Shown: positions 1 to 64,000 of the stretch, in pieces
Numbering within the stretch: the stretch's first letter is position 1
Layout: each line of letters opens with the position of its first letter
Origin: Symploca sp. SIO2C1
GTDB lineage: Bacteria; Cyanobacteriota; Cyanobacteriia; Cyanobacteriales; Coleofasciculaceae
Direction: 5' to 3'
NCBI GenBank assembly: GCA_010692635.1
Contig: JAAHGL010000001.1
Location: 1-64,000, forward strand
Length of the DNA stretch: 64,000 nucleotides
Position numbers and translations under genes: made by a program
The notes under the pieces: model-generated
Database searches by the model: none
Seen by the model: the letters and a program-made list of their open reading frames with translations, nothing else
What the model was told of the DNA's origin: nothing

Positions 1-65
1 CTCTCGAAAGTATCTACCTGCTTTTTAGTCGGCTTAAGCTTAAATTCGTATGTCAGATTAAACAC
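1..65 (-). CDS. tnpB: IS200/IS605-family TnpB, N-terminus only (cut by window edge)
   Basis: Reading leftwards from a GTG at 65-63, the frame gives FNLTYEFKLKPTKKQVDTFE, the typical opening of TnpB proteins (a basic strand followed by a helix ending in a Thr/Phe/Glu pattern). The GTG is preceded by a strong GGAGG at about 75-79. The rest of the gene lies outside the window, so completeness and catalytic RuvC residues cannot be judged. TnpB is the RNA-guided nuclease of IS200/IS605 and IS1341-type elements. No tnpA is visible upstream, which suggests a tnpB-only element, but a tnpA could lie beyond the window. Confidence 0.75.
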   Translation of the reverse strand, partial: MFNLTYEFKLKPTKKQVDTFE

Positions 66-300
66 TCTTTTTCACCTCCAGAGATTAATTATACCCTCTG
101 GAGGTTGCTCCCGAGCACATCTGTTATTGAGAAAAGCTTGATATATCGATTCTAGTTGACTTATTGGTGGTCTAGCTCGACTCGGAGAAGGTCTTATACT
201 CAGAAAGCTTAGCTATCGTCATGAGAAAAGAAAAAATACACGGCGCATAAATGCGCCTTCCCTACATCCCACCCTTAAAAGTGGTGGGCTTTGCTCGATG
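1..300 (-). mobile_element. Left end of an IS200/IS605 (IS1341-like) element
   Basis: Upstream of the tnpB start are three inverted repeats. Arms 75-83 and 96-104 (CCTCCAGAG/CTCTGGAGG) enclose the ribosome-binding site and could sequester it. Arms GGCGCAT/ATGCGCC lie at 242-257. An imperfect hairpin CCCACCC/GTGGTGGG lies at about 268-288. Subterminal hairpins of this kind, rather than terminal inverted repeats, are how IS200/IS605 ends are recognised. The stretch at about 258-293 (read on the minus strand as GCCCACCACTTTTAAGGGTG then GGATGTAG) has a close relative at 50180-50210, inside a tnpB-less derivative. The exact outer boundary near 300 is an estimate. Confidence 0.55.
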
Positions 301-717
301 TTCTGTAAGCGCTGACTTAACATCTTTTTGCTAGCCCCTGCCATTTGACGGGCTAAATCATTGAAGCGTACCGGACCATCTTTAAGATGCCAGAGAGGGG
401 GAGACTATATTCAAAGTATCCTTTTTCAGTACAATGGCATTACCAACATCAAGAAACCGAAATTTTAACTCGACAGGATTCTATAATTGTAGGGAATTAG
501 GGAGAACAAAATATAGCAATCCTACTCTTATGGCTGAAGCCCTTGCTAGATAAAGTGTACCGCATTAATCAGGGAACCACACCCATTAAGGTGGGATTTC
601 CCCAATTCCCCACTTCCCTAATTCCCTATCTCTCCATAACTTGATTTTACGTGAGGAATGAAACAGCCCTGCCTTAATAAGGGAGGAACTGGATTCATGG
701 GTTCTGGCTTCAGGGCA
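301..717. other. Intergenic stretch, no gene supported
   Basis: No convincing coding frame. At about 507-519 there is an ATAGCAATCCTA motif that also forms the arms of an inverted repeat at 39350-39434, so it is probably a dispersed repeat end. At about 600-635 there is a run of CCCTAATTCCC-like short repeats, a type found all over this window. Confidence 0.4.
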
Positions 718-2553
718 CTAGAAACTAAAGGTAGCCCTAATCGTACCAATTACCAGATCATCGTTATTATCGTTGTGGTTGGGAGCCGTTAGCCAAATCA
801 CCCCAGGGGTGATGGCAATATTGTCGGTAATTTGATACTGGTAAAAAGCCTCAATATGCAATGAAGTATCATCATCTTCATTAGCAATACCTCCCGGCAG
901 AATAATATTAGATTCAGTTACTTTTGGCTCCATACCCACGATAAAGCCTAACAGGTTACCTTCTTTACCCAAGTCAGGGAAACCAAGAGTAGCTGCCCAG
1001 TTCCAAATCTCTAGAGAGCCGCGGTTAACTTGTCCTCCTGCAGTGGAAAGGGTGCGGGCGTTCGTGTAGCCACCCCAACCCCCAATTACAATGTTCTTAC
1101 TCAGCTGCCAAGAGACTTCTACACCGTAGGAATTACTAGAAGTCGCCAAGTTGCGCCCAGTTAAGTCGCTGACAAATCCTTGGAAGTTGGAAAGATTGCT
1201 ACCAGTTCCAGTGTCGAGCTGATTATAGCTATGAATGTAGGTCAAACCAATGTCGAGACCTTCAAAGGGACTGATTACCAATTGTCCTAAAGCACTGTAA
1301 GATCCATCAAATAAACCATTTCCTTCAGCTGGATTACTAGCATCACCTGCCAGATATCCTAAACTTAACTCAAAGATATCCCCCAGTTGAGTGGTGATGG
1401 CAGCTCCCGCATCTCCCACAGGAAAATAAATTGGGTTGCGGGTTCCAAATGCGGATACAGCTCCTTCGGCACCATCTCCATCCAGGAGGTTAACGGTACT
1501 GGCAAAATCATCTGCAGCTCCCCCACTAGCCATGACTATCCCTTGAGTATTCTCGCCTATGGGGAAACTGTAGTAGAGAACTTCTAAACCAACATCGTTA
1601 CCCTCCGGCTGAGCAAAACCAATCTCACCCTCGAAGGTTCCTGTTACACTACTAAATTCAGGAAAATTACCAGCGGAGAGTCGGGTGAACAGTAAGTCTT
1701 CACCAGTAAAGCTGGTGTTCAATTCTAGACGCACCCGGTCAGCAAAAATTGGTACTTCATTAATTTCATTACCATCAGCATCATCTCCTGTGATGACACT
1801 TGCTAGACCAAAGATTACTTGTCCTTCTAGCTTGGTAGTAGTGGAAAACTGATGATCTTCGAGGAACGCCACCCGCGAATCCAAATTATCTACTCGTGTG
1901 CCTAAAACTGCTAGTTCCGCATCAAATTGCTGAATCAGGGTTCGTAGTTTTTCTAAGTCTTCTTCAGTTACACTACCACCAGCAGCAATTAATTCTTGAA
2001 TACGATCTAAACAGGCTCTTAAACCAGCAGCAAATTCGTAGCGCGACGTCGGTCGATTACCCCGGAAAGTGCGGTCAGGATATCCGACAATACATTTATA
2101 GTCTTCTACCAGCTCCCGCAGTGCATCATAAGCCCAATCTCCAGGGGAAACGTCGAGCAACTCAGTGACGCTGGTAATTGCGCCTAGGGAGTTACGACCA
2201 CTTCTGTTGTAGTCTTTGATTTGTTCTAATAGATTGGTCTGACTTTCATCTGCTGGTGTCTGAGCTACTAATGCTGGTTCTTCTATGGAATTGGCAACTG
2301 CTGGCTGCTGATTAGTTTCAGAGAGTGGTACTATTGCTAACTCCTCAACTGTTAACGCTGAGTTAGTGAGTTCAGCAGTATTGTTAGGCACTTGTTCCAG
2401 CACAATATCACTAGAGTTGGCAACAGCTGCTTGAGGCTGAGTCAATTCAGTAACAGACATTGTTTCAGTCGCTATCACCTCAGCTCCCATCAAGAGCATT
2501 GCTCCTAACATCGCTGAGCTGAACAGTCCAGATTTGTAGAACATTGGAAACAT
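718..2553 (-). CDS. SLH-domain/OprB-type outer-membrane porin, probably iron uptake
   Basis: The 611-residue product has an N-terminal signal peptide (hydrophobic stretch AMLGAMLLMGAEVIA), then a low-complexity linker. An SLH domain follows at about 135-190 (DVSPGDWAYDALRELVE, then a CIVGYPDRTFRGNRPTSRYE stretch). A short coiled coil comes next, then a long beta-rich region ending in Phe (ATFSF), as expected for an outer-membrane barrel. This is the usual layout of cyanobacterial SLH-OprB porins, where the SLH part contacts peptidoglycan and the barrel spans the outer membrane. Many members are annotated as iron-uptake porins. The Fur-like palindrome upstream and the imelysin/cytochrome genes next door fit that role. 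Substrate is inferred, not shown. Confidence 0.85.
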   Translation of the reverse strand: MFPMFYKSGLFSSAMLGAMLLMGAEVIATETMSVTELTQPQAAVANSSDIVLEQVPNNTAELTNSALTVEELAIVPLSETNQQPAVANSIEEPALVAQTPADESQTNLLEQIKDYNRSGRNSLGAITSVTELLDVSPGDWAYDALRELVEDYKCIVGYPDRTFRGNRPTSRYEFAAGLRACLDRIQELIAAGGSVTEEDLEKLRTLIQQFDAELAVLGTRVDNLDSRVAFLEDHQFSTTTKLEGQVIFGLASVITGDDADGNEINEVPIFADRVRLELNTSFTGEDLLFTRLSAGNFPEFSSVTGTFEGEIGFAQPEGNDVGLEVLYYSFPIGENTQGIVMASGGAADDFASTVNLLDGDGAEGAVSAFGTRNPIYFPVGDAGAAITTQLGDIFELSLGYLAGDASNPAEGNGLFDGSYSALGQLVISPFEGLDIGLTYIHSYNQLDTGTGSNLSNFQGFVSDLTGRNLATSSNSYGVEVSWQLSKNIVIGGWGGYTNARTLSTAGGQVNRGSLEIWNWAATLGFPDLGKEGNLLGFIVGMEPKVTESNIILPGGIANEDDDTSLHIEAFYQYQITDNIAITPGVIWLTAPNHNDNNDDLVIGTIRATFSF

Positions 2554-2617
2554 TTTTTTCTCCTCACACTCCTATACAAGTTCAAAAATTGAAAGTTATT
2601 GAACCTTGTGTATAATT

Positions 2618-2660
2618 GATAATGATTATTGTTCTCACTTTAACAACAATAATCATTACC
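2618..2660. promoter_or_regulatory. Fur-like palindrome upstream of the porin gene
   Basis: AATGATTATTGTT at 2621-2633 is exactly the reverse complement of AACAATAATCATT at 2645-2657. One mismatch further out, the match extends to GATAATGATT. The arms resemble the Fur consensus built from GATAATGAT hexamer units. The site lies about 65-105 bases upstream of the porin start codon at 2553 and well after the divergently spaced cytochrome gene's stop, so the porin is the obvious target. Binding is inferred. Confidence 0.6.
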
Positions 2661-2805
2661 ATAAAAACTGATACGCAATCAAGACAGGCAAAAGGTTAGA
2701 TATAGCAGTTGACAAGGCGATTAAAACAAAGCCAAATGCTGAAACCTTTACCTGTCCATCTTTTCCCTTCTGCCTTCTGCCCTCTGCCCTCTGCCTTTTG
2801 CCATA

Positions 2806-4224
2806 TCACAGTGATTCAAGAAACGTTATCAGTGCGTCTCGCTCTTCGTGAGAGAGTTTTTGCACAAATTCTTTTGATGCTTGAGCTTCACCACCATGCC
2901 AAAGAATAGCTTCCATCAGATTGCGAGCTCGACCATCATGCAGAAAAAACGTATGCTTGTTCACATTTTTGACCAGACCAATACCCCACAGCGGCGGCGT
3001 TCGCCATTCTCGACCATTAGCTTCAAAATCAGGACGATTGTCAGCCAACTCTTCACCCATGTCATGCAATAGCAAATCCGTATAAGGGTGAATGACTTTA
3101 TTGTTGTATTCAGGATGGGGAGAAGCCGTTCCTGTAACCTGCTTGGGTACATGACAGGAAGCACATTGAGCTTGATCAAAAAGACGTTCGCCTAACTGTT
3201 CCTGTTCACCTTCTAAATTGCGTCTTGCAGGGACAGCCAACAAGCCAACATAAGTTGTCAGTTTATCTAAAAATTCATCGCTGACTTCCGGTTGTTCACC
3301 CAAGGTTGCTTCTTCTTGGCATTGAGGTTGGCCTCCACTACAACTCGAATTGGGAAAAACTGTTGTAGTTAAACCAATATCACCATTAAATGCACCAGCA
3401 ATTTGCTGTTTGAGATTGGGTTGATTGGCTTTCCAGCCAAAACGACCAATACTTTGGGTTTGTTGCTCTGTATCCCAAACATAATTGGGACGACCTGATA
3501 TACCATCACCATCGCGATCTTTGGGATCAGCATGGTTCAAAATATCGTCTGTGGGAATATTCTCAAGCAAAGCCAGACCAAAAACTACAGGTGCAACACG
3601 CGGGGAAAACAGAAGATCGTCTCCTAAAGCTCCATAGGCTAAATCCGTAAATTGATAGCTCGGATAACGCAAACTAAAGGATGTTCCATCAGTAAACTTT
3701 CCTGCTCTCTCCTGCCAAGTAATCTGAGTTTTTCCCTCCGCAGCAACGCCCAAAATTCCTTGTTCTTGAAACTGTCCTCCGTAGATGGGATGAGGTAAAG
3801 GACCGCCGTGATCGTCCTTACCAGGAATACTCAGACGAATCAGCTTAGAAAGCATTCGCTCCTCATGAGGTAGTGGGGGACGACCCCTACCATCTCGAAC
3901 ATGGCAGCCAGCACAGGAACTCCGATTAAATAATGGTCCGAGTCCATCCAAAGTCGATACCGAACTCGGTGCTTCCACCCATTTAGTGTTAAACAAGTGA
4001 TCCCCAAAGGTGAAAACTCTTCGCCTGCGCCGATCTAGGTTCTTAATAGGTTGAGCGAAAGCCGTTTTCGTAATTTTAAAGACCGTTGCTTGATCGCCAC
4101 CAGATAGAGCCGTCCGATTGCTATTGAAGAAAGGCTCTTCTGTGCTCCCAACCCTGGGAGAAACAATGATGACAATGGCGGTAAAAATAGCAACTAAAAC
4201 TAGCAGTGGGCGTTTGACGATCAT
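2806..4224 (-). CDS. Di-heme cytochrome c, DHOR/thiol-oxidoreductase-like (DUF1111)
   Basis: The 472-residue protein has an N-terminal membrane/signal segment (residues 5-22). It carries two c-type heme motifs, C104-A-G-C107-H108 and C354-A-S-C357-H358. Between them is an acidic loop (DRDGDGISGRPN) like a calcium site. This matches the DHOR family of putative di-heme peroxidase-like oxidoreductases, which sit in the periplasm or thylakoid lumen. The start codon overlaps the stop of the upstream imelysin gene by four bases (ATGA, 4221-4224), so the two are translationally coupled. DHOR-imelysin pairs are recurrent in bacteria and thought to act in iron handling. The reaction is not established by sequence. 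Confidence 0.85.
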   Translation of the reverse strand: MIVKRPLLVLVAIFTAIVIIVSPRVGSTEEPFFNSNRTALSGGDQATVFKITKTAFAQPIKNLDRRRRRVFTFGDHLFNTKWVEAPSSVSTLDGLGPLFNRSSCAGCHVRDGRGRPPLPHEERMLSKLIRLSIPGKDDHGGPLPHPIYGGQFQEQGILGVAAEGKTQITWQERAGKFTDGTSFSLRYPSYQFTDLAYGALGDDLLFSPRVAPVVFGLALLENIPTDDILNHADPKDRDGDGISGRPNYVWDTEQQTQSIGRFGWKANQPNLKQQIAGAFNGDIGLTTTVFPNSSCSGGQPQCQEEATLGEQPEVSDEFLDKLTTYVGLLAVPARRNLEGEQEQLGERLFDQAQCASCHVPKQVTGTASPHPEYNNKVIHPYTDLLLHDMGEELADNRPDFEANGREWRTPPLWGIGLVKNVNKHTFFLHDGRARNLMEAILWHGGEAQASKEFVQKLSHEERDALITFLESL

Positions 4225-5441
4225 TCTGCCAAAATTTCCACCTCCACTCCTAGAACTGCACCAAGCTCTTGAAATATTTCTGCTTGGTCTTCAAGGGCCT
4301 CGATCGCGACTTCAACTTCTTCCCGTTCAGGACTTGTGGTTGGGGATGCTAAAACCTGATCAAAGGGCTGATTAATTTTAGCGATCGCTGCTTTGGTCTC
4401 ATTGAGTGCTGCCATCATTTTTTGATTCAGAGCGGGGTTCAACTGCGCCAACAATTGATCAAACCCACGACCGTCATAGCCTTCATATTTGCTCAGGTAA
4501 ACATTGTAAATACCTTGAGCATTAAAGACGAAGTCTTGATAGGTCGTATCGCTAAAACAAGAATGTTCGTCTTCTTGATTGCCACTGTCTAGAGCAACAG
4601 CCATGCGTTCTGATGCCATTTCAAAGGCGCTTAAGGTTGCAAGGGCGGTAAAAATTTTACCGATTGTTTCTTTTGGATCACGATTGATAAAGTCGGCTCG
4701 ATAATTGTTGGCATTAGGCTTCCATTCGTCCTCTAGGAACATCAAGTCTTCAATTAACCGCTCAGTAACCAGCTTGAGATAGTCGCGGCGTCGGTTATTA
4801 TTTCCTTGGTTGGGTATGAAGTCTTGAAAGCTTCTTTGACCTGGACCTTGAGCATTCAAGTCTTGTCCCCACAACAAAAACTCGATCGCGTGCCAACCTG
4901 TTGTGACATCGGCTTCATCCGATACTTGATCGTTGGTCAAGATATTTTCTATGGAAACCTCAAAACTCGGATTATTAATTAGACCAGCATCAGGCTTTCC
5001 TCTGACATAATCAATAAATGCCTCGTTCATTGGCCAAGCATTAATTCGTCCTTCTGGACCTTCTTCACCGGTATTGGGGTCGATAAAGTCAATCGGACCT
5101 TCATAAAACCGAAAGGCTTCAGTTTGAAGATAGCTTTGCCTTGCCTGAATCCAGGCTTGTTTAGCTGCATTGTGAGTGGTTTCATTAGGCTGCCTGAGGA
5201 AAGTCGCAATCGCCTTCCTCATTTGGACGGCTTGTTGATGAGAGTCTCTATAGTTACGATAAACAAGCTCTGCATATCCTTCAATGTAGCCCTTCAGGTT
5301 TACACCTTGAAGCGATGACTTATGCTGAGTGTGAGCTACATCAATTGATTCTGCTTTAACGGAACTCGTCACGGATAGTGACAAAGAAATTGAACAAATA
5401 ATTGCGAAAAATAAGCGTTTGGAAACTATTTCAACAGCCAT
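4221..5441 (-). CDS. Imelysin-family (M75/IrpA-like) iron-regulated protein
   Basis: The 406-residue protein has a Sec signal peptide (FFAIICSISLSLSVTSSVKA) and the imelysin signature G182-W-H184-A-I-E187-F-L-L-W-G, whose His and Glu are the conserved metal-site residues of the family. It is related to IrpA of Synechococcus, an iron-stress protein, and to ICMP-type imelysins. It is first in a two-gene operon with the di-heme cytochrome. The C-terminal tail (about 370-406) is Glu-rich. Proteolytic activity has not been supported for this family despite the M75 label. A role in periplasmic iron capture is an inference from family and neighbours. Confidence 0.85.
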   Translation of the reverse strand: MAVEIVSKRLFFAIICSISLSLSVTSSVKAESIDVAHTQHKSSLQGVNLKGYIEGYAELVYRNYRDSHQQAVQMRKAIATFLRQPNETTHNAAKQAWIQARQSYLQTEAFRFYEGPIDFIDPNTGEEGPEGRINAWPMNEAFIDYVRGKPDAGLINNPSFEVSIENILTNDQVSDEADVTTGWHAIEFLLWGQDLNAQGPGQRSFQDFIPNQGNNNRRRDYLKLVTERLIEDLMFLEDEWKPNANNYRADFINRDPKETIGKIFTALATLSAFEMASERMAVALDSGNQEDEHSCFSDTTYQDFVFNAQGIYNVYLSKYEGYDGRGFDQLLAQLNPALNQKMMAALNETKAAIAKINQPFDQVLASPTTSPEREEVEVAIEALEDQAEIFQELGAVLGVEVEILAE

Positions 5442-6096
5442 AATTTCTTATTATCACAAATCCTTCCAAAAATAAACTCAGTTTAAGGCACTCATAACAA
5501 GTTAGTTACCTATTCAACAATCACAAATTTGGCAAGAGTTACCTCTGGCTAAACCTATTTAGCCAAGCTTCAACACAAAATGAGTTGTTGACAGATATTA
5601 GACATCTCTGATACCCCTTATAGAAATGTTCTATAGAAGCTCTCTATAAGGGTTTCCAGTCATGCATATTGAATTTTTCCAGATGCCTATTTGACAATAT
5701 TTAGCTAAACTTATTATCAAATACCTTGGTGTAACTATACCACTTATTGAGAAAGTAAGTTATTTATTATTGTTTCTTTATTATAATTTAAGGGGACAGA
5801 CGGGTTGACAAGCAGCTCAAAAGCTTTGTAAATAAAGCTTTTCACCCCATTGACCTATAAAAAGATAAGCGCTTATTGATAATAAATCTGGAATAGGGGA
5901 ATGGAAGTGCTCAAAACGAGGATAAATGCTTCATTCCTTCTTACTTGTTACTTGTTACTTATTCAGCAAGCCCTAGTTATCCGCTTGGAGCAGCCCTTAA
6001 CAATTAATCCTTGGTCATTAAGTAATACAGGAATGATCACCAATGACCAAGGGCAAAAGAGGATGCTGTATTTGTCACCATGAAAAAGCTTTATCT
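5442..6096. other. Upstream region of the imelysin operon, with repeat remnants
   Basis: An inverted repeat CCCTTATAG (5615-5623)/CTATAAGGG (5644-5652) encloses a smaller TTCTATAGAA palindrome. At about 5806-5857 is a hairpin-bearing repeat (AAAAGCTTTGTAAATAAAGC) whose relative lies at about 20588-20640 after the large exoprotein gene. At 5937-5973 there is a solo right end of the MITE family described at 61279 (CTTATTCAGCAAGCCC, flanked by TAGTTA). The short open frame at 5901-6083 spans this repeat end and is not credible as a gene. No clear Fur box is visible near the imelysin start. Confidence 0.45.
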
Positions 6097-6696
6097 TTAT
6101 TCAGGATTAGCCTGGTCATTTTTGAGTTGAGCCAGAGCTGAGCGAGCAACTGTCAAACTCAAGCGCACCTGTTCGATCTGAGATAACTCTGTCCATTCAG
6201 CAGTTTTCACCAGCTCTGATCTGCCTCGCATGGCAGAAGCTAAAGGACGAGCAAAGACGAATAAGTCATCTTTTGACCAGTTGGGCAATAATGGCTGGAC
6301 ACATAACACCAGCTGTTCTACCAAAGAGATATTAGAAGAGAAAACCTCTTGGGCTTTACTCGCGATCGCTTCCAGCCGTACCTGAGGTACAACATTAGCA
6401 AATTGCTCTGATAAAGATACTTGCAAAGAGTCAGTTGCTGCTGTTAAGGGTAATACCCAGCATTGTTGCAACTGCTCGAAGAACTCTTGGGATGCACTAG
6501 TAATTTCCTCTTCATCTTGCCAAGGCTCCAGTGAACACCCTTGTTCGAGTTCCTCGAAATAAATTTGTGCCTCTGGTTCAGCTGGATTCCAAGGATAACG
6601 CTCATCCTGGGGCTGTAAAAGTGCCTCTAATAATTCTACTTGTGCTTGAGTTAAAGCATCCTCACAATCTTGGTATTGAATGGGTTGGCTGCTCAT
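6097..6696 (-). CDS. Acidic conserved hypothetical, partner of the CHAT-FHA gene
   Basis: The 199-residue product has no signal peptide or membrane segment. It is strongly acidic in the first third (many Glu, plus EEEI and EELEQG stretches) and helical throughout. No domain is recognised. It lies 178 bases downstream of the CHAT-FHA gene on the same strand with no obvious terminator between them, so co-transcription is likely. Its function could be as a substrate or regulator of the CHAT protein, but nothing in the sequence proves this. Confidence 0.6.
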   Translation of the reverse strand: MSSQPIQYQDCEDALTQAQVELLEALLQPQDERYPWNPAEPEAQIYFEELEQGCSLEPWQDEEEITSASQEFFEQLQQCWVLPLTAATDSLQVSLSEQFANVVPQVRLEAIASKAQEVFSSNISLVEQLVLCVQPLLPNWSKDDLFVFARPLASAMRGRSELVKTAEWTELSQIEQVRLSLTVARSALAQLKNDQANPE

Positions 6697-6874
6697 AGTG
6701 CCTCGTATTTGTTAATTGGCAGATGTAACCTGACATTTATAGCTACACCAGTACCTAAGGGAGTTCCGTAATAGCTCATAAAATACACGATATTTTCACA
6801 TAAGCAAAGCCAAATCAAGTTGCTACAAAACCAGTTCAGTCGCCTAATTCTCCTACTCCTGCACATCTTCAGCC

Positions 6875-8533
6875 TTAAGATTGTGCAGATGGTTGTGAAG
6901 TTTCAATGATAAACTCTAGAGCTTGACCGTGGGTACTGCCAAATTTCAGCTGGACACCGGATTGCAATGGCACTTCCTGATGATGGATCTTTTGCCAATT
7001 TTTGCTGTCGGGACGTAGAATCAGGGTCCCGTAGCGAGAGAAATCCCGCAAAAAGTAAGTGCTACCAGCCTCTTGGGTATTGGAATCATCACGGCAGATA
7101 ATTTCTGCATGTTGTTGAGAAACCCACCGCTCCTTAATCACCAAATCATTTTCCTGGCGGCGTCCCACCCGCATCAAACCACCCCGAATTTGCCAAACCT
7201 GACTAGTTGAGCTAATAGAATGCAAAGAGGCAACTTCCGTCGGAGATCTCACCCAGCTAAGGGACATACTGGGTAGTTCTGTGATACCTTCTTCTATCGG
7301 TTTAATCAATTCCCCTTCAAACTCAGGATGCATATAAAGCACTGGCAAAGTCCAAGCAGGTTGGTTGAACTTGTAAAGTGTCAACAGTTTCTGCCTAGCC
7401 ACCGCTACAGCCTGATCAATTGGCATACGGAGGGCAAGGGCTTGAGCAAGAGCTTGAATAAAACTGAGGGCTTCATGATCCGCAATCGAGTCACGCATCC
7501 CTAAAACAGCAGGAACACCATGATGAATTAGTACCTCAGCTAAGCTGCTACGGGGAACGGTTTGCGAGCCCATCTTCTCAGGTTGAGCACCCCAACAAGC
7601 ATTAAACACTGCCAAAGTCACTTGATTACGCACCAGAACTTGGGCTAGTTCTGTACCGTTTATCGTTGCATCGGAGTGCAAAAACAGCAAACCGCCGTCT
7701 AGTCCTGGTTCACCATGACCGGCATAAAACAGGATATTGTAATCACCAGTTTCCAGAGTCTCGATTAGTTGTGCTGGTGTTGGTTGTAGCAAGGTCTCGA
7801 CATGGCTGGAAACTGGTGTCACAAATACCTCACTACTAATAATATTTGATTGTCCAACAGCTTTGAAAACATTCTCCAGAGCTGCAGCTTCTTCTTCGAG
7901 CTGCAAACAGTTAGTTGCCTGCTCAGGTGTTTGAGCATCCTGTCCCAGTACTAGCAAAATATTTAAGGATTGATGGGAATGTGTAAAGGGCTTGAGGGGG
8001 TCAACAATACTGGTAGTACGGCTAAATAGTAATTGCTGGGAAAGGGAAATTGCTTGTTTACCCACCATGGGTTGCATAATTTCCCAGGGTAGGGGGATTA
8101 AATCTGGATCGCGAATTTCTAGTCGTAAGCGCAGCGGTTTATTTTGTCCCCTGGCAATGCCTCGACTTTCTGCTAGAGCATTTTGAATTGGACCATCAAA
8201 TAACCACGACCATAAATCAATGCCCAAATGCTGCATTAAACGACCACTATAACTAGGTTGTTGACCACGGGAACTAATTTTGTCATCCATGGAGCCTGTC
8301 TGGGAAGATTTAGGAGCATGATGGATGAAAGGGACATGGGGTAGCTCCGTGATGACAAACATCTCCTGCCACGATAACCAAGTCTGAGTCATGGTTTTGG
8401 GGAAGGTAGAGTCATGGTGAACATAGCCTCCTGGATAGGGTGCTTTGAGTACCCAGATGGCAAAATTGTCAGTCCCAGCGGCTGACAAACGCGCGATCGC
8501 TAAACTGAGGCAAGGATTCTCAAGACCAGACAT
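6875..8533 (-). CDS. CHAT caspase-like protease domain fused to a C-terminal FHA domain
   Basis: The 552-residue cytoplasmic protein has two domains. Residues about 130-400 are a CHAT domain of the caspase fold. The expected catalytic dyad is visible: His273 in FYAGHGE after a hydrophobic strand, and Cys313 in NACWGA. Residues about 446-545 are an FHA domain with the phosphothreonine-binding pattern G457-R458...N462-D463...V471-S472..H475-A476 and S499-R-Y-G-T503. CHAT proteases are activated proteases in bacterial signalling and defence, and FHA binds phosphothreonine. The fusion suggests a protease recruited or gated by Ser/Thr phosphorylation. The N-terminal about 100 residues are not recognised. 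Substrate unknown. Confidence 0.85.
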   Translation of the reverse strand: MSGLENPCLSLAIARLSAAGTDNFAIWVLKAPYPGGYVHHDSTFPKTMTQTWLSWQEMFVITELPHVPFIHHAPKSSQTGSMDDKISSRGQQPSYSGRLMQHLGIDLWSWLFDGPIQNALAESRGIARGQNKPLRLRLEIRDPDLIPLPWEIMQPMVGKQAISLSQQLLFSRTTSIVDPLKPFTHSHQSLNILLVLGQDAQTPEQATNCLQLEEEAAALENVFKAVGQSNIISSEVFVTPVSSHVETLLQPTPAQLIETLETGDYNILFYAGHGEPGLDGGLLFLHSDATINGTELAQVLVRNQVTLAVFNACWGAQPEKMGSQTVPRSSLAEVLIHHGVPAVLGMRDSIADHEALSFIQALAQALALRMPIDQAVAVARQKLLTLYKFNQPAWTLPVLYMHPEFEGELIKPIEEGITELPSMSLSWVRSPTEVASLHSISSTSQVWQIRGGLMRVGRRQENDLVIKERWVSQQHAEIICRDDSNTQEAGSTYFLRDFSRYGTLILRPDSKNWQKIHHQEVPLQSGVQLKFGSTHGQALEFIIETSQPSAQS

Positions 8534-8889
8534 TAAAAGCCCACAACAACAGCGCCGATACTGGCATTTTTATCAGTCTACCGAGTCTTGGGCTTTCTTT
8601 GTGCTCTCAATTTGTATACATCTAGCTTAAATTGCACACCTACCAATATCACAATCGGTTTTTTCTTCATTTTTGGATTTATATTAGTAATTTTTTATAC
8701 TCTCATTCGTACTGTAATACTTCGGTAAATTTGACGAATGAAATGAACAGTATTCAGTGCGATTAGCTTTGCTAGTCCAAAAGGCAATCGCAACATTGTG
8801 GTTGTTGATGGTATCTTGGTGCGTAGAAGCAAACTCGGTTGGTGTAGCTTGTCCACAGGACATACTTCAAACTCACGTTTTATTAGGTA
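8534..8889. other. Divergent intergenic region
   Basis: This is the shared upstream region of the CHAT-FHA gene (minus) and the DUF92 gene (plus). It is AT-rich at 8650-8710. I see no repeat, RNA gene or clear operator in it. Confidence 0.35.
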
Positions 8890-9660
8890 ATGCTTTTTTA
8901 TTTTGACTCTTTCAATCCCTGGCTAGTGGCAGTGGGATTAAATACAGTTTTACTAGCGATCGCCTGGTTAGCTCCCAAAAAGTTACTCACCCAAGCAGGA
9001 TACCTCCATGCTTGGGTTCTAGGGGTTATAGTTTGGGGAACTCTTAGCTGGCAGGGTTACTTGGTGGTAATGTTTTACTTTCTCGTAGGTTCTGGTATCA
9101 CTCGTATTGGCATGGTACAGAAGGAAGCCGCAGGCATTGCTGAGAAACGTTCTGGTACCAGGGGACCTGAGAATGTTTGGGGTTCAGCTCTCGCTGGCAC
9201 AATTTGTGCCTTAGGAACTCTATTGCTGGGAACTCCTTATCAGCAGTTATTACTACTGGGCTATGTAGCAAGTTTTGCCACGAAGCTCTCAGATACTACT
9301 GCCAGTGAGGTAGGTAAAGCTTACGGCAAGCGAACTTTTTTAATTACTACCTTAGAGCCAGTGGCACGGGGCACAGAAGGTGCAGTCAGTTTAGAAGGAA
9401 CTTTAGCTGGTGTAGTTGCATCAGTTACGCTCTCTTTTGTCGGTTGGGGTATTGGTCTGATTGACTTGACAGGTGTAGTTTTTTGTGTAATTGCAGCCTT
9501 TGTTGCCACCAATCTAGAAAGTGTGATTGGTGCGACCCTACAATCTCAATTTGATTGGATGACGAATGAAGTGGTAAATATAATTAATACCCTGATTGGT
9601 GCGATCACCGCAGTACTATTGCTCTTGATGTGGCAAGTATTAGCTCTGGGAACACTATGA
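8890..9660 (+). CDS. DUF92 membrane protein, VTE6-like phytyl-phosphate kinase
   Basis: The 256-residue integral membrane protein has about six or seven hydrophobic segments. The family motif lies in the middle: KLSDTTASEVGKAYGKRTF, followed by a T-Gly-rich loop (EPVARGTEGAVSLEGTLAG). The closest characterised relatives are plant VTE6 and its cyanobacterial homologue, which phosphorylate phytyl phosphate to phytyl diphosphate for tocopherol and phylloquinone synthesis. It is transcribed towards hetR with about 70 bases between the two stop codons. Assignment of substrate rests on family knowledge. Confidence 0.75.
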   Translation: MLFYFDSFNPWLVAVGLNTVLLAIAWLAPKKLLTQAGYLHAWVLGVIVWGTLSWQGYLVVMFYFLVGSGITRIGMVQKEAAGIAEKRSGTRGPENVWGSALAGTICALGTLLLGTPYQQLLLLGYVASFATKLSDTTASEVGKAYGKRTFLITTLEPVARGTEGAVSLEGTLAGVVASVTLSFVGWGIGLIDLTGVVFCVIAAFVATNLESVIGATLQSQFDWMTNEVVNIINTLIGAITAVLLLLMWQVLALGTL

Positions 9661-9731
9661 ATTGGTTAGGGAACTACAAAAAATCTCCCTTCTCTCCTCA
9701 TCTTCCTCAGCTCCCCTTGCCTATTGACCCA

Positions 9732-10631
<900 letters not shown>

Positions 10632-10888
10632 TTATCTTAGGGGCAGTCACATTGTATGGAAACGAAACTTTTGTGCCTTCAGGGACATCCATAAACAACT
10701 CTACTCTTTTTGCTTGGGTTGCAAAAATTACAGAATTATTCTGCACGACCCCTTGGTGAAAAACTCACTGTATCTCATGATAATCGGTGAGTTCCATTCA
10801 CGCAGCAGAACGTGTTTTTAACTCAAGCACCCTAATATATGAAGCTTAATATTCTATTATAGAAAATAAAACCGGCGGTGAAAACTGG
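10632..10888. other. hetR upstream region
   Basis: About 250 AT-rich bases separate the patX terminator from the hetR start. A hetR promoter must lie here or further upstream. I see no repeat and no perfect palindrome of HetR-site type. The plus-strand open frame at 10606-10821 runs over the hetR start and has no features of a gene. Confidence 0.35.
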
Positions 10889-10922
10889 AAAAATTCCCCT
10901 TTTCTCTATTATAAAAGGGGAA
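10889..10922 (-). terminator. Rho-independent terminator after patX
   Basis: On the minus strand a 10-bp stem TTCCCCTTTT/AAAAGGGGAA (10922-10913 pairing with 10903-10894) with a 9-base loop is followed directly by five T. An outer pairing ACTGGAA/TTCCAGT extends the structure. It starts about 22 bases after the patX stop and separates patX from hetR, so the two genes probably have separate transcripts or attenuated read-through. Confidence 0.75.
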
Positions 10923-10944
10923 ATAGGAGAATCTTCCAGTCTTT

Positions 10945-11427
10945 TCATGCTTGGGCACTAACTATGAACTGTGATTGTGCTAATTCCAGGCGTCCGCTGC
11001 CTCGATAGGATAGCTCAGGAGCTAGAATTTCTGGTGACTGTGCTAATTCCAGGCGTCCGCTGCCTCGATAGGATAGCTCAGGAGCTAGGATTTCCGGTGA
11101 TTGTGCTAATTCCAGGCGTCCGCTGCCGCGATAGGGTAGCTCAGGAGCTAGGATTTCCGGTGATTGTGCTAATTCCAGGCGTCCGCTGCCTCGATAGGAT
11201 AGCTCAGGAGCTAGGATTTCCGGTGATTGTGCTAATTCCAGGCGTCCGCTGCCGCGATGAGATAACTCAAGAGCTAGGATTTCCGGTGATTGAGCCAATT
11301 CCAGGCGTCCGCTACCAGGATTGGCAAAGTGTAGTTGCAAATTTGAGCCGTAAGCAATAAGCTGGGGATCAATCAATAGAGAGATTGCAAGCAGACCCAC
11401 CAAAGTGATATATCTGAAAATACTCAT
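10945..11427 (-). CDS. patX: PatX-like secreted precursor with a tandem array of RGSGR peptides
   Basis: The 160-residue product has an N-terminal signal-type hydrophobic stretch (ITLVGLLAISLLI, about residues 7-19), then a 21-residue unit repeated about six times to the C-terminus. Each unit holds the pentapeptide RGSGR. There are five perfect copies (residues 58-62, 79-83, 100-104, 121-125, 142-146) and a first degenerate copy, PGSGR, at 37-41. Between pentapeptides the unit reads LELAQSPEILAPELSY with few changes. RGSGR is the active core of PatS and HetN and of PatX, a family linked to hetR in filamentous cyanobacteria and usually reported as a small exported protein with a C-terminal RGSGR. 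Placement directly upstream of hetR supports the call. The repeat array makes it longer than typical PatX as I know it. Confidence 0.85.
   Translation of the reverse strand: MSIFRYITLVGLLAISLLIDPQLIAYGSNLQLHFANPGSGRLELAQSPEILALELSHRGSGRLELAQSPEILAPELSYRGSGRLELAQSPEILAPELPYRGSGRLELAQSPEILAPELSYRGSGRLELAQSPEILAPELSYRGSGRLELAQSQFIVSAQA
10977..11328 (-). repeat. 63-bp coding tandem repeat (RGSGR array)
   Basis: Five nearly identical 63-base units start near 10977, 11040, 11103, 11166 and 11229, followed by a diverged unit from 11292. Each encodes 21 residues, so the frame is kept. Units differ at only a few bases, for example the RGSGR codons alternate CGA/CGC at the first Arg and the unit at 11229 has several changes. 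Such near-identity points to recent expansion or gene conversion, and the copy number is likely to vary between strains. Confidence 0.95.
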
Positions 11428-11535
11428 AGCAGACTTCCGTGTTCAGAGTTTCTAGTCACTGATACGGAGTTACTGTTGGGGTGTCAGGAAATACTTTGAG
11501 GGAATTTTAGTTATCTCTATCGAAATTGATGATTG

Positions 11536-11575
11536 AAAAACTAGCCCCATCCTTGAAATGCAACAAGGATAGGGC
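11536..11575 (-). terminator. Rho-independent terminator after the 291-residue unknown
   Basis: The arms GCCCCATCCTTG (11544-11555) and CAAGGATAGGGC (11564-11575) pair with one bulge or mismatch. Read on the minus strand the hairpin is followed by TAGTTTTT. It lies about 40 bases past the stop codon at 11617 and ahead of patX. Confidence 0.65.
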
Positions 11576-11616
11576 GATGATTATCGGTTATTGAAGAATT
11601 GATTTTTTGTCGTTCC

Positions 11617-12492
11617 TTAGCGCCGTCTTCTGCTGAATGAGCGCCTGCTACCAAAACCAGAAGGACGCGATCGCATGCCGCTACCAAAACGACTGGGGCG
11701 ATTCATTTGTTTGGGACGCACCTTACCAAACTGGCGCAATTTACTGAAACCAAAACCAGAGCCTGTAGAACGGTTGCCTTTTTTCGATGCTTTACGACTG
11801 GTGTTAGATTTATTCGCAGCTGCTGATTTACTTAAACGACCAGTTGTACGGAAGTTTTGGCGGTTTTTAACGGCAGCGGGGGGCGTTTTGTAACGAGTTT
11901 GGTATTGCTTAACTGCTTGGTTGTAGGTATTGCCATATCCCCCATAACCAGCCATCACTCCTGATTGGTAGACTGGTGGCATATAGTACCTGGGTGTAAA
12001 TAACAAACTTCCCAAAGCTTGACCGGCCAAAGCACCAGCAAAAGGAGTCCAGAAGCTAGATTGCTGACGTATAATCACCGTTTCTGGCTGACCAGTTTGA
12101 GGATTAGTCTGAGTTTCTGTGACGTTGTGGACATATTCAATGCGAAAATCTTCCTTCAGGTAGATGACGGCTTTGCCACCATCAATCTTAAGATAACTCT
12201 TTTTACCTGCACTAATTTCCTCATCAGTTAGACCCGCTAGCTGCACATCTGTAGTGCGGAATACGCTTGAAGTACCAGGTGGGGTATTAAGCAGCATCAA
12301 ACTATACTCACCATTGATATCATCATAGGTCGCTTGTTGGACTGGATATTGCCCTTCACTTAATTGAGTGGGAGCAGAGGCAATATAGATGTTTCCATTT
12401 GGTAAAGATTCAGCAATGCTAGGAGAACTAAAGGCTAGTGTAGTCCAGCAAAAAGCTAGAGATATTAACAGAATTGCTAATTTACGTAACAT
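11617..12492 (-). CDS. Secreted conserved hypothetical with a basic Arg/Gly/Ser-rich tail
   Basis: The 291-residue protein has a clear signal peptide (LAILLISLAFCWTTLAFSSP, cleavage probably after SIA near 27). A folded part at about 28-150 contains TNPQTGQPETVIIRQQS. A Gly/Tyr segment (GYGGYGNTYNQ) follows, then a strongly basic tail from about 190 rich in Arg, Lys, Ser and Gly, ending in RRSFSRRRR. I do not recognise a named domain. Tails of this kind bind polyanions or the cell surface. The tail holds FGSG and STGSG but no RGSGR, so I do not link it to HetR signalling despite the position just upstream of patX. Confidence 0.6.
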   Translation of the reverse strand: MLRKLAILLISLAFCWTTLAFSSPSIAESLPNGNIYIASAPTQLSEGQYPVQQATYDDINGEYSLMLLNTPPGTSSVFRTTDVQLAGLTDEEISAGKKSYLKIDGGKAVIYLKEDFRIEYVHNVTETQTNPQTGQPETVIIRQQSSFWTPFAGALAGQALGSLLFTPRYYMPPVYQSGVMAGYGGYGNTYNQAVKQYQTRYKTPPAAVKNRQNFRTTGRLSKSAAANKSNTSRKASKKGNRSTGSGFGFSKLRQFGKVRPKQMNRPSRFGSGMRSRPSGFGSRRSFSRRRR

Positions 12493-12593
12493 AAAACTTG
12501 GTAATCTTGAGGAAATTTTCTAAACGACTGTTGAGTTTTATTTACACCATTTTAGATTGAAGAAATATCTTCAATCTTCAAGCTAAAATCGAT

Positions 12594-13199
12594 TTACAGG
12601 GGAATCAATTCAGGGAAATTGAGCAATATGTGATCATCGGTTAGCTCATCACCAAACTGCGCTGGGGAAAAGTGAACCTGAATAGCTTGCAGTCTTTCCT
12701 GATAATGGAGATTAATTAAAGCTTTCAAGCCATCCTCCAGAGCATCTAAACTAGCGAGATCAGTTTCCAACTCTGGAACTTCTCCCTCGTAAGCCACTGT
12801 AATCATAACAATCAAGTTACGAGTTACCGGAAAAGATAATGGCTCATCTTCCCCGGGAATAGAATTGCTGAAATCCGTTTCACTAAGATAGCGTTGAGCA
12901 GAATCAGTGAACAGTTCAGTTACATAGTCTCCTGCTTCTGCCTCTTGCCAGAAAACATCCCCTTCATTCGCTGCTGACTGCCAGTAGGTGTTTAATTGTA
13001 AGAGGTTCTGGCAAATATTCACCAGTCCTTCTCCTAAAACCGCAAGATCTCCATCTGCTTCAATTGCCTCTCTACCAGTCTGATTGAGGATACCCAGTAA
13101 GGGTGCCACCTCTGAACCAGCTAGATGGACAAATAAACGACAGACCACCCACCGAGTTTTACCACTGAATTGATTGAAGCGATCGCGCCAAGAACTCAT
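12594..13199 (-). CDS. DUF1517-family protein
   Basis: The 201-residue soluble protein ends with the pattern of the DUF1517 family: a hydrophobic strand followed by YEGEVPELE, an amphipathic helix with LKALINL, and a final F-PAQFGDELTDDHIL plus a Pro-Glu-Leu end. The family is common in cyanobacteria and plastids and has no firm biochemical function. It begins at 13199 with MSSWRDRF and is divergent from the ABC permease gene 71 bases away. Confidence 0.7.
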   Translation of the reverse strand: MSSWRDRFNQFSGKTRWVVCRLFVHLAGSEVAPLLGILNQTGREAIEADGDLAVLGEGLVNICQNLLQLNTYWQSAANEGDVFWQEAEAGDYVTELFTDSAQRYLSETDFSNSIPGEDEPLSFPVTRNLIVMITVAYEGEVPELETDLASLDALEDGLKALINLHYQERLQAIQVHFSPAQFGDELTDDHILLNFPELIPL

Positions 13200-13270
13200 T
13201 ACGTACCTTACTCAAAACTGATGGAAAAATTGTAGTAGAAACTAAAGGATATATTATTAACATTTTATAG

Positions 13271-14053
13271 ATGAACAAATATTTAAATGTACTACATTTG
13301 TTCTGGAGTACTGCACTTGCTGCTGAACTAGAGTATCGGCTCAATTTTGCGATCGCAGCTTTGAGTAGCTTAGGGAGTCTCATCGGTAACCTATTCGGGC
13401 TATTTTTGTTCTACCGCACTGGCTACACATTTGAGGGCTGGAACTGGGAGGAAGCTCTAGTACTATTGGGTATCTTTACTCTGCTTCAGGGTTTCTCTAC
13501 AACTTTTCTGGTTCCCAACCTCAATCGTATTGTTGATCATGTTGAGCAAGGCACCCTAGACTTTGTACTGCTCAAGCCAATCAGCAGTCAGTTTTGGCTT
13601 TCGTTCCGCACCCTTTCTCCTTGGGGTTTGCCAGACTTACTCTTTGCCCTAATCTTGATTAGCTATGCTGGAAGACGCCTTGATTTGACTTTTAGTAACT
13701 ACCTCCTGAGTTTAGTACCGCTCTTTTTTGGTCTAGTTATTCTCTACAGCATCTGGTTTATCCTAGGAGCAACCAGCATTTGGTTTGTAAAAATTTACAA
13801 TGTTACTGAGGTACTCCGAAATTTACTACAAGCTGGTCGCTTTCCGATGGTAGCTTATCCCACTGTTTACAGGTTCTTTTTCACTTTCCTTGTACCTGTG
13901 GCATTCCTGACGACTGTGCCAGCGGAAGCTATGTTAGGACGTACTCAGATTATTTGGGTAGTTGTTGGTGGTGTCTTAGCTCTAGGATTACTGGTTGCTT
14001 CTAGTCTATTTTGGCAATTTGCAATGCGTTTTTATACTAGTGCTTCTAGTTAG
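13271..14053 (+). CDS. ABC-2 type transporter permease (ABC2_membrane_6 type)
   Basis: The 260-residue membrane protein has six predicted hydrophobic segments and the family stretch NRIVDHVEQGTLDFVLLKP, followed by SQFWLSFR. It is the permease half of an ABC-2 exporter. The partner permease and the ATPase are not in the neighbourhood, so they must be encoded elsewhere. The stop codon at 14051-14053 is immediately followed by a MITE left end (GGGTTTGCTGAATAAG), so an insertion occurred right at the 3' end of this gene. Confidence 0.8.
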   Translation: MNKYLNVLHLFWSTALAAELEYRLNFAIAALSSLGSLIGNLFGLFLFYRTGYTFEGWNWEEALVLLGIFTLLQGFSTTFLVPNLNRIVDHVEQGTLDFVLLKPISSQFWLSFRTLSPWGLPDLLFALILISYAGRRLDLTFSNYLLSLVPLFFGLVILYSIWFILGATSIWFVKIYNVTEVLRNLLQAGRFPMVAYPTVYRFFFTFLVPVAFLTTVPAEAMLGRTQIIWVVVGGVLALGLLVASSLFWQFAMRFYTSASS

Positions 14054-14582
<529 letters not shown>

Positions 14583-14834
14583 ATGAACACGGAAGATTTT
14601 AGATATAAAAGACCATCTCGTTTCAATCAAGCTGAGGATTATGCTGCCAAGAGGCTAGTGTTGGTTCGGTTTCAGCCTCCTCCAGTCAAGATGCTCTTTC
14701 TAATTGTGATTGGTTCCTTCGCTATGGGATTGATTCCCATCCTCTATGGTTCAACTGTGGCACAGACGCAACCTCACACAGCAACTAGTCTTGGAGAAGC
14801 AGGCGTTTGGACTACTTTGGGAGAGCGAGATTGA
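14583..14834 (+). CDS. Small single-span membrane protein, unknown
   Basis: From the ATG at 14583 an 83-residue product is read: a basic soluble N-terminus (MNTEDFRYKRPSRFNQAED), one hydrophobic segment (MLFLIVIGSFAMGLIPILYG), and a short Thr/Gly-rich tail ending in ERD. The frame is open further upstream to 14490, but the internal ATG gives the more natural protein. No homologue is recognised. It lies 557 bases before the large exoprotein gene on the same strand. It could be an accessory factor, but the distance argues against tight coupling. Confidence 0.4.
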   Translation: MNTEDFRYKRPSRFNQAEDYAAKRLVLVRFQPPPVKMLFLIVIGSFAMGLIPILYGSTVAQTQPHTATSLGEAGVWTTLGERD

Positions 14835-15390
14835 CTTGTCTGGAGTTTAGACTATGACAAAGTAGCCCAGTCTTCATTTTTGGGCTGAGAGTTGAGCAAA
14901 TTGATGCATGCATTTGCTCTAAGTCTTCTTATTTTTCACTTTTTTGTAGATACTTTTTCCTTTTTTTCCCACGGGATAACGAGTTCGCTTTCTTCTTTTT
15001 TTTCCAGGTTTCCATCCCGTTGATTTTCCACGGGTTTTGGGAGCTAGTACTGGGATGCCAATCTCTAGACAAGGCTCTAACCTTGACTGTGCAAGAATTC
15101 CAGGCGTTAGATTCGACTGGGATTAAAGCCGAATGCCGCGAAGACAGATGAAATTTCAGTGAAGACTCTAAAAAATTATCGACATTTAGTAATTTATTTA
15201 TATATATTGAAACTACAGTCAATTTTTCAATAAAAGCAAAAAGTGCACTCTATCAAAAGGATGAATTAACGGCTCTTTGATCAGGGCTTACGAACAGTAT
15301 TGACAATAAACCGGGTTGTCTAGGGAGCATACTATTTTGTCGAGATCTCATTATTAGTGCAAGCGACCTACCAAAAAACAACAACAAATC
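14835..15390. other. Upstream region of the exoprotein gene
   Basis: The region holds long T-rich and C/T-rich runs (14935-15010) and an AT-rich stretch (15160-15240) that could carry the promoter. No RNA gene or repeat is recognised. The minus-strand open frame at 14929-15222 is Lys-rich read-through of the T-runs and is not accepted. Confidence 0.35.
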
Positions 15391-18300
15391 ATGGTTTCAC
15401 TACCAAAGAATCTGCTTCTACCATTGATAGCAGTCCTTTCCTTAGTAGCAACAGGAACAGTCCGTACCGAACCGCTTCAGGCACAATCGATTTCCACTTC
15501 CTTCGACGGTACTAATACCACAGTCACAGTTGATGGCAACGAATATCAGATCACTGGCGGCACTCTCTCGGGAGATGGAACAAATCTGTTTCACAGTTTC
15601 CAAAAATTTGGACTGAGCAACGGCGAGATTGCCAACTTCCTTTCCCAACCGCAAATTCGTAACATTCTCGGTCGGGTGGTAGGTGGAGATGCCTCGGTAA
15701 TTAATGGTCTTATTCAACTAACAGGTGGTAATTCTAACCTGTTTTTACTCAATCCTGCTGGGTTTGTTTTTGGTAATGGTGCCAGTCTTGACTTGCCAGC
15801 TAGTTTTACTACTACCACCGCCAATAGGATTGGTTTTGATGGCGGTTGGTTCAAGGGAGTGGGTACGAATGACTATCAGGCTTTAGTGGGTAACCCCAGC
15901 CGTTTTGCTTTTACCACCAACCAACCGGGCACTATTGTTAATGCAGGTAACCTGGCGGTGAGTGAGGGGGAAAATTTAACTCTCCTAGGTGGCATGGTAA
16001 TCAATACAGGAACCATTTCCACACCAGGGGGCAAGATCATAATCGCTGCTGTGCCAGGGGAAAATGTAGTACGGATCTCTCAAGAAGGGATGGTGCTCAG
16101 TTTAGAGCTACAGCCCAGTGCAGGGATGGATAATGGCAGTTCCTTGACTGATGCTGATGGCTTGTCATCTCCAGATTTACCTCAGTTGCTAACCGGGGGC
16201 AATTTAGCAGATGCAACGGGGATTACTGTTAACCCCAATGGCACAATGTCTTTGACTGGTTCAGGCATCACTCTTCCTACAGAGGTAGGTTCTGCCTATG
16301 TCTCTGGTACAGTTGATACTACTGGAGACATAGGTGGCACGGTGAATGTCCTCGGCGATCGCGTCGGTTTAGTGGGAGCTAATATCAATGCCTCTGGCAC
16401 TAACGGTGGTGGTACGGTATTAATTGGTGGCAATGTTCAGGGTCAAGGTCCAGAGCCGAATGCTTTGAACACATTTATTAGTAGTGACTCAGAGATTAGG
16501 GCAGATGCTACCAGTGTAGGAGATGGTGGGCGCGTCATCGTCTTTGCGGAAGAAACAGCCAATATCCATGGAAATATCAGCGCTCGTGGTGGTGTATCGG
16601 GTGGCGATGGTGGCTTTGTCGAAACCAGTGGATTGCAAAATTTGCAGGTTACCACTACTCCAGATGTCTCTGCTCCAGTAGGTTTGGGGGGTGAATGGTT
16701 AATTGACCCCTATAATGTCGAGATCGTAGCAAATGGTTTAGGAACAAACAATATCAATCCTGGTAATCCCTTTGAGGCAACCGGTGATAATGCAACTGTG
16801 GAAGTTGGTTTAATCATTGCTGCTCTCACTGGTGGTGCAAATGTAACCATAACGACAGGAGCAGGGGGGACTCAAGATGGAAATATTACCTGGAGTGGTG
16901 ACTTAGATTTTGAAGCCGGTACAGGCGAGAATACCCTAACTTTGAGTGCTGCTAACGATATCAATATCAACGCCAATATTTTCGATAGTATACCTTTCAT
17001 CGGTGGAGATGCTCTCAACCTGGTATTGAATGCTGATACTGATAATAATGGTGGCGGCAATATCAATATCAACAATGCCATGATTGATACCAACGGTGGT
17101 TCGATTACAGGGATTGGTAGAGGAAATATCATCCCCAATGATCGTAATGGCATCAATATTGTTGATAGCATCATTAACACCGAAGGCGGTAATCTTGACC
17201 TCACTGGCACAGGAGCAAATGGGGGTGACGGTATTGTTATCAATCAAGGAAGCATGATTGATACTGGAGATGGCAATCTTAACCTTACCGGTACAGGAGG
17301 CGATTTCCGTAATGGTATTTTTATAGATCAAAACAGCAGGCTGAATGCAGATAATGGGGATATTAACCTGACGGGTACCAGTGGTACCAGAGGAGCTGCT
17401 CGTAGTGGAATATTTATCAGAAGATCTAGACTCAGGACTAATGAAAATGGCAATATTAATTTAACTGGTACTAATGTTTCCAATGAAAATAATAGTGCGG
17501 GTATTGCCCTGGCTGCTGACTCCGAGTTAAGATCCCGGGGAACTGGCAATATCACCTTGACGGGCACAACTGGCACTGGAGTAGAGGATAATCGAGGGAT
17601 ATTTCTCAGGGGAGATTCTTCCATCAGAACCCAGGGCAATATCGTACTAGAAGGCACGACTAGTGCAACTGGAATGAACAATGATGGCGTTAGGATCCAA
17701 GACGGTAGCTCTTTGAGAGGCGATACCACCGCAAATATTACTGTGAATGGTACCACTGCTGGCACAACGGATAGTCGAGGGGTAATCCTGACCGACGCTA
17801 GTAGAATCGAGGCAGTGGATGGGGAGATTAATCTAACAGGTACAGCCAACCAAAGTGGAGAAGGAATTCTGTTGGAGGATAGCTTCTTGAACCGCAATGC
17901 AGGGCAAGGTAATGGTGCTATCACCTTAACAGGGGATGAGATTAACATTGACAATGTCACAATCAGGGGAACCAATACTCTTCAGTTACAGCCTGAAAAC
18001 CCGGCTCTGGGAATTACTATCGGTGGCAACATCGACGATGGTAGCTTAAATCTCGACAACGACGAACTAGCTGATTTGCGAGATGGCTTTAGTGAAATTA
18101 TTATCGGACGTAATGATGGCAGTGGAGCAGTTGCGATCGATAACGGTGGTATCGCTTTCACTGATCCTTTAAGGATTCAGTCTCCCAATGGTGCCATTGC
18201 TGTCAATGGGGCAATTACTGGTACAGATAACGCTTCAGTTACCCTCGATAGCAACACCGTTGCCTTAAACGCCAATATCACTACCACCAACCAGTTCATT

Positions 18301-20538
18301 GAGATCAATGGTGCAACCACTCTGGGTAATGACATCACCCTTAATACTGATACTGGAGATGGTGATATCACTTTCAATGGTACAGTTGACGGTACTTTTA
18401 ATTTGACTGCCACAGCGGGTAATGGTGCAATCAACTTCAACGATACTGTGGGCGGTACTACTCCTTTAGATCAATTAACTGCCAATAGTACCGGTACCAC
18501 ACGCTTTGCTGGCAGCGTCAATGCTACTAGCTTGGTTACTGACGCCGGTGGCAATACGGAACTCAACGGTGATGTTACGACTAGTGGTGTTGCCGGTCAA
18601 AGTTATGGCGATGCAGTTACTATTAATGGAGACCTTTCCTTAACAGGTAACGAGCTTGACTTTGCTGCTAATGTCTCAGGTTCTGGCAATTTATCCCTTC
18701 AGCCTTTTACGATTGGCCAGGATATTCAAATCGGTGGTATCGATAGCGGTGACAACAACATTCTGGATTTAACTGGAGCAGAAATTGGCTTGCTGCAAGA
18801 TGGTTTCGCTTCTATCACGATTGGACGTAATGATGGTAGCGGAGCAGTTACGATCGATAACGCAGGTGTAGGTTTCACTGACCCCTTAACTATTCAGTCT
18901 CCCAATGGTGACATTGCCGTGAATGGGACAATTACTGGTACAGGTGATGCTTCAGTGACCCTCAATGGTAACACTATTGGCTTAAACGCCGATATCGCTA
19001 CCGAAAACCAGTTTATCTTGATTGACGGTGCCACTACCCTGGGTAATAACGTCACTCTGGATACAGATACCGGGGACGGTGATCTTACCTTCAATAGTAC
19101 AGTTGACGGTACTTTTGATTTAACCGCTACAGCTGGTAACGGCAACATTAATTTTAACGATGCTTTAGGCAGTAATCAAGATTTGGGTAACCTGAGAGCC
19201 AATAGCACTGGTATCACCCGCTTTGCTCGCACTGTCAATGCTACCAGCCTTACCACTGACATGGGTGGTACTACGGAACTCAACGGTGATGTTATCACTA
19301 GCGGTAACCAGGAATATGGTGACGCAGTGATCATTGAGGAGAACCTTACCCTTAGCAGTACTGGGGATGGAGACTTGAACTTTGAGGATACGGTGGATAG
19401 TGCTACGGGAGAGACGAACGACCTCACCGTCACTACCGGTAATGGTAATATCAGCTTCCAAAGTACTGTAGGCAACAATCAAGCTTTGGGTAACCTGAGA
19501 GCCAATAGCACTGGCATCACCAGCTTTGCTAACACTGTCAATGCCACCAGCCTCACCACTGATATGGGTGGCAGCACGGAAATTAATGGTAATATTACCA
19601 CTAGTGGTGCTGCTGGACAAAGTTATGGTGATGCAGTTACCATTAATGGCGATCGCACTCTAACCGGTGATGAGCTAGATTTTGCCGCTAATGTGTCAGG
19701 TGCTGGCAATTTGTTCCTTCAGCCTTTCACCGAGAGCCAAAATATTCAAATTGGCAGCGCAGATAGCGGCGATACCAGCATTTTGGATTTAACGGAGACA
19801 GAAGTTGGCTTGCTGCAAGATGGCTTTGTCTCTATTACCATTGGACACGCTGATAGTACTGGCATCGTCACACTATCTAACAACGTTGCTGATGATGGTA
19901 CCACTCCCTTCCAAGACCCTGTCAATATTGCTGGTGGCTCAACTTTGGTTGGTCCTAACCGTGATACCACCTGGAGGATCACTGGTTCTAACCAAGGTGA
20001 GCTCGGTGGCTTCTCTAATGGGTTAACCTTTGCCAACATTGAAAACCTCAGCGGTGGTAATGCCAATGACACTTTCGTCTTTAGCGATCGTGCCAGCCTC
20101 GAAGGTATCATTGATGGCGCACCAGGTTTCGACACCCTCGATTACTCTGCTTATACTATTTTTGTCAATGTAGATTTGATCGCTAATACAGCCACTGGTA
20201 CAGGTGGTGTTTTCAATATCGAAAACGTCATACTTCCTGCAGCACAAATACCAGTCGATGACCCGCCAGTAGTTCCTCCCAGTAAACCACCAGTAGTTCC
20301 TCCTAGTAAACCACCAGTAGTTCCTCCCAGTAACCCACCAGTCAGCGTACCTTCTCCAGAAACAATTCCGCCCCCCCAAGAAACGGTTCCAGAAAAACTT
20401 GAGCTAGCCTGCGAGTTGCCGGAAGTACATTTGAATCTGGAAGGATCGTTGAAGGAAGATGAAGTTACTACCACCGAGATAGATCTCCAAAAAGAGGAGT
20501 TTGTCAGGTTCGATGAACACTGTAACCTCCTTCGATGA
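15391..20538 (+). CDS. Two-partner-secretion exoprotein (filamentous haemagglutinin N-terminal domain)
   Basis: The 1715-residue protein has a signal peptide (LLLPLIAVLSLVATGTV) and a TPS haemagglutination-activity domain at about 30-160, with the signature stretches GGNSNLFLLNPAGFVFG and FTTTTANRI. A very long Asn/Gly/Thr-rich beta-helix follows. The middle contains two good copies and one partial copy of a unit of about 230 residues (starts near 865, 1105 and 1440) marked by ITIGRNDGSGAV, QSPNG-IAVNG and TDTGDGD. Near 1630-1660 there are three tandem VVPPSKPP units, then an acidic C-terminal region. TpsA proteins are exported through a TpsB barrel, which is absent here. The likely role is adhesion or contact. 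Base use and repeats look like ongoing internal duplication. Confidence 0.9.
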   Translation: MVSLPKNLLLPLIAVLSLVATGTVRTEPLQAQSISTSFDGTNTTVTVDGNEYQITGGTLSGDGTNLFHSFQKFGLSNGEIANFLSQPQIRNILGRVVGGDASVINGLIQLTGGNSNLFLLNPAGFVFGNGASLDLPASFTTTTANRIGFDGGWFKGVGTNDYQALVGNPSRFAFTTNQPGTIVNAGNLAVSEGENLTLLGGMVINTGTISTPGGKIIIAAVPGENVVRISQEGMVLSLELQPSAGMDNGSSLTDADGLSSPDLPQLLTGGNLADATGITVNPNGTMSLTGSGITLPTEVGSAYVSGTVDTTGDIGGTVNVLGDRVGLVGANINASGTNGGGTVLIGGNVQGQGPEPNALNTFISSDSEIRADATSVGDGGRVIVFAEETANIHGNISARGGVSGGDGGFVETSGLQNLQVTTTPDVSAPVGLGGEWLIDPYNVEIVANGLGTNNINPGNPFEATGDNATVEVGLIIAALTGGANVTITTGAGGTQDGNITWSGDLDFEAGTGENTLTLSAANDININANIFDSIPFIGGDALNLVLNADTDNNGGGNININNAMIDTNGGSITGIGRGNIIPNDRNGINIVDSIINTEGGNLDLTGTGANGGDGIVINQGSMIDTGDGNLNLTGTGGDFRNGIFIDQNSRLNADNGDINLTGTSGTRGAARSGIFIRRSRLRTNENGNINLTGTNVSNENNSAGIALAADSELRSRGTGNITLTGTTGTGVEDNRGIFLRGDSSIRTQGNIVLEGTTSATGMNNDGVRIQDGSSLRGDTTANITVNGTTAGTTDSRGVILTDASRIEAVDGEINLTGTANQSGEGILLEDSFLNRNAGQGNGAITLTGDEINIDNVTIRGTNTLQLQPENPALGITIGGNIDDGSLNLDNDELADLRDGFSEIIIGRNDGSGAVAIDNGGIAFTDPLRIQSPNGAIAVNGAITGTDNASVTLDSNTVALNANITTTNQFIEINGATTLGNDITLNTDTGDGDITFNGTVDGTFNLTATAGNGAINFNDTVGGTTPLDQLTANSTGTTRFAGSVNATSLVTDAGGNTELNGDVTTSGVAGQSYGDAVTINGDLSLTGNELDFAANVSGSGNLSLQPFTIGQDIQIGGIDSGDNNILDLTGAEIGLLQDGFASITIGRNDGSGAVTIDNAGVGFTDPLTIQSPNGDIAVNGTITGTGDASVTLNGNTIGLNADIATENQFILIDGATTLGNNVTLDTDTGDGDLTFNSTVDGTFDLTATAGNGNINFNDALGSNQDLGNLRANSTGITRFARTVNATSLTTDMGGTTELNGDVITSGNQEYGDAVIIEENLTLSSTGDGDLNFEDTVDSATGETNDLTVTTGNGNISFQSTVGNNQALGNLRANSTGITSFANTVNATSLTTDMGGSTEINGNITTSGAAGQSYGDAVTINGDRTLTGDELDFAANVSGAGNLFLQPFTESQNIQIGSADSGDTSILDLTETEVGLLQDGFVSITIGHADSTGIVTLSNNVADDGTTPFQDPVNIAGGSTLVGPNRDTTWRITGSNQGELGGFSNGLTFANIENLSGGNANDTFVFSDRASLEGIIDGAPGFDTLDYSAYTIFVNVDLIANTATGTGGVFNIENVILPAAQIPVDDPPVVPPSKPPVVPPSKPPVVPPSNPPVSVPSPETIPPPQETVPEKLELACELPEVHLNLEGSLKEDEVTTTEIDLQKEEFVRFDEHCNLLR

Positions 20539-21091
20539 AAATTGTAACCTCCGGAGTTTAGACTATGAAAAATAACTCAGCTTAATGGGTGACAAGCAAT
20601 CTGAAAGCTTGATAAATCAAGCTTTTAACCCCATTGAACTCCCCAAAAATTGACATAGTTAACGGAAGAATGGGGTTTTGAGGTAATGCGATCGCTAATT
20701 TATTGTCAATAAACCTGTCAACAAGCACTTATATCAAGTTCGGATAAACAGTTATAATTCCTTTCTACCTTGCAACCTTCTTTCTTCCCTTCTGCCCTCT
20801 GCCTTCTGCCTTCTGCCTTGTTGCAACGATAGTGTAAGTATTCAACCGAACTTGATATTACACACTGTAACTGAATTATTTCATCCTGAGCGATAGCGAA
20901 GGGTCTCCAAACGACTGAGATGCTTCACTATCACCTCAGCATGACAGTTGAGTGCGTAAGTCTTGCACTAGACACTTAAGTATGGAGTCTGGATATACTG
21001 GAGTAGCTACTGGCTCTTCGAGAATAGTAATACATGCATCTCACAGATAAAAATAGTCGCTATGAAGTCAATACTAACTAAATAAATACTT
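20539..21091. other. Intergenic region with a hairpin and two dispersed repeats
   Basis: At 20600-20627 an AAAGCTTGAT/ATCAAGCTTT hairpin follows the exoprotein stop and may act as its terminator, although the same block recurs at about 5806-5857. At 20731-20858 is a MITE-like element (separate entry). At about 20880-20955 is a TTTCATCCTGAGCGATAGCG...CCTCAGCATGACAG inverted-repeat block of a type widely scattered in bacterial genomes. Confidence 0.5.
20731..20858. mobile_element. MITE-like element, family II copy 1
   Basis: Perfect 13-bp terminal inverted repeats (ATATCAAGTTCGG at 20731-20743, CCGAACTTGATAT at 20846-20858) enclose about 100 bases including a run of TTCTGCC repeats. The right part (AAGTATTCAACC) is shared with a second copy at 23061-23165. 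No coding capacity. Confidence 0.7.
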
Positions 21092-22054
21092 ATGCACCTT
21101 GCCATAGTCATCATTAACTATAAGACACCCAAGCTGGTTATCGACTGCTTAAATTCACTAACAGGTGAAATTGAAGTGGGTGTTGATTCGGTAGTAGTGG
21201 TTGATAATGCTTCTAGTGATGGCTCAGTTGAGCAAATCCAGCAGGCAATTACCGACAACAAATGGAGTGAATGGGCACAACTTTTGCCATCTCCCGTAAA
21301 TGGTGGTTTTTCTGCTGGCAACAATCTAGGAATCAAAGCCTTAACAGCTGATGCTTATCTATTGTTGAATAGTGACACAATTGTGCGACCTGGAGCTATC
21401 AGCTCTTTGCGGAAAGCAATACAAGCAAATCCAGAGGCTGGTTTGATTAGTCCACGTCTTGAGTGGCCTGACGGCACACCGCAGATTAGCTGCTTCCGTT
21501 ACCATTCCTTAGTCAGTGAAGTGATTGATGCCGCTCAGACTGGAGTGATAACTAAGCTACTGAAAAGTTATGACATGCCCATTCCTGTATCCGATACTCC
21601 TATCGAGCCACAATGGACTAGCTTTGCCTGTGTACTAATTCGGCGTGAAGTGATTGAACAGATTGGCTTGATGGACGAAGGATATTTTATGTATTACGAT
21701 GATGTTGACTACTGTCGGACAGCAAGCAATGCTGGCTGGAAGGTTCTCCACTGGCCTGAAGCAAGAGTCGTCCATCTGCGCGGCGGGAGTGGGAAAGTCA
21801 AAGAGGCTATAGCTGCTCGTAAACGACCTCGAGCTTACCTCTATGCTTCCAGAACGAGGTACTTTACTAAATTTTACGGTCCAGTTGGGGTGTTAATCGC
21901 CAATCTCTTTTGGCTCGCTGGTCGAGCTATTTCACTAGGACGTGAATTAGTAGGAAACAAAGAGCCACATACTTGTGAGTATACAGCTCAGGATAATTGG
22001 ATGAACTGGCGCAACCCGATGAAAGCACCACTGATACCGGAAACAAACAAATAA
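21092..22054 (+). CDS. Glycosyltransferase family 2 (rhamnosyltransferase-like)
   Basis: The 320-residue GT-A enzyme opens with LAIVIINYKT, contains VVVDNASSDGSVEQI, then LLNSDTIVRPGA in place of the DXD metal motif, and the acceptor-side stretch DEGYFMYYDDVDYCRTA. C-terminal hydrophobic residues may form a membrane-associated helix. Members of this branch often transfer rhamnose to polysaccharides, which fits the dTDP-rhamnose genes 1.6 kb downstream. Its stop overlaps the start of the sulfotransferase by one base (TAATG), so the pair is an operon. Confidence 0.85.
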   Translation: MHLAIVIINYKTPKLVIDCLNSLTGEIEVGVDSVVVVDNASSDGSVEQIQQAITDNKWSEWAQLLPSPVNGGFSAGNNLGIKALTADAYLLLNSDTIVRPGAISSLRKAIQANPEAGLISPRLEWPDGTPQISCFRYHSLVSEVIDAAQTGVITKLLKSYDMPIPVSDTPIEPQWTSFACVLIRREVIEQIGLMDEGYFMYYDDVDYCRTASNAGWKVLHWPEARVVHLRGGSGKVKEAIAARKRPRAYLYASRTRYFTKFYGPVGVLIANLFWLAGRAISLGRELVGNKEPHTCEYTAQDNWMNWRNPMKAPLIPETNK

Positions 22055-22926
22055 TGAATAATTGTCCAGATTTTTTGATCATCGGCGCAATGAAATGCGC
22101 TACAACCCTACTGCATGATCAACTAGCCCCGCAGTCGGGTATTTTTATGAGTGAGCTGAAGGAGCCGAACTTTTTCAGCAATGATGAGGAGTACACAAAG
22201 GGGATGGAATGGTATCTTTCCCATTTCAAGCCAGCGAGTGTTGATGATTTATGCGGTGAGTCGAGTACACACTATACCAAATTACCAACCTATCCGCAAA
22301 CAATTGAGCGCATGCAAAAACATCTGCCAGATGTGAAACTGATCTATATTATGCGCCATCCTATTGACCGACTAATATCGCATTACAGCCATGAATGGAC
22401 GATGCTTGTGATTTCAGAGGAGATTAATCAGGCAATCACAAAATATCCTGAACTGATTGACTATAGTCGTTACAGTATGCAACTGAAGCCTTATTTTGAG
22501 GCTTTTGGTCAAGAGCGAGTATTGCCAGTATTTTTTGAAAGACTTGTGAGTCACTCCCAAGAAGAACTGGAGCGGGTTTGTCGTTTCCTTGGCTACCAAG
22601 GTACGCCCGAGTGGAAAGATCTTAGTGCTACCAATCTCTCAAATGAGCGATGGCGTAGTGGTCCATTGCGCACATTTCTGGTTCAGAATCCTGCACTCAA
22701 GGTAATTCGACAAAATTTAATTCCTAAGAGTTGGCGTGATCAAGTCAGAAAGTCATGGTCATTGAAAGAGAAACCAGAGATTGAACCGCAACAGATAGAC
22801 TATCTCAAGACTATCTTCGATGAAGACTTGGCTGTACTTGGCTCCTGGTTGGGTACTGAATTATCTTGTGATAATTTTAAGGCTACAGTAAAAGAGCGTT
22901 CTAGGGAGTGGGTGGAGCAGGGGTGA
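22054..22926 (+). CDS. Sulfotransferase (PAPS-dependent), polysaccharide type
   Basis: Starting at the ATG at 22054 the product is about 290 residues. The PAPS 5'-phosphosulfate loop is IIGAMKCATTLL and the 3'-phosphate site is YIMRHPIDRLISHY. The frame is open a little further upstream, but that part overlaps the preceding glycosyltransferase. The N-terminal Lys of the loop and the KEPNFF stretch are typical of heparan-type sulfotransferases. Acting together with the coupled glycosyltransferase it probably sulfates an exopolysaccharide or glycolipid. The last residues run into a GGGGAGCTGAG repeat that begins at the stop codon. Confidence 0.85.
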   Translation: MNNCPDFLIIGAMKCATTLLHDQLAPQSGIFMSELKEPNFFSNDEEYTKGMEWYLSHFKPASVDDLCGESSTHYTKLPTYPQTIERMQKHLPDVKLIYIMRHPIDRLISHYSHEWTMLVISEEINQAITKYPELIDYSRYSMQLKPYFEAFGQERVLPVFFERLVSHSQEELERVCRFLGYQGTPEWKDLSATNLSNERWRSGPLRTFLVQNPALKVIRQNLIPKSWRDQVRKSWSLKEKPEIEPQQIDYLKTIFDEDLAVLGSWLGTELSCDNFKATVKERSREWVEQG

Positions 22927-23043
22927 GCGAAAAAAAGGGTGGGGAGCTGGGGGAGCTGAGGGAGCTGAGGGAGCTGGGGGAGCTGAGGGAGCTGAGGGAG
23001 AAGAGAGAACTTATAATTTTTGGATACTTAGCTAGGAAATCCC
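22921..23043 (+). repeat. Dispersed repeat with GGGAGCTGA tandem units
   Basis: The block begins GGGTGAGCGAAAAAAAGGGT, continues as about eight GGGAGCTG-A/G units, and ends ATTTTTGGATACTTAGCTAG. The same arrangement in the opposite orientation is at 50812-50935. Outer sequence and internal tandem units are both shared, so this is a mobile or copied unit and not a chance run. Confidence 0.65.
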
Positions 23044-23060
23044 ACCGAAAATTTCACCTC

Positions 23061-23165
23061 ATATCATGTCCGCCTAATCGCTTACGATAAACACTTCTCC
23101 GCGTCCCCGCGTCCCCGCGTCTGGAGCGTCAGCCTTAATGATAAGTATTCAACCAGACATGATAT
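23061..23165. mobile_element. MITE-like element, family II copy 2
   Basis: Terminal repeats ATATCATGTCCG (from 23061) and AGACATGATAT (23155-23165) match with one mismatch. Inside is a short CGCGTCCC tandem repeat, and the right part (AAGTATTCAACC) matches the copy at 20731-20858. Confidence 0.6.
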
Positions 23166-23207
23166 CACCCGTGGAGCAGATAGATTATTAGCCTTGGTTG
23201 AAATAAC

Positions 23208-23310
23208 TAGTGCAGCGGGCATGGAAATAACCCACCAGGAAAGAGATCGATATAATCCTTACTCTATAAGCATTCTTAATTCTTAATTCTTAATTCCGCG
23301 CAGTGGTACT
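23208..23310 (+). mobile_element. MITE-like element, family III copy
   Basis: It begins CTAGTGCAGCGGGC and ends CCGCGCAGTGGTACT, with an internal AATCCTTACTCTATAAGCAT and several TTAATTC units. The same core and ends occur at about 39160-39250, 47225-47336 and 49976-50085. The region 23311-23623, up to the rfbC start, is AT-rich and should hold the rfbC promoter. Confidence 0.6.
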
Positions 23311-23623
23311 GAGTTAGGTTAGGAATTGGAGAAAGATGCTCATTGCTTTATGACTCAGTTTTCTTTCTTCCATTTGATTCTTGAAATTTGAGAAAAAAAG
23401 CTTGAGCTACTGACATCTTACTAAGATGGCAGTTATGATGTATAGAGTAAGCTTTATGTTCGTATATCTACTTATATTGTAAGAATCACAATGCAATTTA
23501 TGCTACACGCTTAATGTTAATTTAATTACTAGGTTAAAAGATTAAAACAGTACTGGCAGTTTTCAAAGAAAAGTGAGTACTTTGGAAAAGTAAAATTTTA
23601 GCAAGAATAGGGGAGAGTTAGTA

Positions 23624-24169
23624 GTGAATATTATCCCGACAGAAATACCTGATGTTTTAATTATTGAACCCAGATTATTTGGAGACGAACGTGGTTTTTT
23701 CTATGAAAGTTACAATGAAAAATATTTTACAGAAAAAACCGGAGTAACAGTTAATTTTGTCCAAGATAATCATTCCCGTTCTACCCAGAATGTTTTGCGG
23801 GGTTTGCACTATCAGATTCAACAAGCTCAGGGAAAGCTAGTGCGGGTCATCTCCGGAGCTGTGTTCGATGTGGCAGTAGATCTGAGGAAAAATTCCCCTA
23901 CCTTTGGTCAATGGGTTAGTTGCTTAATCAGTGCGGAGAATAAGCGGCAGATTTGGGTACCAGCAGGATTTGCCCACGGCTTTTTAGTGGTCTCAGAAGT
24001 AGCGGAGTTTTTGTACAAAACTACTGATTACTATGCTCCTCAGTATGAGCGTACTTTGCTCTGGAATGACCCCGATTTAGCCATTGATTGGCCTCTAAAG
24101 GCAGACCCAATTTTATCTGCTAAAGACCAAGCCGGTCAGCCCTTAAAGACAGCTGAGGTTTATTCATGA
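23624..24169 (+). CDS. rfbC: dTDP-4-dehydrorhamnose 3,5-epimerase
   Basis: The 181-residue protein is a cupin-fold epimerase. It contains FFYESYNEKYF, then FVQDNHSRSTQNVLRGLHYQ with the catalytic His at the end, and GFAHGFLVVSE. The start is GTG at 23624, with GGGGAGAG about 10 bases upstream. It catalyses the third step of dTDP-L-rhamnose synthesis. The stop overlaps the rfbD start by four bases (ATGA), and rfbA follows immediately. Length and motifs are normal. Confidence 0.95.
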   Translation: MNIIPTEIPDVLIIEPRLFGDERGFFYESYNEKYFTEKTGVTVNFVQDNHSRSTQNVLRGLHYQIQQAQGKLVRVISGAVFDVAVDLRKNSPTFGQWVSCLISAENKRQIWVPAGFAHGFLVVSEVAEFLYKTTDYYAPQYERTLLWNDPDLAIDWPLKADPILSAKDQAGQPLKTAEVYS

Positions 24170-25062
24170 AACAAATCTTACTTACAGGTATTACGGGACA
24201 ACTAGGTAAAGAACTGGAACAGACTCTAGCTCCCCTGGGTAAGGTGAATGGTTTTAGCCATCAGACTTTAGATCTAACCCAACCAGACAAAATTCGTCAG
24301 GTGATTCAGGAGCTCAAACCTGATTTCATTGTCAATGCTGCTGCTTATACGGCAGTTGACAAAGCTGAAACGGAAACAGAACTGGCAAACTCAATCAACG
24401 GTACTGCTCCTACCATCATGGCTGAGGAAGCTCAAAGCTTGGGAGCAACTCTGATCCATGTTTCCACAGATTACGTATTCAATGGTCAAAACAATACTCC
24501 CTATCTTGAAGAAGATACCCCCAATCCAGTCAATTGCTACGGTCACTCCAAGCTGATAGGAGAAGAGGGAATCCAGAAAAGTTGCGATCGCTACCTGATT
24601 CTCAGAACTGCTTGGGTCTATGGTAGTTACGGCAAAGGTAACTTCGCCAAAACCATGCTCAGGCTGGGAGCTGAGCGTGAGGAACTGCGGGTAGTTGTTG
24701 ACCAAGTTGGTACCCCTTCCTGGACGGGGGATATTGCTCAAGCTATGCTGGGATTGCTGACCCAATTAGCAAAGGAACAGACAGAAAATTCTCCTCCTAC
24801 AGGTATCTATCACTTTACTAATAGTGGTGCTATCAGTTGGTATGATTTCGCCGTTGCCATCTTTGAAGAAGCCACACAACTGGGCTTTCCTTTAAAAGTG
24901 CAGCGCGTCGTGCCCATTACAACTGCTGAATATCCCACACCAGCCAAGCGTCCTGCTTATTCGGTGCTTTCTGGCAAAAAAATATCAGCAGTTTTGGGAA
25001 GCCATCCCCCCCATTGGCGCTCTGGACTTCGGCAAATGCTTCAACAACTCTATGCTCAATAA
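24166..25062 (+). CDS. rfbD: dTDP-4-dehydrorhamnose reductase
   Basis: The 298-residue short-chain dehydrogenase begins with the nucleotide-binding motif GITGQLGKELEQ. It has INAAAYT-type (VNAAAYTAVDKAE) and HVSTDYVFNG stretches, then the catalytic YGHSK (Tyr-xxx-Lys in NCYGHSKLIGE). It gives the final NAD(P)H-dependent step to dTDP-L-rhamnose. It is translationally coupled to rfbC and followed after two bases by rfbA. Confidence 0.95.
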   Translation: MKQILLTGITGQLGKELEQTLAPLGKVNGFSHQTLDLTQPDKIRQVIQELKPDFIVNAAAYTAVDKAETETELANSINGTAPTIMAEEAQSLGATLIHVSTDYVFNGQNNTPYLEEDTPNPVNCYGHSKLIGEEGIQKSCDRYLILRTAWVYGSYGKGNFAKTMLRLGAEREELRVVVDQVGTPSWTGDIAQAMLGLLTQLAKEQTENSPPTGIYHFTNSGAISWYDFAVAIFEEATQLGFPLKVQRVVPITTAEYPTPAKRPAYSVLSGKKISAVLGSHPPHWRSGLRQMLQQLYAQ

Positions 25063-25064
25063 TT

Positions 25065-26138
25065 ATGAAAGCAATTATTCTTTCGGGCGGTAAAGGAACA
25101 CGCCTACGCCCCTTAACTTATACTGGTGCCAAACAACTGGTTCCTGTTGCCAACAAACCAATTCTTTGGTACGGAATTGAAGCAATTGTCGCCGCAGGCA
25201 TTACAGATATCGGCATTATTATCAGTCCTGAAACTGGACAAGAGGTTAAAACCAAAACTGGTAATGGCGATCGCTTTGGTGCAAAGATTAGCTATATTCT
25301 TCAGGATAAACCTGCAGGATTGGCTCATGCAGTCAAAGTGGCTCAACCTTTTCTCGGAGATTCTCCTTTTTTGATGTATCTAGGAGATAACTTGGTTCAA
25401 AGTGACCTGCACCTCTTCTGTGAACAGTTTACAACCCGAAACCTAGATGCCTTAACCCTCCTATGCTCTGTTGAAAATCCTAGTGCCTTTGGAGTTGCCA
25501 AGGTCGATGATGACGGCAGGGTGTTACAGTTAGTAGAAAAACCCAAAGTCCCTCCCTCTAATCTTGCATTGGTGGGAATTTACTTGTTTTCTAATGCTGT
25601 TCACCACGCTATTGCCTCGATCCAACCCTCTGCTAGAGGTGAACTGGAAATTACCGATGCGATTCAATACCTGATTGATCAACCTAAAAAAGTCGAAGCA
25701 CGACAACTTGAGGGTTGGTGGCTGGATACAGGTAAAAAAGATGACCTCCTAGAAGCCAACCGCATTATTCTGGATACTTGTCTTCAAGCAGCTGTTGGGG
25801 GTGAAGTTGATGAACAGAGCCAAGTTATTGGACGGGTACAGATTGGTTCTGGTTCTAAAATCGTCAATTGCACGATTCGTGGTCCAGTGACGATCGGTAG
25901 CAACTGTCATTTAGAAAACTGCTTTATCGGACCTTACAGTAGTGTAGCGGACCAAGTCACCCTAATTGATGCGGACCTTGAGCATAGTGTGATTTTGCAG
26001 GGAGCTAAGGTTGTAGGTATTCACCAACGGGTTGTTGACAGTGTGATTGGACAACGTGCTCAGTTGAAGGAAGCCCCCCAGCGTCCTAAAGCTTTACGTT
26101 TCATGATTGGCGATGATTCGCAAATCGAGTTAGTTTGA
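25065..26138 (+). CDS. rfbA: Glucose-1-phosphate thymidylyltransferase, long form
   Basis: From ATG at 25065 the product is about 357 residues. The pyrophosphorylase signature LSGGKGTRLRPLTYTGAKQL is at the N-terminus, and the C-terminal 110 residues form a left-handed beta-helix-like repeat (hexapeptide-type VIGRVQIGSGSKIVNCT). Short RmlA enzymes have about 290 residues and lack that part, so this is the long form. It makes dTDP-glucose from dTTP and glucose 1-phosphate. A 17-residue longer start is possible but overlaps rfbD out of frame. Confidence 0.93.
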   Translation: MKAIILSGGKGTRLRPLTYTGAKQLVPVANKPILWYGIEAIVAAGITDIGIIISPETGQEVKTKTGNGDRFGAKISYILQDKPAGLAHAVKVAQPFLGDSPFLMYLGDNLVQSDLHLFCEQFTTRNLDALTLLCSVENPSAFGVAKVDDDGRVLQLVEKPKVPPSNLALVGIYLFSNAVHHAIASIQPSARGELEITDAIQYLIDQPKKVEARQLEGWWLDTGKKDDLLEANRIILDTCLQAAVGGEVDEQSQVIGRVQIGSGSKIVNCTIRGPVTIGSNCHLENCFIGPYSSVADQVTLIDADLEHSVILQGAKVVGIHQRVVDSVIGQRAQLKEAPQRPKALRFMIGDDSQIELV

Positions 26139-26881
26139 TGGAACGTTGTAGTAGCGTGGCACGACTAAAACTGTAGGTTGGGTGGAACGAAGTGAAACCC
26201 AACAATTCGGGTTTTGAAGTAATGAGTAATGAGTAATGAGTAATGAGTAATGAGTCAAAAATTCATGTTGAGATTTCCAGGTTAAAATGCAATGTTTTTT
26301 AGTCTATTGATACAAAAGCCTTGCACTTACGTTGAGATTAACTCAAAACTTGTTACTTGTTACTCGTTACTTTTTACTTCCTAAAATGCTCCCATTTGAC
26401 TTATTCAGCAAGCCCTACCTATTCTAAATCCGGCATACATATCCCTATTATGTCCGACCCTGTAGAGATGTTGTATGCAACGTCTCTACAGGGTTTTTGC
26501 GGTTTGCTTAAAACACCGGGTAGCTAACCCGAATTTTGTATTAGTTGTTACCCCTTCAGCCTCTGTACTCTAATCTTTGGAAACAATATATGTTTCTTGT
26601 AAATCGTCCGGAAAGACATCATTTATGTAGAAAAATGAAGGGAATAGGGAATAGGGAATAGGGAATAGGGAATAGGGAATAGGGAATAGGGAGCAGCTCA
26701 TCTGGCAACAGTCAACAGTCAACTTTCATCACCTGGTGGTGAAATTTTTTCATCGGGACTGCCTTTGTTTCTTGAAAGCCATTAGCAATTAGCAATTAGC
26801 CATTAGCTATTAGCAATTAGCCATTAGCCATTAGCTATTCAGTGTTTCTTGAAAGATAAACTTATCAGCTATTAAGACATT
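26139..26881. repeat. Repeat cluster between rfbA and the sulfotransferases
   Basis: This 740-base stretch holds no gene but at least six repeats. At 26150-26215 is a TAGGTTGGGTGGAACGAAGT block (half of the inverted pair at 56703-56831). Next are GAGTAAT tandem units, then a right part of MITE family I ending CTTATTCAGCAAGCCC at 26415. An imperfect palindrome TGTAGAGATG...CGTCTCTACA is at 26461-26490, and GGGAATA units at 26640-26695. AATTAGC/CATTAGC units at 26780-26836 end the cluster. The palindrome may also terminate rfbA transcripts. Confidence 0.6.
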
Positions 26882-27874
26882 ATGAATAATTATAACCTCG
26901 GAGCCATATTTGGCACAGGTCGCAGTGGCACAACATGGTTAGGAGCAATCCTTCAGAGTCATCCAGCCATCTCATATCGCTTCGAGCCGTTTACTCGATT
27001 GCAAAAGACACAAGTTGAGATTAGTCAGGCATTGGAATTGATCCAGTCGGATGCTTTTTCAGTCAAAGAACTACCCTCTATTTACCAAGCCTTGTTGCCA
27101 GCTTACCCCGAATGTGAGAAACCACCATTCTTCCCCAAGAATTACCCAGTAAGATTTTCTTGGGGAAAATCTTTAACTTGGCCACTAGCTCGGAAAAATG
27201 CTCTTGGCTCTTGTCTATTTCGTTATTTATACACGCCCAAGGGTCAGCCAAAGCTTGTGTTCAAAGAGGTGGATAAAGCCAAGCTCCTCATACCGTTACT
27301 GGCACGAACCGAGATGCCAATAGCTTACATAGTACGTCACCCCTGTGCAGTGATATCGTCAGTCATGCGAGGTCAAAATAATTCCATAATGCCTAGTGGG
27401 AGACGTTCAGTGCTTAAGAATCTGCTGGCAAAATATGAGCCAATGCTTGCCGAACAATATGGAGAGCGGCTAGAGACGCTGAAGCTTTCTGAGCAAGAGG
27501 CATTGCTCTGGTTAGTGGAAGTGGGGCGCTCCGTGTCTGCCTGTCAGAATTCTCCTAATGGATTGTTAGTGATTTACGAAGAACTGACTGAGCGCACCCT
27601 AGAACTAACAGAGAAGATTTTTAGCCATTTTGGTTTAAATATGGCGCAAGAATCCGTTTCGTTTATCGAGGAGAGTACTAGCACATCATCTGCACCACGG
27701 ATGAAGCGGGGAGAGATCGGCATCAACCAATACTTTACTGTGTTTAGGGATTCCAAAGTTTCTCGCGATCGTTGGAAACAAGAGATGTCCACAGAAGACC
27801 AACAGCGAGTGATGAAGATCGTCAAAAACAGCCCAGTATTTGCCCTCGCAGCAGAGCAGGGTTTATGGGTTTGA
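26882..27874 (+). CDS. Sulfotransferase family protein, copy 1
   Basis: The 330-residue protein has the PAPS-binding loop FGTGRSGTTWLGAILQSHP at residues 9-27 and the 3'-phosphate site YIVRHPCAVISSVMRG at about 150. It lacks a signal peptide. It is nearly identical along its whole length to the protein at 28446-29438, so the two are a recent tandem duplication. The first copy differs in single residues, for example Met instead of Ile/Val in the ARTEMPIAY stretch. Probable role is sulfation of the surface polysaccharide made by this cluster. Confidence 0.85.
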   Translation: MNNYNLGAIFGTGRSGTTWLGAILQSHPAISYRFEPFTRLQKTQVEISQALELIQSDAFSVKELPSIYQALLPAYPECEKPPFFPKNYPVRFSWGKSLTWPLARKNALGSCLFRYLYTPKGQPKLVFKEVDKAKLLIPLLARTEMPIAYIVRHPCAVISSVMRGQNNSIMPSGRRSVLKNLLAKYEPMLAEQYGERLETLKLSEQEALLWLVEVGRSVSACQNSPNGLLVIYEELTERTLELTEKIFSHFGLNMAQESVSFIEESTSTSSAPRMKRGEIGINQYFTVFRDSKVSRDRWKQEMSTEDQQRVMKIVKNSPVFALAAEQGLWV

Positions 27875-28210
27875 AAATGATTGGTTATTTGTTGTTTGTC
27901 ATTGGTACAAAGGACTAATGATCAATGATGCTTGCATCCCACTCTTAAGAGAAAGTTAATACAAAATATAAATAATGTAAACACTTTGTCGTTAGTCATT
28001 GCGTTTGTCCTCATTTTTTGCTATTATTATTTTATAATGCTAAAATTGTGCGCCCATATATAAAGTACCACTTCTATATCCAGTCCTCCTAAGCACTTCA
28101 ACTATCTCCCTTGTTGGATTAGCACTCTTGGTAACCTAATATCCTTGGATATTTGTTTTGGGTTACGCGATCGCTAAACCAACCTCAAGAAGGGTGAGCG
28201 AAAAAAGGAT

Positions 28211-28275
28211 TGGGCAGGTTTTATTCAGAGGTTATCGCTATTACCACCAATGGTCTCGCTAAACCTGCCCCTACC
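28211..28275. repeat. GGGCAGGTTTT...AAACCTGCCC dispersed repeat
   Basis: GGGCAGGTTTTATTC and GCTAAACCTGCCCCTACC are the ends of an inverted repeat block. Versions with GGGGCGGGTT ends occur at 61198-61258 and 61576-61640. The surrounding gap 27875-28370 otherwise shows nothing besides the palindrome at 28311. Confidence 0.5.
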
Positions 28276-28310
28276 AATAATGGTGATTTTGTCGTGCAAT
28301 GCTGATGTTC

Positions 28311-28343
28311 AGATGCCGGACTTCTTGAAGAAGTCCGGCATCT
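28311..28343. repeat. 33-base perfect palindrome
   Basis: AGATGCCGGACTTCTT and AAGAAGTCCGGCATCT flank a single G. It lies between copy 1 of the sulfotransferase and the rfbB fragment, is very GC-rich for its surroundings and can form a hairpin. It lacks a T-run, so its terminator role is uncertain. Confidence 0.8.
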
Positions 28344-28370
28344 TAGAATATCTCACCGATGCGATCGCAC

Positions 28371-28445
28371 ATTCATTTTCGATTTCTTCAAGAGGATATT
28401 GGTGATCGTCCCTTGGTAGACACTCTGTTACGGGAAGTAAAAATT
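28371..28445 (+). pseudogene. rfbB fragment fused upstream of sulfotransferase copy 2
   Basis: The frame upstream of the ATG at 28446 reads HFRFLQEDIGDRPLVDTLLR. This matches [20 protein letters not shown] of the intact RfbB encoded at 29695-30798, and the DNA is similar too. About 70 bases are kept. It is a broken copy of rfbB and shows that the sulfotransferase duplication involved neighbouring rfbB sequence. Confidence 0.7.
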
Positions 28446-29438
28446 ATGGAAAATTATAACCTCGGAGCCATATTTGGCACAGGTCGCAGTGGCACAACAT
28501 GGTTAGGAGCAATCCTTCAGAGTCATCCAGAAGTCTCCTATCGCTTCGAGCCGTTTAGTCGATTGAAAAAGACACAAGTTGAGATTCGTCAGGCATTTGA
28601 ATTGATCCAGTCGGATCCTTTTTCTGCCACAGAACTACCATCTATTTACCATGCCTTACTGCCAGCCTACCCCGAATGTGAGAAACCACCATTCTTCCCC
28701 AAGAATTACCCAGTAAGATTTTCTTGGGGAAAATCTTTGGCTTGGCCACTAGCTCGGAAAAATGCTCTTGGCTCTCGTCTGTTTCGTTATTTATACACGC
28801 CCAAGGGTCAGCCCAAGCTTGTATTCAAAGAGGTGAATCAAGCCAAGCTCCTCATACCGTTATTGGCGCGGACTGAAATTCCCATAGTTTACATCGTACG
28901 TCATCCTTGCGCAGTGGTATCGTCAGTCATGCGAGGTCAAAAAGATTCCCTAATGCCTGACGGGAGACGTTCAGTGCTTAAGAATTTGCTAGCAAAACAT
29001 GAGCCAATGCTTGCCGAACAATATGGAGAGCAGCTAGAGACGCTGAAGCCGTCTGAGCAAGAGGCATTGCTCTGGTTAGTGGAAGTGGGGCGCTCCGTGT
29101 CTGCCTGTCAGAATTCTCCTAACGGATTGTTGGTGATTTATGAAGAACTGACTGAGCGCCCCCTAGAACTAACAGAGAAAATTTTTAGCCATTTTGGCTT
29201 AAACATAGCCAAAGAATCAGTTTCGTTTATCGAGGAGAGTACTAACACATCATCGGCAGCGCGGATCAAGCGAGGAGAGCTCGGCATCAACCAATACTTT
29301 ACCGTGTTTAGAGATCCCAAAGTTTCTCGCGATCGTTGGAAACAAGAGATGTCCACAGAAGACCAACAGCGAGTGATGAAGATCGTCAAAAACAGCCCAG
29401 TATTTGCCCTCGCAGCAGAGCAGGGTTTATGGGTTTGA
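28446..29438 (+). CDS. Sulfotransferase family protein, copy 2
   Basis: From the ATG at 28446 the product is 330 residues with the same PAPS loop (FGTGRSGTTWLG) and the site YIVRHPCAVVSSVMRG as copy 1. The open frame extends upstream, but that part encodes the rfbB fragment and should not be included. The two copies share even their last residues (EQGLWV). Substitutions are scattered and conservative, so both are probably functional. It lies 257 bases upstream of rfbB. Confidence 0.85.
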   Translation: MENYNLGAIFGTGRSGTTWLGAILQSHPEVSYRFEPFSRLKKTQVEIRQAFELIQSDPFSATELPSIYHALLPAYPECEKPPFFPKNYPVRFSWGKSLAWPLARKNALGSRLFRYLYTPKGQPKLVFKEVNQAKLLIPLLARTEIPIVYIVRHPCAVVSSVMRGQKDSLMPDGRRSVLKNLLAKHEPMLAEQYGEQLETLKPSEQEALLWLVEVGRSVSACQNSPNGLLVIYEELTERPLELTEKIFSHFGLNIAKESVSFIEESTNTSSAARIKRGELGINQYFTVFRDPKVSRDRWKQEMSTEDQQRVMKIVKNSPVFALAAEQGLWV

Positions 29439-29694
29439 GAATGATTGGTCATTGGTCATTCATTGGTCAAAGCGTACAAAGGATCAATGACCAATGAATG
29501 AAGCCACAATTGACGATGACTCTCAACCTGAGTTAGCTTGAAACCAGATTAGTTGTTCCTTAGAACAGCAGATCTACCAAAATCATTAGTGGTGTATGTG
29601 TCTCGATTCTTCATGAGTTCAGATTGGATATTCGGTAGATACATCAACCCTTTAAGTCTCAGGTCAAATTAAGCTAGTGTAATTGGTACAAAAG

Positions 29695-30798
29695 ATGACA
29701 TTTTCTGCACCAGAACAACCAATCTCCAGAGAACCAAGACGTTTACTAATTACTGGCGGTGCTGGATTTATTGGCTCGAATTTTGTTCACCATTGGCATG
29801 AACAATACCCAAGCGATCGCGTGATTGTGCTTGATGCTCTCACCTATGCAGGAAACCGCCAGAACCTGGCAGATTTGGCAGGCAATCACAATTTTCGGTT
29901 TGTTCAGGGAGATATTTGTAATCGTCCCTTGATAGAGGCTCTGTTGCGGGAAGAAGCAATTGACACAGTAGCCCACTTTGCTGCTGAATCCCATGTTGAT
30001 CGTTCTATCTTAGGTCCAGATGCTTTTGTCCGCACTAATGTTGTAGGTACTTTTACTTTATTGGATAGCTTTCGACAACATTGGGAGCATCAAAAGTTTC
30101 CAGAAAAGTTTCGTTTCCTCCATGTTTCTACGGATGAAGTCTATGGTAGCCTCAATCCTGATGACGCTGGGTTTAGTGAGACTACACCTTATGCTCCCAA
30201 CAGTCCCTACTCAGCATCCAAAGCTGGCAGTGATCATCTAGCCCGGGCTTATTACCATACCTATGGAATGCCTACGATCATCACCAATTGTTCTAATAAT
30301 TATGGTCCCTATCATTTCCCAGAAAAATTGATCCCTTTAATGTGTATCAATATGCTTATCGGCAAATCTTTACCAGTCTATGGTGATGGGCAAAACATTC
30401 GGGATTGGTTGTATGTGGGAGATCATTGCCGTGCTTTAGATGTGGTGATTCATCAAGGTCAACCGGGTGAAACCTATAATATTGGTGGCAATAATGAAGT
30501 CAAAAATATCGACTTGGTTCATAAGTTGTGTGAACTCATGAATGAGTTAGCACCTGAGTTGCCGATACGTCCTACTCAAAAGCTGATTACCTTCGTCAAA
30601 GACCGACCCGGGCATGACCGGCGCTATGCTATTGATGCTACTAAAATTAAAACCGAATTGGGTTGGACTCCTGCAGAAACTGTAGAAGGAGGACTCCGTC
30701 GCACAATTGAATGGTATCTGAATCACCGTGATTGGTGGCAACCTTTGCTATCTCCAGAATATCAAGCTTATTACCAGCAAGTTTACGCAGTGTCATAG
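29695..30798 (+). CDS. rfbB: dTDP-glucose 4,6-dehydratase
   Basis: About 367 residues from the ATG at 29695 (a TTG four codons earlier is possible). The NAD-binding motif is [11 protein letters not shown]. The catalytic set includes STDEVYG, and [20 protein letters not shown] carries the Tyr-xxx-Lys. [17 protein letters not shown] is also present. It converts dTDP-glucose to the 4-keto-6-deoxy intermediate, completing the dTDP-rhamnose pathway with rfbC, rfbD and rfbA located 3.5 kb upstream. The set is split by the two sulfotransferase copies, an unusual order that supports insertion or duplication. Confidence 0.95.
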
Positions 30799-30841
30799 AG
30801 GAAATGCCTAAGCCAATATTTGATTAATTTATTAATAATTC

Positions 30842-32602
30842 ATGACCAAAAAAATCAATTCTAAAACAGTCACCCTGGCTATTCTTTTTTGCTTGGGTTT
30901 AGCTTTGGTCTTAATTGCTGGGACTTTGCCCAAGATTATTAATTCAGGTAATTCAGCTCAAGATTCAGGTAATTCAGCCCAAGTAGAAACTGCTAGTCAG
31001 AGCAATAACTCAGCTAGTGGTGAACTTGCTCTCGGGACAAACCTGCATGGGATTGCTAATTGGTCAACGCAACTCCCTTTTTTGGACGGATTTAAATCTG
31101 CGAGGGGATGGATTACTCAGTGCCAAAGAAGAGAACCAAATTGCAGTGGCTCTTGGAATACGGAGGAATACGAAAAACTAGACTTAGACGAATATGGCTG
31201 GGTTAAATCCCTACCGGCTCCAGAAGAACCTCCAGAGTATACTCGTGTAGCTACAGTCATGTATAAAGATGTAGTTCGTTATCCTGGAGGACAATATGTA
31301 GCTCTCTATGATGGAGAAGGTACGATCGAATATGGGGCTGATGCTACCAAAGATGAGGCCGCATCAACCCCAGGAAGAGATATTATTAATGTCACTCCCT
31401 CGAAACGTGGCATACGGCTACTGATTACTGCTACTGACCCCAACAAAACTGGTAACTATATTCGCAACATTCGGGTAGTTCAAGCCAAGTATGAACAGAC
31501 TTACGAGTCGGAAATATTTAATCCAGATTTTCTCGAAAAAATCAAGAAATTTCAAGCTATCCGCTTTATGGATTGGATGGGAACCAATCATTCTCAGCAA
31601 GGGGAATGGCAAAATCGAACTAAATTAGCAACAGCCTTCTATCGTAGCAAAACAGGAGGTCCACCAGTAGAAATCATGGTTGAACTAGCCAATCGGCTCC
31701 AAGTTGACCCCTGGTTTAATCTGCCCCATATGGCAACAGATGAATATATGACTAAATTTGCTGAAATAGTCAAAGATAGTTTAGATCCTAACTTAACAGC
31801 TTACTTAGAATACTCTAATGAGGTTTGGAATCCCAATTTTGGGCAATTTCAATGGGTCAAAGATAATGGTGAAATCTCAGGGCAAAATACCCCTCATCAA
31901 TCCTATGGGGTAAGAACTGCTCAGATGTGTGATCTGTGGAAAGGTGTGTTTGGGGAACAAAGCAATCGAGTTAAGTGTGTTATGGGAACTCACACAGCCA
32001 ATCCCTGGGTAGCAGAGCAAGTTTTAAATTGTGAACAATGGTCAGAAGCTCCCTGCTACAAGCATGGCATAGATGCTTTAGCTATAACCGCTTATTTTAG
32101 TGGCAGATTAGGTCTGCCTGCATATGAAAGTACCATCGAATCTTGGATAGATAATCCCAATATTGACGAATTTGAACAAGGCTTAACGCAACTGAAGGAT
32201 GGTAGTGTTTTAGATCCATCACTGAATAAGAAAAAAGATTTTGGTAGTACTCAAGATTTGCCGCAAAGATTTAAAGACTATGGAGCAATTGCCCAAGCCA
32301 AGGGATTAGAATTAGTAGTTTATGAAGGTGGCAGCCATGTTGTCGGACGCCAAAAAGTCAAAAACAATGAAAAACTTACCAAGTTTTTTATAGAACTGCA
32401 TAGGAAACCAGAATTTTATGATAGATATATGGAAATGCTCAATGCCTGGAAAGAGCACGAAGGAACATGTACTTTATTCATGAATTTTTCTGATATAGGC
32501 AAACCTAGTAAATGGGGAAGCTGGGGAGTTTTGGAACATGTAAACGAAGAAAGTTCACCTAGATATGATGCACTAATAGACTTTATAGACAAAAATTCTT
32601 AA
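30842..32602 (+). CDS. Membrane-anchored or secreted glycosidase-like protein
   Basis: The 586-residue protein has an N-terminal hydrophobic signal or anchor (LAILFCLGLALVLIAGTLP) and a Ser/Asn-rich linker with the NSGNSAQ unit repeated. A large globular region then has the look of a clan-A TIM-barrel hydrolase: LEYSNEVWNPNFGQFQW holds a candidate acid Glu after Asn, and VVYEGGSH holds a candidate nucleophile Glu. Relatives are often labelled cellulose-binding protein. It could trim or process the polysaccharide made by this cluster. Substrate and activity are unproven. Confidence 0.6.
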   Translation: MTKKINSKTVTLAILFCLGLALVLIAGTLPKIINSGNSAQDSGNSAQVETASQSNNSASGELALGTNLHGIANWSTQLPFLDGFKSARGWITQCQRREPNCSGSWNTEEYEKLDLDEYGWVKSLPAPEEPPEYTRVATVMYKDVVRYPGGQYVALYDGEGTIEYGADATKDEAASTPGRDIINVTPSKRGIRLLITATDPNKTGNYIRNIRVVQAKYEQTYESEIFNPDFLEKIKKFQAIRFMDWMGTNHSQQGEWQNRTKLATAFYRSKTGGPPVEIMVELANRLQVDPWFNLPHMATDEYMTKFAEIVKDSLDPNLTAYLEYSNEVWNPNFGQFQWVKDNGEISGQNTPHQSYGVRTAQMCDLWKGVFGEQSNRVKCVMGTHTANPWVAEQVLNCEQWSEAPCYKHGIDALAITAYFSGRLGLPAYESTIESWIDNPNIDEFEQGLTQLKDGSVLDPSLNKKKDFGSTQDLPQRFKDYGAIAQAKGLELVVYEGGSHVVGRQKVKNNEKLTKFFIELHRKPEFYDRYMEMLNAWKEHEGTCTLFMNFSDIGKPSKWGSWGVLEHVNEESSPRYDALIDFIDKNS

Positions 32603-32793
32603 TAGTTGAATAACTAAATCGAAATCGGCATACTAAAAAAATAGTACAGCGTTTTTCATTTAGATGAGGTACAAAGAGCCTGGTTTTTGGGAATGGGGAA
32701 TGGGGAATGGGGAATAGGGAATAGGATCTGTACCTCACTAGACTGAGAAATGCTGTATGAGAATAGTTTTATTAAACCGATAAAAAGACAAAA

Positions 32794-33882
32794 ATGGTTA
32801 TTAAGGAGAATGCATTGAAATACCACATAGTCTTAGGTAATCCATTTGATCTAGAAGGTATTAACCAAGATGCTCAAGCAGGAAAACGTCCTCGACATGT
32901 GATGTGGGGATTGAGCCAACAACTAGGGGCAGCTGTTCATCAACCAGGGGGGAACCCAGTATCACTTTTAGACAAAGTACTTGCCAAGATTACTTCTCGC
33001 CCAGAGCATTGGGCACTGGTTCGCAGTCTATCCTCAGAGCTAACCAGTGAAGATTTAGTATTTTGTACAGGCGAAGATGTCGGTCTCCCTCTAGGAATCC
33101 TGTGCGGTTTCAAGGGAGAAAGACCCAAGCTCGTTGTTACAGTGATGGCACCAGAACGACCGAGGGTGCGTGCTGCTTTAAAGCTGTTTAGCTTGGCAAA
33201 TTCAATTGATCTATTTATGACCAATACCCGTCTTAAGGCTGATTTCCTCCGTAAATACTTAAACCTTAGTGATGAGCGCGTTTACGTGCTTTCTGAACAG
33301 ACAGATACAAAGTTTTTCACACCAGGTTCAGCCTCACCAGACAAGTCACGACCAATGATTGCTAGTGCTGGTAGGGAGCAACGGGATTACCAAACCCTCG
33401 CTGAGGCTACTCGGGATCTAGACGTTGATGTGAAAGTTTGTGCTCTTGCTCCCAACCCAACTGCAAAGACACGAGTGCCTCAAGTCATACCCAACAATAT
33501 GTCTTTCCACCCCTATGATTGGCCTGAATTTGCACAACTCTATCGCGACGCTGATGTAGTTGTTGTCAGTCTCCTATATAGCACTTACTCTCCAGGACTT
33601 ACTAGCTTGATGGAAGCTATGGCTTCTCGACGTCCAGTAGTGATTACTCGGACTCCGGGTTTGGCTGAGGAACTTATCAAAAAAGGCGTTGTGATTGGCG
33701 TTAACCCCGGCGATCCTAATGATATGCAGCAAGGGATCCTAAAATTGCTGAACAATCCCCAGGAAGCTCAAGCTCAAGCTCAACGAGGTTATGAATTGCT
33801 ACAGAAGGAACACACTAGCGAACAACATATAGAGAACCTCATCTCAGAGTTTCAAAAACTAACATCGTCCTCATTCAACTAA
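32794..33882 (+). CDS. Glycosyltransferase family 1 (GT-B)
   Basis: The product is 362 residues from the ATG at 32794. A TTG at 32815 with AAGGAGAA five bases upstream would give a slightly shorter protein starting MKYHIVLGNPF and is equally plausible. The C-terminal half has the GT-B donor site pattern: SPGLTSLMEAMASRRPVV followed by GLAEELI and GVVIGVNPGDP. The upstream region (32640-32760) holds a GGGAATG tandem repeat. It is one of several sugar transferases for the surface polysaccharide. Sugar specificity is unknown. Confidence 0.8.
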   Translation: MVIKENALKYHIVLGNPFDLEGINQDAQAGKRPRHVMWGLSQQLGAAVHQPGGNPVSLLDKVLAKITSRPEHWALVRSLSSELTSEDLVFCTGEDVGLPLGILCGFKGERPKLVVTVMAPERPRVRAALKLFSLANSIDLFMTNTRLKADFLRKYLNLSDERVYVLSEQTDTKFFTPGSASPDKSRPMIASAGREQRDYQTLAEATRDLDVDVKVCALAPNPTAKTRVPQVIPNNMSFHPYDWPEFAQLYRDADVVVVSLLYSTYSPGLTSLMEAMASRRPVVITRTPGLAEELIKKGVVIGVNPGDPNDMQQGILKLLNNPQEAQAQAQRGYELLQKEHTSEQHIENLISEFQKLTSSSFN

Positions 33883-34005
33883 CCTATAACCGTTAAAAAC
33901 AAGCTAAATCCTCTTCCCTTCTGCCTTCTGCCTTCTGCCTTCTGCCTTCTGCCTCCTATCTTCTGCCTTGTTTCTTCAGAGCAACATAGAGAGTAAAAAA
34001 TCCCA

Positions 34006-35013
34006 ATGTCACAAGTACAAGAAACTATTCTAGTTACAGGAGGAGCCGGATACATTGGCTCTCATACTGTGTTGGCACTCTTAAAGGCAGGCTATGGAGT
34101 TGTTGTACTAGATAACCTGGAATACGGGCATCGAGAACTAGTGGAAAATGTTCTCAAGGTTCCTTTAGTAGTGGGAGACATTAATGATCGTCCAACTCTA
34201 GACCGGCTATTTGCTACCCATAACATTACAGCGGTAATGCACTTTGCTGCTTATATTGCCGTGGGAGAGTCAGTGCAGAACCCAGCCAAATACTACCGTA
34301 ATAATGTTAGCGGTACACTGACACTTCTAGAAGCAATGGTAGCAGCCAATGTTAAGCGCATTGTTTTTGCATCAACCTGCTCTATCTACGGAATGCCTAA
34401 GCAAGTGCCAATGACAGAGGAACATCCTATTGCTCCAATTAATCCTTACGCTACTACCAAGCGGATGGTGGAGCAGATACTGTCTGATTTCGATCGCGCT
34501 TACGATTTACGCTCAGTAGTGTTTCGCTTCTTCAACGCCTCCGGTGCAGATCCAGAAGGACTATTGGGTGAAGACCACAACCCAGAAACTCACCTGATTC
34601 CCTTAGTACTCTTAACAGCTTTAGGTAAAAGGGAATCAATCTCTATTTGGGGAACTGATTACCCCACACCTGACGGCACTTGCCTAAGAGACTATATCCA
34701 TGTCAGTGACTTAGCAAATGCTTATTTACTAGGACTAAAGTATTTGTCAGAAGGAGGGAAGAGTGAAGTCTTTAACTTAGGTAATGGCAATGGCTTTTCT
34801 GTCAAACAAGTGATTGAAACAGCTGCTTCTGTGACAGGAGTGGAGATTAAAGTATTAGAATGCGATCGCCGAGTTGGAGATCCACCAGTTTTGGTAGGTA
34901 GTTGTGACAAAGCAAAAAACATCTTGGGTTGGCATCCCCAATACTCTGACCTTAGCGATATCATGCTACATGCTTGGCAGTGGCATCAAAAGCGTCATAG
35001 TGGTCATGAGTAA
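34006..35013 (+). CDS. galE: UDP-glucose 4-epimerase
   Basis: The 335-residue SDR protein has the NAD-binding motif VTGGAGYIGSHT, the HFAAYIAVGESV stretch, and TCSIYG with the catalytic Tyr in NPYATTKRMVE. LRDYIHVSDLANAYLLGL is also typical. It interconverts UDP-glucose and UDP-galactose, supplying galactose donors to the cluster's transferases. Length and start are normal. It is followed by a GAGTAAT tandem repeat. Confidence 0.92.
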   Translation: MSQVQETILVTGGAGYIGSHTVLALLKAGYGVVVLDNLEYGHRELVENVLKVPLVVGDINDRPTLDRLFATHNITAVMHFAAYIAVGESVQNPAKYYRNNVSGTLTLLEAMVAANVKRIVFASTCSIYGMPKQVPMTEEHPIAPINPYATTKRMVEQILSDFDRAYDLRSVVFRFFNASGADPEGLLGEDHNPETHLIPLVLLTALGKRESISIWGTDYPTPDGTCLRDYIHVSDLANAYLLGLKYLSEGGKSEVFNLGNGNGFSVKQVIETAASVTGVEIKVLECDRRVGDPPVLVGSCDKAKNILGWHPQYSDLSDIMLHAWQWHQKRHSGHE

Positions 35014-35130
35014 TGAGTAATGAGTAATAAGTAATGAGTAATGAGTAATAAGTAATGAGTAATGAGTAATAAGTAATAAGTAATGAGTAATAAGTAATAA
35101 GTAATGAGTAATAAGTAATAAATAACAAAT
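35014..35130. repeat. Tandem heptamer repeat, GAGTAAT/AAGTAAT
   Basis: About fifteen 7-base units alternate between TAATGAG and TAATAAG from just after the galE stop to the ribosome-binding site of the next glycosyltransferase. The repeat is of the short tandem type seen across cyanobacterial genomes and copy number is probably variable. Confidence 0.9.
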
Positions 35131-35144
35131 TCAGGAGACAAGAG

Positions 35145-36167
35145 GTGAAACAAGTAGGATTAGTTGTTATAGGACGCAATGAAGGTGAACGTCTTCGTCA
35201 GTGTCTGCTTTCGGTAACGGGAAAAGTAGCTCATATTGTTTATGTTGATTCTGGTTCAACAGATGGCAGTATTGAGATGGCGCGATCGCTAGGAGTAGAT
35301 GTAGTTGAACTTGACTTGTCTATCCCTTTTACAGCTGCTCGTGCTAGAAATGAGGGCTTTGCTCATCTGCTGCAAGCAAATTCACAGATTGAATTTGTCC
35401 AGTTTGTGGATGGTGACTGTGAGGTAGTTGAGGGATGGCTCGCTCATGCTCAACGGGAACTTGAGACTCAACCTGAGGTTGCCGTGGTTTGTGGTCGCCG
35501 CCGGGAGCGCTTTCCAGAACAAACTATTTATAACAAATTATGCGATATTGAGTGGGATACACCAGTAGGCGAAGCCAAAGCTTGTGGTGGGGATTCCATG
35601 ATGCGCACAGCAGCCTTCCAACAAGTTGATGGTTTTAATTCTACACTGATTGCTGGTGAGGAACCAGAACTGTGCGTGCGGTTGCGTGAACAAGGATGGA
35701 AGATCCTCCGCCTTGATGCAGAAATGACCCTACATGATGCTCAAATGACTCGTTGGAGTCAGTGGTGGAAGCGCTTTCTGCGAGGAGGCCATGCTTATGC
35801 AGAGGGAGCATGGTTACATGGTCGAAGTCCAGAACGCCATTGGGTAAAGGAAAGCCGGAGCATTTGGTTCTGGGGTTTGATGATCCCACTACTAGCTTTG
35901 GGGACAGCATGGCCTACCCGTGGATTGAGTTTATTGCTATTGGGTGGCTATCCTATGATGGCTTATCGTATCTATCGCTATTATCTACAACAACGGGGTC
36001 TTAACTCAAAGGCAGCTCTACTTTATGCTGTATCTTGTATGCTGGGCAAGTTTCCCCAATTACAAGGTCAGATGCAGTTTCACCTAAGCAGGTTGTTGGG
36101 ACGGCGTTCTTCATTAGTTGAGTACAAGACAGCAGCAACAATGGGTGATGCGGAACTAACTTCTTGA
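35145..36167 (+). CDS. Glycosyltransferase family 2, membrane-associated
   Basis: The 340-residue protein starts at GTG 35145 with an AGGAGA box about 10 bases upstream. GT-A motifs are YVDSGSTDGSIEMA and FVDGDCEVVEGWL (DGD is the metal site), then AGEEPELCVRLREQGW. Two C-terminal hydrophobic segments (IWFWGLMIPLLALGTAW, LSLLLLGGYPMMAYRIY) suggest membrane anchoring. It is the last gene in the polysaccharide block. Confidence 0.85.
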   Translation: MKQVGLVVIGRNEGERLRQCLLSVTGKVAHIVYVDSGSTDGSIEMARSLGVDVVELDLSIPFTAARARNEGFAHLLQANSQIEFVQFVDGDCEVVEGWLAHAQRELETQPEVAVVCGRRRERFPEQTIYNKLCDIEWDTPVGEAKACGGDSMMRTAAFQQVDGFNSTLIAGEEPELCVRLREQGWKILRLDAEMTLHDAQMTRWSQWWKRFLRGGHAYAEGAWLHGRSPERHWVKESRSIWFWGLMIPLLALGTAWPTRGLSLLLLGGYPMMAYRIYRYYLQQRGLNSKAALLYAVSCMLGKFPQLQGQMQFHLSRLLGRRSSLVEYKTAATMGDAELTS

Positions 36168-36503
36168 GTTCAAGGAGTAGTAATCGCGATCGCATCTTCC
36201 AAGAGAAGAAAGGTTATGACAGGCAAGATGCCTGTTCCACAAGTTATTGAAGATAGGTGCAACAGTCTCTGATAAATCTTTGTGTTCTTTGTGCCTTTGT
36301 GGTTTTTCCTAAAAGGCGGTCATGATATGGCTAGGGGTTGTAAATTGTCGAAAATGCCCACCCTAAATCTTACTGCTGCTCGTCCCAGTTTCCCTGACGG
36401 AGTGACAAAAGAGCAATAGATATAATTGTGATGTCACTGTTGATCTTCTCAAAAATCATGTTGAGAATCAAGGGAAAAAAGGGGGGAAACGTAGACACCG
36501 ATA
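36168..36503. other. Intergenic, repeat fragment, upstream of cyclase gene
   Basis: At about 36275-36310 there is a CTTTGTGTTCTTTGTGCCTT block, the reverse complement of the ACAAAGGCACAAAGGACACG type repeats at 58959, 60231 and 60944. No gene is supported. Confidence 0.45.
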
Positions 36504-38042
36504 ATGAGCGATGAAAATTCCGACCAAAGTGTCATTGTCATTGTTGATGACAACCCCACTAATTTGGGGGTATTATTTGACTTTTTGCATGATTCTGGCT
36601 TTAAAGTCTTAGTAGCTCAGGATGGTGAGAGTGCCATCCAAAAAGTTGAATATGCCTATCCCGATCTTATTTTGCTAGATGTTATGATGCCGGGAATTGA
36701 TGGTTTTGAAACTTGTTGCCGTCTCAAAGCTAAAGCATCAACCAAAGACATCCCAGTGATTTTTATGACTGCCCTTTCCGAGACAGTGGACAAAGTCAAA
36801 GGTTTCAATCTCGGTGCGGTGGATTATATTACCAAGCCAGTGCAGCAGGAAGAAGTCATAGCTAGAGTCACTACTCATCTGAAGATCCAGAAACTGCAAA
36901 AGAAATCGCGAGAACAAAATGTCCAGCTGCAACAAGAGATTAAGGAAAGACAACGAACAGAGGAATCCCTGCGACAAACTGAGGCAAAATATCGCAGCAT
37001 CTTTGAAAATGCCAGCGAAGGTATCTTTCAGACGATACCTGGGGGAGGCTATATAACTGCTAATCCTGCACTAGCAAAGATTTTGGGCTACGATTCTCCC
37101 AAAGAACTGATGGAGACAATCACGAATATCGACGAGCAGCTTTATGTAAATCCCAGTAGTCGAGAAGATCTAGCCACTCTTCTGCAAAGAGATGATGTCT
37201 TGACTGATGTCGAGTCTGAGGTTTATCACAAAAATGGTCGCACTATTTGGATTTCGGAGAATATACGCGCTGTTAAAGATATGAGTGGCAATTTGCTTTA
37301 CTACGAAGGCACTGTTACTGATATTTCAGAACGCCGGCAGACAGAATTTGTTTTGCGCCTAGCGCGAAAAAAGGCGGAACTCCTGCTGCTTAATATCTTG
37401 CCCCAACCGATCGCAGAGCGCTTGAAAAAGGATAAAGGGACGATTGCTGAGAATTTTGAAGAAGTAACTGTAATGTTTGCTGATTTAGTTAACTTTACCA
37501 ACTTCTCAACTCAAACCTCTCCCAAAGAACTAGTGGAACTTCTCAATCAGATTTTCTCAAAGTTTGACCGACTAGCCCAACACCATGGTGTAGAGAAAAT
37601 TAAGACAATTGGGGATGCCTATATGGCAGTCGCCGGTTTACCTACACCTAGTCCCAATCATGCTCAAGCGATCGCTCAAATGGCGCTGGATATGCAAGAG
37701 GCAATTACCCAATTTAACACCGAAACTAATGAAAACTTTAGTCTTAGAATTGGGATCAATAGTGGTCCGGTGGTTGCTGGAGTAATTGGTATCAGAAAAT
37801 TCAGCTATGATCTATGGGGTGATACCGTAAATACCGCTAGTCGTATGGAATCGCATGGTATACCAGGTTACATTCAAGTAACAGCCGCCACTTATGAGCT
37901 ATTAAAAGATCAATATGTATTTGATAAGCGTGGTCCTATTGAGATCAAAGGCAAGGGACAAATGATCACTTATATACTTGAGGGAGCAAGAGAGCAAGCA
38001 ACGATCGCATCTTCCTCTGAGAATGAAAACAGTATTTTTTAA
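36504..38042 (+). CDS. REC-PAS-class III adenylate cyclase
   Basis: The 512-residue protein has a receiver domain at about 10-125 (VIVDDNP acidic pocket, phosphoacceptor Asp59 in LILLDVMMPG, TALSE, conserved Lys in ITKPV). A short coiled coil follows, then a PAS/PAC domain at about 160-275 and a class III nucleotidyl cyclase at about 310-495. Metal-binding Asp is in VMFADLVNFT, the adenine-specifying Lys in IKTIGDAYM, and the second specificity residue is Asp in SYDLWGDTVNTASRM. A Lys/Asp pair predicts ATP over GTP. So cAMP is made under control of a histidine kinase that is not encoded next door. Confidence 0.92.
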   Translation: MSDENSDQSVIVIVDDNPTNLGVLFDFLHDSGFKVLVAQDGESAIQKVEYAYPDLILLDVMMPGIDGFETCCRLKAKASTKDIPVIFMTALSETVDKVKGFNLGAVDYITKPVQQEEVIARVTTHLKIQKLQKKSREQNVQLQQEIKERQRTEESLRQTEAKYRSIFENASEGIFQTIPGGGYITANPALAKILGYDSPKELMETITNIDEQLYVNPSSREDLATLLQRDDVLTDVESEVYHKNGRTIWISENIRAVKDMSGNLLYYEGTVTDISERRQTEFVLRLARKKAELLLLNILPQPIAERLKKDKGTIAENFEEVTVMFADLVNFTNFSTQTSPKELVELLNQIFSKFDRLAQHHGVEKIKTIGDAYMAVAGLPTPSPNHAQAIAQMALDMQEAITQFNTETNENFSLRIGINSGPVVAGVIGIRKFSYDLWGDTVNTASRMESHGIPGYIQVTAATYELLKDQYVFDKRGPIEIKGKGQMITYILEGAREQATIASSSENENSIF

Positions 38043-38116
38043 TTGCTAATTGCTAATTGCTAATTGCTAATTGTTAATTGTCTCCCCAGCTCCCCCATCT
38101 CCCAGCTAAAAGTTCC

Positions 38117-38779
38117 TTAATCGTAGTCCAAGTGTTCAACTTGTCTACTATCTAAATGATGAGGCATAAATTCAGGGCGACGCCTAGGTGTCATCGAGGG
38201 TGGCAAAGCCGTGTATGGGTTTTGAACTACATAGGTTGTACGAGGTGGGCGCTGTTGTTTGGAAAGCAAAGCTAAAGCTGAGATTACAACAATACCGCCA
38301 CTAACAGTAACTGCCATACCTCCTAATCCCCAAACTAGCCCTGGAAGGATTACATTCTCTTTCTCTTGCTTTTGTTCAAAGGCTGGAGCAACTGATGATG
38401 GAACCCCTATCTGTGAGGGTAAAGTATTGATGTCAGCCTGTGCTGTTAGATTATCAATGAGCAACTGCTGATTTTGTAATTGAGCTTTGAGCTGCTCAAT
38501 TTCATCTGTTTGCCTCTCAAGTACAGCTGTAACCTGTTCTGGATTAAGCAGCTGCTGCTGTCCAAACATATCTGAACCCGGTGAAGCAGGAGTCCGGAGT
38601 GGCGGTGTTGTTAAATAAGGATTAGAGGTATCGTAGGGATTGGTATTAGTCTGTGGGATGGGCAGTGAGCGGGCAGTAGGCAATTGCATTGCCCCGGTAT
38701 TGTCTCCTCCCTTAAGTACAAATAGAGCAGCTACCCCAGCTAGCGCCGCTCCCGTCAAAAAAGCCATACTATCACTCAT
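38117..38779 (-). CDS. Membrane protein with Q/L-rich coiled coil, unknown
   Basis: The 220-residue protein has an N-terminal hydrophobic helix (MAFLTGAALAGVAALFVLKG), a Pro/Thr-rich linker, and a heptad-type helix (EQVTAVLERQTDEIEQLKAQ then LQNQQLLIDNLTAQ). A second membrane segment follows (LGGMAVTVSGGIVVISALALL), then a basic Pro-rich tail. No family is recognised. Convergent with the cyclase gene. Confidence 0.55.
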   Translation of the reverse strand: MSDSMAFLTGAALAGVAALFVLKGGDNTGAMQLPTARSLPIPQTNTNPYDTSNPYLTTPPLRTPASPGSDMFGQQQLLNPEQVTAVLERQTDEIEQLKAQLQNQQLLIDNLTAQADINTLPSQIGVPSSVAPAFEQKQEKENVILPGLVWGLGGMAVTVSGGIVVISALALLSKQQRPPRTTYVVQNPYTALPPSMTPRRRPEFMPHHLDSRQVEHLDYD

Positions 38780-39654
38780 AACTCTTGCCTCTCAACTGGG
38801 ACTGGATCAAAAATAACTCTAACTGATGCACTCTGATACTCTTCACTTTAACTTTACTCAACTTAGATTAGTATGCCATCTACTCATTTAGCATAGTGGT
38901 CATTCTTTATCTGTATTAATTAAATTCAAAACTAAATTGGTGAAATTATCACGCCCCAAGGAACTATACAGCTCCCGACGCTAAATCGGAGATTATAGCG
39001 CTGGGCTTCTGGGGGTTGATGCTAAGCCGTTCACTATTATATTGGTCAATGCTGAAAATAGGCTAGCCAAGATTGAAAAAAATGGTTAGAGAATAGAGCA
39101 TCTGCCTTTATATCCAGGTTCTTCCGGTTTTATGGGTAAAATATCGTTTTTGATACCAAGGAATCGGAAGCGGAATTCTTGCATTCAAAATGCTTACAGA
39201 GTAAGGATTCTATCGATCTCAAACTGGTCGCTTATTTCCGCTGCACTTCCGTCTGAGGTTACATCTCACAAATAAGCACATGCACCACTACGAGAAATTA
39301 CTTACATAATTCCCTTATAGAGGGCTGAGTGGAATATAGTTCAAGATATAGCAATCCTATTTGAGAGCAACACAGCGATCAAGCTATAGCAAGGGTTAGA
39401 CGGATATTTCATGGTGTCCCTATTTAGGATTGCTGTATCAACGGTTTAACTTTAAGTCAGTGTTATTATCCTATAGCCAGTCTATTTTATTCGTGAACAT
39501 ACAAGCGAACGGAGGGAACAGGAGACAAGAAACGGAGAACAAGCAGATTTAATGTTTCATTTAGACTCGCTATAGCTCTGGGTAGTCACCTGTCATACAA
39601 GCTCAGAAGTTGTTTTTTTATAACTTTTTTTTTGAACTATATTTAGTAATTACA
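38780..39654. other. Repeat-rich intergenic region
   Basis: At 38969-39000 lies a GCTCCCGACGCTAAATCGGA block also present (reverse complement) in the 3' end of pyrG. A family III MITE-like copy is at about 39160-39250 (AATGCTTACAGAGTAAGGAT core). An inverted repeat AGCAATCCTA (39350-39359)/TAGGATTGCT (39425-39434) spans 85 bases. No gene is supported. Confidence 0.5.
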
Positions 39655-40191
39655 ATGACTTCAATAATATCTCGAAAAATATGTATGCTTGGCGATTTTG
39701 GTGTAGGGAAAACAAGTTTAATTCGTCGCTTTGTGGAGCGTCAGTTTAGCGACAAATATCTGTCAACAGTAGGAGTAAAAATTTCTCGCAAGACTGTTAG
39801 TCTTAAATCAAAGCTGCATCAAAAGTCGATGAGTGTACAGATGATGATCTGGGATTTAGAAGGGAATACTAAATTTAAAGCAATCACTCCAACTTACATT
39901 CAGGGAGCTCGTAGTGCCGTGATCGTGGGAGATCTAACCCGTAAAGCAACTATTGAGCATATTCCAGATCACATTCAATCTTTTTTGTCGGTTAATTCTA
40001 AGGGATTTGTTATTGTTGCTTTGAATAAATCAGATTTAATTAATCAAGATGAACTAGCAGAAATTAGTGGCTTCCCTCAGTTTAAAGGTCATAATCAAGT
40101 AATTGCCACTTGCCTAACTTCAGCTAAAACTGGAACATCTGTAGACCAAGTTTTTTATAAATTAGCTTATAAAATGATTCAACTATCATAA
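39655..40191 (+). CDS. Small Ras/Rab-like GTPase
   Basis: From the ATG at 39655 the product is 178 residues (15 more if read from 39610, a T-rich weak start). The G motifs are in order: GDFGVGKTSLIRRF (P-loop), switch Thr in YLSTVGVK, DLEGN (DxxG), NKSDL (NKxD) and TSAKTG (SAK). It is a stand-alone bacterial Rab-like GTPase. No GAP or GEF is recognisable; the downstream gene at 40339 could be a partner. Function in this organism is unknown. Confidence 0.9.
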   Translation: MTSIISRKICMLGDFGVGKTSLIRRFVERQFSDKYLSTVGVKISRKTVSLKSKLHQKSMSVQMMIWDLEGNTKFKAITPTYIQGARSAVIVGDLTRKATIEHIPDHIQSFLSVNSKGFVIVALNKSDLINQDELAEISGFPQFKGHNQVIATCLTSAKTGTSVDQVFYKLAYKMIQLS

Positions 40192-40338
40192 CTATTGATT
40201 AAGACAGCCATTACTAAGGTATTTTTCAAGTAAAGAATGTTTAAATATAGAAAGAAAGTTTGATGATTTTTAAGGCAATTAAATATAGAATATAGGTATC
40301 TATAACTTATCTTTTTTACTATTGATTTGAGCTTGGCA

Positions 40339-41067
40339 ATGCAACAACCTCTACCCAAACAGTCTCAACCAAGTCTACTTGAGAACAGATGCCCAAGCTG
40401 CGTATCCATGAAATTGGAAGGAATACCTGTTCAACCAGATCAGATTGAACTGTACTTAACAATCAACTTTAATGTGCAGTGTGAGTCATTACCTGGGGGT
40501 AGCATTGCATTTGGTTTAAAAGGAGGAAAACTTCAGCTAAGGCTAGAAAATGGTAAGATTCACCATCAATTCCGGGAATTAACTGGTTCACTGGCACTTT
40601 CTCTCCAGCAAGAAAGCCAAAAATCCAATAGTAATCAAACTCAAATGAGTGTAGAAGGTTCTGAAGCCGACAGTTACCCGCCAGCTCAAGCTGATGTCGA
40701 TACAGAGCAGCTTGAGGACACCAAAGAACAATTGCCAGCGATTACTTGTCAGGTAGAAACGAAGGGTTCCCAGAAAAATCCAGTCTGGGATTTTGCAGTA
40801 GAGACAGAAAAAACCGTTTTGCAAGGTTTATTCAAGAAGGTAAAGTTAGCTACCTTAAATGCGATCGCTTTTCCTTGCTCTGTAGAAGCAACCTTTGATG
40901 TATCACTCCAAGATATCTATCTAATTAGAGTTCAAGGACTTTTGCCAGGAAACCTTAGTACTAATCAACTAGCAATTTTAGAAAGAGGGATTGCACATCT
41001 GTTGCTCACAAGAAAATTAAAGCCCTATCTAAGTCGGATAGAGTTACAATTTGATTCAATCAGCTAG
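40339..41067 (+). CDS. Conserved hypothetical downstream of the GTPase
   Basis: The product is about 242 residues from the ATG at 40339 (a TTG at 40327 is possible). It has no signal peptide. The N-terminal half has a GGSIAFGLKGGKLQLRLENG beta stretch, then an acidic linker and a C-terminal part that looks alpha/beta. I recognise no family. It is 147 bases from the GTPase gene on the same strand and ends 4 bases inside the convergent Cys-rich peptide gene. Confidence 0.5.
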   Translation: MQQPLPKQSQPSLLENRCPSCVSMKLEGIPVQPDQIELYLTINFNVQCESLPGGSIAFGLKGGKLQLRLENGKIHHQFRELTGSLALSLQQESQKSNSNQTQMSVEGSEADSYPPAQADVDTEQLEDTKEQLPAITCQVETKGSQKNPVWDFAVETEKTVLQGLFKKVKLATLNAIAFPCSVEATFDVSLQDIYLIRVQGLLPGNLSTNQLAILERGIAHLLLTRKLKPYLSRIELQFDSIS

Positions 41068-41285
41068 AAAAAGCTACATCTAATACAGTACCAATTGTCA
41101 TTTTCATCCTGGCAATAGTAGCATCCATCCCACCAAATACAAGTATCGTAAGTAGATACAAAACGCTCCGAATTTAGGAGTGTTGCTACTTCATCTTTCT
41201 TGTCTGCGGTAGGTTTGTGGGCTTCTTGATCAAGGATCTTGTGTAGCTCTTCAGAAACAGGATCTAAGTGGTAGGTTTGCGCCAT
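41064..41285 (-). CDS. 73-residue Cys-rich small protein, possible peptide precursor
   Basis: The product splits into a charged helical N-terminal part (residues about 1-45, LDPVSEELHKILDQEAHK and ADKKDEVATLLNSE) and a short aromatic, Cys-rich C-terminus (CIWWDGCYYCQDENDNWYC, then IRCSFF). That layout, leader-like helix plus Cys/aromatic core, resembles ribosomally made modified peptides. No modification enzyme is next to it. It could also be a small metal-binding protein, since five Cys lie within 23 residues. Confidence 0.45.
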   Translation of the reverse strand: MAQTYHLDPVSEELHKILDQEAHKPTADKKDEVATLLNSERFVSTYDTCIWWDGCYYCQDENDNWYCIRCSFF

Positions 41286-41690
41286 TTTAAAATTTCTTAA
41301 TTATTTGACTTTACGGGTAAAGGAGAATATCATATCAAATTCAGGTTAGGCGTCCCTTGAGCTAAAAAAGGCAAGGTAAAATCTATGTATAGCAAGCTTT
41401 TCTCAATCAATCAGTAGCCTAATATAACCAGATTTGGTGTCACTTGCTAGTAGAGTTCTTAATTAAAATTTTCTTTTCTACTTGATTAAGATAAGGCTTC
41501 CACCGCTTGATGCCAGCAAGCGGTGGTCTCTAGGTCTACAATCTCAGAAAGTTTTAGGGAAACGGGGTAGTGATACCAAATCCGGGTTAGATACCCTCGT
41601 TGTGAGAAAGCTGGGGAAGCTGAGGGAGCTGGGGGAGAAAAACCCACTCAATAATAACGGAGGTAAAACAGGCGGATTTAGTATGAAATC
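41286..41690. other. Intergenic between the peptide gene and clpC
   Basis: Contains ATATCAAATTCAGGTTAGG (41337) and ATACCAAATCCGGGTTAG (about 41575), ends of MITE-like type, and a GGGGAGCTGAG repeat near 41610-41640. The open frame at 41482-41694 follows these repeats and is not accepted. Confidence 0.4.
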
Positions 41691-44174
41691 TTAACCTACT
41701 GCTTGGAGCAACAACTCTTGTTGCTTAGATGGTAATACCTTTACCTGCCCTTGATCATCGACATCAATTACAGCAGTCTCTCCATCTTTAACTTGACCAG
41801 ATAGCATTGCTTCAGCCAAACTATCTTCTAGGAGGCGCATAATCGCCCGTCGCAGAGGTCTTGCACCATAACTAGGGTCATAACCTTCTACCACTAAGTG
41901 TTCTTTGAACCGTTCTGTAACTTCTAGGGTGATAAAACGTTCACTCAACCTTGTGGAAATATCACGGAGCATAATCTCAGCGATTTGCTTTACCTCATCC
42001 CTCGCTAGCTGACGGAAGACAATAATTTCGTCGAGACGATTAAGGAACTCAGGACGGAAGTACTGCTTGAGTTCTTCGTTAACCAAGGTGCGGATGCGAT
42101 TGTATCGAGACTCAGCTTGGTTATCGGAAAATTCAAAGCCAAGACCACCACCACCTTTTTCAATCACCTTAGAGCCGATGTTAGAAGTCATGACAATCAA
42201 GGTGTTCTTGAAGTCTACAGTACGACCCTGAGCATCAGTTAAGCGACCATCATCCAAAAGTTGTAGCAGCAAATTGAACACATCAGGATGGGCTTTTTCG
42301 ATTTCGTCGAATAGTACCACAGTATAAGGCTGGCGGCGGACGGCTTCGGTGAGTTGTCCTCCTTCGTCATACCCAACATATCCTGGTGGCGAACCAATCA
42401 GCTTGGAGATAGTGTGGGACTCCATAAACTCTGACATATCGAGCCTAATCATGTTTTCTTCCGAACCGAAGAAATAGGAAGCAAGTGCTTTAGTAAGTTC
42501 CGTCTTGCCAACTCCCGTAGGACCAGAGAAAATGAAGCTAGCAATAGGTCGGTTAGGGTCTTTTAACCCTACTCTTGCCCGACGAATGGCACGAGAAACG
42601 GCAGTAACAGCTTCATCTTGACCAATGAGTCGCTGGTGCAAGGTATGTTCTAAATGTATCAGTAACTCTGATTCAGATTCAGTTAGCTTGTTGACAGGCA
42701 CTCCCGTCCAAGCAGCAACTATATCAGCAATGTTTTCCTCCTGCACAATTGGGGAGATAGTCGCTTTATATTCTTCATCTTTGCTACTGAGAGCTTGCAG
42801 TTGGTTTTGCAGTTCCAACTCTTGATCTCGTAATTGTGCCGCTTTTTCAAAATCTTGGAGTTTGACAGCCTCCTCCTTTTCCTTAGTAATGTGACGTAGT
42901 TCCCTTTTGAGTTCCTTGGTAGCTGGAGAAGCCTGATAGTTGAGTAAATGAACGCGACTTCCAGCTTCATCAATCAAGTCAATCGCTTTATCAGGCAAGT
43001 AGCGGTCATTGATATAGCGATCTGAGAGTCTAGCTGCTGCCTCTACTGCTTCATCAGATATTTCTACCTTGTGATGCTGTTCATAAGCCTCTCGCAAACC
43101 ATAGAGAATCTCAATTGTCTCCTCTACAGAAGGTTCTCCTACCATTACTGGTTGGAAACGACGCTCTAAAGCAGCATCTTTCTCAATGTGCTGACGGTAT
43201 TCCTCCAGAGTAGTAGCTCCTAGGCACTGCATTTCACCCCTTGCCAAGGCAGGTTTCAGAATATTGGCTGCGTCCAGACTACCACTGAGAGCTCCCGCAC
43301 CAACTAAGGTGTGGAGTTCGTCAATCACCAGAATGATATTTCCAGCTTGACGCACTTCCTCCATAATCTGGTTGAGGCGTTCTTCAAAATCTCCTCGGAA
43401 GCGAGTGCCTGCCATGAGAGAGGTGATATCTAGGCTAATTACTTGCTTATCTGCCAAGAGTTCAGGGACATTTTTCTTAACAATCCTTTGAGCCAAACCT
43501 TCTGCGATCGCAGTTTTCCCCACCCCCGGTTCCCCTAGCAAAACTGGGTTATTCTTGGTACGACGACCCAGAATCTGTACTACTCGTTCAATTTCCTTAA
43601 CTCTACCAACGACTCGATCAAGTTTCCCTGCTGTTGCTAGCTGAGTCAAATTGCGACCAAACTCTTCCAAGGTAGCTGTTTTCCCGAAAGTATCCCCCAT
43701 CACAGCCCCTCCTGGGTTTCTAGCTGTAGTGGTAGCTACAACTTCCCCTAAAGCTCTAATAACATTAGTGCGGACTTGAGCTGGGTCAACATTAAGGTTT
43801 TCCATTACCTTGGCAGCAACACCTTCTGTGTCCTTAGTGATCGCCAGTAACAAATGTTCTGGACCAATATAGTTATGTCCTAGCTGACGAGCTTCTTGGA
43901 AAGATTGCTCGAAAATTCGTTTAGCTTTGGGGGTAAAGGGTAGTTCAGCTGGTACCATCCCATAACCTCTACCAATAATTTGCTCTACCGAGTTTCGAGC
44001 TTTTGCTAAGGTTACACCCATTTGAGCCAGTACAATAGCTGCAACGCCTGTTTTTTCTCCAATCAACCCCAATAAAATTTGCTCACTTCCCACGAGGCTT
44101 TGCCCTAGGCGACGGGCTTCTTCCTGGGCAAGCATGATCGCTTTAATCGCTTTGTCGGTAAAATGTTCAAACAT
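41691..44174 (-). CDS. clpC: ATP-dependent Clp protease ATP-binding subunit ClpC
   Basis: The 827-residue Hsp100 protein has two Clp N-terminal repeats (about 1-145). AAA module 1 contains [15 protein letters not shown] and VIDELHT. A UVR/middle region follows at about 420-465 ([20 protein letters not shown]). AAA module 2 has [15 protein letters not shown] and the LDMSEFME stretch, and a D2-small domain ends in [11 protein letters not shown]. It unfolds proteins for the ClpP core, and in cyanobacteria and plastids also acts in import and quality control. Length and motifs are normal. No ClpP gene is nearby, as is usual. Confidence 0.96.
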
Positions 44175-44430
44175 GATGAGCTTGCCTCCTGAAAGATTTA
44201 GGACCAGAGAGTATATTCCTCTTGGTGTATAAAGTTTTGTTTACCTTACTAAACACAATCTATCTCTATCAGCTGCACTTCAGCAGTGGGTAGAACCGTA
44301 ATCTTTGGGGGTAGTTGCCGTTACTTTTAATATTTTTTCCTAAAATAGTTGAACAACCTAAGGGGGCGACAACCTATAGTCAAATGCTTGTTATGCAATC
44401 ATTTGAGAGCCATGTATTCAAAAAAGATTA

Positions 44431-44601
44431 GTTTCTGTTGACAAGCTTATTGATAATAAGTTAGCGATCGCTAATTCCATCTTGAGAGCAAAACGCCTGG
44501 GTGACGCTACCAAGCACGTTAGCTTATTGATCAATGGTAAAGCGTCGATTACGGAGGAGGATATTGTGGATGCAGTCTCCTGGGCACGCCAAGACCCTTA
44601 G
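44431..44601 (+). pseudogene. Remnant of a small gene upstream of the PIN fragment
   Basis: An open stretch reads VSVDKLIDNKLAIAN, a linker, then LLINGKASITEEDIVDAVSW and ends at TAG 44599. It has no clear start codon: upstream codons in frame are CCA TGT ATT CAA. The sequence looks like the tail of an antitoxin-type regulator and lies three bases before the PIN fragment. Family not recognised. Confidence 0.35.
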
Positions 44602-44603
44602 CT

Positions 44604-44733
44604 ATGGTGATGCGAGTTTTTTGGATACGAATACGGTGCTATCTGCGTTGTTGTTTCGTAAGGGGCGATTGTCTTGGGTTCGGGAAGTCTGGAGCCAGCG
44701 ACGGGCTATCCCGCTTGTTTCAGAAGTGACAGA
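44604..44733 (+). pseudogene. Truncated PIN-domain toxin
   Basis: From ATG at 44604 the frame reads MVMRVFLDTNTVLSALLF, then GRLSWVREVWSQRRAIPLVS. This is the N-terminal third of the PIN-family toxins, with the first catalytic Asp in LDTN. The protein should be about 140 residues long, but the frame runs into CCATTAT tandem repeats and the next gene after about 45. So the toxin is broken, and the module is inactive. Confidence 0.65.
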
Positions 44734-44756
44734 TAGACCAAATTATCCATTATCCA

Positions 44757-45227
44757 TTATCCATTATCCATTGATAATTTATGACCAGTTTCTCGCTGGA
44801 TGTAATCTAGAATTTTTTGATAAGTATCCAAGTCTTTATAACTATTAATAATAATGGGAATAGAACTATCAGGTAGCCAAAACATTAACTTACCCCTAGG
44901 GTAATGACAAAAACTACTGATGCGATTGAGGTCTATGAGATATTCATTGCGCTCGTAAATAATTCTGATCCAAGACCCCAGCAAGGAGTGAGCAGCTAGC
45001 TTTTGGATATACTCCAAAACTTGTTGATGATTTTTATAGTTACTCTGTTGGGTCAGAATAATTGGTATGGCACTATCAGGCAGCCAGAAAGTTATCTTAC
45101 CATTCGGTGCGCAAGCAAAAGCACTGATCCGGTCAAGATCAATTACATATTCATTGCGTTCGTAAGTAATTTTTATCCAGTAGGCCACGAAACCTCTTAA
45201 CTTAAAAGCTGACTTCTGGCACGACAA
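44757..45227 (-). CDS. Unknown protein made of two copies of one domain
   Basis: The 156-residue protein contains two similar segments of about 65 residues. Both have WIKITYERNEYVIDLDRIS or its variant WIRIIYERNEYLIDLNRIS, a FWLPDS-IPII strand, and a C-terminal helix ending LEYIQKL or LDYIQRE. The unit looks like a small beta-strand domain with a helix. No family name is known to me. The last residues (SMDNG) are encoded by the neighbouring CCATTATCCATT repeat. The start codon could be further inside. Confidence 0.55.
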   Translation of the reverse strand: MSCQKSAFKLRGFVAYWIKITYERNEYVIDLDRISAFACAPNGKITFWLPDSAIPIILTQQSNYKNHQQVLEYIQKLAAHSLLGSWIRIIYERNEYLIDLNRISSFCHYPRGKLMFWLPDSSIPIIINSYKDLDTYQKILDYIQRETGHKLSMDNG

Positions 45228-45380
45228 TAATTTAGAATTTAGAATTTAGAATTTAGAATTTAGAATTATTTTTCTTGTATTCTGCATTCTACATTCTACA
45301 TTCTCTACACATAGCTCCGGTGGGGCAGCACGGAAAAGTAAAACTTTCATCTCGTGAAATGTCCGACGGGTTGCCGGGAG

Positions 45381-47336
<1,956 letters not shown>

Positions 47337-47523
47337 GGAACTTCCAAATAAAAAAATCCCATTCATCTTCAAGCAGGGGAGCTTGGGAGATGGGGAAATG
47401 GGGAACTGGGGGAGCTGGGGGAGCTGGGAGAGCTGGGGAAGATAAGGAGGCAAGGGAGAAATTCCCAATTAGCAATTAGCAATTAGCAATTAGCAATTAG
47501 CAATTCCCAATTCCCAATTAATT

Positions 47524-49077
47524 TCAAGAGAATTTGGTGAGGAATCCTAAAAATCGCTTAGTAGTAGCCGTCAGTAGTGTCCGACGATAAGCATCTGCTG
47601 CCTTTTTAATTCCTTCGGCTTGAGTGGGATAGGGATGAATTACACTGGAGAGACCACTGAGTCCTACTTTGTTGACAATTGCTGTAGTAACTTCACTAAT
47701 CATTTCACCAGCATGGCGAGCAACAATTGTTGCTCCCAAAATCTTATCTGAACCTGTCTGATGGTGGATTTTGACAAAACCTTCCTCTTCCCCATCTGCG
47801 ATCGCTCGGTCTACGCTACTAAAAGGTATCTTAATCGTACTGACATCATATCCTTGCTCTTGAGCTTGATATTCATACATCCCCACATGGGCAATTTCTG
47901 GATCGGTATAGGTAGCCCAAGGCATAACTAAATTACTAAGTTTATAGCGTCCTAAGCCAAAGGGAGAAAAGAGAGTATTTTTAATCACAATTCGCGCTGC
48001 TGCGTCAGCTGCATGGGTAAACTTCCAATCCATACAGATATCACCTGCCGCATAAATTTTGGGGTTTGTCGTTTGGAGATGATCATCTACCTTCACCCCT
48101 TTTCGCTGGTCGTATTCTACCCCAACTGTTTCTAAATTCAGACCTTCGACATTCGGAGCTCTGCCTGCACCAATCAAAATCTCATCTACTGTTACCGATT
48201 CTTCCTTACCACTAGAACTCGTATAATAGAGAGTTTTACCTGCTTCAGTCTTCTCCACCCGCTGCATTTTGCAGTCTAGTACTAAGTCGATACCTTCCTG
48301 GATAAAGACATTTTGCACAATTTCTGCGGCATCGGCATCTTCCTTATTTAAAATATGAGAGCCGCGATGGAAGATTACTACTTCAGAGCCTAAACGGTGG
48401 AAAGATTGAGCCAATTCGCAACCAATCGGGCCACCACCAATTACCCCAAGACGCTTGGGACGTTCCGTGAGGGAAAAAACGGTTTCATTAGTAAGAAAAC
48501 CCGCTTCTGCCATCCCATCAATTCGAGGTCTTACTGCCCTAGCACCTGTAGCAATTACTGCTTTTTTAAACCGGAGAGTCTGACCTCCTACTTCTACAGT
48601 ACTATCACTAGAAAAACTACCATTACCTAAGAAAATATGAATACCATAGGTATCTCTAAAGCGCTTAGCAGAATCGTGATGACTAATCCCTGCTCTGAGC
48701 CTACGCATGCGCTCCATCACAGCAGGAAAATCTACCTCAATATTTTCTGGAGGACGAATGCCAAATGCTCCTGCTTCTCTCATTTCGGCAACTACGCGAG
48801 AGGAACGGATTAGACATTTGGAAGGCACGCAACCCACATTCAAACAATCCCCACCCATCAGATGCTTTTCAATTAAAGCAACCTTCAAACCGATGTCCAT
48901 ACCCGCTGCTCCGGCAGCTACCACTAATCCAGCAGTACCAGCACCAATCACTACCAAATCGTAACAATCAACGGGTTTGGGATTGACCCAATCTGGCGGA
49001 TGAACGTAGTTAACCAAGGTCCGGTTATACTCATCCATTGGTGGAACAGTTACTCTCTCGAATGCGGAATTGGACAT
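47524..49077 (-). CDS. FAD-dependent pyridine nucleotide-disulfide oxidoreductase, mercuric-reductase-like
   Basis: The 517-residue protein has the FAD motif DLVVIGAGTAGLVVAAGAA and the redox-active Cys pair GGDCLNVGCVPSKCLIR. A second nucleotide-binding motif is GVIGGGPIGCELAQ. The dimerisation domain ends in a HPYPTQAEGIK stretch. It lacks an N-terminal heavy-metal domain, so mercury is only one possible substrate. It forms an operon with the TVP38-like membrane protein 93 bases upstream. This pairing is recurrent in cyanobacteria. Confidence 0.85.
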   Translation of the reverse strand: MSNSAFERVTVPPMDEYNRTLVNYVHPPDWVNPKPVDCYDLVVIGAGTAGLVVAAGAAGMDIGLKVALIEKHLMGGDCLNVGCVPSKCLIRSSRVVAEMREAGAFGIRPPENIEVDFPAVMERMRRLRAGISHHDSAKRFRDTYGIHIFLGNGSFSSDSTVEVGGQTLRFKKAVIATGARAVRPRIDGMAEAGFLTNETVFSLTERPKRLGVIGGGPIGCELAQSFHRLGSEVVIFHRGSHILNKEDADAAEIVQNVFIQEGIDLVLDCKMQRVEKTEAGKTLYYTSSSGKEESVTVDEILIGAGRAPNVEGLNLETVGVEYDQRKGVKVDDHLQTTNPKIYAAGDICMDWKFTHAADAAARIVIKNTLFSPFGLGRYKLSNLVMPWATYTDPEIAHVGMYEYQAQEQGYDVSTIKIPFSSVDRAIADGEEEGFVKIHHQTGSDKILGATIVARHAGEMISEVTTAIVNKVGLSGLSSVIHPYPTQAEGIKKAADAYRRTLLTATTKRFLGFLTKFS

Positions 49078-49170
49078 AAATCACTCCTGTGCAAATTAAG
49101 AATTAAAAAAAATTTGGTTATTATTTATTGATTCCCGACAAACAACCAACAACTAATAACTAATAACAAA

Positions 49171-49938
49171 TTAGGAAACTGCCTCATCTAAAGCTTTTTT
49201 AGCAACTTTCGTTACATAAATTGTCACAGCTACTGTTGCAATAAAACCAATAATCCGGATTGCCCACTGTACAGCAGCATTAGTAGGTTGATTTCCAGAA
49301 CCAATCATGGCAATATCACCAGCTAGGGAGCCGATGTAAACGTACATTATTGTTCCAGGAATCATACCTAAGGAGCCTATTACATAATCTTTGAGAGAAA
49401 CTCCGGTCAAACCATAGGCGTAGTTTAAGATGTTGAAAGGAAATACAGGAGATAGTCGGGTTAAGAGGACGATTTTTAATCCTTCTCTACCAACAGCTTC
49501 ATCAATTGCTGCGAATTTTTTGTTACCTTCAATTTTTTTAGAAACCCAGTCTCTTGCCATATAACGTCCGACTAAGAAAGCGGCTGTAGCTCCTAGGGTG
49601 GCACCAATGAAAACGCAAAAGGAACCCAAAAATACCCCAAAGAGTACGCCAGCACCTAGAGTTAGGATTGAGCCTGGTAAGAAAGCTACGGTTGCGATGA
49701 TATAGATAACAATCAACATGATTGGTCCAGTAGGACCAAGGTTCTCAATCCACTGTAGGGCATCTAGTAACCATTGTTGGGGATTGAATCCCTGAGCATT
49801 AGCAGATTCTTGAGCCAGGGTAGGGGAATTAGCAAATATAAGGGTGATACCTACTGTCAGCAGTGCTAATCCAGCTAGTCTGGAAAGCTTGAGCAGATTT
49901 TTGGTAGGGAATTTACTCTTGTTCCGTTTGTTTGTCAT
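49171..49938 (-). CDS. TVP38/TMEM64 family (VTT/DedA-like) membrane protein
   Basis: The 255-residue membrane protein has a first hydrophobic segment (LAGLALLTVGITLIFANSP) and the VTT core. That core contains PGSILTLGAGVLFGVFLGS, GATAAFLVGRYMARDW, and LVRLSPVFPFNILNYAYGLT-like text (here LLTRLSPVFPFNILNYAYGL). It is first in an operon with the disulfide reductase. VTT proteins are proposed lipid scramblases or transporters. Role in this pair is unknown. Confidence 0.85.
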   Translation of the reverse strand: MTNKRNKSKFPTKNLLKLSRLAGLALLTVGITLIFANSPTLAQESANAQGFNPQQWLLDALQWIENLGPTGPIMLIVIYIIATVAFLPGSILTLGAGVLFGVFLGSFCVFIGATLGATAAFLVGRYMARDWVSKKIEGNKKFAAIDEAVGREGLKIVLLTRLSPVFPFNILNYAYGLTGVSLKDYVIGSLGMIPGTIMYVYIGSLAGDIAMIGSGNQPTNAAVQWAIRIIGFIATVAVTIYVTKVAKKALDEAVS

Positions 49939-49975
49939 CGCTTGACCTCATTTGATTAAGATTTATAGTTAGTCT

Positions 49976-50085
49976 CTAGTGCAGCGCGGCAAAAGTAACT
50001 GACCAGTTTGAGATCGTTAGAATCCTTACTCTATAAGCATTCTAAATTCTAAATTCTAAATTCTAAATTCCGCGCAGCGGCACTA
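49976..50085 (+). mobile_element. MITE-like element, family III copy
   Basis: Ends CTAGTGCAGCGCGG (from 49976) and CCGCGCAGCGGCACTAG (to 50085) are imperfect inverted repeats with CTAG outermost. Core AATCCTTACTCTATAAGCAT then four TCTAAAT units. Related copies at 23208, 39160 and 47225. Confidence 0.7.
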
Positions 50086-50177
50086 GTTATCATTAGTTGA
50101 TTTGATGGTGTCTATTGTTCCATGCTATGTGCTCACAGCAGTAGCTGTAGCTAAACGAATTTACAGACAAGGGAACA

Positions 50178-50545
50178 AAGCCCAAGTCTTTCAAACGTGG
50201 GATGTAGCGTTGGAGCTTAAAAGCTCCGACGCTATAATAAATACCGAGGCACAGGTAGCTAACCTCTTTAAAAACCTGGCATCGAAAGATGAGAACCTTG
50301 AAAACTGAAGTTATGCGGTTTCGCATGGAAAATAGCTCGTGCGGGTAAAAACTTCAAGCGTCAAGCACGGAGACCGAGATTTTGAACTCCACTGTACGGC
50401 AGGACATGCCGAAACGGGCTCCCTGAAATGGGGGTAAACGCTTGGGCAGATATCGATCTCTGGGCGTTTGGCTTTAGGGCTAAACGTGTAAGTCGGATCG
50501 TTGAACCAAGAATCCCACTGCCTTTAGGCGTGGGAGTGTCAAAAT
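50178..50545 (+). mobile_element. Non-autonomous IS200/IS605 derivative (tnpB deleted)
   Basis: The left part (AAAGCCCAAGTCTTTCAAAC then GTGGGATGTAGCG) is like the left end at about 258-293, next to the intact tnpB start. The right part ends AGAATCCCACTGCCTTTAGG then CGTGGGAGTGTCAA, a hairpin end of the IS200/IS605 type. Just before it the frame reads GVNAWADIDLWAF, like the C-terminus of TnpB (G-x-NA-x-GD). The centre of tnpB is missing. The remaining 3' segment is where the guide omega-RNA would be encoded. Boundaries are estimates. Confidence 0.55.
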
Positions 50546-50811
50546 GTGACATAAATTACCACCCAGTAAATTTTTATACTATTCTCATTGTTCACCTCAA
50601 AGGTGAAGAAATCTGGTTATTCTGCTGAATTTTTTTTGCAATAATTTCACGATTAACTGATGCTTTTTTCAGGAAAAACTCAGTTTTGTGAATTACTATT
50701 AGCCATTTTTGGTTATTTTTAATAACTGTCCAGCATTTTCTCCGATTATCCCGCTTATCCGCTGCTACAAATTTGCGATCGCAAATCGGTTAAGCTCATC
50801 CCACGACTAAA

Positions 50812-50935
50812 GTAAGTGGGATTTCCTAGCTAAGTATCCAAAAATTATAAGTTCTCTCTTCTCCCTCAGCTCCCTCAGCTCCCCCAGTTCCCCACCCTTT
50901 TTTTCGCTCACCCTCCTCCAACCCCTTGAAGGAGT
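50812..50935 (-). repeat. Dispersed repeat with GGGAGCTGA units, inverted copy
   Basis: Reverse complement of the block at 22921-23043, including the outer CTAGCTAAGTATCCAAAAAT, the CTCCCTCAGCTCCC run and the end ACCCTTTTTTTCGCTCACCC. The rest of 50936-51759 has no supported gene. Confidence 0.65.
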
Positions 50936-51518
50936 TGGCTTGGCTTTCCCGTCGCTTTTTGTGAGCTTCTGCATGTTGTTGCAACCTTAGCAGGGAAGAA
51001 AAAATGCTGAATGATGGTCAAGGGGATAAGCTGTTGTGCATTTAAATTATTAATTAGTACTGACGCACGGAGCGGCAACGCGGAGATTTAGACGAAGTAG
51101 TTGAAATGCGTCTTAGCTTAGTGCATGGGGATTTAGTATGAGAGATATCTTTTTTCTTGGATTTTACTAATATACAATTTAAAAGCACAACAAGTTAACT
51201 GTGGAGAAAAAATTAAAAAATCTATATCAACTAGAACTCATATTTCCCCCTATTCTAGATCTAGAGATGATTGCTGGGAGTACTCGAAGATTCAATCTAA
51301 ACTCGGCGATCGCTCAGCTCTGTCACTTTTTCCAGAACAATGCGACCTGATTTTAATGTCCCCATAATTTGCGAACAAAGGGATGCTTTCTTGAGCAATT
51401 GCATCGCAAAACTTTACCAACAATACCTTGACGCAGTGGTTCTCACTCAGATAATCTTGCCTTCAGAACTTCTAGATCAACTACAATGAGAGTTAGGATA
51501 TTTCAATCGCTGAAATCC

Positions 51519-51540
51519 ACAAGGGGCTTAAGCCCCTTGT
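51519..51540. repeat. 22-base perfect palindrome
   Basis: ACAAGGGGCTT then AAGCCCCTTGT, about 220 bases before the large lectin-like gene. It may act as a terminator or be a dispersed palindrome. No T-run follows. Confidence 0.75.
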
Positions 51541-51759
51541 CCTAATTTAAGTGAGGTTATCCATATATATTATGGAGAATATTTAAGTTAAATGTTTCAA
51601 ATTATGAGCAGCTTAATAAACTGAATTGAAAGACTAGAGTTATTGGTATCGCTGGAAGTAAAACCTTCCCAGACCAACAGATAGTAAAATCTTTGCTCAA
51701 GCCTAATTTGGGCGTAATTGTCAGAATTTTAGCATTTATTAACACTTAGGAACTTCATC

Positions 51760-54700
51760 ATGGCTGCTTCCCCTCAATCAGTACTTACATTCAATGGAAC
51801 CAGTGATTACATCAGTGTTCCTGATAGTTCTAGTTTACAAATTTCAGCTTACACAGTAGAAGCCTGGATTAAGCCCGCTGGTAAACCCAATGAAGTTTGG
51901 AAAGGCATCGTAGGCAAACCAGGTCGGAATTACAATATCTGGATACACAATACTGGATATGTACACCACCGTTTTCATACGAAAGCAAGCACTAATTCTG
52001 GGATACCCAACACCGCAAGAAGTTCCATAAAATGGAATAAATGGAGTCATGTGGCCATTACAAACGATGGTAAGACGGCTAAGACTTATATTAATGGTCA
52101 GTTGAAAAAACAAGGGCCGACAGGAGGAGCCTTAATTGTTGATAAAACTCCCCTGTATGTAGCTCGTCGATTAGATCAGGAAAGCGGCAATTATTTTAAA
52201 GGTCAGATTGCTGATATTCGGGTTTGGGATCAAGTTCGTTCCCCAGATGAAATTAAAAACTTGATGGGACAAAGACTCAAGGGAGATGAAGCTGGATTGG
52301 TTGGCTATTGGCCGTTAAATGAAGGGAGCGGTACGACGGCAACGGATCTGACAGGGAATGGTAACCAAGGAACTATTCATGGAGGAACTTGGAAGGAGGA
52401 GGAACTCGACTTTATTACACCTGTTTCTTCTACAGATCAATCTTCAGAGACTGAGTTGATCGCAATCCAAGCCCATAATGGTCAATACCTCTGTGCCGAA
52501 GGAGGGGGTGGTGGCTCCCTTGTTGCTGATCGAGACAAGATTGATGTGTGGGAAACCTTTAGGTTGCATCAATTAGGAGATGGAAAAGTAGCAATCCAAG
52601 CCCATAATGGTCAATACCTTTGTGCCGAAGGAGGGGGTGGTGGCTCCCTTATTGCTGATCGAGACAAGATTGATGTGTGGGAAACCTTTAGGTTGCATCA
52701 ATTAGGAGATGGAAAAGTAGCACTCCAAGTCCATAATGGTCAATACCTTTGTGCCGAAGGAGGGGGGGGCGGCTCCCTTGTTGCTAATCGAGACAAAATT
52801 CAAGATTGGGAGACTTTTGTCTTGAAAACAATGGCAGAAACTGTTCCGCAATCCGCACAGTCAGTACCTACATTTGATGGTAAAGATGATTATATTGAGG
52901 TTCCTTACAAATCGGAACTTAATCCCGCCCAGTTTACCCTATCCTGTTGGGTGAAAGTAGCAGGAGGACAGGGAAAATGGCGATCGCCCGTTACCTCTAG
53001 GAATGGTAAAGGAAGATATGAAGGATACAAACTTTATGCCGGAACAAACAATAAATGGCAGTTTTGGACAGGAGATGGTAAGCGTTGGGTAAACCTAACT
53101 GGCTCAAATGTAGTTCTCAATACTTGGACTCATATAGCTGCGACCTATGATGGTAGCAAGATGAGACTTTACATTAACGGAGAACCAGTAGGTACTCCAG
53201 TCCAATCCAAGATTAATCTCAATACAACCTATCCTTTACGCATTGGTGCAGGAAAAACCGAAGGCAATCCAGGCTTTTTCTTTAATGGTGAAATCACTGA
53301 AGTACGTTTGTGGAATCGAGTCCATTCCCAAGACGAAATCAAACAATTGATGAACCAGCGGCTCAAGGGAGATGAACCAGGATTAGTCGGTTACTGGCCG
53401 CTGAATGAAGGTACTGGTACAACCGTTGCTGACAAAACCAATCATGAGAACTCAGGAACTCTTCATGGTGCAACTTGGAAGGAGGAGGAATTAGACTTAA
53501 GCACATCCGATTCCTCCAAAGAAGAGACACAAACAAAAGAACTCCAGCCTGCTCTTACCTTTGATGGCAAAGACGACTATATCTCCATTGCTCTGAACGA
53601 ACCAGAAACCGAAGTAACTCACGAATTTTGGTTTAAAACTGATTCTCCCAATTGTGGTTTCTTTTCCGTCGTCATCGGTAACAATTGGGGATACCATGAC
53701 CGCCATCTCTATCTGAGTGGTGGTAACATTAAGACTCGCATTTGGAGCAACGAAGTCATCTCCAGCTCCAATCTGAAGCTAGCTGATAATAAATGGCATC
53801 ACCTAGCGCATGTTTTTGGCTCCTCTGTTGGTGGTCAAAAAATATATATTGATGGTGAATTAGTTGCTAGTGGCTCCAAACATACGTCTGACGCTAACAA
53901 GCAAGATACAATTTGGATTGGCTACTCCGTCGATGCTCAGAAGAAGTATTGTCAAGGCCAAATTACCGATGTCCGTATTTGGAAGATTGCTCGTTCTCCA
54001 GAAGAAATCAAGCAATCGATGAACCACCGACTCAGGGGAGATGAGGAAGGATTACTCGGTTATTGGCCCCTCAATGAAGGCAGTGGTGCGATAGCGACGG
54101 ATAAGACAAGCAATGGCAACCAAGGCACTATTTATGGAGCCGGTACATGGAAGAAAGAGGGAGGAGGTACATGGAAGCAGGAGGAAATCGATTTTCTCCA
54201 ACCAGCTCCCCCCAAAGAGCAATCCCCAGAAACCAGTTCCGAAGGTGAGAGCGAACAGTCTCAGAAACCCGAAGAAGCAGGAGAACTGCTCAAACTCGGA
54301 CCAAAAGGTAGCTCGATTAAGGGAACATCTTTTGAGATTTACCCCAAAGAAGAGGTATCCCAATCAAAGATTACCAGTATTAGTGTTGGGCATGCTTGGG
54401 CGATCGACAATCTTCAAGTCAAATATAAATCACCTAATTCTGATTCAGTTTTGCAGTGTAAAGAAGTTCCGAACCAATCTGGGGAGGAATTTACCCTGGA
54501 AGCAGGAGATTATCTAACAAAGATTTCAGGAAGTTGGGGAAGGCAAGCTCCTGATTATCCCAAAGAAGAAATTATCACCCTCCAGTTTCATACTCATAAA
54601 GGGGTTACCTCTAAAGTTTTTGGTGGCGGGAGTGGCAAACAGCAAGTAGAACCTTTCACCTTGGAAGCGCCTGAAGGTCAAGCAATTATTGGCTTCTTCG

Positions 54701-56676
54701 GTATTCATGGGGGGCGTCAGGATATCTTGACTTCCTTGGGAATTTATCTCAAACCTGTTGAGGAACCTGCACCAGCTCCACCCAAACCAGAAACTACTGA
54801 TTCCCAGTCAGCTCTGATGTTTGATGGGGTTGATGATTATGTCAGCTTGCCGATTAGTAGTATTCCCGAAGGCAAGGAAATTACTATTAGTTTCTGGGCT
54901 AAGGGTGGGACATCTTTACCTAAACAGAACTCCGTGTTTTTTGCCAATGCCAATCCGGATTTCGATCCAGGAAAAGGCAGAATTGTTAATATCCATTTAC
55001 CTTGGAGCGACAGCACTATTTATTTTGATTGTGGCTCGGATGGTAAAACATACAATCGGATCAATAAAGCTGCCAAGGCAGAAGATTTTAAGGATAAATG
55101 GACTTATTGGGCATTTACCCTGGATGCCAACACCGGAAAAATGGCGATTTATCTCAATGGAGAGCTGTGGTGTGAAGGTAATCAAAAAACCCTATCGATT
55201 CCCAAAGCAGCTGAGGTGAAATTAGGAAGTGCTTATGGCTTTTATCATGGCTCACTTAGTGATGTCAGGGTTTGGGATAAAGCGCTAACTCCAGCTGAAG
55301 TGAAAGAGACAATGTCTGTTCGCTTAACAGGTAAAGAGCCAGGATTGGTTAGCTATTGGCCATTAGATGAAGGGACAGGCACTACACTAACTGATCTGAC
55401 CAGTAATGGCAATCATGGCACAATTCATGGTGCCACTTGGGAGGAGGATAAACTCGACTTTATTACACCTGCTTCCCCTGAAGAATCAGCTACTACTGAC
55501 AAAGAACAACCAGCTACTACCGACAAAGAACAAACAACTACCGACAAAGAACAACCAGCTACTACCGACAAAGAACAAACAACTACCGACAAAGAACAAC
55601 CAGCTACTACTGACAAAGAACAACCAGCTACTACTGACAAAGAACAACCAGCTACTACCGACAAAGAACAACCAGCTACTACCGACAAAGAACAACCAGC
55701 TCCCCCCAAACAAGAAGTAACTACTGACAAAGAACAACCAGCTACTACCGACAAAGAACCAGCTACTACTGACAAAGAACCAGCTACTACCGACAAAGAA
55801 CCAGCTACTACCGACAAAGAACAACTTCCGTCCGTCCTTACGTTTGACGGCAAGGATGATTTTATCGACTGTGGAAGTGGAATCAATCTCACCAACACGA
55901 GCTTTACGATCGAGTTTTGGGCAAAACGCAAGATAACCGGTAAATGGCATATGATCGTCTTTCAAGGTGACCAGAAAAAGCATCACGGCTTACACATTGG
56001 ATTTCGTGACAGCGATGTCTTTACCTTGGCTTTCTACGGTGATGATCTCAATACAGGTAAGTTTACAGATACCGATTGGCATCACTGGAGCTGTGTTTAT
56101 GATGTTGATCGCCAGCAACAAATCATTTACCGTGATGGACAATTGGAAGCCTGCCGCCAGCCAGCAAACTACGAGGGGACGGGAAATTTTTACATCGGTG
56201 CTCTCAAAGGAACCAGTGCTTTTTTTGAGGGACAATTAGCCGATTTGCGAATTTGGCAAGAGGTTCGCACTCCCCAAGAAATTCAACATGGCATGAACTC
56301 CCGCCTTACCGGAAACGAGTCAGGATTGATAGCATATTGGTCTTTAGATGAAGGCGAAGGTACTACCATCACAGACAAGACAGGTAACGGTAACGACGGT
56401 ACGATTACTGGAGCAGTTTGGGAACAGATGGAGATTCCCTTTGAAGATGCAGAGCCCTCCTCAAAAGGGAACATAGTGATTACCTTGAATGGTAAGCAAG
56501 AATATATAGAGATTCCATCTGATTCAACCCTAGATCTGCTCGACAAGTTGATTATCAGATTTCAATCGGGAGCAGCTCGTATTAAGAAAGACTCAATCAA
56601 GATTAAAATGAAAACCTCTAAGTCAAAGAAAAAACCATCCCGAAAGCGTAAGCCTCGCAAAAATATCTTCCTGTAG
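51760..56676 (+). CDS. Giant LamG/fascin-like/jacalin-like lectin mosaic
   Basis: The 1638-residue protein has no signal peptide or membrane segment. In order: LamG/concanavalin-like domain (about 1-220, FNGTSDYISVPDSSSLQ, end EGSGTTATDLTGNGNQGTIH). Next are three near-identical units of about 42 residues (IQAHNGQYLCAEGGGGGSL with an AlaAsp-Arg-Asp-Lys-Ile tail, about 235-360) of fascin/beta-trefoil type, then two more LamG (about 370-600, 610-815). A jacalin-like domain follows (about 860-1000, with GSSIKGTSFEIYP and ITSISVGHAWAIDN), then LamG 4 (about 1020-1240). A linker with fourteen TTDKE units (about 1245-1360) leads to LamG 5 (about 1365-1570) and a basic tail rich in Lys/Arg. Probably carbohydrate-binding. 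Its cell location is unclear. Confidence 0.85.
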   Translation: MAASPQSVLTFNGTSDYISVPDSSSLQISAYTVEAWIKPAGKPNEVWKGIVGKPGRNYNIWIHNTGYVHHRFHTKASTNSGIPNTARSSIKWNKWSHVAITNDGKTAKTYINGQLKKQGPTGGALIVDKTPLYVARRLDQESGNYFKGQIADIRVWDQVRSPDEIKNLMGQRLKGDEAGLVGYWPLNEGSGTTATDLTGNGNQGTIHGGTWKEEELDFITPVSSTDQSSETELIAIQAHNGQYLCAEGGGGGSLVADRDKIDVWETFRLHQLGDGKVAIQAHNGQYLCAEGGGGGSLIADRDKIDVWETFRLHQLGDGKVALQVHNGQYLCAEGGGGGSLVANRDKIQDWETFVLKTMAETVPQSAQSVPTFDGKDDYIEVPYKSELNPAQFTLSCWVKVAGGQGKWRSPVTSRNGKGRYEGYKLYAGTNNKWQFWTGDGKRWVNLTGSNVVLNTWTHIAATYDGSKMRLYINGEPVGTPVQSKINLNTTYPLRIGAGKTEGNPGFFFNGEITEVRLWNRVHSQDEIKQLMNQRLKGDEPGLVGYWPLNEGTGTTVADKTNHENSGTLHGATWKEEELDLSTSDSSKEETQTKELQPALTFDGKDDYISIALNEPETEVTHEFWFKTDSPNCGFFSVVIGNNWGYHDRHLYLSGGNIKTRIWSNEVISSSNLKLADNKWHHLAHVFGSSVGGQKIYIDGELVASGSKHTSDANKQDTIWIGYSVDAQKKYCQGQITDVRIWKIARSPEEIKQSMNHRLRGDEEGLLGYWPLNEGSGAIATDKTSNGNQGTIYGAGTWKKEGGGTWKQEEIDFLQPAPPKEQSPETSSEGESEQSQKPEEAGELLKLGPKGSSIKGTSFEIYPKEEVSQSKITSISVGHAWAIDNLQVKYKSPNSDSVLQCKEVPNQSGEEFTLEAGDYLTKISGSWGRQAPDYPKEEIITLQFHTHKGVTSKVFGGGSGKQQVEPFTLEAPEGQAIIGFFGIHGGRQDILTSLGIYLKPVEEPAPAPPKPETTDSQSALMFDGVDDYVSLPISSIPEGKEITISFWAKGGTSLPKQNSVFFANANPDFDPGKGRIVNIHLPWSDSTIYFDCGSDGKTYNRINKAAKAEDFKDKWTYWAFTLDANTGKMAIYLNGELWCEGNQKTLSIPKAAEVKLGSAYGFYHGSLSDVRVWDKALTPAEVKETMSVRLTGKEPGLVSYWPLDEGTGTTLTDLTSNGNHGTIHGATWEEDKLDFITPASPEESATTDKEQPATTDKEQTTTDKEQPATTDKEQTTTDKEQPATTDKEQPATTDKEQPATTDKEQPATTDKEQPAPPKQEVTTDKEQPATTDKEPATTDKEPATTDKEPATTDKEQLPSVLTFDGKDDFIDCGSGINLTNTSFTIEFWAKRKITGKWHMIVFQGDQKKHHGLHIGFRDSDVFTLAFYGDDLNTGKFTDTDWHHWSCVYDVDRQQQIIYRDGQLEACRQPANYEGTGNFYIGALKGTSAFFEGQLADLRIWQEVRTPQEIQHGMNSRLTGNESGLIAYWSLDEGEGTTITDKTGNGNDGTITGAVWEQMEIPFEDAEPSSKGNIVITLNGKQEYIEIPSDSTLDLLDKLIIRFQSGAARIKKDSIKIKMKTSKSKKKPSRKRKPRKNIFL

Positions 56677-56702
56677 GTTCGGTAAATCTGTTATATCCTA
56701 CT

Positions 56703-56831
56703 GGCGTGGCACAGCTAAAATGAGGGAATAAGTAGGTTGGGTGGAGCGATAGCGTAACCCAACGCTGGAGGATATTTCGTTGGGTTTCACTTCGTTCCAC
56801 CCAACCTACAATTTTAGTCGTGCCACGGCAC
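56703..56831. repeat. Inverted pair of the TAGGTTGGGTGGAACGAAGTG repeat type
   Basis: Left arm GTAGGTTGGGTGGAGCGATA and right arm TTCGTTCCACCCAACCTACA, both joined to CGTGGCAC...GTGCCACG outer sequences, form a large inverted repeat after the lectin gene. A single arm of the same repeat is at 26150-26215. Known as a common dispersed repeat in bacteria. Confidence 0.7.
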
Positions 56832-56836
56832 TACAT

Positions 56837-56866
56837 TGTAGAGACGTCCCATGGGACGTCTCTACA
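56837..56866. repeat. 30-base perfect palindrome
   Basis: TGTAGAGACGTCCCA then TGGGACGTCTCTACA. A diverged version is at 26461-26490. It lies just before the stop of the convergent gene 56884-57534 and could terminate it. Confidence 0.85.
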
Positions 56867-56883
56867 GCGTTTGCGCTGCTTGC

Positions 56884-57534
56884 TCAAAACTCTGATTTAC
56901 CGCGCATTAAAGACTTGAGAGACTTGCGCTTACGCAAATCCATTATCTCCGCGAGACTTTCTGGTTTACTATCTAGGGGATGGTTATCCTCCGGCGATAA
57001 TACTGTTACCTGAGTTTGTTGGATATTGGGTGGAATATTGGGTTGAGTATTGTGTGGGATATTAGGCGGTATATTTTGCTTGGGTTTGGGTTGGGTTTGG
57101 GCAGAAGTAACTGGCTGTGGTGTCTTGGCAGCAGTTGGACGGCGTCTTTTGGGAGGGAAACTTCTTTGTTGGTGAACGATTTTACCTGATTTTGGTCGCT
57201 TGGAGAATCGACGGCGCTGGGTTGATCTTCTCAGAGCGTTGGTGACTAGTAGGGAACCACCAGCACAACCTAGAACAACTGCACTAAACAATGGTAAAGA
57301 CCAATCCCTTTCTTTGGGGGATTCTTGTATTTGTGTTGGAGCTGGTGTTGATAATGGTTCTTCTTCTTCAATTGAACCGGGGTTAAGTAAGCCGATAGTC
57401 GCTACAGTACCTACTGCAAGTAGTATTCCCCACAGCCCACCCCAAAAAGCAAAGGGATGTTTTTGGAGCAGCTTGTGGAAATGCGCTAGGGCATACTGCT
57501 GTTCAGGAAAATTATCAGATGATGATTGGAGCAT
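56884..57534 (-). CDS. Two-span membrane protein with basic Pro/Gln tail, unknown
   Basis: The 216-residue protein has two hydrophobic segments (FAFWGGLWGILLAVGTVATIGL; LPLFSAVVLGCAGGSLLVTN) flanking an acidic loop. A basic region follows (RRSTQRRRFSKRPKSG, then KRRRPTAAKTPQPV), then NIPPNIP-type repeats and a conserved-looking LAEIMDLRKRKSLKSLMRGK end. The topology and short C-terminal motif are common in cyanobacterial unknowns. No function assigned. Confidence 0.5.
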   Translation of the reverse strand: MLQSSSDNFPEQQYALAHFHKLLQKHPFAFWGGLWGILLAVGTVATIGLLNPGSIEEEEPLSTPAPTQIQESPKERDWSLPLFSAVVLGCAGGSLLVTNALRRSTQRRRFSKRPKSGKIVHQQRSFPPKRRRPTAAKTPQPVTSAQTQPKPKQNIPPNIPHNTQPNIPPNIQQTQVTVLSPEDNHPLDSKPESLAEIMDLRKRKSLKSLMRGKSEF

Positions 57535-57715
57535 TGATGCCCTTAACAGTCAAAATAAACTTAAACGCAAGGCAATTATTTGCGTCTGTACAGAATTATA
57601 GTCATCACAATAACTTAATTCCAGCTTGATTAAGTATCAAAATCTGCTACTGCTATTCCTGAGTGGGGCTGTACAATTAGTGCCAACGACTACAACTAAT
57701 GATGAAAGTACGGTT

Positions 57716-58921
57716 ATGGGGAAAGTTCTGATTATTGGTGCAGGTGGAGTTGGTAATGTAGTTGCTCACAAGTGTGCTCAAGTAAAAGAGGTATTCTCTG
57801 AGATTCTCCTAGCGAGCAGAACCAAGCATAAATGTGATGCGATCGCATCTTCCATTATTCATCCATCCTTGACAACAGCTCAACTTGATGCAGATAACGT
57901 TGCGGAAATTGTTGCTCTGATTAATGATTTTCATCCTGACATTGTTATCAATGTAGCTCTGCCTTATCAAGACTTATCTATTATGGATGCCTGTCTCGAA
58001 ACAGGGGTGCATTACCTGGATACAGCTAACTACGAACCCCTTGATGAAGCCAAATTTGAGTACAAGTGGCAATGGGCTTACCAAGAAAGGTACAAACAAG
58101 CTGGGATTATGGCTGTTTTGGGATGCGGATTCGATCCTGGAGTAACAGGGGTATTTACAGCCTATGCCCTAAAACACCACTTCGATGAGATTCATTACCT
58201 TGATATCGTCGATTGCAACGCTGGAGATCATGGTCATCCCTTCGCTACTAATTTTAACCCTGAGATTAACATCAGAGAGATTACCCAAAAAGGACGATAC
58301 TATGAAAACTCCACTTGGGTAGAAACAGCTCCCCTGTCGGTGCATCGCCCCATCAATTATCCTGAAATTGGTTCGAGAGAGTCCTACCTCTTGTATCATG
58401 AAGAGCTTGAGTCTTTAGTAAAACACATTCCCACCATTAAACGGGCTCGCTTCTGGATGACTTTCGGTGAAAGTTATCTGACGCATCTTCGAGTCCTCCA
58501 GAATGTAGGATTAACTAGTATTGAAGCGATTGAGTATGAAGGGCAGCAGATAGTCCCCTTACAATTCCTCAAAGCCGTTTTACCTACACCGTCTTCACTG
58601 GGAGAAAACTATCAAGGTCAAACTTCCATCGGCTGCCATATTCGAGGGATAAAAGATGGCAAACCAAGAACATACTATATCTACAATAATTGTGATCATG
58701 CAGAAGCTTATCAAGAAATAGGAGCACAAGCTGTTGCCTATACCACAGGAGTACCGGCAATGCTTGGTGCCATGCTAGTTTTAACTGGGGAATGGCAAGG
58801 GGAGGGAGTCTTTAATGTTGAACAACTTAACCCCGATCCTTTTTTGGCAAAGCTTGGAACTTATGGGTTGGAGTGGCATGAGTTAATTGACAGCTCAGAA
58901 GAATTTGGAGATTTGGCATGA
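57716..58921 (+). CDS. Carboxynorspermidine synthase (saccharopine dehydrogenase family)
   Basis: From the ATG at 57716 the product is about 400 residues. The reading frame extends 30 codons upstream, but MGKVLIIGAGGVGNVV places the NAD(P) motif at the N-terminus as in the family. DCNAGDHGHPFATNFNPEIN and YTTGVPAMLGAMLVLTGEW are typical of the carboxy(nor)spermidine synthase branch, which condenses aspartate semialdehyde with putrescine or diaminopropane. The next gene is the matching decarboxylase. Together they give spermidine or homospermidine-type polyamines without S-adenosylmethionine decarboxylase. Exact product is not predictable from sequence alone. Confidence 0.88.
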   Translation: MGKVLIIGAGGVGNVVAHKCAQVKEVFSEILLASRTKHKCDAIASSIIHPSLTTAQLDADNVAEIVALINDFHPDIVINVALPYQDLSIMDACLETGVHYLDTANYEPLDEAKFEYKWQWAYQERYKQAGIMAVLGCGFDPGVTGVFTAYALKHHFDEIHYLDIVDCNAGDHGHPFATNFNPEINIREITQKGRYYENSTWVETAPLSVHRPINYPEIGSRESYLLYHEELESLVKHIPTIKRARFWMTFGESYLTHLRVLQNVGLTSIEAIEYEGQQIVPLQFLKAVLPTPSSLGENYQGQTSIGCHIRGIKDGKPRTYYIYNNCDHAEAYQEIGAQAVAYTTGVPAMLGAMLVLTGEWQGEGVFNVEQLNPDPFLAKLGTYGLEWHELIDSSEEFGDLA

Positions 58922-59052
58922 GTGATGTTGGGAGTCCAAATTGCGCTGATATTAAATAAACCACAAAGGCACAAAGGACACGAAGGAAGAGCTAAAAAAC
59001 TTAAGCTAATCCATCAAGGATAGGTGTTGCTAGACTCCAATTAGTGAACAAG

Positions 59053-60192
59053 ATGACTGATTATTCCAAAATCCCTTCCCCTTGCTATGTGCTGGAGGAA
59101 GAAAAGCTGATTGAGAATCTTGAGTTAATCGACTCGGTTCAGAAAAGAGCGGAGATTACTATCATTCTGGCGCTCAAAGGGTTTGCCATGTTTAGTACCT
59201 TTCCCATTGTCAAGCAATACTTACGAGGTACTACCGCTAGCTCTTTGTTTGAAGCAAGGCTAGGGCGAGAAGAATTTGGCGGAGAACTTCATCTCTACTG
59301 CCCTGTTTATCAGGAAAATGAGTTTCCAGAACTGATTCAAGGGGCAACCCATATCTCGTTTAATTCTCTCAGCCAATGGCAGCAATTTAAAGAAAAAACT
59401 CTCTTGACACAGGTATCACCAGGTTTACGCATTAATCCAGAATATTCGACCGTAGAGCAGGATATCTATAATCCTTCGTCTCCCCTATCTCGTTTGGGAA
59501 TACGTGCTGAAGTATTAGGAGATAAGTTACCAGAGGGTATTGAAGGTTTACATTGCCACAACTTATGTGAAAGCGACTCACAGGCTTTAGCCCGTACTTT
59601 AGAGCAGATTGAAACCCTCTTTGGGCATCACCTTCCCCAGATTAAATGGCTTAATTTAGGGGGAGGACATCTGATGACTTCTAAAAGTTATGATATTGAG
59701 CACCTAATTCAAGTTTTAACCAGTTTCAAAACCCGTTATCCTCACTTGCATATTTATCTTGAGCCTGGTTCAGCAGTGGCATGGGAAACTGGGGTACTTC
59801 GGGCAACAGTTTTTGATCTGATTGAGACATCTGATCCTACTATTGCCATGCTTGATGTCTCATTTACAGCTCATATGCCTGATTGTTTGGAGATGCCTTA
59901 TAAACCTCGTATTCGAGGTGCAAGAGATCCAAAAGAGGAAGAGCCTAGATACCGAATGGGGGGACTAACTTGCCTTGCAGGAGACTTTATGGGTATGGGA
60001 GATTACTACTTTGAAAAGCCTTTGGAGGTTGGTGAGACGATTGTTTTTGAAGATATGATTCACTATACGATGGTGAAGACTTCTATGTTTAATGGAATCA
60101 AACATCCAGGGATTGGCATTGTTCGTTCTGATGGTAGCTTTAATTTGATTAGAGAATTTGGCTATGAGGATTATAAGGGTCGATTATCTTAG
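59053..60192 (+). CDS. nspC: Carboxynorspermidine decarboxylase
   Basis: The product is about 379 residues from ATG 59053 (GTG 59044 also possible). It is a fold-III PLP decarboxylase: Lys in ALKGFAMFST binds PLP, LNLGGGHLM and LEPGSA-type (YLEPGSAVAW) are present, and the C-terminal TCLAGDFMGMGDYYF has the second active-site residues. It converts carboxy(nor)spermidine to (nor)spermidine. It follows the synthase gene in the same direction. Its last about 40 codons are duplicated, as a fragment, at 60820-60934. Confidence 0.92.
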   Translation: MTDYSKIPSPCYVLEEEKLIENLELIDSVQKRAEITIILALKGFAMFSTFPIVKQYLRGTTASSLFEARLGREEFGGELHLYCPVYQENEFPELIQGATHISFNSLSQWQQFKEKTLLTQVSPGLRINPEYSTVEQDIYNPSSPLSRLGIRAEVLGDKLPEGIEGLHCHNLCESDSQALARTLEQIETLFGHHLPQIKWLNLGGGHLMTSKSYDIEHLIQVLTSFKTRYPHLHIYLEPGSAVAWETGVLRATVFDLIETSDPTIAMLDVSFTAHMPDCLEMPYKPRIRGARDPKEEEPRYRMGGLTCLAGDFMGMGDYYFEKPLEVGETIVFEDMIHYTMVKTSMFNGIKHPGIGIVRSDGSFNLIREFGYEDYKGRLS

Positions 60193-60227
60193 AATTGTTA
60201 AGTATGGACATACCACTTGGAGTTTCA

Positions 60228-60470
60228 ATGAACCACAAAGACACAAAGGACACAAAGTGGGAAACTGTAGACGCTGTAGAACGCTCTCCTGGTAAAGTGA
60301 GTGGTGTTTGGGTATTCCGGAATACACGAGTCCCCGTTGCTGCCTTATTTGAAAATTTACGAGACGGTGCAACAGTAGAAGAATTTTTGGAGTGGTTTCC
60401 AGGTGTAGAGCGATCTCAAGTTGAAGCTGTACTTAACTACGAACTTAAAATGTTAGCAGTTACTGTGTAG
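60228..60470 (+). CDS. DUF433-family protein, likely antitoxin
   Basis: About 80 residues. The DUF433 core is clear: ERSPGKVSGVWVFRNTRVPV, FENLRDGATVEEFLEWFPGV and a C-terminal helix. DUF433 proteins are winged/helical DNA-binding-type antitoxins. Start position is uncertain (TTG 60195, ATG 60204 or ATG 60228). The N-terminal codons (MNHKDTKDTKWET) come from a dispersed CACAAAGACACAAAGGACAC repeat, so the original start was probably replaced. Two bases before the DUF5615 gene. Confidence 0.75.
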   Translation: MNHKDTKDTKWETVDAVERSPGKVSGVWVFRNTRVPVAALFENLRDGATVEEFLEWFPGVERSQVEAVLNYELKMLAVTV

Positions 60471-60472
60471 AG

Positions 60473-60790
60473 ATGAAGATCTTGTTTGATCAAGGAACTC
60501 CAGTTCCCTTACGTCGCTACCTTGTTGAGCATTCTGTTACCACAGCTTATGAGGAAGGTTGGTCTAATTTATCGAACGGAGATTTATTGCAAGCAGCCGA
60601 GGCAAAAGGTTATCAATTGCTGTTAACAACAGACCAAAATTTGCACTATCAACAGAATTTAAGCAAACTCACCATTGGAATTGTAGTTTTATGCTCAACA
60701 TCATGGCCAAAAATTCGTTTACGGGTTGATGAGATCTGCGAAACTATCAACACAATTGCTCCCGGCGACTATGTGGAAATTAGAGTGTAA
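60473..60790 (+). CDS. DUF5615-family PIN-like protein, likely toxin
   Basis: 105 residues. The pattern KILFDQGTPVPLRRYL (first acidic residue), ATAYEEGWSNLSNGDLL-type text and LLTTDQNLHYQQNL (second acidic pair) is that of DUF5615 PIN-like nucleases. Coupled to a DUF433 gene it forms a type II toxin-antitoxin-like pair. Complete and probably functional. Confidence 0.8.
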   Translation: MKILFDQGTPVPLRRYLVEHSVTTAYEEGWSNLSNGDLLQAAEAKGYQLLLTTDQNLHYQQNLSKLTIGIVVLCSTSWPKIRLRVDEICETINTIAPGDYVEIRV

Positions 60791-60819
60791 CTTTTCTGTG
60801 TCTTATGGGGAAGAGTGGG

Positions 60820-60997
60820 AGCTTCGATGTTTAATGGTATAAAATATCCTGCGATCGCTATTGTTCGTTCTGATGGTGGCTTTGATTTAATTAGAGAATT
60901 TAGCTACGAAGATTATAAGGGTCGATTATATTAGTTTGAATGAACCACAAAGACACAAAGGACGCAAAGTGGGAGACTTTAGACGCTGTAGAACGCT
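60820..60997 (+). pseudogene. Duplicated fragment: nspC 3' end plus DUF433 5' end
   Basis: The frame reads SMFNGIKYPAIAIVRSDGGF then DLIREFSYEDYKGRLY and stop, matching the C-terminus of NspC, and continues into the CACAAAGACACAAAGGACGC repeat and ACGCTGTAGAACGCT, where an in-frame TAG ends the DUF433-like part. The parent is 60080-60285. A gap of about 28 bases separates the two versions. Together with the parent it brackets the DUF433/DUF5615 pair. Confidence 0.85.
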
Positions 60998-61197
60998 AGC
61001 TTGAGCAATGCTCTTAGCAATTTGTCTTCTTCGCTGTTCAATTTTAATCATCCCAATGCCCACCAAAGCAATAAGCGATCGCAACTTGGTCTGTTCAGAT
61101 CTTCTTTTTCTCCACACCTCACACCCCACACCCTACACCCCATCTTCTTTTTAACCTTGTTGTCACCCCGTCAGGAGCCGCACTCATATCAATTGCG

Positions 61198-61258
61198 GTA
61201 GGGGCGGGTTCACCAACCAATTAAGGAAATCAACAAACCCTACAGGTAAACCCGCCCC
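61198..61258. repeat. GGGGCGGGTT...AACCCGCCCC inverted block
   Basis: GTAGGGGCGGGTTCACC and GGTAAACCCGCCCC pair. A second version is at 61576-61640 and a GGGCAGGTTT version at 28211-28275. Non-coding. Confidence 0.6.
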
Positions 61259-61278
61259 GGTTTGACGCATTATAATTG

Positions 61279-61562
61279 GGGTTTGCTGAATAAAAACAAG
61301 AGCTTTGTCAGATAAGGGTTTCAATCATTTTGATGCCAAAGCAAGTACAAGGTTTTTCGACGATTTGTAGTAAAAATCCTTTCATTTAGCGATTGCCTGA
61401 GCAGTTTCTAATGTCCGGGAAATCCTGACACCACAAAAAAATGTATTTGTCAAAAATCTCTTGAACCTTTACTGAATAACCTTCTTCCTTATTTCTTCCT
61501 TCTGCCCTCTGCCCTGGAGCCTTCTGCCTTTTCGTCGCCATTTGACTTGATGAGGCAAGCCC
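61279..61562. mobile_element. MITE, family I, complete with 6-bp target duplication
   Basis: Ends GGGTTTGCTGAATAA and TTGATGAGGCAAGCCC; flanked on both sides by TAATTG (61273-61278 and 61563-61568). 284 bases, no coding capacity. It carries a CTTCTGCC-type repeat inside. Family ends also occur at 5973, 14054 and 26415. Confidence 0.75.
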
Positions 61563-61689
61563 TAATTGGTTTCGGTGACCGGGGCGGGTTTAGCAAAATT
61601 ATCGTTGAGTATCCAAGTTTCGGGTGAACCCGCCCCTACAATATGTACAATTTAATTCACATTAGACGTAAATTCTAAATTCCTTTGAA

Positions 61690-62742
61690 ATGCACATTGG
61701 TATCAATCAAGCCAGTTTTAATCCTAATGGAATTACTATTCCCAATGGCTGCTTCTTTGGTTTTCCCTATGGGGTTGAGGAGGCTGCAATTGTTTTGTTG
61801 CCTGTAGCTTGGGATGTCACTACGTCTTACCGAGAAGGGGCAGCCAATGGTCCTCAAGCGATTTTAGATGCTTCTGTACAGTTAGATTGGTATGATTTTG
61901 ATCTACCCCAAGCTTGGCAAACCAAGTGCGGGACTATACCGATGAACTCGGATATCCAAGAACAAAATCGGGCTATACGAGCGATCGCTAAATTAATTAT
62001 TGAGCATTTGGAAAGCGGTGGTAAAGTTGATGATCATGCGATCGCAAAACAGTTAGCAACGGTTAATCAAGCTTCGGCTACTCTGAACCATTGGGTTTAC
62101 ACTCAATCTTTGGAACTGCTAGAGCAAGGGAAGCTAGTAGGTATTGTTGGTGGAGATCACAGTGTTCCTTTAGGGTTAATGCAAGCTCTAGCACAAAAGT
62201 ACGAAGACTACGGTATTTTACATATTGATGCCCATGCGGATCTGCGGCAAGCCTACGAGGGATTTACCTATTCCCATGCCTCGATTATGCACAACGCTCT
62301 CAAGCTACCCCAAATTAGTCGCTTAGTTCAAGTTGGTATCCGCGATGTTTGTGAGGCAGAAATGGCAATGGTAAAGAGCGATGAGCGGATTGTCATGTTT
62401 GATGACTGGCAGCTTAAAGCCAATACTTACCAAGGTATCCCTTGGGCAACTCAGTGCGATAAAATTATCTCTAATCTACCTGATAAGGTTTATATTAGCT
62501 TTGATATTGATGGCTTAAATCCCTCCTATTGTCCGAATACAGGTACTCCCGTACCTGGTGGCTTAGAGTTTAATGAAGCAATTTACTTATTGCGATCGCT
62601 AGTTCAAACTGGGAAAAGGATTATTGGTTTTGATCTATGTGAAGTTGCCCCAGGTGAGTTGGGAGATGAGTGGGATGGCAATGTAGGAGCTAGAGTTCTG
62701 TACAAACTTGCTTGTTTACAGAGGTTTCAAGTGAGTCTTTAG
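61690..62742 (+). CDS. Arginase/agmatinase-family ureohydrolase
   Basis: The 350-residue protein carries all metal ligands of the ureohydrolase fold: His157 in GGDHS, Asp180/His182/Asp184 in IDAHAD, and Asp272/Asp274 in SFDIDG. The stretch SHASIMHNA provides the substrate loop and TPVPGGLEF the end. Agmatinase would supply putrescine to the carboxynorspermidine route upstream. Other cyanobacterial members hydrolyse arginine-like substrates or guanidine, so the substrate is open. The gene lies between two MITE copies, so its own promoter must be close by. Confidence 0.85.
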   Translation: MHIGINQASFNPNGITIPNGCFFGFPYGVEEAAIVLLPVAWDVTTSYREGAANGPQAILDASVQLDWYDFDLPQAWQTKCGTIPMNSDIQEQNRAIRAIAKLIIEHLESGGKVDDHAIAKQLATVNQASATLNHWVYTQSLELLEQGKLVGIVGGDHSVPLGLMQALAQKYEDYGILHIDAHADLRQAYEGFTYSHASIMHNALKLPQISRLVQVGIRDVCEAEMAMVKSDERIVMFDDWQLKANTYQGIPWATQCDKIISNLPDKVYISFDIDGLNPSYCPNTGTPVPGGLEFNEAIYLLRSLVQTGKRIIGFDLCEVAPGELGDEWDGNVGARVLYKLACLQRFQVSL

Positions 62743-62771
62743 CCAGTTTTTATTACCAATGACTTTAGTTA

Positions 62772-63078
62772 GGGCTTGCTGCATAAGTGTGGAAGCTATG
62801 CCAGACAAGGCTTTCAATCATTTTTTTCGAGCCCAAGTGCAAGGAAATGGTATCTTTTAGTTCAAAAACCTTGCACTTTCGTTGAGATTAACTCAAAACT
62901 TGTTACTTTTTACTTGTTATACCAAATCCGCTTTACCTAGGGTCTATTCCAAAAAATCAAAGTCTTTGCTGAGAGAGGATTTGGGGATTTGGGTAAGTAC
63001 CCCACAATAACCGGATTTGGTATTACTCGTTACTTTTTACTTCCTAAAATGCTCCCATTTTACTTATTCAGCAAACCC
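62772..63078. mobile_element. MITE, family I, complete, with nested second element
   Basis: Ends GGGCTTGCTGCATAAG and CTTATTCAGCAAACCC, flanked by TAGTTA on both sides (62766-62771 and 63079-63084). Inside, at about 62920-63022, is a 103-base element with 11-bp perfect ends TACCAAATCCG/CGGATTTGGTA; removing it and one TTA restores the GTTACTCG text seen in the other copy (about 26360). So this is an insertion inside an insertion. Confidence 0.8.
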
Positions 63079-63101
63079 TAGTTAGGTTAAATTCAGCCAA
63101 C

Positions 63102-63749
63102 TTAACCACAAAGCACACGATAAACAAAAGCTTCAATAGTTGCTCTCTCAGAAACCAACGGAATATTTTGAAATGGCTTAGAATGTTCTACCAGTTGACA
63201 CCATCCTTCTTTCTCTAAAGTATTTATTTTCGCGCGAATGCTATCAATATAAGAAGCAATATCAACTCGAATTGCGACAATAATCAAACCTTGGGGTTTA
63301 ACAATGCGCATGAATTCATCAAATGATTCGGGGGGTGCGTGGTTAGCGGAAAAAGTACCAGCACTCACAACCGCATCAAACGCATTATCAGTAAAATCTA
63401 AAGGTTGCCCCAATACCATTTGTCTCAAATCTTGATAGACTTGCTTTTTCCGTGCGCTTTCTAACATACCCAGGGATAAATCAATACCCACTAGATTGGT
63501 ATATCCAAGAATAGAAAGAAGTTCTCCTACCATTCCCGTACCAACGCCAGCATCTAATATATTGGCATCAGTGGATTGGATAAATCTTCCCACCAATCCA
63601 TTGATTACAGCAGGAGGATTATAGCCAAAGCTGAGAACACTTTCATCATACTCTTGCGACCAATTATCGTAGATATTGGATAACTCTTGGTTATTCTGAG
63701 CAGAGCTTACTTTTTGCAGCCAATGGGATTTATTAGGTGACATCATCAA
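63102..63749 (-). CDS. Class I SAM-dependent methyltransferase
   Basis: The 215-residue protein has the Rossmann motif I ANILDAGVGTGMVGELL, then VGIDLSLGMLESARKK, and the FDAVVSAGTFSANHAP stretch. The N-terminal IYDNWSQEYDESV is common in Williams-Beuren-type/UbiE-like methyltransferases. Substrate unknown. Only 13 bases separate it from the aminotransferase downstream of which it lies (same strand), so the two form an operon. Confidence 0.8.
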   Translation of the reverse strand: MMMSPNKSHWLQKVSSAQNNQELSNIYDNWSQEYDESVLSFGYNPPAVINGLVGRFIQSTDANILDAGVGTGMVGELLSILGYTNLVGIDLSLGMLESARKKQVYQDLRQMVLGQPLDFTDNAFDAVVSAGTFSANHAPPESFDEFMRIVKPQGLIIVAIRVDIASYIDSIRAKINTLEKEGWCQLVEHSKPFQNIPLVSERATIEAFVYRVLCG

Positions 63750-63762
63750 TTATCCTATAGTT

Positions 63763-64000
63763 TTAGCTTGTTAAAATATATTCTTTCAAGATAGTCCTTA
63801 ATCTGGTGGCAATATCATCAATATCTTGCCGTGTGGACACTAAAGGAGGTACAACAGGAATAACATTATTTTCTGCAGGTCTTCTGAATAATAAACCATA
63901 TTTTCTGGCAAAAGGAGCAAGATTAGCTGCATCATGTTCATCAACTAGCTTAACTCCATACATATAACCACACCCCCACACCTGCTCAACAATCTCAAAC
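63763..64000 (-). CDS. Class III aminotransferase, C-terminal end only
   Basis: The frame is open to the window edge (FEIVEQVWGCGYMYGVKLVD then ...). G-x-G-x-M-x-G-V, followed by FARKYGLLFRRPAENNVIPV and PPLVSTRQDIDDI, is the typical C-terminal domain of class III PLP aminotransferases. The PLP lysine lies beyond the window. Substrate not deducible. Because the frame runs through 64000 without a start, the gene continues past the end. Confidence 0.8.
   Translation of the reverse strand, partial: FEIVEQVWGCGYMYGVKLVDEHDAANLAPFARKYGLLFRRPAENNVIPVVPPLVSTRQDIDDIATRLRTILKEYILTS

Follow-up and report, generated by a model that had tools for sequence, protein, structure and literature searches.

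A predicted HetF-type CHAT–FHA protease and its PatU-like acidic partner, a possible second HetF/PatU3 module in filamentous cyanobacteria

Introduction

Separase is a caspase-fold protease that prefers Arg, and Craspase combines a CHAT protease (TPR-CHAT/Csx29) with a dedicated protein substrate, Csx30, within a CRISPR effector complex without an FHA domain. Among described systems, the one that most resembles the gene pair considered here is HetF–PatU3 of Anabaena PCC 7120, a switch through which proteolysis links division with differentiation in bacteria. According to the available sections of the respective papers, PatU3 can be cleaved by the protease activity of HetF (PMC12288457) and interacts with HetZ in Anabaena (PMC7377430).

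Here we describe a locus in a 64-kb window (the whole stretch of DNA that was analysed, 64,000 nucleotides) of Symploca sp. SIO2C1, the source assembly of which is an 8.17-Mb draft in 470 contigs. The original prediction for this locus was a CHAT protease gated by Ser/Thr phosphorylation through a fused FHA domain, with a small acidic protein as its possible substrate or inhibitor. A literature search covering few subscription papers returned no paper with both "CHAT domain" and "FHA domain" and none with "HetZ-related protein", and the CHAT–FHA/partner pair is not mentioned in those parts of the HetF literature, likewise with few subscription papers, that were covered.

Results

The locus encodes a CHAT–FHA protein and a small acidic partner

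The features of the locus are collected in Table 1. As predicted, a CHAT dyad and an FHA domain lie in one protein: the CHAT domain scores 72.9 bits against a Pfam cut-off of 24 and the FHA domain 43.1 bits against 20.7, both domains were found in 30/30 members of alignment A1, and the two dyad residues had been numbered correctly, His273 lying within YAGHG and Cys313 within FNACWG. Both are invariant in 141 distinct full-length CHAT–FHA relatives; loss of the dyad in homologues, named at the outset as an observation that would speak against the prediction, was seen in none of them. The closest named relatives, among the best 80 of 419 stretches encoding a relative, are Symploca MAGs with 87% identity in the CHAT–FHA protein. 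A simple scan for promoters and terminators gave numbers close to those of shuffled sequences.

Table 1. Features of the locus and of its surroundings in the window
Feature	Position	Strand	Remarks
PatU-like acidic partner, 199 aa	6097..6696	(-)	pI 4.11; downstream of CHAT–FHA
Partner Arg157, invariant; predicted cleavage after Arg157	6226..6228	(-)	102/102; aligned with PatU Arg; model
CHAT–FHA protein (HetF-type CHAT + FHA)	6875..8533	(-)	552 aa
FHA domain, residues 455-532, with R458 and S472 but Tyr501 in place of the NG Asn	6938..7171	(-)	Pfam FHA E 5.9e-11
CHAT (caspase-fold) domain, residues 104-389	7367..8224	(-)	Pfam PF12770 E 3.9e-20; AF2 model
Predicted catalytic Cys313	7595..7597	(-)	141/141 relatives; aligned with HetF Cys
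Predicted catalytic His273	7715..7717	(-)	141/141 relatives; aligned with HetF His
HetR	9732-10631	(-)	NCBIfam NF009718 562.9 bits, cut-off 489
Multi-RGSGR PatX-like small protein	10945-11427	(-)	just upstream of HetR
Filamentous-haemagglutinin-like secreted protein	15391-20538	(+)	1715 aa; many internal repeats (by eye)

The best of five AF2 models of CHAT–FHA has a mean pLDDT of 78.4 (58–65 for the remaining four). Searched with Foldseek, it placed Csx29/TPR-CHAT, a CHAT protease as well, at the top and also returned SAVED-CHAT, FHA structures and separase (best E 1.1e-9), the last being a eukaryotic and far larger protein that did not appear when PDB chains were searched by sequence (E ≤ 1). 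Such a similarity of fold to Csx29/TPR-CHAT and SAVED-CHAT would fit an antiviral CHAT effector encoded with its substrate or immunity protein, as in Craspase or SAVED-CHAT systems. However, neither protein of the pair matches PADLOC at E ≤ 1, and there is one full-length CHAT–FHA match per genome, with a lineage-wide distribution that largely follows HetR-bearing lineages; we rejected an anti-phage effector on these grounds and consider an antiviral role very improbable.

HetR is encoded 1.2 kb upstream of CHAT–FHA, and a DUF92 gene of the opposite strand separates the two. The N-terminus of the PatX-like protein looks signal-like by eye, and its tandem repeats contain five RGSGR and six GSGR motifs; the counterparts of this protein in two other Symploca loci (L071 and L072) have four RGSGR each. 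RGSGR is a HetR-inhibiting motif (available parts of PMC7761841), and we found no mention of a multi-copy PatX in the accessible portions of PMC12756182 and PMC7761841. A conserved link between CHAT–FHA and hetR was rejected, as a HetR match occurs in the flank (≤5 kb, often less) of 2/80 named loci (best 80 of 419), namely the same L071 and L072.

By profile score, HetF is closest to the protease among the CHAT proteins scored

Judged by profile score, no other CHAT protein among those scored comes near HetF in similarity to CHAT–FHA: nine HetF ORFs gave 176–212 bits with the CHAT–FHA profile, compared with 65 bits for the best other CHAT protein of its own genome. The own-genome proteins scored came from 30 loci and 19 further stretches, out of 74 CHAT-domain matches, a very large expansion of the family. 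Forty-five positions, including the His and the Cys, are common to 16 CHAT–FHA and 9 HetF rows at ≥95%, and the NCBIfam HetF model NF045509 matches CHAT–FHA with an E of 1.2e-46 at positions 72–388 of 836. CHAT–FHA is not a HetF equivalog, given that this match is partial and reaches 159.5 bits against a cut-off of 1200; the source genome has a separate full-length HetF, which at 893.3 bits is itself below that cut-off. In a tree of 39 CHAT domains (15 CHAT–FHA, 9 HetF and 15 others), CHAT–FHA and HetF each form a single clade (98/98 and 98/97, respectively); they are not recovered as sisters, and CHAT–FHA groups with 10 long-branched other CHATs (88/81).

CHAT–FHA is probably a soluble HetF-type CHAT cysteine protease, its proteolysis being predicted. 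Unlike HetF, which has TPR and transmembrane parts (available sections of PMC8406250), it carries an FHA domain and has neither a TPR in Pfam nor a strongly hydrophobic segment (the 19-residue hydropathy maximum is 1.17).

The partner is related to PatU and keeps an aligned Arg

The small acidic ORF downstream was described in the original prediction as an unknown, and in Pfam, NCBIfam and PADLOC no family was found below E 0.01; across 37 homologues the pI is 4.05–4.85. R150 and R157 are invariant in 102/102 distinct rows, which also share a YPWN motif near the N-terminus (Y34 in 101, P35 in 99, W36 in 97 and N37 in 93). In the structural model (mean pLDDT 77.9), Arg157 is placed in a coil following the conserved helix 142–154, with a block confidence of 71–75, and insertions just after Arg157 in the alignment indicate a loop of variable length; a fold search of the PDB with this model gave no match at E ≤ 0.001. 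By hydropathy the partner has no strongly hydrophobic stretch. It was set apart by description from CyDiv (All2320, 197 aa), which carries a transmembrane segment close to the C-terminus (available parts of PMC4748335), and identity with CyDiv was rejected. Anabaena all0215 is a candidate orthologue, since its length fits (212 aa in the tables available from PMC2821919 and PMC2823733).

In two genomes, a profile of the partner (n = 38) weakly picked up a second ORF as well (E 6.7e-4 and 0.006). In the first of these, the ORF adjoins HetZ (NCBIfam NF037963, 656 bits, cut-off 550), and because PatU is known to lie beside hetZ (available parts of PMC7377430 and PMC2821919), we identified the second ORF as PatU. 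In the source genome, the partner is not beside hetZ; a different contig (G000:C146) carries PatU and a HetZ-type match. The sets were enlarged to 150 partner and 63 PatU ORFs, a few loci being present twice (103 and 60 without duplicates). The partner profile then gave 24 matches at E ≤ 0.01 among 2404 other ORFs, all of them PatU (60/77 at E ≤ 10), and the PatU profile gave 48 among 2491 other ORFs, all of them partner (146/157 at E ≤ 10). With the larger alignments, hhalign joined the two families over 95 columns with a probability of 83.9 and an E of 7.8e-6, compared with a weak match (13.9 and 0.002) from the earlier, smaller ones. These comparisons make the partner a distant paralogue of PatU, the protein of the HetZ locus, a relationship that is new here and in which homology is limited to the C-terminal core of ~95 residues.

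The hhalign consensus pairs Arg157, in the AMR of the partner, with the Arg of the YRS motif of PatU. The aligned PatU column is Arg in 57/60 rows, and in the remaining three an Arg follows two or four residues later. Counted from a GTG start, the aligned Arg of 18 split PatU3 ORFs, several of which have other possible starts, is residue 117 in 17 and residue 118 in one. HetF reportedly cuts PatU3 after Arg117, in the work of Xing et al. 2022 (PNAS).

Since the partner is a PatU paralogue and HetF cleaves PatU3 (PMC12288457, in the sections available), the partner as a substrate gains indirect support; with HetF as the closest of the CHAT proteins scored, the pair looks like a second HetF/PatU3 module. 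Because both members are paralogous to HetF/PatU3, the most likely action of CHAT–FHA is a cut in the partner after Arg157. Alternatively, the partner may, in the manner of securin, inhibit CHAT–FHA or serve as its pseudosubstrate, or it may be an adaptor, with Arg157 kept for binding and not for cutting. The near-obligate pairing and adjacency of the two genes (see below) fit an inhibitor equally well, as do the acidity of the partner and the presence of separase and Csx29-type folds among the closest structures to the protease. We nevertheless consider this alternative unlikely, as HetF cleaves the paralogous PatU3 and Arg157 precedes a variable-length loop, as expected for a cut site.

CHAT–FHA and the partner are inherited together

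We surveyed 292 genomes sampled from the phylum. CHAT–FHA was found in 68/292, a count that leaves out four genomes with a HetF match only and includes one (G099) in which the match ends before the FHA domain, and the partner in 70/292. HetR_C was found in 64/292, PatU in 62/292 and CHAT-bearing HetF (E ≤ 1e-60) also in 62/292, after G007, matched in the C-terminal part only, had been dropped. CHAT–FHA and the partner occur together in 67 genomes, CHAT–FHA alone in 1, the partner alone in 3 and neither in 221, so that 67/68 CHAT–FHA genomes carry the partner and 67/71 genomes with either have both. The corresponding figures for PatU and HetF are both in 61/63 genomes, with 1 and 1 alone. Cross pairs (CHAT–FHA or partner with PatU or HetF) are found in 58–59 of 72–73 genomes, giving a Jaccard index of 0.81 compared with 0.94 for CHAT–FHA/partner and 0.97 for PatU/HetF, the cognate pairs. 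In the 76 genomes that have at least one of five genes (CHAT–FHA, partner, HetR, PatU and HetF), the pairing p values are 1.8e-5 for CHAT–FHA/partner, 1.3e-12 for PatU/HetF, 0.6 for CHAT–FHA/HetR and 0.03–0.07 for the four cross pairs, all of them only descriptive because related genomes are not independent. Of these five genes, CHAT–FHA and the partner are the only ones present in eight genomes, and HetR, PatU and HetF the only ones in three. One of the three genomes with a partner but no detected CHAT–FHA, G007, still has the Arg (L060). In that genome, neither HetR nor PatU was detected, and G007:C28:53502-54332 encodes the C-terminal half of HetF without a CHAT match (525-aa frame).

The genes are also neighbours. 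In the named loci (the best 80 of 419 stretches encoding a CHAT–FHA relative), the partner lies beside CHAT–FHA in 65/80: directly downstream on the same strand in 61, 1.3 kb downstream in one and upstream in three (Laspinema). Another 11/80, each with ≥1.7 kb of sequence downstream, showed no partner, and the 4 others have <250 bp downstream. Conservation of the acidic partner next to CHAT–FHA, on which the original prediction depended, was thereby upheld. The 74 CHAT matches of the source genome would be compatible with an ordinary paralogue of this large family that stands beside an unrelated small gene; as such an arrangement is contradicted by the adjacency in 65/80 of these loci and the co-occurrence in 67/68 genomes, we give it hardly any credence.

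Like HetF–PatU3, the pair combines a HetF-type CHAT domain with aligned His and Cys, a PatU-homologous second protein with a conserved Arg before a variable loop, and an occurrence mainly in HetR-bearing genomes. In contrast to HetF–PatU3, its genes are mostly adjacent, and it occurs also in genomes without HetR, HetZ and PatU. Among the best 80 of 419, the named holders are mostly of filamentous genera, with Aphanothece, Hydrococcus and Cyanosarcina MAGs as exceptions.

The FHA domain keeps only part of the expected binding residues

The FHA domain had been called well formed. This is true of G457 (141/141), R458 (130/141), S472 (140/141) and H475 (139/141) in the distinct full-length rows, but not of position 501, where the NG motif normally has its Asn and which is Y in 98, F in 22, N in 13, W in 7 and C in 1, and is thus aromatic (Y/F/W) in 127/141. 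In FHA domains, the Arg, Ser and Asn are the phosphothreonine- and peptide-binding residues. With Arg and Ser mostly kept and Asn mostly replaced, this domain may or may not read phosphothreonine. The expectation of co-occurring Ser/Thr kinases held for the genome, which has 75 Pkinase matches, but not for the window, which has none, so that kinases are available, yet unlinked to CHAT–FHA.

The FHA domain may be only a structural or localisation module that reads no phosphothreonine, the protease being controlled otherwise. The aromatic replacement of the peptide-binding Asn, the replacement of R458 in 11/141 and the lack of a kinase match in the window favour this, whereas the retention of R458 and S472 in nearly all rows and the match of the model to EmbR, which was solved with a phosphopeptide (2ff4), do not. 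We regard a purely structural or localising role as a serious contender, if somewhat the weaker one.

HetZ-related protein 2 tracks the pair in 36 chosen genomes

We searched the HetZ_related model in 36 genomes chosen so as to include discordant ones. A HetZ-related protein 2 match (54–84 bits) was present in 24/25 of those with CHAT–FHA or the partner, the exception being G187, which has both, and in 0/11 of those without. Nine of the 24 proteins were compared with NF037965, and every one exceeded its cut-off (400 bits). High-scoring HetZ/HetZ-related matches are missing in 11/25, including all eight genomes with CHAT–FHA and the partner alone.

Discussion

The reading that we favour, with a probability of about 0.6, is that CHAT–FHA cuts the PatU-like partner after Arg157, relieving the inhibition of a target, of which HetZ-related protein 2 is the likeliest. 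The FHA domain would dock on a partner, possibly a phosphoprotein, and so place or license the protease; the CHAT domain would then cut the PatU-like protein after Arg157, and the cut would relieve its inhibition of HetZ-related protein 2 (most likely) or of the divisome. This scheme would copy the logic in which HetF inhibits PatU3 and PatU3 inhibits HetZ or the divisome. We infer that cleavage occurs and where, as well as the ligand of the FHA domain, HetZ-related protein 2 as the target and a role in division or filament development.

More tentatively, there may be two parallel circuits, HetF/PatU/HetZ with HetR, and CHAT–FHA/PatU-like/HetZ-related protein 2 without a need of HetR, in the second of which a phospho-signal read by the FHA domain would license the Arg157 cut and free a HetZ-like transcription factor; we think this possible, though doubtful in its entirety. 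If true, the second circuit could be a more general, pre-heterocyst control of division or filament development.

Filamentous cyanobacteria appear to have a second, differently wired copy of the protease–target pair that links division to specialisation, the cutting in this copy being predicted. Duplication and rewiring of such a circuit in multicellular bacteria would be shown by a paralogous pair that is inherited separately, may contain a phospho-reader domain and has a HetZ-like candidate target to itself.
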